Positions 1 to 34,859 of a stretch of DNA of 34,859 nucleotides are shown one piece after another (the first letter of the stretch is position 1; every line of letters starts with the position of its first letter). The stretch is from Planctomycetota bacterium (lineage in GTDB: Bacteria > Planctomycetota > Planctomycetia > Pirellulales > Pirellulaceae). Both the position numbers and the translations under genes were made by a program. The notes beneath the pieces were generated by a model. It was not told where the DNA came from, searched no databases, and worked only from the letters and a program-made list of their open reading frames with translations. The stretch lies in contig RFIQ01000228.1 in NCBI GenBank assembly GCA_003695565.1, positions 1-34,859 on the forward strand, in the 5' to 3' direction.

Positions 1-300
1 CACTCGCCGAGTGCATGCCGAAGCATCGCCGGGGATGGCTAGAGTGCGGTCTGTTCCACGGTGCAAGCAGACGGTACTGCCGTGGAGATTGGGCGTGGGT
101 TGGCGCATGTGGGTTGGGTTGGTGGGGCGGACGGACGTTGGTTACCCCAGGGGAGAGGCACTTCCGGCGGAAGTGCCCCACCTGGGAAGCGTTGGCATGA
201 TGGTCGACGCTGGCTGCGCTGGCGGAAGTGCTCCACGTGGCTTGCACTCGCCGAGTGCATGCCGAAGCATCGCCGAGGATGGCTAGAGTGGGGGCTGTGC
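1..300. repeat. Intergenic cluster of direct repeats and palindromes
   Basis: cactcgccgagtgcatgccgaagcatcgccgRggatggctagagtg occurs at 1-46 and 245-290 with one mismatch. ggcggaagtgcYccacStgg occurs at 166-185 and 221-240. GGCACTTCCG-G-CGGAAGTGCC palindrome at 157-177 and TGCACTCG-C-CGAGTGCA at 243-259. Confidence 0.85.
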
Positions 301-306
301 CAACGC

Positions 307-930
307 TTAGGCCGTCGCCGACTTCGATGTATCGCGCACAAAGGTTCTCCACGAAGCGTATCGCGGATCGTCGATCGAGATGGCCATGGCTGGGTTCTCA
401 CGCGGTTTGCGCGGCGTGCTGAGCAGCTTCATGCCGGCTTGCGCGGGCGTGCGGCCACCCTTGCGGGCGTTGCACTGCTTACAGCAGCAGACGATGTTTT
501 CCCAAGTGGTCCGACCACCCAACGACCGTGGGACAACGTGATCCAAACTCAACTGGCTCAGCGGCCGCTTCTCCCCACAATACTGGCATTGATGGTCGTC
601 GCGCGCGAAGAGATTTTTGCGATTGAATCGCACCGTGGTCTTGGGCATGCGATCGAAACGAGTCAGCCGGACGATCCGCGGTACCTGGATTTCAAACCCG
701 ACCGCTTGCAGGTAATCTTCCTCAGGCTGCTTTTCCAGCGACAACAACTGGCTAAGCTCACACCAGGCATCGAAATCGTAATTGGCGTAGTTGCCGTCCT
801 CGATGGTGATGACTTCGGCGCAGCCTCGGTACAGCAGCGTCATTGCGCGGCGCACGTTGATGATGCGAATCGCCATGTAGTATCGGTTCAACACAAGTAC
901 GCTGCACTGCAACGCCGAGCCGTCGGCCAT
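307..930 (-). CDS. HNH endonuclease family protein
   Basis: 207-aa ORF with HNH core CQYCGEKRPLSQLSLDHVVPRSLGGRTTWENIVCCCKQCNARKGGRTP. Confidence 0.9.
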   Translation of the reverse strand: MADGSALQCSVLVLNRYYMAIRIINVRRAMTLLYRGCAEVITIEDGNYANYDFDAWCELSQLLSLEKQPEEDYLQAVGFEIQVPRIVRLTRFDRMPKTTVRFNRKNLFARDDHQCQYCGEKRPLSQLSLDHVVPRSLGGRTTWENIVCCCKQCNARKGGRTPAQAGMKLLSTPRKPRENPAMAISIDDPRYASWRTFVRDTSKSATA

Positions 931-1096
931 GGATTACCTCCCATTCCGTTTTCGCATTGGCGGTGTTTAAGTGGTTTATTCTACCGCACCCCGCCGCATA
1001 AGGCTACTCGATCCAACCATGTCGCCCAGTCGCCGCAATCGCAGATCCACGCCTTCCTCTGGACGTCGAGCCCCTGTCGCCGGTCCGCTGTCGGGG

Positions 1097-2446
1097 ATGT
1101 GCGTTCCGCCGCAAGCCCGCATTCCCACCGTAGTTGTGTCGCGCCCCACCTGGCACCCAAATGTTTATCGCAAGCGGATATGGCGGGTTTTTGGCTATCC
1201 CCAACCGGGTGACTGGGTGGCGGTTGCGGCCCGCGACGGCGACTCCGCGAACCGGGGCGCAGAGGGGGACGGCCCTGGCGTTTCAGGTGCCGATCCCGAC
1301 GGGGACACCACCGCGACGAAGGGGCAAGCCGCGACCACCCCGACAATCATGGGACAGTCTTCCGCAGGGGAGCGTTCGCCGAAGGTGTTCGGATTCGGGT
1401 GGTACAACCCGAAATCGGAAATCGCGGTACGCATTGCGCGGTGGGGAACGCAACCGCCTGGAGAAACGTTTTGGCAACAAATCCTGCAGCGCGCGGTCGC
1501 CTTGCGGTGCGATGCATTGCGGCTGGATAGTGTCACCGATTGCTACCGGGTGATCCACGCCGAAGCGGATGGCATCCCTGGGCTGGTCATCGATCGGTAT
1601 GCCGATGTGCTCAGTGCGGAAGTGTTCAGCATGGCGGCTGGTTTGCGCGCCATCGAGATACTGGAACGGTTGCAGGAGATGCTGGGTACGCGTCATTGGT
1701 TGATCCAGCCGGCACCGCACCTGCTCAGCCAAGAGGGAGTCGAAGTGCCGCGTCAGCAGTCGAGCGACTTGCCTCGCCGCGTGACCATCCGCGAGCACGA
1801 TTGGAAATTCCACGTGGACTTTTCCACGGGGCATAAAACGGGATTTTTTTGCGACCAACGGGACAACCGCCACCGCCTGCAGCAGTGGTGCGAGGGCAAG
1901 GAAGTGTTGGATCTGTGCTGTTATACGGGCGGTTTCTCCGTGGCTGCCGCTCGGGGAGGTGCATCGTCGGTTGTGGGAGTCGATCTGGATGGCGAGCCGC
2001 TGGAATTGGCTCGCAAGAATGCTGCCCTCAATGATGTGAAAATCAAATTCACCCAAGCGGACGCGTTTGGCTACATGCGGGATATGCTGCGCGGCGGACG
2101 CCAGTTCGATGTGGTGGTGCTGGACCCTCCCAAGTTGATCCGCAATCGCGCGGAATTGGATGAGGGGACGCGCAAGCACTTCGACCTGAACCGGTTGGCG
2201 GTCCAATTGGTCCGACCCGGCGGATTGTTGCTGACTTGTAGCTGCGCCGGATTGTTGGCCGAACGCGATTTCCTGCGATTGCTCTACGCTGCAGTACGCA
2301 GTGCTGAGCAGCCGACTGCGTGGAATCCCGATCCACCGGTGCGATCGGCTCAAGTGCTGGCTCGCACCGGTGCAGCGCCCTGCCATCCCATCGCCGCCCG
2401 ATGCCCGGAAACGGAGTATCTGAAAGCCGTTTGGATGCGGCTATAG
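1097..2446 (+). CDS. Class I SAM-dependent rRNA methyltransferase, RlmI-like (PUA plus methyltransferase)
   Basis: Motifs HKTGFFCDQRDNR, VLDLCCYTGGFSVAAARGGA, VVVLDPPKL. ORF open from 971; start at 1097 (MCVPPQARIPTVVV) preferred but uncertain. Confidence 0.88.
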   Translation: MCVPPQARIPTVVVSRPTWHPNVYRKRIWRVFGYPQPGDWVAVAARDGDSANRGAEGDGPGVSGADPDGDTTATKGQAATTPTIMGQSSAGERSPKVFGFGWYNPKSEIAVRIARWGTQPPGETFWQQILQRAVALRCDALRLDSVTDCYRVIHAEADGIPGLVIDRYADVLSAEVFSMAAGLRAIEILERLQEMLGTRHWLIQPAPHLLSQEGVEVPRQQSSDLPRRVTIREHDWKFHVDFSTGHKTGFFCDQRDNRHRLQQWCEGKEVLDLCCYTGGFSVAAARGGASSVVGVDLDGEPLELARKNAALNDVKIKFTQADAFGYMRDMLRGGRQFDVVVLDPPKLIRNRAELDEGTRKHFDLNRLAVQLVRPGGLLLTCSCAGLLAERDFLRLLYAAVRSAEQPTAWNPDPPVRSAQVLARTGAAPCHPIAARCPETEYLKAVWMRL

Positions 2447-2790
2447 CCGGGCCTGCGCGCCTTCCCTCCCCAGGTAACTTGGGCCGGTACCCCTTGGCTG
2501 GTGCGGCCTCACCGCGTGAATTGCGTGGGGGGGAACATCCGTAAGTGGTCGCGGAGCCGCCTGAACGGTCGGCAGCGCGCACCAATCGACTTGACCGCAG
2601 TGGCCGACTGCCCACAATCGGCGGATCGGGCTACCATGATGGAACGAGGCTGACCCGGTCAGAGGGAGGCACGGAAAGGACCGTGACGGAAGGTGCCCCG
2701 CCACCGGCGCGACCTCCTTCGACCTACGCCAAGGGGCTTCGGATTGCTGGGCCCCGGATTACTCCACCTCAAGCACACACAAGATTCCGC

Positions 2791-4017
2791 ATGACGACCG
2801 ACTCAAACCCCTCGACGATGCGGCTCAGCCAATTGCCGGACGCCCACGGGCGTTTTGGGCCCTACGGCGGGCGCTACGTTCCCGAGACCCTGACCCGAGC
2901 CTTGGAGGAACTGGAGCGGGAGTATGCCGCGGCACGGGAGGACGTCGCATTCCGCCGGGAGCTGGACGAACTGCTGGCCCAGTTCGTGGGCCGACCTTCC
3001 CCGATCTACCATGCCCGCCGACTGTCGGAGATGGCCGGAGGGGCGCAGATCTGGTTCAAACGCGAAGATCTGAACCATACGGGCGCCCACAAGATTAACA
3101 ACACGTTGGGTCAAGCGTTGTTGACCCTCCGCATGGGCAAGCAGCGCGTGATCGCCGAGACGGGGGCGGGACAGCATGGCGTGGCGACCGCCACCGCATG
3201 TGCCCACTTCGGAATTCCCTGCGTGGTGTACATGGGGGCCGAAGACGTTCGCCGTCAACGTCCCAACGTGTTCAGCATGAAATTGTTAGGGGCGGAAGTG
3301 CGACCGGTGACCAGCGGATCGCGGACGTTACGCGATGCAGTGAACGAGGCATTGCGAGATTGGATGGCTTCGGTCGAGACCACGCATTACATCATTGGTT
3401 CGGTGATAGGTCCCCACCCGTTTCCCATGATGGTCCGCGATTTTCAAGCAGTGATTGGCAGGGAGGCGCGCCAGCAGTCGCTCGATACATTCGGACGCTT
3501 GCCCGACACCGTCGTGGCATGTGTCGGTGGTGGGTCCAACGCGGCTGGTATGTTCTATCCGTTTATCGATGACGATCAGGTGCGATTGGTGGGAGTGGAA
3601 GCGGGGGGTATTTCTCCCGAACCGGGGCAGAATGCATCGCCGCTGACCCACGGCGCACCCGGCGTGTTGCACGGCAGTCGCAGCTACGTCATGCAGGACG
3701 AAGATGGGCAAACTTCGCCGGTTCACTCGGTGTCGGCGGGCCTGGATTACCCCGGGGTAGGTCCCGAACACAGTTATTGGCGCGACGTCGGTCGTGTCGA
3801 GTACACGGAATGCCGCGACGACACGGCGCTGAAGACTTTCGATCTGGTGGCCAAGACCGAAGGGATCCTGCCGGCGTTGGAGTCGTCGCATGCGATTGCC
3901 AAGGCCATGGAATTGGCCGCAACGATGCCCGCCGACAAGATCGTCATGGTCTGTCTGTCCGGCCGCGGTGACAAGGACGCTGCCGAAATCGCTCGCCTGC
4001 GGGGCGAAGAGTACTAA
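2791..4017 (+). CDS. trpB: Tryptophan synthase beta chain
   Basis: PLP-lysine region [59 protein letters not shown]. Start [14 protein letters not shown] at 2791 chosen over 2545. Confidence 0.97.
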
Positions 4018-4074
4018 GCCCGCCCCATAGAAACCGGATTTTTCGACTCCATCAGGAGAAAGCTAGCCGCACCC

Positions 4075-4881
4075 ATGTCAGCGATTGACGAACGATTCCA
4101 ACAGTTGCGCGAAGCGGGAAAGAAGGCATTCATTCCGTTTGTCACGGCAGGAGATCCCTCGTTGGACATGACGACCCGCGTGCTGCGCGAATTGGCACAG
4201 GCCGGCGCTTCGATCGCTGAAGTCGGGGTGCCGTACAGCGATCCGATCGCCGACGGACCAGTCATCCAAGCCTCGTATACGCGGGCTCTGGACTCCGGAT
4301 TCCGCCTGCGCGAGTTGTGGCCCGCTATGGCCCAGTGCCGAGCTGACTTGGGGCAGATGCCGTTGGTCAGCATGATCAGTTATTCAATCATCCATCGCAT
4401 GGGCATCGATGCATTCTTGGATAGCGCTCAGGGAGCCGGCTTCTCCGGTGCGATCGTGCCCGACCTGCTGTTGGAGGAAGGCGACACATTGCGCAGCGCT
4501 GCTCGGCAGCGAGATTTCAGCTTGATTCATCTGGTTACACCCACCACCGACCGCGACCGGATGGTGCGCATCGCGGAAGCTTCGACCGGATTTCTGTATT
4601 TCGTTTCCGTGACCGGGATCACCGGCGAACGAAACGAGTTGCCTGCCGAACTGCTGGATCAAGTCGCCTGGTTGAAGGCTCGGACCGAACTGCCGGTGTG
4701 CGTGGGGTTTGGTATCAGCCGACCCGAGCACGTGCGGATGTTGCGGCCGATTGCCGACGGCGTGATCGTCGGCTCGGCCATCGTCCGTCGGTTGGCAGAG
4801 CATGCCGATGCCGACACCGCGCTCGGTGCTGTCCGACAACTGGCCGCGGAGTTGATCGAGGCGTTGGAGGAAGATGCCTGA
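4075..4881 (+). CDS. trpA: Tryptophan synthase alpha chain
   Basis: FIPFVTAGDPSLDMT, EVGVPYSDPIADGPVIQASYTRAL, VCVGFGISRPEHV, ADGVIVGSAIV; directly downstream of trpB. Confidence 0.97.
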   Translation: MSAIDERFQQLREAGKKAFIPFVTAGDPSLDMTTRVLRELAQAGASIAEVGVPYSDPIADGPVIQASYTRALDSGFRLRELWPAMAQCRADLGQMPLVSMISYSIIHRMGIDAFLDSAQGAGFSGAIVPDLLLEEGDTLRSAARQRDFSLIHLVTPTTDRDRMVRIAEASTGFLYFVSVTGITGERNELPAELLDQVAWLKARTELPVCVGFGISRPEHVRMLRPIADGVIVGSAIVRRLAEHADADTALGAVRQLAAELIEALEEDA

Positions 4882-4896
4882 GCGTCGGCCTATCCG

Positions 4897-4922
4897 CGTC
4901 CGGTCCGGGAACAGGCCGGACG
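4897..4922. terminator. Possible hairpin terminator between convergent trpA and comB
   Basis: CGTCCGG (4897-4903) / CCGGACG (4916-4922), perfect 7-bp stem in the short convergent gap; no U tract. Confidence 0.35.
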
Positions 4923-4953
4923 TGCGATGGTGCCAAGCCCGGGCGGACGGGGT

Positions 4954-5760
4954 TCACACCCACACACCTTGAAAACCGCAGTCCGGCGAGACTAGTCGAG
5001 GGATAACGTTCCAGCGATCCAGCTCCGCAGCCAACGCCAGATCGTCTTGGTAGCCGGCGGCTATCAAGTTTTTCCCACCATCTGTTTGTGCAAAGAAAGT
5101 TTGGATGCTTTCTCTCTCCAGCGGCTGCCCTGACTGCGGATCGCCAACATGCTTTGAACAAACGCGGTTCCACAATGCAAGTGCCTGTAGGCTGTCTTCG
5201 TCGGTGACGGGAAAGTCACCAGCCGCCAGAATGGCACCCGCCGTCAGCAGGTCCTCGCCAGCGATGGTTCCATTGGTTCCCGCGCACAGTATCCGGATAT
5301 CGGCGGGCGAGGGGCCGGCGCGGCTCGACTTCCACAAGAAACGGGCAATAGCCTGGCGATTCAGCAGCGAACCGAGCAGAATCGTGCCGGCACGCTGGGC
5401 CGCGGCCACGGCCCGCGTTCCATTGGTCGTGGTGAAAATCAGAGTTCTTCCCCCGACGCGACCGCGGGTGTACTCGCTGGGACTGTTGCCCAGATCGAAC
5501 CCGGGAATCGGTTTGCACTCCCGCTCCCCGCACAACAGGACGGGACCGCTCAATGCATCGCGCTGCGCCATTGCCTCGGAAATGCTACCGGCAACATGGA
5601 TGGCCGATGCCTGGTGGGCCAACGCCGTGCAGGCACAGGAAGTGAATCGCAGCGTATCGATGACGACGACCGTAGTTCGCTGGTCCACCGCCCCCAGTCG
5701 TTCGGGCAGGGTCGCCACACGGATGTTCGGTCGCTCTGGTTGGGTTGGCGTGTTCATCAT
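4954..5760 (-). CDS. 2-phosphosulfolactate phosphatase (ComB) family protein
   Basis: VVIDTLRFTSCACTALAH, LLCGERECKPIPGFDLGNSPSEY, LIFTTTNGTRAV motifs typical of ComB. Start at MMNTPTQPERPN (5760) preferred over 5850. Confidence 0.85.
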   Translation of the reverse strand: MMNTPTQPERPNIRVATLPERLGAVDQRTTVVVIDTLRFTSCACTALAHQASAIHVAGSISEAMAQRDALSGPVLLCGERECKPIPGFDLGNSPSEYTRGRVGGRTLIFTTTNGTRAVAAAQRAGTILLGSLLNRQAIARFLWKSSRAGPSPADIRILCAGTNGTIAGEDLLTAGAILAAGDFPVTDEDSLQALALWNRVCSKHVGDPQSGQPLERESIQTFFAQTDGGKNLIAAGYQDDLALAAELDRWNVIPRLVSPDCGFQGVWV

Positions 5761-5854
5761 GCACGTTGTACGGCATGGGGAGGGAACTGTCACGCCCCAT
5801 GCATTCCTGTCATGGTGGCCGCGCGTCGATTGCGTAGAATGAGGATCCATCGCG

Positions 5855-6000
5855 GATTCCGGCAGGGACTGCCGGGCGACTTTGGGGCTGGAGCGGAAGG
5901 CAGGTTACAAGTTTCCGGCAGGAACAGGTGGGCGACTTTGGATTGGGGCGGAAGGTAGGTTGGAAGATTCCGGCAGGGACTGCCGGGCGACTTTGGGAAT
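5855..6000. repeat. ~55/56-bp tandem palindromic repeat array upstream of recQ
   Basis: Units with ttccggcag at 5857, 5913 and 5968. CCGGCAG-GGA-CTGCCGG hairpin at 5859-5875 and 5970-5986; degenerate copy at 5915-5931. Each is followed by gcgactttgg. Confidence 0.9.
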
Positions 6001-6012
6001 GGGACTGAGAGA

Positions 6013-8628
6013 ATGAGCGTCAGCCAGCAAGCCGACTCCTTGAGCAACGCGTTGCAGCAGTTTGGGCTGACCGAGTTCCGGCCTGGGCAGCGTGAGGTGA
6101 TCGAAGCCATCCTGGCGGGGCACGATTGCATGTGCATCATGCCCACCGGCGGGGGAAAGAGCTTGTGCTACCAATTGCCTAGCGTGATCCGTGCAGGATT
6201 GACGATCGTCGTTTCGCCTCTGATCGCCTTGATGAAGGACCAGGTCGATTCGCTCCAGGCCCGGGGGATCCCGGCTACGTTGATCAACAGCACCTTGTCC
6301 GCCGCCCAGCAACAGCAGCGGTTGCAGGAAGTGGCAGCGGGGAAATACCGCCTGGTGTATGTGGCCCCGGAACGGCTGCGCAATCCGCGGTTCGTGGATG
6401 CGATTCGGGCCACGCCGATCCAGTTGTTGGCTATTGACGAGGCCCATTGCATCAGCCAGTGGGGCCACGACTTTCGCCCCGATTATGCCCGCATCGGCCA
6501 GTTTCGCGAAGTGCTTGGCGGGGTGCAAACCATCGCCCTGACGGCCACGGCCACGCCGCGCGTGCGCGACGATATCTGCGATGTACTGCGTCTGAGGAAG
6601 CCCAAGCAGTTCATGAGCGGTTTTGCCCGCCCGAATCTCCACTTCGGCGTGGTACAGGCCAACGCCGATCGTGAGAAGCTGGAACAGGTGGGACGTTTTC
6701 TCCAGCAGCAACCGGGGGCGGGAATTATCTACTGCGCTACCCGCAAACGATGCGATACCGTCGTCGAGTACATCGCCGAGCAGCTCCATATTCCCGTCGG
6801 CGCGTACCATGCCGGTTTGCTACCCGAGCAGCGTCGGGCGATCCAGGATCGTTTCATGAACGATGACTTGCGCATCGTCGTAGCCACCAATGCATTTGGC
6901 ATGGGAATCGACAAGCCCGATTTGCGTTTCGTAATCCATTTCAATATGCCCGGCTCGCTGGAAGCGTATTATCAGGAGGCCGGGCGCGCGGGGCGCGATG
7001 GTCTGCGCAGCACGTGCGTGATGCTGTACGCCTACCAGGATCGGTATATTCAAGAATTCTTTATCGACAATCGATATCCCTCCCGCGAGCTGATTCAGCA
7101 GGTCTACGAATTCCTGCAGGAAATCGACGAGGATCCGATCGAGATGACCATGGAGGAGATCAAGACGGCCCTCGGTTTGAGCGTCTCCGCCGAGGCCATC
7201 GGTAGTTGCTTGAAAATTCTGGCGCGGACACGCGTGCTGGAACGGCTGGAAGCCGGAGGCGGGATGGCGCGGGTCTGCCTGGACAGCAACCTGCCCACCC
7301 TCGTCGACTTGTTGCCGCGAGAGGCAAAGACGCAGCGAACCGTGCTGCGGGCTCTCGAACAAATGGTGGGTGATCGGCGGGGCGAGGAGGTGTACGTCCA
7401 TCCCGATGCGCTGTCCAGACGCACGCAGTTGGATCGCAAGCAGATCCAACGGGCGTTGCGGGAATTGAACAAGCTGGAGGCGGTCGATTACGTACCACCG
7501 TTTCGTGGCCGGGCGACCCACTTTCGCCGCCGCGATGTGCCGTTCGAACGGTTGGGGATCGACTTCGATCACCTTCGCAAGATGAAGGAGGTCGAGTACG
7601 AACGGCTGAACCAGGTGGTGGGCTACGCTCAGTCCAGCCTTTGCCGGCAGCGGGCGATTTTGCGTTACTTCGGCGATACCTCCGCGGACAACTGTGGTCA
7701 ATGCGATCGGTGCCAGCGGCGGCGTGGCTGGCCGCAGATCCCCGCCCCTGCAACGGCGGCCGCCAACCCGACTCCGGGGCAATCTGGCGAACCGGGCCAA
7801 ACCGGTTCTCCCAGTGGCAACGACCGAGCGGTCGGTGCCGATCAGGAGGCCGATCAGGCGGTGGTGTGTGCCGGCGATGATCCGTTGGTGCTCGCTGCCT
7901 TGGAAGCAATCGTGGACGCGGTGCGCAGGACGCACGGCCGAATTGGAAAACAATTGATTGCACAATTCTTGTGCGGTTCGCAGAACGCCAAAGTCCAGAA
8001 GATGGGGCTGACCCGGCTGGCCGGTTTCGGCATGCTGTCCGATTTGCGACAGGCCGATGCCGTCGAGGCGCTCGAAGCGTTGTTGCATGCCGGAGTTTTG
8101 ACGCAGCACGAGGTGACTCGCAATCGGCCAACGATTTCGGTTTCCGAAGAAGTGGGGCAGGGGAGGGAGGTCCGGACGGCGTTGGCTCGCGTTCCCCTCG
8201 ATCGAAGCCTGGCCGAGAAACTGCAGGCCATCGGCCGCCGCGTGGCCCGACCCCAACAGGCTGCCCAGCAGCGGATGGGGGAACAGGCCCGTCGCGAAGG
8301 GCAAGAGGCCTCTCCCGCACCGGCCCCGCGCGATCGCCATCGGGTCGATCCGCCGCCGCAGCAGCAGCGGGATGCAGCGCAGGGGGAAACCGCCTCCGAT
8401 TTCACCTGGACGATCATGCTGTTCCGCCAAGGAGCCGATTGGGGGCAGGTTCGCGCGATTCGGCGGATGTCTGATGACGAACTGGCGGCGAGTCTGTGCG
8501 ACGCATTGGCAGCCGGGAGGGCTTTGGAGGCGAAGTGGATCGCTTGCCCGCAGGATCAAACGCCGACACCCGGTCAGCAACGCGTCCTCCGCGAGTTGCG
8601 GCGGCGACGGGCCGCCGGTCTGACGTAG
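6013..8628 (+). CDS. recQ: ATP-dependent DNA helicase RecQ
   Basis: MPTGGGKSLCYQLP (Walker A), IDEAHCISQWGHDFRPDY (DEAH), FGMGIDKPDLRFVIH, EAGRAGRDG; zinc cluster C-RQRAILRYFGDTSADNCGQCDRC. Confidence 0.97.
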   Translation: MSVSQQADSLSNALQQFGLTEFRPGQREVIEAILAGHDCMCIMPTGGGKSLCYQLPSVIRAGLTIVVSPLIALMKDQVDSLQARGIPATLINSTLSAAQQQQRLQEVAAGKYRLVYVAPERLRNPRFVDAIRATPIQLLAIDEAHCISQWGHDFRPDYARIGQFREVLGGVQTIALTATATPRVRDDICDVLRLRKPKQFMSGFARPNLHFGVVQANADREKLEQVGRFLQQQPGAGIIYCATRKRCDTVVEYIAEQLHIPVGAYHAGLLPEQRRAIQDRFMNDDLRIVVATNAFGMGIDKPDLRFVIHFNMPGSLEAYYQEAGRAGRDGLRSTCVMLYAYQDRYIQEFFIDNRYPSRELIQQVYEFLQEIDEDPIEMTMEEIKTALGLSVSAEAIGSCLKILARTRVLERLEAGGGMARVCLDSNLPTLVDLLPREAKTQRTVLRALEQMVGDRRGEEVYVHPDALSRRTQLDRKQIQRALRELNKLEAVDYVPPFRGRATHFRRRDVPFERLGIDFDHLRKMKEVEYERLNQVVGYAQSSLCRQRAILRYFGDTSADNCGQCDRCQRRRGWPQIPAPATAAANPTPGQSGEPGQTGSPSGNDRAVGADQEADQAVVCAGDDPLVLAALEAIVDAVRRTHGRIGKQLIAQFLCGSQNAKVQKMGLTRLAGFGMLSDLRQADAVEALEALLHAGVLTQHEVTRNRPTISVSEEVGQGREVRTALARVPLDRSLAEKLQAIGRRVARPQQAAQQRMGEQARREGQEASPAPAPRDRHRVDPPPQQQRDAAQGETASDFTWTIMLFRQGADWGQVRAIRRMSDDELAASLCDALAAGRALEAKWIACPQDQTPTPGQQRVLRELRRRRAAGLT

Positions 8629-8663
8629 CTTGAAATCGGAGCTTTGCTCGAGTTCGCCGCCAC

Positions 8664-8693
8664 AGCGCGGCAGACGAAAGCGCGGCAGACGAA
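8664..8693. repeat. Perfect 15-bp tandem duplication
   Basis: agcgcggcagacgaa at 8664-8678 and again at 8679-8693. Confidence 0.85.
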
Positions 8694-8938
8694 GGCTCAC
8701 TGCTGGGGCGTCAAATTAGGCAAACAGGGGCGGCGATGCGGCTTGTACTGAAAGTGGTGGATGTACCGGTCGTACCGATTCGATCAATTATTCAGGCCCG
8801 GTAACGGCATCCCGAGTGCGATGCGGATGCAATTTTGGGGGAACGGGCCCAAGGACCGGGGGCGAAACTCCGCTTGGCGGACAGGGCGGCCGGTTCCAGG
8901 GAGGATGCGGGATACCAAGCGAACGGGAGTCGCGAACC

Positions 8939-10027
8939 ATGATGCGAAGAATACTGGCTGTTGCCGTTGGCGTAGGGATCGGGTGGAGCGCCGTAACGGC
9001 GTCGGCCCAGCAATGCGATTCGTGCGACGGGATGCGACGATGTTCCGTGTGCTGCGACGATCGCGGCTTGCTCGATGCCGCAGACGCTTTGTTGGGGCGG
9101 ATCCATGCTCGGGCGCAATGCAATTTGCGGCGGTCGCAGCGTGACATCCAACAACTGACCGAACTGCTCCGCAAGTTGCCCGGCATGCAACGGCGCTACC
9201 AGCATGGATGCGGTTGCGATGCATGCGATGCTGGTTGCGGCGCTTGCGATGCTGGGGGGAATATCGGGCATGCCCCCAGTCCCGCTGTGGAGGCGCACGG
9301 CAATCGAGCGTTCCACACACCGCCATCCAATACCCGACGGATCGGCGATGGGTCGGAATCGGCCAACTCGCCACCATCGTTGGTCCGTCGCCGCGGCATA
9401 GACACCGCTCCAGTTTTTCCCCTGGAACGCGAGCCGTCGAACGGGAGGAATCCCAACAACTCGGCGGCTCACCAGTCCGCAGACCGGATTGAAGAGCGAT
9501 CCCCATCGGCTTCCGCCAAGAGCTTCGTCGGTACCGAGACGCCTGTCGATGCGGGGCCAGCCGATCGACCAACGGAGCAGGCCGCGGAAGGCGGCAACGC
9601 GCCGACGTGGCGCACTCGCGGCCGTTCCGATTCGATTCCCAGCGGCCGGCCGGCCGCGATTCCGCAACGCCACGCGGAGCCGATACCAGACCACCTGCAG
9701 AATCCGTTCGAGGATGACGTGCCGGCCGAGGGCCCCGGTCGGCCGATAGAAACACTGCCAGGCGGCGGGCCACAGCCTCCCTTCAGCGAAGCATTCGATC
9801 CCCAGGCGCAGGAAGGATCCTCCCACACCGCTACCTCGTCCGCCGATACCAAGTCGTTGGCCGCCACACACAGCTCGCGGCGAAGTGCTGCCCGGCGCGG
9901 AAACCCGACCATCTCTACTGGCCACCAGGTGATCCCGGCCTCGGCCGTCGCCGAGCGATTTCCACCTGAGCCGCTTCCCTTGCGACCGGTGCGCCCATTG
10001 GGAACGGATCGATCGGTGGAGCGTTGA
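8939..10027 (+). CDS. Hypothetical secreted Cys-rich protein
   Basis: Signal peptide-like MMRRILAVAVGVGIGWSAVTASAQ, then CDSCDGMRRCSVCC and CGCDACDAGCGACDAG, then a long Pro/Arg-rich low-complexity tail. ATG at 8939 preferred to 8816. Confidence 0.65.
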   Translation: MMRRILAVAVGVGIGWSAVTASAQQCDSCDGMRRCSVCCDDRGLLDAADALLGRIHARAQCNLRRSQRDIQQLTELLRKLPGMQRRYQHGCGCDACDAGCGACDAGGNIGHAPSPAVEAHGNRAFHTPPSNTRRIGDGSESANSPPSLVRRRGIDTAPVFPLEREPSNGRNPNNSAAHQSADRIEERSPSASAKSFVGTETPVDAGPADRPTEQAAEGGNAPTWRTRGRSDSIPSGRPAAIPQRHAEPIPDHLQNPFEDDVPAEGPGRPIETLPGGGPQPPFSEAFDPQAQEGSSHTATSSADTKSLAATHSSRRSAARRGNPTISTGHQVIPASAVAERFPPEPLPLRPVRPLGTDRSVER

Positions 10028-10100
10028 GTGACGTACGACGCCGACCTGATCCTGATGGCCGGCCTGTCCCTGCAGCCCCGGGGTGACCGTATTCCCGCTT

Positions 10101-10142
10101 GGACGCCGGAAAGTCCCTCCCGCGCTTTCCGGCGTCCTCCCT
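10101..10142 (+). terminator. Putative intrinsic terminator
   Basis: GGACGCCGGAAAG-(11 nt)-CTTTCCGGCGTCC, perfect 13-bp stem (10101-10113 / 10125-10137), followed by TCCCTTTT; 74 nt after the stop at 10027. Confidence 0.75.
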
Positions 10143-10218
10143 TTTGGGGCATCCGTACCCGGTGCGCTCTCTGTATCTTGCTGCGGGCAACAGGCCTGAC
10201 ACGGCGTCTGCACGGCAA

Positions 10219-10240
10219 CTTCCCCGGGGCCCCGGGGAAG
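10219..10240. other. Perfect 22-bp GC-rich palindrome in convergent intergenic region
   Basis: CTTCCCCGGGGCCCCGGGGAAG equals its own reverse complement. Confidence 0.8.
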
Positions 10241-10299
10241 CCGGATTACCCCCGTGTTACCGCAGCGGCATGGTCCCCTTGCTGACCGAATGCCGGCGA

Positions 10300-12906
10300 C
10301 TACCGTTCCTGTACCTCGGTTTGCCATTGTTCGAGCAACTGCAGGGCTTGCAGGGGAGTCATCTCTACGATGTTCAGTTCCCGAAGTTTCTCCACGACCG
10401 GATGATCTGCGAATTCGAACAGAGTCAATTGGATGGGGGCACCCTTGGGTCGGCGGGGCGGAGTGATCTTCGATTCTCCGCGAGCGTTGATATGGTCTTC
10501 CTCCAACTGTTGCAGGACTTCACGTGCCCGTTGGTTCACGGCGGTGGGGATGCCCGCCAGTCGTGCCACGTGGATCCCGTAGCTCTTGTCGGCCCCTCCC
10601 TTAGCAATGCGATGCAGGAAGACGATATTGTCATCCCATTCGCGCACGGTGACATTGTAATTTCGTACACCTGGGAGCGATTTCTCCAGTTGCGTCAGCT
10701 CATGGTAATGGGTGGCGAAGAGAGTCTTGGCGCGCACCACATCGTGCAGGTACTCCACGATAGCCCAAGCCAGGCTGAGGCCATCATAGGTGCTGGTCCC
10801 CCGTCCGATTTCATCCAGCACGATCAAGCTGCGGTCGGTAGCCGTATTGAGAATGCGGGCCGTTTCGACCATTTCCACCATGAAGGTACTTTGTCCGCGG
10901 GACAGTTCATCACTGGCACCGACTCGGGCGAAGATCCGATCCACCACGCCGATCGTCGCCCGGCTGGCCGGAACGAAGCTTCCCAATTGAGCCATCAGGG
11001 TGATCAGTGCAACCTGGCGAATGTAAGTGCTCTTGCCGGCCATATTGGGACCGGTGATCAGCATGATGGAACCGTGATCACCGCCGATCATGCAATCGTT
11101 GGGAACGAACGTCCCCTTGGGCTGCAGAGCGTCCAGCACGGGGTGGCGGCCGTCGACGATTTCCAATTCCATTCCGTCGGTCACTTCGGGGCGGACGTAG
11201 CCATTTCTGCGTGCCAGTTCGGCCAATCCTCCCAGCACGTCCGCCTGGGCGATCACTTCGGCCGCGGTTTGCAATTGGGGTAGGTGTTGGGCCACATCGT
11301 CGCGCAACTGCTGGAACAGTTCGGTTTCCAGCTCGATCGACCGTTCCTCCGCCGACAGGACTTTCGATTCGTACTGCTTGAGCTCGTCCGTCACGTACCG
11401 CTCCGCGTTCTTCAATGTTTGTTTGCGGATGTAATGCGGCGGGACTTTATCCTTGTGCGCGTTGGTGACTTCCAGGTAATACCCGAAGACCTTGGTGTAT
11501 CCGATCTTCAGGCTGGGGATGCCGGATTCTTCGATTTGTTTCTTCTGGTACTGGGCGATCCATTCCTTGCCTCCCCGCGCCAGCGTACGGAACTCGTCCA
11601 GTTCCGGGCTGAAGCCGGGACGAATGAAGCCGCCATCACGGATATGCAGCGGGCAGTCATCCTGCAGGGCGGACAGAAGTTTCTCCGCCAGCTCAGGACA
11701 GGGATCGATTTGTCCAGCCAGCTCGACCAGCAGGGGCGCGTGGCACTCGGCGAGCAACTGCTGCAGGGCCGGTAATCGTTGCAACGACAGTCCGATTTGC
11801 CGCAGGTCCCGTGGGCTGGCGCGCCCCGTGGCGACTCGACCAACTAAACGCTGCAGGTCATACACTGCATCGAGTTGTTCACGAAGCTTCTGGCGGGTTC
11901 GATCCTCCTGCGCCAATTCCCCGACCGCCTCATGCCTTCGGCTGATGGCATGCACATCGACCAGGGGAGCCGACAGCCACTGAGCCAACAGGCGGGCGCC
12001 CATCGATGTACACGTCTGATCCAGGACGGCCAGCAGTGACCCGGCGCGATCACGATCGCGGATCGTGTGGGTCAATTCCAGGCTGCGGCGCGTGGCGGCA
12101 TCGATCTCCAACGCACTGCCTTGTCTCCAGGGGACAACATGTTGCAGGTGCCCCAGGGACGTCTTTTGCGTTTCCTGGAGATAGGCCAACACAGCGCCGG
12201 CCGCAGCGATGGCCGGTGCATCCTGGGCGGGATCCCAACCCATCCCCTCGAGTCCCCGCACGCCGAAGTGCTCGCACAAACCCCGTTGGGCTTCCTCCGG
12301 TGCGAATTGCCAGGCCGGACGCAGGGTCACTGCCCAATCCGATTCCTGGCCGGGTGAAAACAATCCGTCATCATCCCGCAGTAGGACCTCGGACGGTTCG
12401 AGTCGAGCCAGTTCATCGAGGACCTTCTGCCGCGGTAAAACCGTGGCGGAAAAACGTCCCGTCGACAGTTCGGCCCACGCCAGCCCCACGGGGCCGTCCT
12501 TGCGGCCCGGTTCGGGCGAGTAGACCGCGGCCAACAGATTCGGCTGCAGAGGATCCAGCAGGGCGTCGTCGGTCAGAGTGCCTGGAGTCACGATGCGCGT
12601 CACTTCCCGGCGGACGATGCCCTTGGCCTGCCGCGGATCTTCGACCTGATCGCAGACGGCCACGCGGTATCCCTGCCGAATCAGCTTGGCCAAATACCCT
12701 TCGAGCTGATGGTGGGGGAACCCAGCCATGGGAACGGGATTCTCCCCTTTGTCGCGGCTGGTCAGGGTCAACCCCAGCACCCGAGCGCAGATTTTGGCAT
12801 CCTCATGAAACAGCTCGTAGAAATCCCCCATGCGAAAAAGGAGCAGCGCATCGCCGCACGCCGCCTTGGCTTCTTCGTACTGACGCATCATGGGTGAAAC
12901 GGCCAT
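10300..12906 (-). CDS. mutS: DNA mismatch repair protein MutS
   Basis: N-terminal MMRQYEEAKAACGDALLLFRMGDFYELFHEDA; ATPase GPNMAGKSTYIRQVALITLMAQLGSFVPA; DEIGRGTSTYDGLSLAWA; FATHYHELTQLE. Start MAVSPMMRQY at 12906 preferred to 13110. Confidence 0.97.
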   Translation of the reverse strand: MAVSPMMRQYEEAKAACGDALLLFRMGDFYELFHEDAKICARVLGLTLTSRDKGENPVPMAGFPHHQLEGYLAKLIRQGYRVAVCDQVEDPRQAKGIVRREVTRIVTPGTLTDDALLDPLQPNLLAAVYSPEPGRKDGPVGLAWAELSTGRFSATVLPRQKVLDELARLEPSEVLLRDDDGLFSPGQESDWAVTLRPAWQFAPEEAQRGLCEHFGVRGLEGMGWDPAQDAPAIAAAGAVLAYLQETQKTSLGHLQHVVPWRQGSALEIDAATRRSLELTHTIRDRDRAGSLLAVLDQTCTSMGARLLAQWLSAPLVDVHAISRRHEAVGELAQEDRTRQKLREQLDAVYDLQRLVGRVATGRASPRDLRQIGLSLQRLPALQQLLAECHAPLLVELAGQIDPCPELAEKLLSALQDDCPLHIRDGGFIRPGFSPELDEFRTLARGGKEWIAQYQKKQIEESGIPSLKIGYTKVFGYYLEVTNAHKDKVPPHYIRKQTLKNAERYVTDELKQYESKVLSAEERSIELETELFQQLRDDVAQHLPQLQTAAEVIAQADVLGGLAELARRNGYVRPEVTDGMELEIVDGRHPVLDALQPKGTFVPNDCMIGGDHGSIMLITGPNMAGKSTYIRQVALITLMAQLGSFVPASRATIGVVDRIFARVGASDELSRGQSTFMVEMVETARILNTATDRSLIVLDEIGRGTSTYDGLSLAWAIVEYLHDVVRAKTLFATHYHELTQLEKSLPGVRNYNVTVREWDDNIVFLHRIAKGGADKSYGIHVARLAGIPTAVNQRAREVLQQLEEDHINARGESKITPPRRPKGAPIQLTLFEFADHPVVEKLRELNIVEMTPLQALQLLEQWQTEVQER

Positions 12907-13390
12907 GCAGATGCATCCACGCTGAGGAGGGATTGAGTCGTGTCGCCAATTGACCGTGCCCCCGTCCTGCGGCCTGGTTGCCAGGGGCGTTTCTTCCAGC
13001 GTACCCCAACGACGCCCGTCCGTCCGGTGGCACAGGAAGACTCCGAGGATCGTGAGTATCCAGCAAAGCGGACAGAGATCAAGGTGTTGCGGGCAGCATC
13101 GGATCGCCAAAGAACCAGCGTGAGACCAGCGTTGGATTCCTACACGCGACCGCCGGACGAAAACGACGGGCGCGAGATGGATCCAAGCGGCAAGCGGGCG
13201 GCACTGACCGGCATTGCTGATGCCGAATCGATTTGAGTGGGCCGATCGCGGCGCGACTCGTCAGGTGCTCTGCCAAGTCTCGGGTTCTGGGGTACCCGCG
13301 CTGGTGGTATGAGCTTTTGACCCGCCATAGAGGCGTGGCGACGCATGGCAAGCAGGGCGTTTGCTCGGCTTCTTTCCATTTGAAAGAGCA

Positions 13391-14410
13391 CTAGGCAACG
13401 AACTCTTCTTCCTGGTCGCCCGTGGGCCGGGTGATTTGACCAGCGTCCTCCAGGCTTCGCACTACATCGACGATCTTTTGTTGCACGGCTTCCACTTCGC
13501 TCAACCGCACTTTGCCCAGGAATTCCATTTCTTCGCGAAGCATTTCCGCAGCGCGTTGCGACATATTGCTCAAGATCTTTTCCTGCAGGGCCTGGCTGGC
13601 TCCCTTGAGTGCCATCGCCCACTGGCTGGTTTCTACGTTCTTGAGCACCGTCTGGATGTCTTTGTCGCTGAGCTTGAGCAAGTCTTCGAAAACGAACATC
13701 AAGCGGCGAATCTCTTCCACCAACTCGGGCTTCTCCTTGCTCAGTGCATCGAGAATCGCCCGCTCGGTCGTGCGGTCGCATACGTTCAACATCTCGGCAA
13801 CCGCCGGCACGCCGCCCGCCTTACGGTAGCCCTGCGTGAGGAACAAGGACATGCGGCTGGACAGCACGTTCTCGACTTCCTCGATGGCATCCGGGCTGGT
13901 CTGTCCCATTTCGGCGATGCGTTCGATCACCGATAAACGGCGATCCAGGGGCAAACCGGCGAGTACGCCGGCAGCCGTTTGCGGTGGCAGGTGACTCAGG
14001 ACCAGCGCGATGGTTTGCGGATGCTCGTCGATCAGAAAGGAAAGGATGTTCTGGGGATCGGTCTTGTGCAGAAAACCGAAGGGAAGCGACTCGAGGGTCT
14101 GTTGCAGGACGGACAACGTATCATTGGCGTCCTTCCCCAATGCTTTTTTGACCAGATTCTTGGCCTTGTCCAGACCGCCGGAGTTGGGGCCTAGGATGCT
14201 GGGACGGCTCTCCAAGAACTCCTGGATGACGCGTTCCTGTTCCTGCCCACTGACGGTGTCCATTTGCGCAATAGCGATCGACACCCGTTCCACGTAATGG
14301 CGCGGCAAACGGGCCAGTAGCGCGGCGGCTTCGTCCTCGTCCAGACTCATGACGAGGATCGCAGCTTTACGCACGCCTTCGGAGATTTGAGTCGGCAGCG
14401 AAGATGCCAT
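13391..14410 (-). CDS. fliG: Flagellar motor switch protein FliG
   Basis: KAAILVMSLDEDEAAALLARL, IDEHPQTIALVLSHLPPQTAAGVLAGLP, MFVFEDLLKLSDKDIQTVLKNVE, LKGASQALQEKILSNMSQRAAEML. Start MASSLPTQISEGVRK at 14410. Confidence 0.95.
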   Translation of the reverse strand: MASSLPTQISEGVRKAAILVMSLDEDEAAALLARLPRHYVERVSIAIAQMDTVSGQEQERVIQEFLESRPSILGPNSGGLDKAKNLVKKALGKDANDTLSVLQQTLESLPFGFLHKTDPQNILSFLIDEHPQTIALVLSHLPPQTAAGVLAGLPLDRRLSVIERIAEMGQTSPDAIEEVENVLSSRMSLFLTQGYRKAGGVPAVAEMLNVCDRTTERAILDALSKEKPELVEEIRRLMFVFEDLLKLSDKDIQTVLKNVETSQWAMALKGASQALQEKILSNMSQRAAEMLREEMEFLGKVRLSEVEAVQQKIVDVVRSLEDAGQITRPTGDQEEEFVA

Positions 14411-14577
14411 CGGTTCGCAGCAAGTACCGTGTCGTAGAGGGTAGGGTGCCAGGAGATTCGCCAGCGCGTCCGCCGCGACCTCCCACCTCTCTACATCGTT
14501 CGGTCGATCCGCCCGTCTTGGGCCTGGTTCCGACACGCTTCGCGCTTGTCCCGTCGATCGGTCCGTTCGTAAGGAAA

Positions 14578-15084
14578 TTACCAATCGATCCGGCAAATCC
14601 CCCACTGGCCGTTATTCTCGTCGACTCCCACTTCCAGCCAATTCAACGCATCACCCACCCGCGGGCGGAGGGCGCCGCGGAGCTGGCGGGCGATCCACTG
14701 GGCAATCTCTTCGGCCGTCGTGTTGATCACCGGTAGGATAATGCAGTCCTCGCGGGGAAAGATCCAGCGACGATCTTCGAATACTGCAGTAACCTCCCGC
14801 TCCTGTTCGGTCACGCGAATGGCCGGGTGCGAGCGAGGCAGGAGAACATGGTGGTCGAGCCGCCCCACGATATCGGCCAGTGCATCGCGAAAGGCGATGA
14901 AGTCAATGACGTACCGGTTCTCGTCCAACGTACCGCATACCTCAGCCCGTACCCCATAGTTGTGGCCGTGCAATCGTTCGCAGATGTTTCCGTCAAAGGT
15001 GATGAAATGGGCTGCGCTGAATACCAGTTGCTGTTTGTGCAAATGGACTCGGAATTGCCCCTTTCGCTCCGTTTGTCCGCTCAT
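14578..15084 (-). CDS. 6-pyruvoyl-tetrahydropterin synthase / 6-carboxytetrahydropterin synthase (QueD) family
   Basis: FSAAHFITFDGNICERLHGHNYGVRAEV (Zn His and catalytic Cys region) and C-terminal LEVGVDENNGQWGIC. Start MSGQTERKGQ at 15084. Confidence 0.9.
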   Translation of the reverse strand: MSGQTERKGQFRVHLHKQQLVFSAAHFITFDGNICERLHGHNYGVRAEVCGTLDENRYVIDFIAFRDALADIVGRLDHHVLLPRSHPAIRVTEQEREVTAVFEDRRWIFPREDCIILPVINTTAEEIAQWIARQLRGALRPRVGDALNWLEVGVDENNGQWGICRIDW

Positions 15085-15448
15085 GGCAGCCCCCTGAATC
15101 GCATCGCTCTCTCGTCGGTTGCTCGTACGTCCCGCGGTGCCGGTCAAAATCACCCTGCGGGGGCAGGGCGGAAGATCGTCGCCGGTTCGACGCGTCGGGT
15201 ACGATGATGATACCAGGGGCCCCGGCGATGGGGAGGACAAGGGACGTGATGAAGCGCTGTCGAGAGGGTGAGCGGACACGACTGCGACCGAGGTTTGGTG
15301 TCCTGTCCTTTCTGCATGGGGTACACTGGGCGCCGGTTGCGTGTTCCTCGCGCCGATGGTCCGCAGGAATCTCGTCCGCCCCATCCGGGGTTACGCTTGG
15401 TGGTGGGAACACTACCCGCACCGTTCTTGAACAACTGGATTTGACGCT

Positions 15449-16111
15449 GTGAGTACTCCGCCCGATGGCCATCGCCTGTCAAATGCCCAACCAGCGACCG
15501 ATTCGGCGAAAGATGACGCGGGAACTGGATGCCAGCCGCTCGAAGCACCACCTGGGGAGCACGCCGGGGCGGAGCGAGTCCACCGAGGTTGCCACCACGA
15601 GGAGGATACGTGGAGTACCGCCGGCACCTGGCGGCAGTTGGACCCGAGGTCGATCGCGATGTCCCGTATCGTGGGAGCGATCGCCGCGACGGTGTTGACG
15701 ATTCTGGCTCTGGTTGGCGTCGCGACCGCGTGGCTCACCGTTTCGTGGCCTCTGTGGGGCATCGGCGCGTTATTGTGCCTGGCCATGGTGGTGGTGGCGA
15801 TCGGTTGGATTGTCGCCTGGTGGTGGCCGCCCTTGGCGTTTCGCCACGCGCGATGGCGGTTGGACGCCGCCGGGTTGGAGATCTACCGCGGGGTGCTGTG
15901 GAGGCACCGTATCGCCATCCCTGCACACCGCGTCCAGCACGTCGACGTGGCTCAAGGGCCCATGCAGCGGATGTTCGACCTGGGGACCTTGATTGTCCAT
16001 ACTGCAGGAACCCAACATGCATCGGTGGAGTTGAGCGGGTTGAACCATGGGGAGGCTATGCGTCTGCGCGATTTGTTGATCGAGTTTCGAGGGGGCAACG
16101 ATGTCGTCTGA
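15449..16111 (+). CDS. Bacterial PH-domain (bPH2/DUF304, YdbS-like) membrane protein
   Basis: Two TM helices followed by WRLDAAGLEIYRGVLWRHRIAIPAHRVQHVDVAQGPMQRMFDLGTLIVHTAG, typical bPH2 pattern. GTG start at 15449 or ATG at 15659. Confidence 0.82.
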   Translation: MSTPPDGHRLSNAQPATDSAKDDAGTGCQPLEAPPGEHAGAERVHRGCHHEEDTWSTAGTWRQLDPRSIAMSRIVGAIAATVLTILALVGVATAWLTVSWPLWGIGALLCLAMVVVAIGWIVAWWWPPLAFRHARWRLDAAGLEIYRGVLWRHRIAIPAHRVQHVDVAQGPMQRMFDLGTLIVHTAGTQHASVELSGLNHGEAMRLRDLLIEFRGGNDVV

Positions 16112-17849
16112 CCGTCCTGAGCCTGGCGATCTTCCGGCTGCAGACCAGAGAGGACGTCCGGACATGCCCGTAATGGCCGAGCCGGCGACGGTCGTGGACG
16201 CCGAGCCGGCCATGGCTCGATTGGCGGAACCGAATCACCTGCATCCGTCCTCGGTCCTGTTCGAGGTCCTCTCGCATGTTCGCCAGTTGATCTTGCCCAT
16301 GCTGCTAGGGGCGGCCAGTGCCGTTCAAGGGAGTATCCTCGGCGGGGGTGTCGCAGGGGTGATCTTCGCCATCGCGGTGGGGTTTACCCTGCTGCGGTAC
16401 TTCACCCTGAAGTACCACATTCGTGACGAAGACCTGGTGGTTACCGAGGGACTGTTGTTCCGTCGCGTACGGGTGATTCCGATTCGGCGCATTCAGAATG
16501 TCGACTTGGTCCAGAACCTGTTGCATCGGTTGTTCGGAGTGGCCGAAGTGGTTATCGAGACGGCGTCGGGAGGTGAGCCGGAAGCTAAGCTGCGGGTGTT
16601 GCGGCTGGATCAAGTCGCTGTATTGGAAGACGCCATTCGCGCGGTGTCGGGCGGAACCATGATACCTGCCCCGAGTCTTGTTGGTTCAGAGATCCGCGAG
16701 GGACTCGCGGGCGACTCTGATGCGGCGAGTCTTGTTGATGCGAAGATCCGCGAGGGACTCGCGGGGCACTCTGCAGCAAACGAATTCGCGAGCGGCGCCG
16801 CGCAACCTGCGCCGAGCCCAACACCGCAGAGCGACGAAGTCGTTGTGCACCGTATCCCTATCAGGCATCTCGTGTTGGCTGGAGTGGCCAGCAACCGTGG
16901 CATGATTCTGGTCGGAATGTTGCTGGGGTATGTGGTTCAACAGCAGGATTTCGACGAGCGCTTCGACATCGACGCGTTGGCCGGTTATGTACCCCAGTCT
17001 ACCGATTGGTGGGTGACGGCGATCTTGATTGCCGCGGGCGGCCTGGCCGCCATCGTTCTGCTGCGCCTGCTCGGCATTGCCTGGTACATCCTGCGGTTCT
17101 ACGATTACAAATTGTCGCGCCGCGGCGATGATCTGCGAGTGGCGTGCGGATTGTTCACGCGCGTATCGGCCACGGTGCCGCGGCGGCGGATCCAGTTCAT
17201 TTCCGTGCACCGGCCCTTGTTCCTGCGCTGGATGGGGCTGGCCTGCATCCGCATCGAAACGGCCGGAGGTGCCGGCAAGGGGATGGAGGACGCCAGCAGC
17301 ACGATTTCGCGCCGCTGGTTTTGCCCGGTGCTGGCGGACCGGGATGTCGATCGACTGCTGCGAGAACTGCGGGCGGATGCGGCATTCGCTTGGAACGATC
17401 TGCAATGGTTGCATGTCGCACCGCAAACCGGCAAACGGTTGACACGCATCGCGCTGGTGGCATCGATTGTGACCGGGGTGGCCGGATACTGGTTCTGGCC
17501 GCCCTGGGGCTGGTTGGTGGGCCCGGCCCTGTTTCCCCTGCTGGTTCTGCTGGTGTGGAAGAAGGCCAAGGCCCGGCGGCTGGCCACGACCGGAAGTTGT
17601 GTCCTGTTCCAAAGCGGGTTGTTTACTCGAAAGTTGAGCCTGGCATTTCTAGATCGCATCCAAGTGCTCGAGGTGCGGCAAAGCCCGTTCGATCGCCGAT
17701 GGCAGATGGCCAGCCTGCGGATCGATACGGCGGCGGCTGGTCCGGCCGACCATGTGATCGACGCCAGGTTCTTGAGCCAGGGGGTGGCCCAGCAGTTGTT
17801 GGAACAATTGCGCGCGTCGAGCTCCCTGCACACGCCCGCATGGCAATAA
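16101..17849 (+). CDS. Bacterial PH-domain (bPH2, YdbT-like) membrane protein with several PH modules
   Basis: Repeated PH signature (EDLVVTEGLLFRRVRVIPIRRIQNVDLVQNLLHRLFGVAEVVIETASG; DLRVACGLFTRVSATVPRRRIQFISVHRPLFLRWMGLACIRIETAG; SGLFTRKLSLAFLDRIQVLEVRQSPF). Overlaps the upstream gene by 11 bp. Confidence 0.85.
   Translation: MSSDRPEPGDLPAADQRGRPDMPVMAEPATVVDAEPAMARLAEPNHLHPSSVLFEVLSHVRQLILPMLLGAASAVQGSILGGGVAGVIFAIAVGFTLLRYFTLKYHIRDEDLVVTEGLLFRRVRVIPIRRIQNVDLVQNLLHRLFGVAEVVIETASGGEPEAKLRVLRLDQVAVLEDAIRAVSGGTMIPAPSLVGSEIREGLAGDSDAASLVDAKIREGLAGHSAANEFASGAAQPAPSPTPQSDEVVVHRIPIRHLVLAGVASNRGMILVGMLLGYVVQQQDFDERFDIDALAGYVPQSTDWWVTAILIAAGGLAAIVLLRLLGIAWYILRFYDYKLSRRGDDLRVACGLFTRVSATVPRRRIQFISVHRPLFLRWMGLACIRIETAGGAGKGMEDASSTISRRWFCPVLADRDVDRLLRELRADAAFAWNDLQWLHVAPQTGKRLTRIALVASIVTGVAGYWFWPPWGWLVGPALFPLLVLLVWKKAKARRLATTGSCVLFQSGLFTRKLSLAFLDRIQVLEVRQSPFDRRWQMASLRIDTAAAGPADHVIDARFLSQGVAQQLLEQLRASSSLHTPAWQ
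16672..16776. repeat. 54-bp in-frame tandem duplication carrying two CCGCGAG-GGA-CTCGCGG palindromes
   Basis: cgagtcttgttg at 16672 and 16726 (period 54 bp = 18 codons); palindromes at 16694-16710 and 16748-16764. Encodes SLVGSEIREGLAGDSDAA / SLVDAKIREGLAGHSAA. Confidence 0.92.
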
Positions 17850-18009
17850 TGGAGCAATTCTCCCGTAAGCTGACCGTGTCGACCCGGCTGTCACGAACTG
17901 CCAACACGCTTTTTCAAATAGAATTCGCCAAGATATCGATCAACTTTGCCCGAGAGACGCGGGGCGGAAGGCCATCGCGTGGGCGGAACCAGACAGGCGG
18001 AATGTTGCT

Positions 18010-19107
18010 ATGGATGACCCATCGGTTGTAGAAGCAATTCTCGTGGAGGAGGATGCTGAGGCATCGTCGGCGGTCTTTGGGGAAACGTGTCCAGCCTGTG
18101 GGGCGCCGCACACGGGCGAGGACCAGTTTTGCCGCAGTTGTGGCACCGAGCTGGGGCCGCCTTCTCCTGAGCCGGAACGAGCGGAGGGACCACCACGGCA
18201 TACGTTCCAATGCAAGAACTGTGGCAGCCTGGTCGCTACCACAACCGAACGCCGGAGCTATGTCTGTCCCTTCTGCGACTCGGCCTACGTGACCGAGATC
18301 GATGTGCGGGAGTCGGGGCGGCAGCGTCCGGAGTTCATCATCGGATTCACTGTCACCGCTCAACAAGCCCAACAAAAATTCCACGACTGGATCGGACGCA
18401 ACGCCTGGTTCCGACCGGGCGATCTGAAGCTCAAGGCGATGACCGATCGGCAGCGGGGAGTTTACTTGCCGTTCTGGCACTTTACGGCTTTCGCCGCCAG
18501 CCGTTGGCGGGCGAGAATCGGCGAGTACTGGTACCGTACCGAAACCTACACCGTCACCGACTCGAAGGGTCGGACGACGGTACGCACGCGCCAGGTACGG
18601 GAAACGGAATGGTTCCCGTTGGAGGGCGAGCACGAGAAGTACTATTGGGGGATCCTGATACCCGGGACCAGCAGCATTACGGCCGCTGAGGCGCGCGCCA
18701 TCCAGCCGTTTCATCTCGATGCGCTCCGCCGTTACGATGCATCGTTCATTGCCGGATGGATGGCCGAGGAGTACACGGTTCCCCCAGACCAGGCGGCCGA
18801 GGTTTGCCGTGGGGAAATCGAGAATCGCGAAGTGGTCGCCGTACGCAATTTTCTGCCCGGGGACACTTACCGGAACCTGGAAGTGCGGACTCGAATCGAG
18901 TTCACGGGCCGCGACTTGATTCTGTTGCCCGTCCACGTGTTGAGCTACCGGTATCGCGATAAGGTGTATCGGTTTCTGGTCAACGGCCAGACGGGGAAGG
19001 TCACCGGGCAGAAACCCGTCTCGGCTCGTCGCATCGCTGTGGTGGTGGCCTTGGCTGTCGCCGTCATTGCCATTCTGGTGGCGGTTGTTATCCTGAGCCA
19101 GCAATAA
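18010..19107 (+). CDS. Zinc-ribbon protein with C-terminal transmembrane helix
   Basis: CPACGAPHTGEDQFCRSCG and CKNCGSLVATTTERRSYVCPFC; C-terminal RRIAVVVALAVAVIAILVAVVILSQQ. Confidence 0.8.
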   Translation: MDDPSVVEAILVEEDAEASSAVFGETCPACGAPHTGEDQFCRSCGTELGPPSPEPERAEGPPRHTFQCKNCGSLVATTTERRSYVCPFCDSAYVTEIDVRESGRQRPEFIIGFTVTAQQAQQKFHDWIGRNAWFRPGDLKLKAMTDRQRGVYLPFWHFTAFAASRWRARIGEYWYRTETYTVTDSKGRTTVRTRQVRETEWFPLEGEHEKYYWGILIPGTSSITAAEARAIQPFHLDALRRYDASFIAGWMAEEYTVPPDQAAEVCRGEIENREVVAVRNFLPGDTYRNLEVRTRIEFTGRDLILLPVHVLSYRYRDKVYRFLVNGQTGKVTGQKPVSARRIAVVVALAVAVIAILVAVVILSQQ

Positions 19108-19164
19108 CGTGCATCGGTTTTGGCCCGGCTTCCTTTTCCACGATTTTCAACGACGCGACCCGCG

Positions 19165-20334
19165 ATGCGGCAACTCTACCTGACGAAGGATCTGGTGCGC
19201 AGCATCAAACGGGGGCACGCCTGGCTTTTCTCAAATGCAATCGAGCGCATCGATGCCCCGGCGGGAACTCCCGTATTGATCGTACCGCGTCGGGGAACGC
19301 AGCCGATAGCCAGCGGAATCTACGACCCGCGGCATCCCCTGGCGGTTCGCATCTGTCGAACGCATCCCCCCTGGGAGCTGGACGAAGGGTGGCTGCACAA
19401 CGGTTTGACGCAAGCGATGAAACTCAGGCGGCATTTCTCAGCTCAGCAGACGACGGGCTATCGGTTGGTCGCTGGCGAAGGCGATCATCTGCCGGGGCTG
19501 ATCGTCGACGTATATGCTTCGGTGGCCGTGATCAAGCTGGATGGAGGATCCCCTGCAGGGTTCTACGAAGTTCCCGCCATCGCTCGGTGGTTGATGCGGC
19601 ACTTGGATATCGACCGGGTGGTCCAGCGGTTCCGCCAGCGGGGCAGGGCAGGGGAGGTCGTAGCGGGAGGACCCATCGAAGGGCCGATTGCCTTCCTGGA
19701 AAATGGAATGCGGTTCACCGCCGAAGTTCTGCATGGTCAAAAGACCGGTTTTTTTCTGGACCAACGGGACAATCGGAGCATCATCCGCGATCTGGCCTGC
19801 GACCGCACCGTACTGAATCTGTTCAGTTACTCGGGAGGATTCTCCGTCGCCGCCGGCTTGGGTGATGCCCTGCATGTTCACTCGGTCGATGTCGCGCCGC
19901 GGGCGATCGAGGCTTGCCAGTCGCATTGGGAGATGAACCATCTGGATCCAGCCCGACATACGCCGGTGACGGCCGATTGCTTTCAGTTTCTAGAACAATC
20001 GATTGCACGCGGAGCCACTTGGGGAATGGTCATCTCGGATCCGCCATCGTTTGCTCCCAACCAACGGAGCCGATCGGCCGCCCTACAGGCCTATCGCCAA
20101 TTGGCCGAACGGACGGCGCGAGTCACGGTCGGCGGGGGGCTGCTGGCCCTGGCATCGTGCTCCAGCCACATCACTGCCGAGGCATTCGCCGAAGCGTGCT
20201 TCGCCGGGATCTGCCATGCCAGGCGGGGAGCTACGCAGTTGTTGCAGCGTGGCTTGCCGATCGATCATCCCACGCCTGCGGCGATGCCGGAATTGCGCTA
20301 CTTGAAATTCTTGTTGTTCCGATTGAACGACTGA
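19165..20334 (+). CDS. Class I SAM-dependent rRNA methyltransferase, RlmI-like (second copy)
   Basis: PUA-like N-terminus LVRSIKRGHAWLFSNAIERI; GQKTGFFLDQRDNRSIIRDL; VLNLFSYSGGFSVAAGLG; MVISDPPSFAPNQ. Start MRQLYLTKDL at 19165. Confidence 0.92.
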   Translation: MRQLYLTKDLVRSIKRGHAWLFSNAIERIDAPAGTPVLIVPRRGTQPIASGIYDPRHPLAVRICRTHPPWELDEGWLHNGLTQAMKLRRHFSAQQTTGYRLVAGEGDHLPGLIVDVYASVAVIKLDGGSPAGFYEVPAIARWLMRHLDIDRVVQRFRQRGRAGEVVAGGPIEGPIAFLENGMRFTAEVLHGQKTGFFLDQRDNRSIIRDLACDRTVLNLFSYSGGFSVAAGLGDALHVHSVDVAPRAIEACQSHWEMNHLDPARHTPVTADCFQFLEQSIARGATWGMVISDPPSFAPNQRSRSAALQAYRQLAERTARVTVGGGLLALASCSSHITAEAFAEACFAGICHARRGATQLLQRGLPIDHPTPAAMPELRYLKFLLFRLND

Positions 20335-20379
20335 CCAGCAGAATCGAAACCACCATGGATTTTCCACGGAGACACCGAA

Positions 20380-21591
20380 ATGGCTGCTTCCGAGTTATCG
20401 CTGGCCTGGGATCCCGAAATCGATACACCGGCCACGATTGCCATCGTGGGTGGAGGTCGGGCCGGTATCGAGGCCGCGCTGTATGCACGTTTTCTGGGAT
20501 ACGACGTGTGGTTGTTCGAACGCGGACGGCCCGGCAGGGCCTGGCAGCACGTGTCCCACGTTCCCATGTCAGGAACCTGGCAGGAGGAAACATCACCCTT
20601 GGGCCGGGCGGCTCTGGAGGCCCAAGGTACGCCCCTGGAGGTCGAGTTGGCATCGCGGCCGACCTACGGGGAGTACGTCCAGCGGTATTTGACGCCCCTG
20701 GCCAAAACGGACTTGGTGTACGACAGTGTTCAAATCCAGAGTACCGTGCGGTCGATCAGCCGCTGTGGCATCCCTCCCGGTGCGGTCGTCTCCGTTCAGG
20801 AGGCAGCCGACCTGGAATTTCGCGTACTGGTCGATTCGGTCTCCCGCGGCCCGCATTGCCCCATCGTCGATATCGTCCTGGATTGTTCGGGTTTGCAACC
20901 GGTCGGCGGACTTGGGCCTGGCGGAGGTTGGGCAGTAGGACAGGACCGGCTGGAGCCAGGGCACCTGGCTGCGCAGCGCGGAACCGATCATGCGTCGGTC
21001 GTGGGCGCCGCTGCTGGAGGCCGGATCGTCCTGGTCGGCAACTCAGCGGCGGCTATCCGATGTGCGGAATTACTGAGGGACTGCGAGGGGGATCGCATCC
21101 AGCGCTGGACGTGGCTGCTCCCCGGCCGGGCCGGCGATGGGCAAGCGAGTTGGGCGCACTTGCCCGATGCATTGGCCCAGACCGCCAGCGTCCTGGTGGA
21201 TCGAGCACCGTCGGAGCACTGGGCCGCTCTGGAGATCATCGGGGTTGAACGCATGACGCAACTCGAGACCGGTGGCTGGAATCTTGAACTGCGGCGTCGG
21301 GCGGATGAGACCGTGGAGATCCAATGTGATGATTTGATCGTGGCGCCACCCGAATGGCCCGACTGGCAGATTTGCCAACCGCTGCGGGAGAGTCTGGCCG
21401 AGCCGCCCGATCGGCAGGCGGATGCCCCGTTCCTCACCCCGCACCCGCATTACTATGTCTTAGGCAGCAAGGCAGATCGTCGAGCGCAGAAGAGACTGGC
21501 ACGCACCTTGGACCACATCCGCGCGGTGTTCGCCTTGATCGGCGGACGCCGCGACTTGGACCTCTACCAGACCATCCATCCCCGTTCTTGA
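20380..21591 (+). CDS. FAD/NAD(P)-binding protein (monooxygenase/oxidoreductase-like)
   Basis: N-terminal dinucleotide-binding fold TIAIVGGGRAGIEAALYARFLGYDVWLFERG and second GRIVLVGNSAAAIRCAELL. Confidence 0.8.
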   Translation: MAASELSLAWDPEIDTPATIAIVGGGRAGIEAALYARFLGYDVWLFERGRPGRAWQHVSHVPMSGTWQEETSPLGRAALEAQGTPLEVELASRPTYGEYVQRYLTPLAKTDLVYDSVQIQSTVRSISRCGIPPGAVVSVQEAADLEFRVLVDSVSRGPHCPIVDIVLDCSGLQPVGGLGPGGGWAVGQDRLEPGHLAAQRGTDHASVVGAAAGGRIVLVGNSAAAIRCAELLRDCEGDRIQRWTWLLPGRAGDGQASWAHLPDALAQTASVLVDRAPSEHWAALEIIGVERMTQLETGGWNLELRRRADETVEIQCDDLIVAPPEWPDWQICQPLRESLAEPPDRQADAPFLTPHPHYYVLGSKADRRAQKRLARTLDHIRAVFALIGGRRDLDLYQTIHPRS

Positions 21592-21616
21592 TGGGGCCCA
21601 GTGACAGGAACGGGGA
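21579..21616. terminator. Possible hairpin terminator between convergent FAD gene and flgM
   Basis: TCCCCGTTC (21579-21587) / GAACGGGGA (21608-21616), perfect 9-bp inverted repeat spanning the stop codon region. Confidence 0.4.
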
Positions 21617-21654
21617 ACTGCCACCACGTGGAAACGCGCCCCAGACGATGACGA

Positions 21655-21942
21655 CTAAGCGAAGGTGTCCAGCATGCGGTCGAGCGCGGCGGAGAGCTTC
21701 TCGGGGGTTTCATAGGTTCCATCGGCGATCGCCTGACGGATCGCGGCCACTCGATCGGCCCGAATCCCCTGGCCGTCCGCACCAGCATTTTCACTGAGCG
21801 CCTGGGCTTCCGGGGACAGATCCAACTGATCGGTGGGTACGTTCTGCGCGGCTGAGGTCTTTTCCACGGGCGCTTGGCTGCGAGTCGAGGAGGATTGCAC
21901 GGAAGTAGAAGCTTGAGCTTGGTGCAGACCATGAATTTGCAT
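21655..21942 (-). CDS. flgM: FlgM-like anti-sigma-28 factor
   Basis: 95 aa; disordered N-terminus then DQLDLSPEAQAL...IRADRVAAIRQAIADGTYETPEKLSAALDRMLD, the FlgM C-terminal signature. Confidence 0.85.
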   Translation of the reverse strand: MQIHGLHQAQASTSVQSSSTRSQAPVEKTSAAQNVPTDQLDLSPEAQALSENAGADGQGIRADRVAAIRQAIADGTYETPEKLSAALDRMLDTFA

Positions 21943-21983
21943 TGCGGTTTAATCTCCCTGCGCGAACGGTTCGGTTCCTAGCA

Positions 21984-22013
21984 CTTATATGGTGTTTGCG
22001 TCGCTGAGGTCAA
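21984..22013 (-). promoter_or_regulatory. Sigma-70-like promoter upstream of flgM
   Basis: Minus strand TTGACC (22013-22008) - 18 nt - TATAAG (21989-21984), ~40 nt upstream of the flgM ATG. Confidence 0.5.
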
Positions 22014-22297
22014 GACCATCGATGCGGTGCAATCCGTGCAGGGGAACAGAGCCGTCCGGTGGCGAGATCCGCGAACGGACATGACGCTGCGGTGCTGGTA
22101 TTCATATCGACCTGGGGGCAGGCTTTCCGAGGTGATTCTGATGGATTTCGCTTTTTGCTTGCATTGTGGATCCTAGCGAACACGTGGACGCAACCGGCCG
22201 CGATATGGTATCGCGGGTAGGTAGCCGCCGAAGTCGACAGTTGGTCGACGTTGCCCCGCGTGGAGCGCAAACCCGAAGCTCGCAGTGCTTTGAACCG

Positions 22298-23401
22298 ATG
22301 AGATTCTGCTTTATCAGCACACAACAGGACTGGGGAGGTGGGGAAGCGCTGTGCGCCGACCTGTCGCTGGCCCTGCGCGATCATGGGCATGGAATCCATT
22401 GGATCTGCCGAGGGGGAACTCAAGTCGCAGCACATCTGAGCCAACTGGGATTGTCCATCGACCATACGCTCCTCGGGCGCGGCAGGAGTCTTCGCGAGAT
22501 TCGCGCGGTCAGTTCCCTTTTCCGCCAGATCTCCCCGGACGCTTTGGTGATGAACGACACCCATGCGGTGCCGTTGGGCGGGTTGGCTACCTGGTGGGCC
22601 CGCTCGCGACGTCCCGTTCGCCTGGCTTTCAAGCACACGGTGTTTCCGCTCCGCAGCAAACTGAAGTACCGATGGCTGTGCGATCGCGTGGTGTGCGTGT
22701 CCCAAGCAGCCCGGCAAACAATTCTGGCCGGGGGCATGGACCCCAGCCGCGTGGAAGTGGTCTACGGCGGGATTCGGCCTCCCGGCATCGACCCGACTGC
22801 TCGCAACGAGGTACGGCGGGAACTGGGATTGCTCGAAGGAACCAGCCTGGTCCTGTCGGTGGGCAATCTCCTCGAGTGCAAAGGGCACGCCGAGTTGGTG
22901 CAGGCCGTGGCGGCTCTTCCTCCCTCGATAGATGCGGTGTTTTGCATTGCCGGCGAGGGCCCGGTACGCACGGCGCTCCAATCTCGCATCGATGCCTTGG
23001 GGCTCGGCGGCCGCGTGCGGTTGTTGGGATTTCGCCGCGACGTCTCACGGTTGATGCAAGCCGCGGATTTGATCGTCCATCCATCCCACCTGGAGGGCTT
23101 GTCCCTAGTGTTGATCGAGGCCCAAATGCTGCGGCGTCCCATCGTGGCGACGGCCGTGGGCGGGGCGGCCGAGGTGCTGGCCGCTGGCCGCGCGCCAGGC
23201 CTGTGGACGGTTCCGCCGCATTCCAGCCAGGCGCTGGCCCAAGCCCTCTCCGCCGCCTGGCGGTCGCTGAACGATCCGATGCAGCGCGAGCCCATAGAGC
23301 AACATCTGTCTGCCGCCGCGGCACACGTCCAGTCGCACTTCACGATCGAACAGAGCGCTCGGCACCTGGCGGATCTGGCGGCCCGTCTAGCTGGGGACTG
23401 A
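22298..23401 (+). CDS. Glycosyltransferase, GT4/GT1-like
   Basis: VLSVGNLLECKGHAELVQAVA, FCIAGEGPVRTALQSRIDALGLGGRVRLLGFRRDVSRLMQAADLIVHPSHLEGLSLVLIEAQMLRRPIVATAVGGAAEVL. Start MRFCFISTQQDWGGGE at 22298. Confidence 0.92.
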   Translation: MRFCFISTQQDWGGGEALCADLSLALRDHGHGIHWICRGGTQVAAHLSQLGLSIDHTLLGRGRSLREIRAVSSLFRQISPDALVMNDTHAVPLGGLATWWARSRRPVRLAFKHTVFPLRSKLKYRWLCDRVVCVSQAARQTILAGGMDPSRVEVVYGGIRPPGIDPTARNEVRRELGLLEGTSLVLSVGNLLECKGHAELVQAVAALPPSIDAVFCIAGEGPVRTALQSRIDALGLGGRVRLLGFRRDVSRLMQAADLIVHPSHLEGLSLVLIEAQMLRRPIVATAVGGAAEVLAAGRAPGLWTVPPHSSQALAQALSAAWRSLNDPMQREPIEQHLSAAAAHVQSHFTIEQSARHLADLAARLAGD

Positions 23402-23423
23402 GGCAATCGCCCCCATCGCTCTC

Positions 23424-23448
23424 GGGCTGCAACTGCGCGAGGCAGCCC
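23424..23448. terminator. Possible hairpin terminator between convergent genes
   Basis: GGGCTGC - 11 nt - GCAGCCC perfect 7-bp stem in the 65-bp convergent gap; no U tract. Confidence 0.4.
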
Positions 23449-23466
23449 CAACCGTCCGAAGCGCCG

Positions 23467-26400
23467 TTATTGGGGGACCGCCGTGGAGGAGGCTGCCGCC
23501 TCGGTGGACAGAAAGCGATAGGTAGTATTCTCGGCACGCGCCACGCGTACATCCGGCCGCTGTTGGATCGGCTCACCACGCAACAGTTTGGAAAGGTCGC
23601 GGAGGATACCGCTGCTGCTGCCGTAGTAGGAATGTCCCAGCAGGCTGGTGTCGTAGCCGCTGGCATCGATCACGTCGATGCCCGGAAACTGTGGCTGGGG
23701 ACGCAGGGCCTCTCCCAGCCTACGCCCAGTGTTGAAGTAGCGACTGGCACGCAAGGCCAGATCGGAGTCCGATGTGTAAACCGTAAATCGACGAGCCTTG
23801 CCCACCAGTCGCGGAGCGATGCGCGTGGCAAAGATATCGGCATCGATGTCCGGTGCTGCCAGGACAACATTGTTGATCGGCGTCGCCTGGTCAGCGCTCA
23901 GTTCGGCCAGGGCCTGGGTCAAACCCACATTGCCCATGCTGTGCGCGATCACATCGATCGATCGAGCGCCGGTGCGGTTGGCCAGATTCTCCAGGAACTG
24001 CCGGATGACCGGCACGCTCAATTCGATGTGCCGGCGATCCACCTGGTATTTGTACCAGTCTCCGCACGAGGGCCAACTGAAGGTGACGGGGGATCCGGGA
24101 TAATCGAGGTCGTAGGCGAGCTGTGCCGTTCGCATCACGGCCTCGTCGAAACTGACGTTGTAACCATGGATGAACACCAGCACGCCGCCGCCGCGCCGCT
24201 CCGCATCAGCGCTCAATTCGCTGAAGAACCGATCCGGAGCCACCTCTTCTACCGACTGGATGACGACATGTTGCCCGGGGTCTTCCCGAAACTGAAAACG
24301 CAGGACGCTGGGACGCTCCACTTCTCCGGTTCGGTGGACTGGCGGTATCGAAACCTGGCATACGCCCAGTCGCAGTTCGCTCGAAAGCTCGCCCGTGTAC
24401 CGGATTTTGGTCGCGGTTGTTTCCCGCTCCGTCGGTGCTGGGTCTCCGGACGTCGATTGCATTCGATGCACGAACAGCCCTAACGACAGCAGCATGGCGG
24501 GGAAAGCCAACAGGCGCACGCGATTCCACAGCATCAGAACGGCGAACACGGCCGCCATGCCGAGATACAGGATGACCGCGGATACCTGAGTGGCTGCGGC
24601 CCGCAACCCGGCCCCGCCGGCCGCCGCGGCGCGCGGCAGGCGGTTCGTGCCATAAAACACCCTTACCAAGGGGCCTTGCGCTCGATGTGGATCAGGCGAA
24701 CTGGGTTGCAAAGGCCGGGCGTCGAGGGCATTGTCCGTAGCATCGGGCGCCAAGCCAGGTACATCTGGCCCAGTGTCCGGCCCCCTGCTCCCATCCTCGC
24801 CTGTGTTCACGTTCCCCGCCGAGCCCGCGCTTGCGGCCGGGAGAGTGGCAGCGCTGGGGTTGGTGGGAGATGCGGAGTCGACGTCGATTTCACGGCGATC
24901 GATGTCGGGCGCGGCGGCCGAACCCCCGCCGCCGGGCGGTGGCCAACTGCCCGCGCGATCGAGGCTCGGAGGTTCACCGACGATCGGTTGCTCGATGTTC
25001 ATCTTTACGCTCGGCGGCTCCACCGCGGAGGAGGATTCGGCACCGGATGCCATCGGTTCATGCTCGATGCTCGACTCTGCCTCGGCGTTGGCAGTCGCAT
25101 CGTAGATATACGAATCCAAGCGCATCACGGCGTCGGCGAACTTGGACGGGCTAGGCAAGTCGCCAGGCCCGGAGCCTCCACCCCTCCCCCAGTCCAACCT
25201 GTCTACCAACGATTCGAGGCGGTTAAGCATCGCCGGGTCGCTGTGACGGTAGGAAGCCTGGGTCAGGTAGTGCACCAGTTCGACGGTCTGGTCCAGCGTG
25301 CTGTTCTCGTCCAACACCCACAGGCTGTCCTCGCCGATCCGTTCATCTTCCAGCACCGCCAGCCACGGTTGCCGAGGCACATCGGGGATGCGCAGCGCAA
25401 CCTCCAGGGCAGCCAAACGCAAATCGTCGGGCAGGTTGCGATCAAACACAGCGGTTCGCAGCGAGGGCAGGCCGGTTGCTCCCAGGTCCTCCAAGGCTCC
25501 GGCGGCGAGCTGCCGGTGGGGACCGTGCAAGCGCACGACCAGCCGATCGGCTGCCAGGGTGCTCCCCTCGGCTGCAGCGATCTTATCGGCGGCGATGGCC
25601 ACGTGAGGTATGTCGCTGGCTTGAGCGGCCGCCAACTCGTCCGCGCCAACTCCGCCGGCAGCGTGCAACGCCACCAGCGCAGCCGCGCGGAGCCTACCGT
25701 CCGTACTACGATTTTCAAACAGGTCGCGGAGACGTGCCGAGACCGATTGTGCATCGCTTCCCAAACGGGCGATGCAAAACAATGCTGCGCACCGAGCAAA
25801 AGGACCCTGGGTGGTGTCTTCCGCCCACTGAATATACACCGGCAACGCCTCCGGACACCCTGCGGTCCAGTGGGCCAGTGCGCTCAACGTCCTCCCTGCA
25901 TGCCCCGGATTGTGCAGTTGCAATCTCTGCGCAACGATCAGTATTGCTTTCGCATCGATGCGTCGCAATTCTTCAATGGCTGCATCCAGGTTCTCAAAGG
26001 TTTCCTCGGGATCTTCGACCCGGTTCAACAACAGGGCCACCGCCGAGGACGAACCGAGGCGATTGGCCAATCGGATGGCTGTCCTCCGGGCCAGTGCGTC
26101 CTCGGATCGCAGGGCTCGCTCGATCAACGCGTCGGCCATCCCCACCCGGTCAAATCGCTCGATGGCCCGCAGTGCGTCGGCTAGTTCATAATCCTTCACG
26201 GCGTCCAAGCCTGCAGCCAGGAACCCCTGCATAGCCTCCAGCGAATCGGGCCAAAGCAGCGACAGGGCCCGCGTAGCAGCGTGCCGCAGGCCTACCGTCT
26301 GATTGGAATCCCGCTGGATTTGAAGGAGGATGGCTTGAACGCGTTCTTCTGCCGGAGACGGCATTTCCGTAACCTGACGCTCTTCCAGCAAGTCCAACAT

Positions 26401-27612
26401 TGCATGCATCGCGGCCCCGGCCAGGTATGCCGAATCGTCCCGTTGTGGAGTCGGTTCGGCTGACGGATCGGTTCGGCCGATGTCCCCGGCAGGCTGATCG
26501 CTCGATTGCGTCGGTGCCTCGTGGACGGAAGCCAGGAGCTCAGCCAGTTCGAGAACGGTTTGCGCTGGGTAGATCGACGATTGGCCAAGCGCCCACGCAG
26601 CCGCCTGGCGAATCTCTAACGGGTATTCAGGCCCCAATAAGTCGACCACCGCGTGCCAATCCCGCTCGGAAGTGATCGAAAAATGGATTAGCAGCCGTTC
26701 GGCTATGGATGTATCCGAGCTCTCGCGCATCTGAGTGCGGACCACGGAAAACAACGCGTCCTGAAAAGCTGGGCCCCAGCGCCACTGCGCATAGCGCTGG
26801 AAGGTCGGACTCATGCTGTCTCGAGAGTCGATCAGGATCTGAATGCGAGCTTGCAGCAATTCCTCGGGCGGCAGAACATCGTCCCACGCATTCCGTGCCA
26901 GCCGATCGGGAGAAAGTTCTTCGACGGCCCGGTATCGGTCCAGCCTGCCACCGGTGGAAACCCACTCCACGATCTCACTCAGATGCTTTCGCGCCCGAGC
27001 GAGGTGTTGCTGGTGGAGTGCCTCCGCTTGCAACTGGACCAGCTGTTCTCGGCACGCGCGCAGCCGCCGATCGATTTTTTGCGATTGCAGTGGGTGGCCG
27101 CCCACCGCCTGGCACCGCTCGACTGCGCGCGAGAGCAACTCCAGGGCAGCCGACAATTGCTCCTGGTCGTCGGCACAGTCCGTCAGGATCCGGTCCGACA
27201 AATGGGCCAAACCCCACTGGGCCGCATAGTCAACGTGTTCATTCGGATCGCCAATGCGGTCCAGCAGGTGTTGCCCGACCTCCAGAGGACGCACACCGAT
27301 CTGCACCAGAGCGACGACGGCCTGCATTCGTACCTCGGGCTGGGGATCCTCCAAAGCCACCAGCAGATCGTCGACCGCCGGAGAGGCCGCGCTGCCCAGC
27401 CGTCCCAGTCTGGCCGCAGCCTGAACCCGGTAGGTCGGCGCTGGATCGGACAGTTGGTGCTGCCAGTATTCCACGCTGTCCGGTCCGTCACTTCGCTCCT
27501 GAGCCGCGGCGGACCCGGCAAGTGCAGCAGCGCAGGCAAGCCACATCCACCCAGCCCATATCTTGCCCGCAATTCGATGGTTCACCTCGGCCTCCTTGCC
27601 CGGGGGCATCAA
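23467..27612 (-). CDS. Secreted/membrane HEAT-repeat protein fused to C-terminal DUF900-type alpha/beta hydrolase
   Basis: Signal peptide-like AGWMWLACAAALAGSAAAQ; HEAT repeats (YRVQAAARLGRLGSAASPAVDDLLVALEDPQPEVRMQAVVALVQIG); VFYGTNR; two hydrophobic segments; VLVFIHGYNVSFDEAVMRTAQ; DVIAHSMGNVGLTQAL; NNVVLAAPDIDADIF; LLGHSYYG. Confidence 0.9.
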   Translation of the reverse strand: MMPPGKEAEVNHRIAGKIWAGWMWLACAAALAGSAAAQERSDGPDSVEYWQHQLSDPAPTYRVQAAARLGRLGSAASPAVDDLLVALEDPQPEVRMQAVVALVQIGVRPLEVGQHLLDRIGDPNEHVDYAAQWGLAHLSDRILTDCADDQEQLSAALELLSRAVERCQAVGGHPLQSQKIDRRLRACREQLVQLQAEALHQQHLARARKHLSEIVEWVSTGGRLDRYRAVEELSPDRLARNAWDDVLPPEELLQARIQILIDSRDSMSPTFQRYAQWRWGPAFQDALFSVVRTQMRESSDTSIAERLLIHFSITSERDWHAVVDLLGPEYPLEIRQAAAWALGQSSIYPAQTVLELAELLASVHEAPTQSSDQPAGDIGRTDPSAEPTPQRDDSAYLAGAAMHAMLDLLEERQVTEMPSPAEERVQAILLQIQRDSNQTVGLRHAATRALSLLWPDSLEAMQGFLAAGLDAVKDYELADALRAIERFDRVGMADALIERALRSEDALARRTAIRLANRLGSSSAVALLLNRVEDPEETFENLDAAIEELRRIDAKAILIVAQRLQLHNPGHAGRTLSALAHWTAGCPEALPVYIQWAEDTTQGPFARCAALFCIARLGSDAQSVSARLRDLFENRSTDGRLRAAALVALHAAGGVGADELAAAQASDIPHVAIAADKIAAAEGSTLAADRLVVRLHGPHRQLAAGALEDLGATGLPSLRTAVFDRNLPDDLRLAALEVALRIPDVPRQPWLAVLEDERIGEDSLWVLDENSTLDQTVELVHYLTQASYRHSDPAMLNRLESLVDRLDWGRGGGSGPGDLPSPSKFADAVMRLDSYIYDATANAEAESSIEHEPMASGAESSSAVEPPSVKMNIEQPIVGEPPSLDRAGSWPPPGGGGSAAAPDIDRREIDVDSASPTNPSAATLPAASAGSAGNVNTGEDGSRGPDTGPDVPGLAPDATDNALDARPLQPSSPDPHRAQGPLVRVFYGTNRLPRAAAAGGAGLRAAATQVSAVILYLGMAAVFAVLMLWNRVRLLAFPAMLLSLGLFVHRMQSTSGDPAPTERETTATKIRYTGELSSELRLGVCQVSIPPVHRTGEVERPSVLRFQFREDPGQHVVIQSVEEVAPDRFFSELSADAERRGGGVLVFIHGYNVSFDEAVMRTAQLAYDLDYPGSPVTFSWPSCGDWYKYQVDRRHIELSVPVIRQFLENLANRTGARSIDVIAHSMGNVGLTQALAELSADQATPINNVVLAAPDIDADIFATRIAPRLVGKARRFTVYTSDSDLALRASRYFNTGRRLGEALRPQPQFPGIDVIDASGYDTSLLGHSYYGSSSGILRDLSKLLRGEPIQQRPDVRVARAENTTYRFLSTEAAASSTAVPQ

Positions 27613-28000
27613 CTTCCATACGTCGACGTATCCAGATTTATCGGTTGGGATGGGTATCGGGCTTCAGTCGACCAGGCAGTTCAGGCAATTTATTTCGAGG
27701 GGTGGCGCATTGTTCGGCCTCGATTTCCGCATTAACCCTCCATTTCGTTCCAGAGTGGAGACTGCGTAGGGAGCGAACGATGGAAGGCCCTCCACATGCG
27801 TGGGGAGTTGCCGGCAGGTGTCATTCCGCGAGAGTGACGGGCCTGGTCGTCACATCCGTCACAACCGCACTCCGAATGATCCGAGTCACCCGGCCCCTCG
27901 TGCAGATTCGATAAAACCGATGTGACTACCCCTATGGCGGTGCTCCCGCGATTGCCGCGGGTCACGTCCCATCGATGGTTGGAATCGGAGGCTTCCACGC

Positions 28001-29287
28001 GTGCACGATCGACCCCTTCAAAGCAGCCTATTCTTGCGCGCCCGGCATTGCGCTGCCGGTCGTGTGGGATCGCTGTGCAGGAGGTTGGGCGGGATCCTGC
28101 CACTTCGGGTGTTTTGCATAGCATTGCTCGGCATGTTGTGCCAAGCGGCCTGGACCGCGGAGCCCATCGAGCGTGGGACGGCACTGCAAGGGCCAACCGT
28201 CCCAACCGGGGAATCGACGAACGCCTGGCCAGAGGACTCGGCAGTCGCGATCACCGGCCTGGATGTGGGACGTTCGGCAGCCGATCGCTGGATCCCCAGC
28301 CAACTCTTGCGCGACCGGGCGATGACGGTGCGACACCTGTACCAGAGTGCGGGGGCCGATCGGCGACGCGGGGCAGCCGTGCTGGCCAACTTTTTTTGTA
28401 CGCAGGCGGATTATCAGGATTCCGTCGGAGCTGCGGCGGGGATGAAAGCGTACTACGCCTGGATCGCCGCGGGGACGCAATTGGGGATCATCGAATCGGC
28501 CGTCGAGCAATTGCACGAGCAGCAGCAGTTGCTGCAGCGACTGATCGAATCGGGCGTCACCCCTTCGTTCGATCTGTCGAGTATCGAACGGGCTGATCTA
28601 AAGTTGCAAGATCTGCGTTTGCAGGCGCAGCAACAGCAGCGTCAGGCAGCCACCGGACTGCTGGAGTTGACGGGGTTGGACCTGCAGGAGGCCGTGGTCG
28701 AAAGATTGGATGTAATGCCCACCGCGCTGGATTGCGATGGACTGCAGACGCTGGCACTGAGCACGCGCGCCGATTTGCAGGCTTGGAGAAACCTGTATCG
28801 CTGCACCGACGCTGGTTCCGCCGACATGCTGGCGCGCGCCTTGAACACCGGCATCGGCAATTGGGGCATCCCACTGCCGCCGCAATCGCGGTTGCCACAG
28901 TTGTTCGGATGCGATCGATCCGGATGTCTGGCTGCCGATCTGCGACGCGAGATTTGGAAAACGATCGAGTTGCAGGAACGCTGGATCCGCATCGATGTCG
29001 GCGAGAAGTGTGCGCACCTGGAGACGGCGTACCAGAGGATGGAGTTGGCCGCCGGGCTGGTCGCCAGTTGGCGATCCCGGCTGGAACGCTTGGAGGAGCT
29101 GGAACGGTACGGCCGCGGTCGCCCGGAGGAGGCCGCCAGCGCCAGTGCGGAGTTGCATCAGGCGGAAGCCGAATGGGTCATGCGCAGATTCGAGGCTCGG
29201 TTGGCCGAAATCGAGCTGGCCGAGAGCATCGGAGGGCTGGCACGCCGCTGCCGGGAAGGAAGTGCCTGGTTCGTCGCCGCACCCTAA
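28001..29287 (+). CDS. TolC-like outer-membrane efflux protein (divergent)
   Basis: N-terminal hydrophobic segment LPLRVFCIALLGMLCQAAWTAEP; long paired helical regions (GTQLGIIESAVEQLHEQQQLLQRLIESGVTPSFDLSSIERADLKLQDLRLQAQQQQRQA); adjacent to ABC exporter genes. Confidence 0.6.
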   Translation: MHDRPLQSSLFLRARHCAAGRVGSLCRRLGGILPLRVFCIALLGMLCQAAWTAEPIERGTALQGPTVPTGESTNAWPEDSAVAITGLDVGRSAADRWIPSQLLRDRAMTVRHLYQSAGADRRRGAAVLANFFCTQADYQDSVGAAAGMKAYYAWIAAGTQLGIIESAVEQLHEQQQLLQRLIESGVTPSFDLSSIERADLKLQDLRLQAQQQQRQAATGLLELTGLDLQEAVVERLDVMPTALDCDGLQTLALSTRADLQAWRNLYRCTDAGSADMLARALNTGIGNWGIPLPPQSRLPQLFGCDRSGCLAADLRREIWKTIELQERWIRIDVGEKCAHLETAYQRMELAAGLVASWRSRLERLEELERYGRGRPEEAASASAELHQAEAEWVMRRFEARLAEIELAESIGGLARRCREGSAWFVAAP

Positions 29288-29398
29288 GTCAGCCCCGCCG
29301 ATGCGTGCACATGCTCGGGGTGATTGGCGCTGGGTGCGCTCGAGCCTCGTCGCCCTCAAACGGTCCAGGGCGCGCGGCGGCGGTCGAGCGATCGCCGT

Positions 29399-30586
29399 CT
29401 AGAACAAGGAGGCTGGATCGGTAGTGAACAGCTTGCGCATCGCAAACACGCCGCTGACCACGCACATGCCCAGGGTCAAAGTGAACACAATCGTGGCGCG
29501 GACCAGCGTCATGGCCATGATCAATCCGCTGGTTTCGGTCAGCAGGGCATACAGCCCCCATGAGATCAGCGCGCCAGGAACGAAACCCAAGCAGGCCAGG
29601 TAGAAGGATTGCGCGACGACAAATCGCACGAAGTAGGCCGGTGGGTATCCCATGGCCTTGAGCGTGGCGAATTCGGGCAAGTGGTCCGTGATATCGGTGA
29701 ATTGAATCTGATAGCAAATGATCGCGCCGACGACCAGCCCCAGCAGCACGCCCACGGTAAAGATCTTGCCGATTGGCGTGGACCGCAACCAGAACGCCTT
29801 CTCGCGCGCGATCAAGTCTCGCGTGGGCATCACCTGAATCTGCGCTGGGGCCAGGTCCTGCAATTCCGCGGCGGCGAGCTGCAATGCGTCGGTGTCGACC
29901 GCATCGAGGTGAATCAATCCGATATCGATCACCTCGTTGGGTTCTCCGCCGGGATTCCGCCAGGGAAAATACTGGGCGTAGACGTCGGTGGTCATCAGCA
30001 GGGTACCATCGCTGCTGAAGTCGGTCCCCATGCTGAAAAAATCGATCAGTGGCACCTGTTGTCCGTTCAGCTCCGCGTACTGTGTGCGCAGCTCTTCAAC
30101 ATCACTGGCGAAGCCATACATGGATTTGCTTCGTCGGTCCACCAATGCCCCTCCCAACTGACGGGCGCGAGCCAGGCGTTGCCGCAGCTCCGGGTCGCGG
30201 AACATCTGCGGCACGTCGGTTTCCACGGCCATGACGCGGATGGGCCGCGGGCGACGCCCCGCGACGTGGATGCGGGCGGTCCCTCGTTCCAGTTGCAGCG
30301 GCATCATGCGGCCGCCGGCGCAGCGTCCGGCCACTGCCTCCAGCAACCGCCGGGAAAAACGCTGCTCGGTTGTCAAGTTGTAGCGCGACCGGCTGATCAC
30401 CGCCAGGTTGGCGTAAGAGGTATCCAGCGGTGCCAGGATTTGCACATTGTTGTCGATCAAGGCGCCGCGAAATCCGATTTGCATGAACATCAGCACCACG
30501 GCGAACCCCACGCCGCTGGCCGCCAGCAGGCACTTGCGCCAACTGCTGGTCAGGTTTTTCCATGCCAATGGGGTTCGCGTGCTCAT
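29399..30586 (-). CDS. DevC-like (FtsX/MacB-type) ABC transporter permease
   Basis: LAWKNLTSSWRKCLLAASGVGFAVVLMFMQIGFRGAL; TPIGKIFTVGVLLGLVVGAIICYQIQFTDITDHLPEFATLKAMGY; C-terminal TM helices, MRKLFTTDPASLF. Confidence 0.9.
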   Translation of the reverse strand: MSTRTPLAWKNLTSSWRKCLLAASGVGFAVVLMFMQIGFRGALIDNNVQILAPLDTSYANLAVISRSRYNLTTEQRFSRRLLEAVAGRCAGGRMMPLQLERGTARIHVAGRRPRPIRVMAVETDVPQMFRDPELRQRLARARQLGGALVDRRSKSMYGFASDVEELRTQYAELNGQQVPLIDFFSMGTDFSSDGTLLMTTDVYAQYFPWRNPGGEPNEVIDIGLIHLDAVDTDALQLAAAELQDLAPAQIQVMPTRDLIAREKAFWLRSTPIGKIFTVGVLLGLVVGAIICYQIQFTDITDHLPEFATLKAMGYPPAYFVRFVVAQSFYLACLGFVPGALISWGLYALLTETSGLIMAMTLVRATIVFTLTLGMCVVSGVFAMRKLFTTDPASLF

Positions 30587-30607
30587 CGTCCTCGCTCGAC
30601 GCCTCGG

Positions 30608-31855
30608 TTAAAACAGATTGGCCGGTTCGGCTTTCCACAGTTTGCGCAGCGCCAGCAGCCCGCTGAAGATGCACATGGCTGCACCCAGCACAGCCACCGC
30701 ACCGATCCGTTGCCACGTCATGATCAAAGGAATGCCCGAAGCCAGGCCCACGGCCCGGTACAACGCCTCGGCGACTCCCCAAGCTGCCAGGAAGCCGCAG
30801 GTGCTCAACACCACAGCCTGGGTCAACACCACGCTACACAAGTATTTTCGCGAATAACCCATTGCCAGCAATGTGGCGTACTCCGGCAAACGGTTGGCCA
30901 CGTCGGTGGCCAACACCATGTACACGATCGCGGCACCGACGACCAGGGACAGGGCCACACCCATTTGAAAGATCAGCCCGATGGGGGTTTCCCACAGCCA
31001 GCGCCGTTTCTCCCACTGGAGCATTTCGTCGCGCGACAGAATCTCGACCGGCAACACCTCCGAGGTCGATCCGTCGACCGAGGAAGCGGGCCCGCTCAGC
31101 GCCAACTTGCGCTTCGTGGCATCGATGATGGAAGCGAGCTGCTCGTCCGCTGCCTCCGACTCGGTCTCTACCAACCCCAGGGAACAGGTGCGGTCCATCT
31201 CCCAGGGCCAGATGCGGGACATCGCCGCGCGCCCCATCACGGCCAGACCATTGGAAGCCAATCCGGTCCCCAAATGGAACGTCCCGGCGATGCGATAGCT
31301 CTGGTTGCCGATTTCCGTTGTGCGTCGGCGGGAGACATCCTCGGCACCGAATCGCCGGCCGTCCCAGGGCCCGTATTCGGCGTGGGTCGTATCATCGATC
31401 AAAATGCAATCGGGGCGGCGGAGCAGATGGGCCTGCTCCTCGACTTCCTTCAGCCGCAGGGCCAGTCCATCCTCGGGGTCCAACCCGTAGATGGCGATGG
31501 GCAAGAACTGCGGTACGAACGTCCCTTGCTCCGTTTGGGAGCTCGTGGGAAGGGTGCGCCAATTCTGGATGGTCACCCACAGCGGACGCGCCGACCGCAC
31601 GCCCGGCACGTTGCGCACGGCAGCCAGCCAGTGCGTGTCGATCGTACCGGCTTCATACAGATGCGCGTAGTCGTACGAGCGGAGGATGAAATCGAACCGC
31701 AAGCGTTCCAGCACGTTGACGGCGGTATGGGAAACGGCTCCCATGAATCCCAACTGCATGAAGACCAGCAGCAGGGCGAACGCCACCCCGCCCACCGAAA
31801 CGGACGCCTTTGCGCCTTGATGCATCAAATTCAGGATTGCCAGTTGTGTTTTCAT
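30608..31855 (-). CDS. DevC-like ABC transporter permease (paralogue)
   Basis: LAILNLMHQGAKASVSVGGVAFALLLVFMQLGFMGAV; TPIGLIFQMGVALSLVVGAAIVYMVLATDVANRLPEYATLLAMGY; LRKLWKAEPANLF. Confidence 0.9.
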   Translation of the reverse strand: MKTQLAILNLMHQGAKASVSVGGVAFALLLVFMQLGFMGAVSHTAVNVLERLRFDFILRSYDYAHLYEAGTIDTHWLAAVRNVPGVRSARPLWVTIQNWRTLPTSSQTEQGTFVPQFLPIAIYGLDPEDGLALRLKEVEEQAHLLRRPDCILIDDTTHAEYGPWDGRRFGAEDVSRRRTTEIGNQSYRIAGTFHLGTGLASNGLAVMGRAAMSRIWPWEMDRTCSLGLVETESEAADEQLASIIDATKRKLALSGPASSVDGSTSEVLPVEILSRDEMLQWEKRRWLWETPIGLIFQMGVALSLVVGAAIVYMVLATDVANRLPEYATLLAMGYSRKYLCSVVLTQAVVLSTCGFLAAWGVAEALYRAVGLASGIPLIMTWQRIGAVAVLGAAMCIFSGLLALRKLWKAEPANLF

Positions 31856-31939
31856 GGCATGCCGCCGTGGTCCGGCTGGGCAGGGGAGGAGTTGTCAACA
31901 GCGGGGACCGATGCGTCGGCAGCCCACCGGGCCGCTCGG

Positions 31940-33181
31940 TTACATCGATGACCCGGTTTCGGCGGGGCCCGGCGCCCCCCGGGCGATCGTCACTTCTACC
32001 TGCAACTGCAGCCATTGGCTGGCTGGCGGGCAATCCTCGCGATCGATGTCGATATCGACCTTAACCGCACGAAAATCGGTACGGGCCAGTGGATTCAGCG
32101 GCTTGAGAAGTGGCGTACCAACCAACGGGTGTCGCGTGCGAACCGTACCGTGCAGAACGCGGCCGGCGAAGGCGGGGCTTTGGATCTCGACCCGAGCTCC
32201 CGGCTGGACCAGACCAGCGTCGATGACGTTGACCTCCGCCTGGCAGATCAATTGGTCCACGTCGGCGCAGGCCAAGGCGGGCATCCCGGTCCCGGCTTCC
32301 CCCGCCTGAACATCGACCGCCAGCACGACTCCATCGAGTGGCGAACGCACCAAAGATGCCTCGAACTGAGCTTGGGCCGCCTGCAATTCGGTTTCCAGAC
32401 GCTGGACATCGAACCCTTTCTGGGCCGCAGCCAAGGCCTGCTCGGCCCCGCGCAATTGCAGCTCGGCAGCCTCGTTTCCCCAACGGACCTGTTGTTCGGC
32501 TTCCTCCAAGGCAATACGTTTCTCCAACAACTCCCGTTCCGCTTCCTGCACAGCCATGCGTTGCCGCAGCAACTCGGTCTCGTCGACAAACCCCTTCAGC
32601 GACTCGTCCCGAGCTATGCGTTCCAGTTTGTTCAAAGCGAGTTGGGCGGTCTCCAGTTGCTTCTGCGCCAAGTCGATCAACTCCCGCCGCCGATCCAGCC
32701 CCTGGCGAGCGGCCGCCAACCGCTTCAGCTCCAAACGGGCCGCCTCGACCTGCTGCTGGGCGGCTGCCACGGCTTGTTGCTGGCCGAATCTGCCGGCTTC
32801 CAACGCGGCTTGCAACGCCTCGATTTGCCGCTCCCGGGCACTTTCCGACGCCATGACCAGCAATTTCTCCCCCGGCTCGATGTGCTGGCCGACCTCGACC
32901 AGCACTTGCTGGATCACATCGCCGGGCGGAGCCGATATCTCGACGATGCCTCCCCGCGGCAGGATCTTGCCCTGGGCTACGATCACGGGTGCAGTGCCAT
33001 TTTGCACCAGGGAAATCGCGGGCAATTCAACATCGATGGCGGGGTCGGACCGAGCCTCGCGCCATGGCTGTGCCCATGGAATCAACGTCCACAGGATCGC
33101 CACCACTGCGAGCAGGGGGACGAACATCCGCGTCCACAATCGGTTCATTCTGGCGTGTTTCATGGATCCAAGCTTCTGCAT
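31940..33181 (-). CDS. HlyD/DevB-like membrane fusion protein
   Basis: N-terminal TM (MFVPLLAVVAILWTLIPWAQ), lipoyl half-motifs (GKILPRGGIVEISAPPGDVIQQVLVEVGQHIEPGEKLLVM; VRSPLDGVVLAVDVQAGEAG), long coiled coil. Start at 33181 or 33163 uncertain. Confidence 0.9.
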   Translation of the reverse strand: MQKLGSMKHARMNRLWTRMFVPLLAVVAILWTLIPWAQPWREARSDPAIDVELPAISLVQNGTAPVIVAQGKILPRGGIVEISAPPGDVIQQVLVEVGQHIEPGEKLLVMASESARERQIEALQAALEAGRFGQQQAVAAAQQQVEAARLELKRLAAARQGLDRRRELIDLAQKQLETAQLALNKLERIARDESLKGFVDETELLRQRMAVQEAERELLEKRIALEEAEQQVRWGNEAAELQLRGAEQALAAAQKGFDVQRLETELQAAQAQFEASLVRSPLDGVVLAVDVQAGEAGTGMPALACADVDQLICQAEVNVIDAGLVQPGARVEIQSPAFAGRVLHGTVRTRHPLVGTPLLKPLNPLARTDFRAVKVDIDIDREDCPPASQWLQLQVEVTIARGAPGPAETGSSM

Positions 33182-33416
33182 TCGTACAATGATTGCAGCC
33201 CCACTGCAGCGACTGCCGAGGGAATGGCACTTTGCCCTAAGTTCATTTAGCATACTTCTTTCGTCTGAATCATACTCGGAATCGTTCTAGGATGCAGGCG
33301 ACTGGTCCCCGTCAAAAGCCCTTCGGGGCAGCGGCCGTCCCGCGCCAGGACATTGATCGCAGGCGTCCACCCCTGCGAAACATCGATTTGCACCTCGAAA
33401 ACTGAAGCGAACTACG

Positions 33417-34577
33417 ATGGGGGAAACCCATGCGTCAGGTTCAGCGGTCCGGTTCGATCCGCTGTTGAGAAAGAGAATCGCCGAGGGACAGCAACCGGCC
33501 GTCTCGGCCCTGGATGTCTGCCATTACTACGGCGGCGGCGAGTTGCGCAAGCAGGTGTTGTTCGACAACTCGCTCGATATCTACCCCGGCGAAATCATCA
33601 TCATGACCGGTCCCAGCGGTTCGGGCAAAACGACCCTCCTGACCCTGATCGGGACGCTGCGTCGCGTCCAGGAAGGGGAGCTGCGGGTCCTGGATTGCCC
33701 CCTGCACCAGGCATCCACGGCAGACATCCTGGCCCTGCGGCGCCAAATCGGATTTATCTTCCAAGCCCACAACCTGTTTGATTCGTTGACCGCCACGCAG
33801 AACGTCCGGATGGCCTTGGAGCTGGTCGACCCGAGGGGCAGTCGCACGGATCACAATCGCCGCGCTAAGGAAATGCTGGAAATGGTCGGCCTGGGGCACC
33901 GGACGGGGCACAAACCCAAACAGTTGTCCGGGGGCCAGAAACAACGGGTGGCCATCGCCCGCGGACTGGCGCACCGCCCCCGACTGGTTTTGGCCGACGA
34001 GCCCACTGCCGCACTGGATGAAGTCAGCGGGCGAACCGTCGTCGAACTGCTACGGAAAATGGCCAAGGAGGAACAAACGACCATCCTGATCGTCACGCAC
34101 GACAATCGGATTCTGGATGTTGCCGACCGCATCGTGAACCTGGTCGACGGTCGAATCCGTAGCGACGTGCTGGTCCAAGAAGCGGCCATTGTCGGCCAAA
34201 TGCTGATGCGCTGCGAACTGTTCCGCCATTTGACGCCCCGCAGCCTGACGGAAATGGCGGATCACTTGCATAGCGAGTCGTTTGATGCAGGCCAGACGGT
34301 GATTCGCGAAGGCGAGCCTGGTGACAAATTCTACTTGATTCGCCAAGGCCGAGTGTCGGTGCGCCGGGGCCCAGATCAACGCGAAGTCGCTGTACTGGGG
34401 GAAGGCGATTTCTTTGGCGAGATCGCCCTGCTGGAAGACAAACCGCGCAACGCGACCGTTGTCACCTTGGAGCCGTCAATCCTCTACTCGTTGAGCAAGC
34501 CCGAATTCCAGAAAGCGATGGCCGAGCAGGCATCGTTCGAAACCGAGATTCGCACCAGCCTGTTCGACCGCCAGTGA
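33417..34577 (+). CDS. DevA-like ABC transporter ATPase with C-terminal cyclic nucleotide-binding domain
   Basis: Walker A GPSGSGKTTLL, signature LSGGQKQRVAIARGLA, Walker B LVLADEPTAALD; then LFRHLTPRSLTEMADHLHSESFDAGQTVIREGEPGDKFYLIRQGRVSV...LGEGDFFGEIALLEDKPRNATVV (cNMP-binding domain). Confidence 0.95.
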   Translation: MGETHASGSAVRFDPLLRKRIAEGQQPAVSALDVCHYYGGGELRKQVLFDNSLDIYPGEIIIMTGPSGSGKTTLLTLIGTLRRVQEGELRVLDCPLHQASTADILALRRQIGFIFQAHNLFDSLTATQNVRMALELVDPRGSRTDHNRRAKEMLEMVGLGHRTGHKPKQLSGGQKQRVAIARGLAHRPRLVLADEPTAALDEVSGRTVVELLRKMAKEEQTTILIVTHDNRILDVADRIVNLVDGRIRSDVLVQEAAIVGQMLMRCELFRHLTPRSLTEMADHLHSESFDAGQTVIREGEPGDKFYLIRQGRVSVRRGPDQREVAVLGEGDFFGEIALLEDKPRNATVVTLEPSILYSLSKPEFQKAMAEQASFETEIRTSLFDRQ

Positions 34578-34640
34578 ACCTGGCGCGATCGAAAGTCGGC
34601 TGGATTCCCACCGCCATCGACTACCGTGTTCGATAGGATT

Positions 34641-34859
34641 GACGCTTCGCGATTGCAATCCTCTTCACTGGGGATGTCGCCGGCTGCAAGCCACGTCTAT
34701 GCTCTCCCACCTCCCCCGGGAGCCATCCTCCATGACGCTCCGCGATTACAATCCTCTTCACTGGGGACGTCGACAACTGCAAGCCACGCCTTTGCCACGT
34801 GGGTCCCTTTCGCCGAAAGGGACTCCCGCACGACGCCCCCATTGCACGTGGTTTTACCA
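34641..34859. repeat. ~93-98-bp tandem repeat array with a variable palindrome per unit
   Basis: gacgcYYcgcgattRcaatcctcttcactggggaYgtcg....ctgcaagccacg at 34641 and 34734, a possible third unit start at 34832. Hairpins CTCCC-CC-GGGAG (34711-34722) and GTCCCTTTCG-C-CGAAAGGGAC (34803-34823). Confidence 0.85.

Follow-up and report, generated by a model that had tools for sequence, protein, structure and literature searches.

Tandem hairpins between comB and recQ

Whether a small array of near-identical hairpins lying between two divergent genes serves one of them, or has come to rest there for other reasons, is the question raised by the region in front of recQ in a contig of a Planctomycetota bacterium of the Pirellulaceae (assembly GCA_003695565.1, contig RFIQ01000228.1). 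The window, by which we mean the whole stretch of 34,859 nucleotides analysed here, comes from an assembly of 4.8 Mb in 625 contigs that is 85% complete. A previous sequence-only reading had described tandem hairpins before recQ together with related copies in a YdbT-like gene, and both sets were recovered at the same places (Table 1). Its estimate of about 2.7 units of 55-56 bp agrees with the TRF result, but the array ends 16 nt, and not about 13 bp, before the recQ ATG. Two intact hairpins (CCGGCAG-GGA-CTGCCGG) enclose a third, decayed copy.

Table 1. Repeat copies and neighbouring features in the window (coordinates on the forward strand)
Feature	Position	Strand	Remarks
comB-like 2-phosphosulpholactate phosphatase	4954..5760	-	start ~5760 set from relatives; recQ synteny in relatives
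TAGAAT, putative -10 box of recQ	5835..5840	+	resembles TAnAAT boxes of relatives
REP-like copy 1	5853..5886	-	core 5858-5881, hairpin 5859-5875; stem class CCGGCAG/CTGCCGG; covariance model (CM) 47.1 bits
Three-copy head-to-tail array	5855..5996	.	period 55-56; TRF period 55, 2.6 copies, score 198
REP-like copy 2, decayed	5909..5942	-	core 5914-5937; 4/7 Watson-Crick stem pairs; CM 31.5 bits
REP-like copy 3	5964..5997	-	core 5969-5992, hairpin 5970-5986; stem class CCGGCAG/CTGCCGG; CM 48.2 bits
recQ	6013..8628	+	DEAD, Helicase_C, RecQ_Zn_bind and RQC domains
YdbT-like protein	16101..17849	+	three bPH_2 domains; copies 4 and 5 in inter-PH linker
REP-like copy 4	16688..16721	-	core 16693-16716, hairpin 16694-16710; stem class CCGCGAG/CTCGCGG; gene reads IREGLAGDS
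REP-like copy 5	16742..16775	-	core 16747-16770, hairpin 16748-16764; gene reads IREGLAGHS

The TAGAAT hexamer upstream of the array may represent the -10 box of recQ. In several relatives a TAnAAT box is found 51-107 nt upstream of the recQ ATG, and in the window this distance is 178 nt, with the array in between. The array appears to have been inserted into the presumed recQ leader, lengthening the distance from box to start codon, and it may lie in transcribed leader by accident of this insertion, in which case any effect on recQ expression would be a side effect. A consensus scan near recQ found no sigma-70 promoter, a terminator scan of the same surroundings found no terminator, and the Rfam search of the window gave zero matches above gathering score, which places the hairpins in none of the structured RNA families of that database.

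The sequence-only reading had proposed a dedicated promoter or 5′UTR element of recQ, which could work as an RNA attenuator or as a protein-binding site. In this regard, the array stops just short of the ATG, the TAGAAT box would put it in the leader, and this leader folds slightly better than its shuffled versions (z -1.85, with 10/200 shuffles equally good). Such a role is nevertheless very improbable: the middle copy is decayed, about 100 copies of the repeat lie beside unrelated genes in both orientations and with no significant orientation bias, and the repeat was found upstream of recQ in none of 14 same-genus genomes, despite the comB-recQ divergence being retained in 8 of the 11 relatives checked.

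Sequence and structure of the repeat unit

In its reference orientation, which is the minus strand of the window, the repeat has the consensus 5′-CCCAK-AGTNGC-CCGNNAG-TCC-CTNNCGG-A-3′ followed by a weak ACCAGC. In this unit of about 33 nt a single base separates the unpaired GTNG tag from a 7-bp stem with a TCC loop, and the conserved span reaches from about 5 bases upstream of the core to about 28 past the first base of the core. Among 103 copies, the tag reads GTCG in 41, GTAG in 25 and GTGG in 9, being degenerate in the remainder, and the strict GT[AG]G tag, one nt from the hairpin foot, is present in 34. A CA dinucleotide occurs 3 bases upstream of the core in 61% of the copies, compared with a background of 7%. 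The gaagat reported as kept upstream of the hairpins is indeed present in two of the four intact copies of the window, but not in the other two.

That both arms have positions 4 and 5 of the stem swapped, as originally noted between the recQ and the YdbT-like copies, is correct, and the swap extends to the whole family. Further copies with conserved stem pairing do exist in the genome, where the covariance model found 102 matches at E<=0.1; among 48 aligned copies 94.6% of the stem cells are paired, all slid registers failing, and 21 two-sided pair changes were counted against 5.6 +/- 1.6 in shuffles (0/500). For the 103 copies, pair 4 is C-G in 77 and G-C in 17, and pair 5 is C-G in 76 and G-C in 23. 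Perfect stems of three main classes account for 66 of them (CCGCCAG 30, CCGCGAG 22 and CCGGCAG 14), and CCGTCAG, CCGCCGG and ACGCCAG are rarer paired variants. The claim that the palindrome and not the primary sequence is maintained is not supported, however, since the TCC loop is found in 99/103 copies, the AGT preceding the stem is conserved at 93-97% and five of the seven stem pairs are 91-95% identical. Conservation concerns the pairing of the stem as well as the primary sequence of tag, loop and most stem positions.

One-arm intermediates are few (CCGGCAG/CTGGCGG, for example, in 2 copies), and adjacent copies with switched stems at locus L099 suggest that a stem switch can occur inside an array; the swaps may go back to few events, inherited by sub-families. 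A purely mutational origin of the compensation could be envisaged, with one arm repaired from the other through quasi-palindrome correction by template switching and the copies multiplying by replication slippage. Both the intermediates and the switched L099 neighbours fit this idea, as does a slippage-like 19-bp triplication of tag and left arm at L105/L010 (described below). We consider it improbable, given that it leaves unexplained the dispersal to dozens of unlinked sites as well as the conserved unpaired tag with its preceding CA. Mutational compensation of the stem can be compatible, moreover, with the reading of the repeat as a REP-type element that is developed below.

Copy number, placement and orientation

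Seven matches to a degenerate pattern of the repeat were found in the window, where shuffles gave 1.8 +/- 1.4 and 0/100 reached seven. For the genome, the pattern with <=3 mismatches gave 116 matches against 5 for a reversed-pattern control, and a loosened pattern shifted one base in register, which served as negative control only, gave 0. Several contigs terminate at or near a repeat copy, as expected for repeats.

Gene contexts were assigned from hexamer gene calls (gene score of at least 15) on 61 sequences, namely the window and 60 contig stretches. Intergenic DNA, which makes up 18% of these sequences against 82% covered by genes, holds 80 of the 89 classifiable copies. Divergent intergenic regions contain 25/55 copies for a 41% share of the intergenic bases (p 0.58), and between co-directional genes 16 copies are in the opposite and 11 in the same orientation (p 0.44). 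Orientation agrees with intergenic GC skew for 23/66 copies in unmasked sequence and for 24/66 with the copies masked (p 0.036), a difference that may be only apparent, as degenerate C-rich fragments remain. Neither strand shows an excess of G-T pairs (6 vs 11). Taken with the placement and the lack of significant orientation bias, this points to an element acting at the level of DNA and not to a directional RNA signal.

Intergenic regions with several copies carry them in the same orientation, head to tail, in 18 of 19 cases, most spacings being 28-86 bp; the genome of the window does not, in this respect, show the inverted pairs that define BIMEs and REPINs. A CRISPR was rejected on account of the variable spacing and the dispersed single copies. 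At L105:3473-3582, which is the same site as L010, the tag and left arm occur three times at 19-bp intervals, with no right arm, resembling a slippage intermediate.

The two copies in the YdbT-like gene, both perfect CCGCGAG-GGA-CTCGCGG hairpins, sit in an inter-PH linker of variable length, which is a tolerant site for them. Rickettsia palindromic elements (RPE) are inserted in frame in genes, and the linker copies resemble them in being palindromic repeats read through within a protein, with the difference that intragenic copies are here the exception (9/89).

Placement bears as well on the possibility that the repeat is a dispersed site for a host protein, such as a nucleoid protein, a regulator or gyrase, selected across many intergenic regions. 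The direct-repeat clusters with mixed spacing, a tag and loop strongly conserved in sequence, and the lack of depletion between divergent genes, unlike in many REP families, would all suit a binding site. Copies nevertheless follow intergenic length and not promoters, few lie <20 bp from a gene start (4/105 gene-start sides), most of the genus lacks the repeat, and a protein binding the duplex needs no strand-asymmetric tag next to a paired stem, so that we find this explanation hardly probable.

Distribution among relatives

Among 242 Pirellulaceae genomes, only two have the pattern: the genome of the window, with 53 exact matches, and the same-genus genome G009, with 6. G009 has 17 covariance model matches, among them inverted pairs that face tag to tag and carry a new paired outer base (ACGCCAG/CTGGCGT), as well as head-to-tail units of 33 bp with a GTAG tag. 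At four G009 loci (L053, L055, L056 and L057) the inverted repeat pairs adjoin paralogous glycosyltransferase-like genes, and part of the copy number of this genome seems to derive from segmental duplication. In a scan of named genomes, Pirellulaceae bacterium KatS3mg111 had six loci, whose flanks are the same as those of G009 copies, and one other PVC MAG had two matches, the rest being single matches that are probably due to chance. As far as searched, the family is confined to one planctomycete genus.

RAYT genes and other repeat families

RAYT/TnpA-REP enzymes act on short hairpins that bear a GTNG tag (PMC2817692, PMC8266576, PMC6006769). Cleavage by TnpA-REP at CA/CT has been described (PMC8266576), and the CA located 3 bases upstream of the core fits this specificity. 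The genome holds one RAYT above the NCBIfam cut-off (NF047646, 180 bits; L058:1350-2240, G000:C446), which has GTAGGGTGGGACAAGC.../GGTGGGCCGGCG repeats on either side and forms with them a REP/RAYT unit that belongs to another family. RAYT-like loci were examined in seven genomes and none had the present repeat nearby, nor was a RAYT gene flanked by inverted copies of this repeat, the arrangement of a REPtron, seen. As the assembly is 85% complete, it is possible that a cognate RAYT gene is absent from it.

Other families are apparent in the same genomes. The RAYT-like genes at L203 (G009) and L060 (G000:C464) lie near TTCCCAGGCNGAGCCTGGGAA-type hairpins, a third family. Near the ends of the window there are two direct-repeat pairs, 1-58/245-302 (93% identical) and 34640-34702/34733-34795 (87%), which share an inverted ACGTGGCTTGCA-like motif as a link and possibly belong to another dispersed repeat family.

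A probable lineage-specific family of REP-type elements

The array in front of recQ is likely to be part of a lineage-specific REP-type family, that is, of small non-autonomous DNA elements. A palindromic unit of this length in about 100 mostly intergenic copies corresponds to a REP, and the 7-bp stem, the TCC loop and the three paired classes fall within the 7-20 bp stem, 2-5 nt loop and complementary stem variants of such elements. These units would become dispersed over intergenic DNA and be amplified locally into head-to-tail clusters, probably through mobilisation in trans by a RAYT/TnpA-REP-type transposase, which we regard as the most likely mechanism. Such an enzyme would recognise the hairpin in single-stranded form, with AGTCGCCCGCCAGTCCCTGGCGGA as its putative substrate, and would cut and join it; the joint conservation of pairing, tag and loop would follow from this mode of recognition.

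GTAG-tagged REP elements, which include GTMG/GTRG variants and planctomycete families such as those of R. baltica (Di Nocera et al. 2013, PMC3733652), offer the closest parallels. As in these, the unit falls within 20-40 nt, carries its GTNG tag unpaired on the 5′ side of a 7-bp stem that encloses a 3-nt loop, and forms sub-families with complementary stems at high copy number in intergenic and a few intragenic positions; unlike in these, GTCG is the commonest tag, there is no depletion between divergent genes and the cognate RAYT was not found. The REPs of the Stenotrophomonas and Marinomonas group 3 TnpA-REP proteins (PMC8266576, PMC2817692) are likewise short and perfectly palindromic, with a tag followed by a hairpin (e.g. 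AGTAG...) and a CA/CT dinucleotide beside the unit as a possible cleavage site, and differ in the sequence of stem and loop and in the repeat-flanked RAYT gene that was not seen here.

Some observations count against an assignment to REPs. The only RAYT above cut-off is flanked by a different family, none of the RAYT-like loci looked at in the seven genomes stands beside the repeat, and about two thirds of the copies depart from the strict tag. An empty site at base resolution was not seen, the relatives being too divergent. Moreover, head-to-tail clusters are lacking or under-represented in most known REP families (PMC3733652), whereas here they dominate. It is conceivable, though rather unlikely, that the GTCG/GTAG-tagged hairpins form a family without a RAYT of its own, which would multiply head-to-tail via another single-strand enzyme or by slippage-based copying and would enter promoters and leaders as freely as other intergenic DNA. 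The best reading is that of a new lineage-specific REP-like family with unusual head-to-tail clustering.

Concluding remarks

Compensatory changes in the stems of repeat copies are not in themselves a sign of an RNA regulator, and what was supposed to be a control element of recQ becomes a family of mobile repeats. The two sister genomes differ in the arrangement of their copies, head-to-tail clusters in one and tag-to-tag inverted pairs in the other, and offer a natural comparison for the origin and multiplication of REP elements.

Follow-up and report, generated by a model that had tools for sequence, protein, structure and literature searches.

Two repeat units in a YdbT-like gene

The window analysed here, a whole stretch of 34,859 nt from a contig of a Pirellulaceae bacterium, carries a YdbT-like membrane protein gene and, overlapping its start, a shorter bPH_2 gene (Table 1). 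A shorter gene overlapping the start of ydbT is the usual layout of ydbS-ydbT pairs. Residues 192-227 of the YdbT-like protein consist of two 18-residue units, SLVGSEIREGLAGDSDAA and SLVDAKIREGLAGHSAAN, which are encoded by direct repeats of 54 bp. An earlier note on this DNA had described an in-frame tandem repeat of 18 codons inside this coding sequence, and the gene, the frame and the period are all as it claimed. The 54-bp duplication is real but inexact, since 12 of the 54 positions differ between the units. All of these differences lie outside the 19-nt palindrome core (P = 0.0024 compared with random placement), and the changes in six of the eight affected codons are non-synonymous. The perfect 7-bp stem that had been reported, CCGCGAG-GGA-CTCGCGG, was found in both copies. 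The repeats do lie in a linker, but the site is after the first of the three bPH_2 modules and not after several of them, as had been stated.

Table 1. Genes, 54-bp units and REP copies located in the window
Feature	Position	Strand	Details
REP copy upstream of recQ	5853-5887	+	44.2 bits; stem CCGGCAG/CTGCCGG
Decayed REP copy, recQ array	5909-5943	+	76% identity; 12.2 bits, E 0.047
REP copy 14 nt before recQ start	5964-5998	+	46.1 bits; stem CCGGCAG/CTGCCGG
recQ	6013-8628		RecQ domains
Shorter bPH_2 gene	15449-16111		overlaps start of YdbT-like gene
YdbT-like membrane protein gene	16101-17849	+	582 aa (translation); Pfam bPH_2 (PF03703) E=1e-48, three stretches
54-bp unit 1	16674-16727	+	encodes SLVGSEIREGLAGDSDAA, residues 192-209
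REP copy 1	16688-16722	+	45.3 bits; stem 16694-16700/16704-16710; loop GGA; minus-strand tag GTCG
54-bp unit 2	16728-16781	+	encodes SLVDAKIREGLAGHSAAN
REP copy 2	16742-16776	+	43.4 bits; stem 16748-16754/16758-16764; minus-strand tag decayed, GTGC

A dispersed family with a covarying stem

The palindromes are copies of a REP of 34-35 nt with the consensus GCTG[T/A]TC-CNNNAG-GGA-CTNNNG-GGC[G/T]ACTCTGGG, and column counts place its sharp edges at -7 and +26. A search for exact matches to the 15-mer core gave 25 occurrences in the host genome, a 4.8-Mb MAG that is 85% complete, and none for the reversed control pattern. A covariance model built from 44 copies gave 112-123 matches in this MAG depending on the threshold, and 114 copies were placed; with 150 of 4,391 candidates scored, the host count is a lower bound of at least 100. 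The same model found both copies in the YdbT-like gene, head-to-tail and in frame with it, at E ~1e-13 (copy 1) and ~6e-13 (copy 2) against the window, and chance is excluded for both because of their scores (Table 1).

The stem covaries. Pairing was kept in 98.4% of cells, and 25 cells carried double changes; shuffles gave 10.1 such cells and slid versions 0-2. The variable stem bases were left free in one of the two starting patterns; therefore the pairing there was not built in. Among 100 full-length copies the main stem classes were CGCCAG (33), CGCGAG (19) and CGGCAG (14), with pairing kept in each. On the minus strand the consensus reads CCCAGAGTMGC-CCGCCAG-TCC-CTGGCGG-AACAGC, and an unpaired tag adjoins the 7-bp stem, with the form GTCG in 33, GTAG in 26, GTGG in 9 and GTTG in 5 of the same 100 copies. 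The tag is degenerate, and assignment to the GTAG type holds only with the variants listed by Di Nocera (2013). No match to the REP was found in viral contigs, and a literature text search for the core sequence returned an unrelated occurrence only.

Arrays and genomic placement

REP copies with a neighbour within 150 bp are arranged head-to-tail in 31 of 32 pairs. The stem type is the same in 93% of neighbour pairs compared with 30% of other pairs, and the flanks have drifted. This suggests that the arrays arose by local duplication in which the palindrome was kept or homogenised. The element reported upstream of recQ is indeed present, but as three head-to-tail units, and the two well-preserved ones have a stem other than CCGCGAG (Table 1). 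The window also contains two other direct repeats, one of 63 nt at 34640-34795 (87% identical, spacing 93 nt) and one of 58 nt at 1-58 and 245-302 (93% identical, spacing 244 nt).

Placement was scored in approximately 370 kb of the host genome, in 69 stretches holding nearly all REP copies, with genes called by our own simple codon-usage script. Of 114 located copies, 104 were intergenic, eight intragenic and two partial. A 34-aa gene call on contig C397 with one intragenic copy was discarded as spurious. Counted as clusters, 5 of 82 were intragenic compared with 64 expected from the 78% coding density of 20 other contigs, a depletion of P ~2e-44 under this simple gene caller. The genome-wide count that the earlier note had proposed thus yielded at least 100 dispersed copies, and of the 82 insertion sites only about five fall inside genes.

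The sites lay between divergent genes in 24 cases, between co-directional genes in 24 and between convergent genes in 10, compared with 27/62/11% expected from the base pairs in each kind of region (P = 0.007). Regions between divergent genes are not avoided; these and, to some degree, the convergent ones may be overrepresented. This slight enrichment, together with the compensating changes that keep the stem and the persistence of array palindromes while flanks drift, would be expected if the intergenic copies were selected regulatory RNA or DNA hairpins, such as attenuators, mRNA stabilisers or protein-binding sites, and the intragenic pair a by-product. A transposase substrate needs the hairpin too, however, and orientation relative to co-directional genes was even (17 same, 17 opposite). 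The copies lie at very different distances from genes, their consensus lacks a T-run that would serve in termination, an Rfam scan of the window gave no matches, and the family is absent from nearly all relatives at the threshold used. We therefore consider a regulatory role unlikely.

Copies inside genes

The orthologue alignment and genome-wide search proposed in the earlier note support a REP-like element tolerated in coding sequence, and neither of the refuting outcomes that it had named was observed: the insert peptide, searched for as IREGLAG or REGLAG, was absent from all 23 YdbT orthologues, and the host genome holds at least 100 dispersed copies with covarying stems. The closest orthologue (genome G156, 54% identity) has a gap opposite the first REP-encoded stretch. 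The linker is hypervariable, with 54 to 106 residues among the orthologues, and the host protein with 96 is no length outlier. Length alone therefore does not prove an insertion, which is indicated instead by the dispersed repeat. Because the orthologues are at most 54% identical, an exact empty site cannot be shown at the nucleotide level. The linker of all orthologues is rich in small and polar residues, and a hypervariable region of this kind could acquire an ordinary protein-level duplication with a palindrome arising by coincidence. This explanation is refuted by the occurrence of the element at approximately 100 non-coding places, and we give it practically no weight.

A second clear intragenic copy was found on contig C442, in an MnmC-type methyltransferase gene (PF05430, MnmC similarity), with the REP on the opposite strand and read in a different frame. 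Two conserved blocks of the protein are separated by 143 aa, compared with 74-115 in 29 orthologues of the family, and the additional residues are located at the REP, in a segment without a counterpart in these 29 proteins. Copies on contigs C321 and C450 lie in ORFs without Pfam support, the latter as an in-frame head-to-tail pair at the contig end; both are likely to be in-frame intragenic cases, weaker than those in the YdbT-like and MnmC-type genes. A weak copy of 23.5 bits in an alpha-2-macroglobulin-like gene (C410) may be a chance match. The intragenic peptides vary with frame and strand (IREGLAG, CSGGDRRATL, AARDSRGTL, QSSPPVPGG), and therefore no peptide is conserved.

The earlier note had also compared the element with Rickettsia palindromic elements. 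The analogy of in-frame insertion stands, in that the YdbT-like and MnmC-type genes stay open, as do genes carrying RPE-4 and RPE-6. A repeat that enters genes and is retained for its encoded peptide, or because of it, could account for the two copies in the YdbT-like gene, the pair at the end of C450 and the copy in the MnmC-type gene. The comparison goes no further. Intragenic copies are a rare exception in the host, where the great majority of located copies are intergenic; the encoded peptides change with frame and strand; most codon changes between the two units of the window alter the amino acid; and the tag is GTMG and not the CGTC of RPE-4 and RPE-6. We regard such a coding element as very unlikely.

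Occurrence in other genomes and search for a transposase

Among 241 family genomes scanned, strong matches were found only in a congener, Pirellulaceae bacterium KatS3mg111; in the large searches of relatives 17-28 candidates were scored per genome, and presence there is a lower bound. A scan of genome contigs likewise showed the family strongly in KatS3mg111 only. KatS3mg111 has a head-to-tail REP triplet and inverted dimers with the tag inside. These intergenic dimers are recurrent (loci L190-L197), and several adjoin repeated segments of ~1.2-1.8 kb, one of which contains a glycosyltransferase-like ORF. Gene segments that recur in KatS3mg111 contain REP dimers; an insertion sequence was considered for them and rejected. 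Weaker matches occurred in G605, from another family of the same order, and in G241, from the PVC group T3Sed10. The copies in G241 have the form CGGCAG-GGA-CTGCCG or CGACAG-GGA-CTGTCG with a similar tag, and may represent a distant cousin of the host family. At one locus of that genome (L237) CGGCAG-GGA-CTGCCG hairpins form a head-to-tail pair with a 64-nt period. Single matches in Virgisporangium, Anaerolineales, Kiloniellaceae and Eubacterium appear to be fortuitous and were set aside.

Detectable Y1_Tnp genes number one in the host genome and two in KatS3mg111, and all are flanked by palindromes other than this REP. No covariance-model match above 10 bits was found at the 20 RAYT loci of the genus. 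The sole RAYT detected in the host (contig C446, ~2020-2910; loci L183 and L054) is flanked by the palindromes GTAGGGTGGGACAAGC and GCTTGTCCCACCCTAC. This Y1 gene appears to split an MBL-fold (beta-CASP-like) gene, directly after the motif IPAFAVGRTQE. The RAYT genes of KatS3mg111 (L221, L231) each lie in dense arrays of their own distinct palindrome, GCCCCTTCGGGGC and TTTGGCCGAAGGCCAAA.

Relation to known repeats

GTAG REPs have been described in bacteria including E. coli, Pseudomonas and the planctomycete R. baltica, which has several such families; tag variants including GTMG and GTGG are known, as are REPs inside ORFs (Di Nocera 2013, PMC3733652). These elements are 20-40 nt long, mostly intergenic and sometimes inside genes, with a single hairpin of 6-9 bp, a 3-nt loop, an unpaired GTAG-like tag at one end and sub-families with alternative complementary stem bases (PMC3733652). 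The host family has the same construction: dispersed, mostly extragenic copies, a short-loop covarying hairpin and a tag with variants. It differs in that its tag mixes GTCG with GTAG and sites between divergent genes are not avoided. A hairpin with a tag is also a feature of REPINs and the REP-RAYT system (PMC3116915; PMC2817692), and KatS3mg111 shares with these the tag-inside inverted dimers, but unlike in a REPtron no RAYT gene was found flanked by the REP of the host family. The class 3 TnpA(Y1)-associated hairpins of Planctomycetes (PMC6006769) are likewise planctomycete hairpin repeats of high copy number. They have a foot, CnGA, 5' of the hairpin; by inspection of the consensus only, the host minus strand has CAGA directly beside the GTMG tag, at degenerate positions.

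The kind of element, and occasional copies of it in genes, are thus already known in other bacteria. Less usual are the head-to-tail neighbours, the patchy occurrence in the family and the finding of no Y1 transposase gene flanked by the REP.

Proposed origin and significance

The most probable explanation, in which we have considerable confidence, is that a REP landed or arose in the tolerant linker of the YdbT-like protein and was then duplicated as a 54-bp segment, the added residues being by-products. The 34-nt REP, with its GTAG or GTMG tag, would have become dispersed in the intergenic DNA of the Pirellulaceae host. As its resemblance to this class of repeats suggests, it was probably mobilised in trans by a REP-associated transposase of the Y1 (HUH) type that recognises the hairpin and tag in single-stranded form, and local head-to-tail duplication would then have followed. 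One copy would have landed in, or arisen in, the disordered segment that links bPH_2 modules, and an in-frame tandem duplication would then have given the two copies seen today. The GTCG form is open in all six frames and the linker tolerates changes in length, which is probably why the copy in the YdbT-like gene has been retained; the added residues therefore appear to be by-products and not a selected peptide.

It is also possible, although we hold this only tentatively, that the family is a transposase orphan restricted to its lineage and expands chiefly through local head-to-tail duplication, with palindromes homogenised and spacers drifting. If so, the YdbT-like gene with its in-frame 54-bp duplication would show this array process caught inside a gene.

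Our study adds a well-defined REP family from an uncultured Pirellulaceae genome; its strong head-to-tail bias is not predicted by standard REP-RAYT models. A further result is two clear cases of protein linkers lengthened by a REP, in a YdbT-like protein and in an MnmC-type tRNA-modification enzyme, and these suggest that such linker insertions are tolerated in different frames and not selected.
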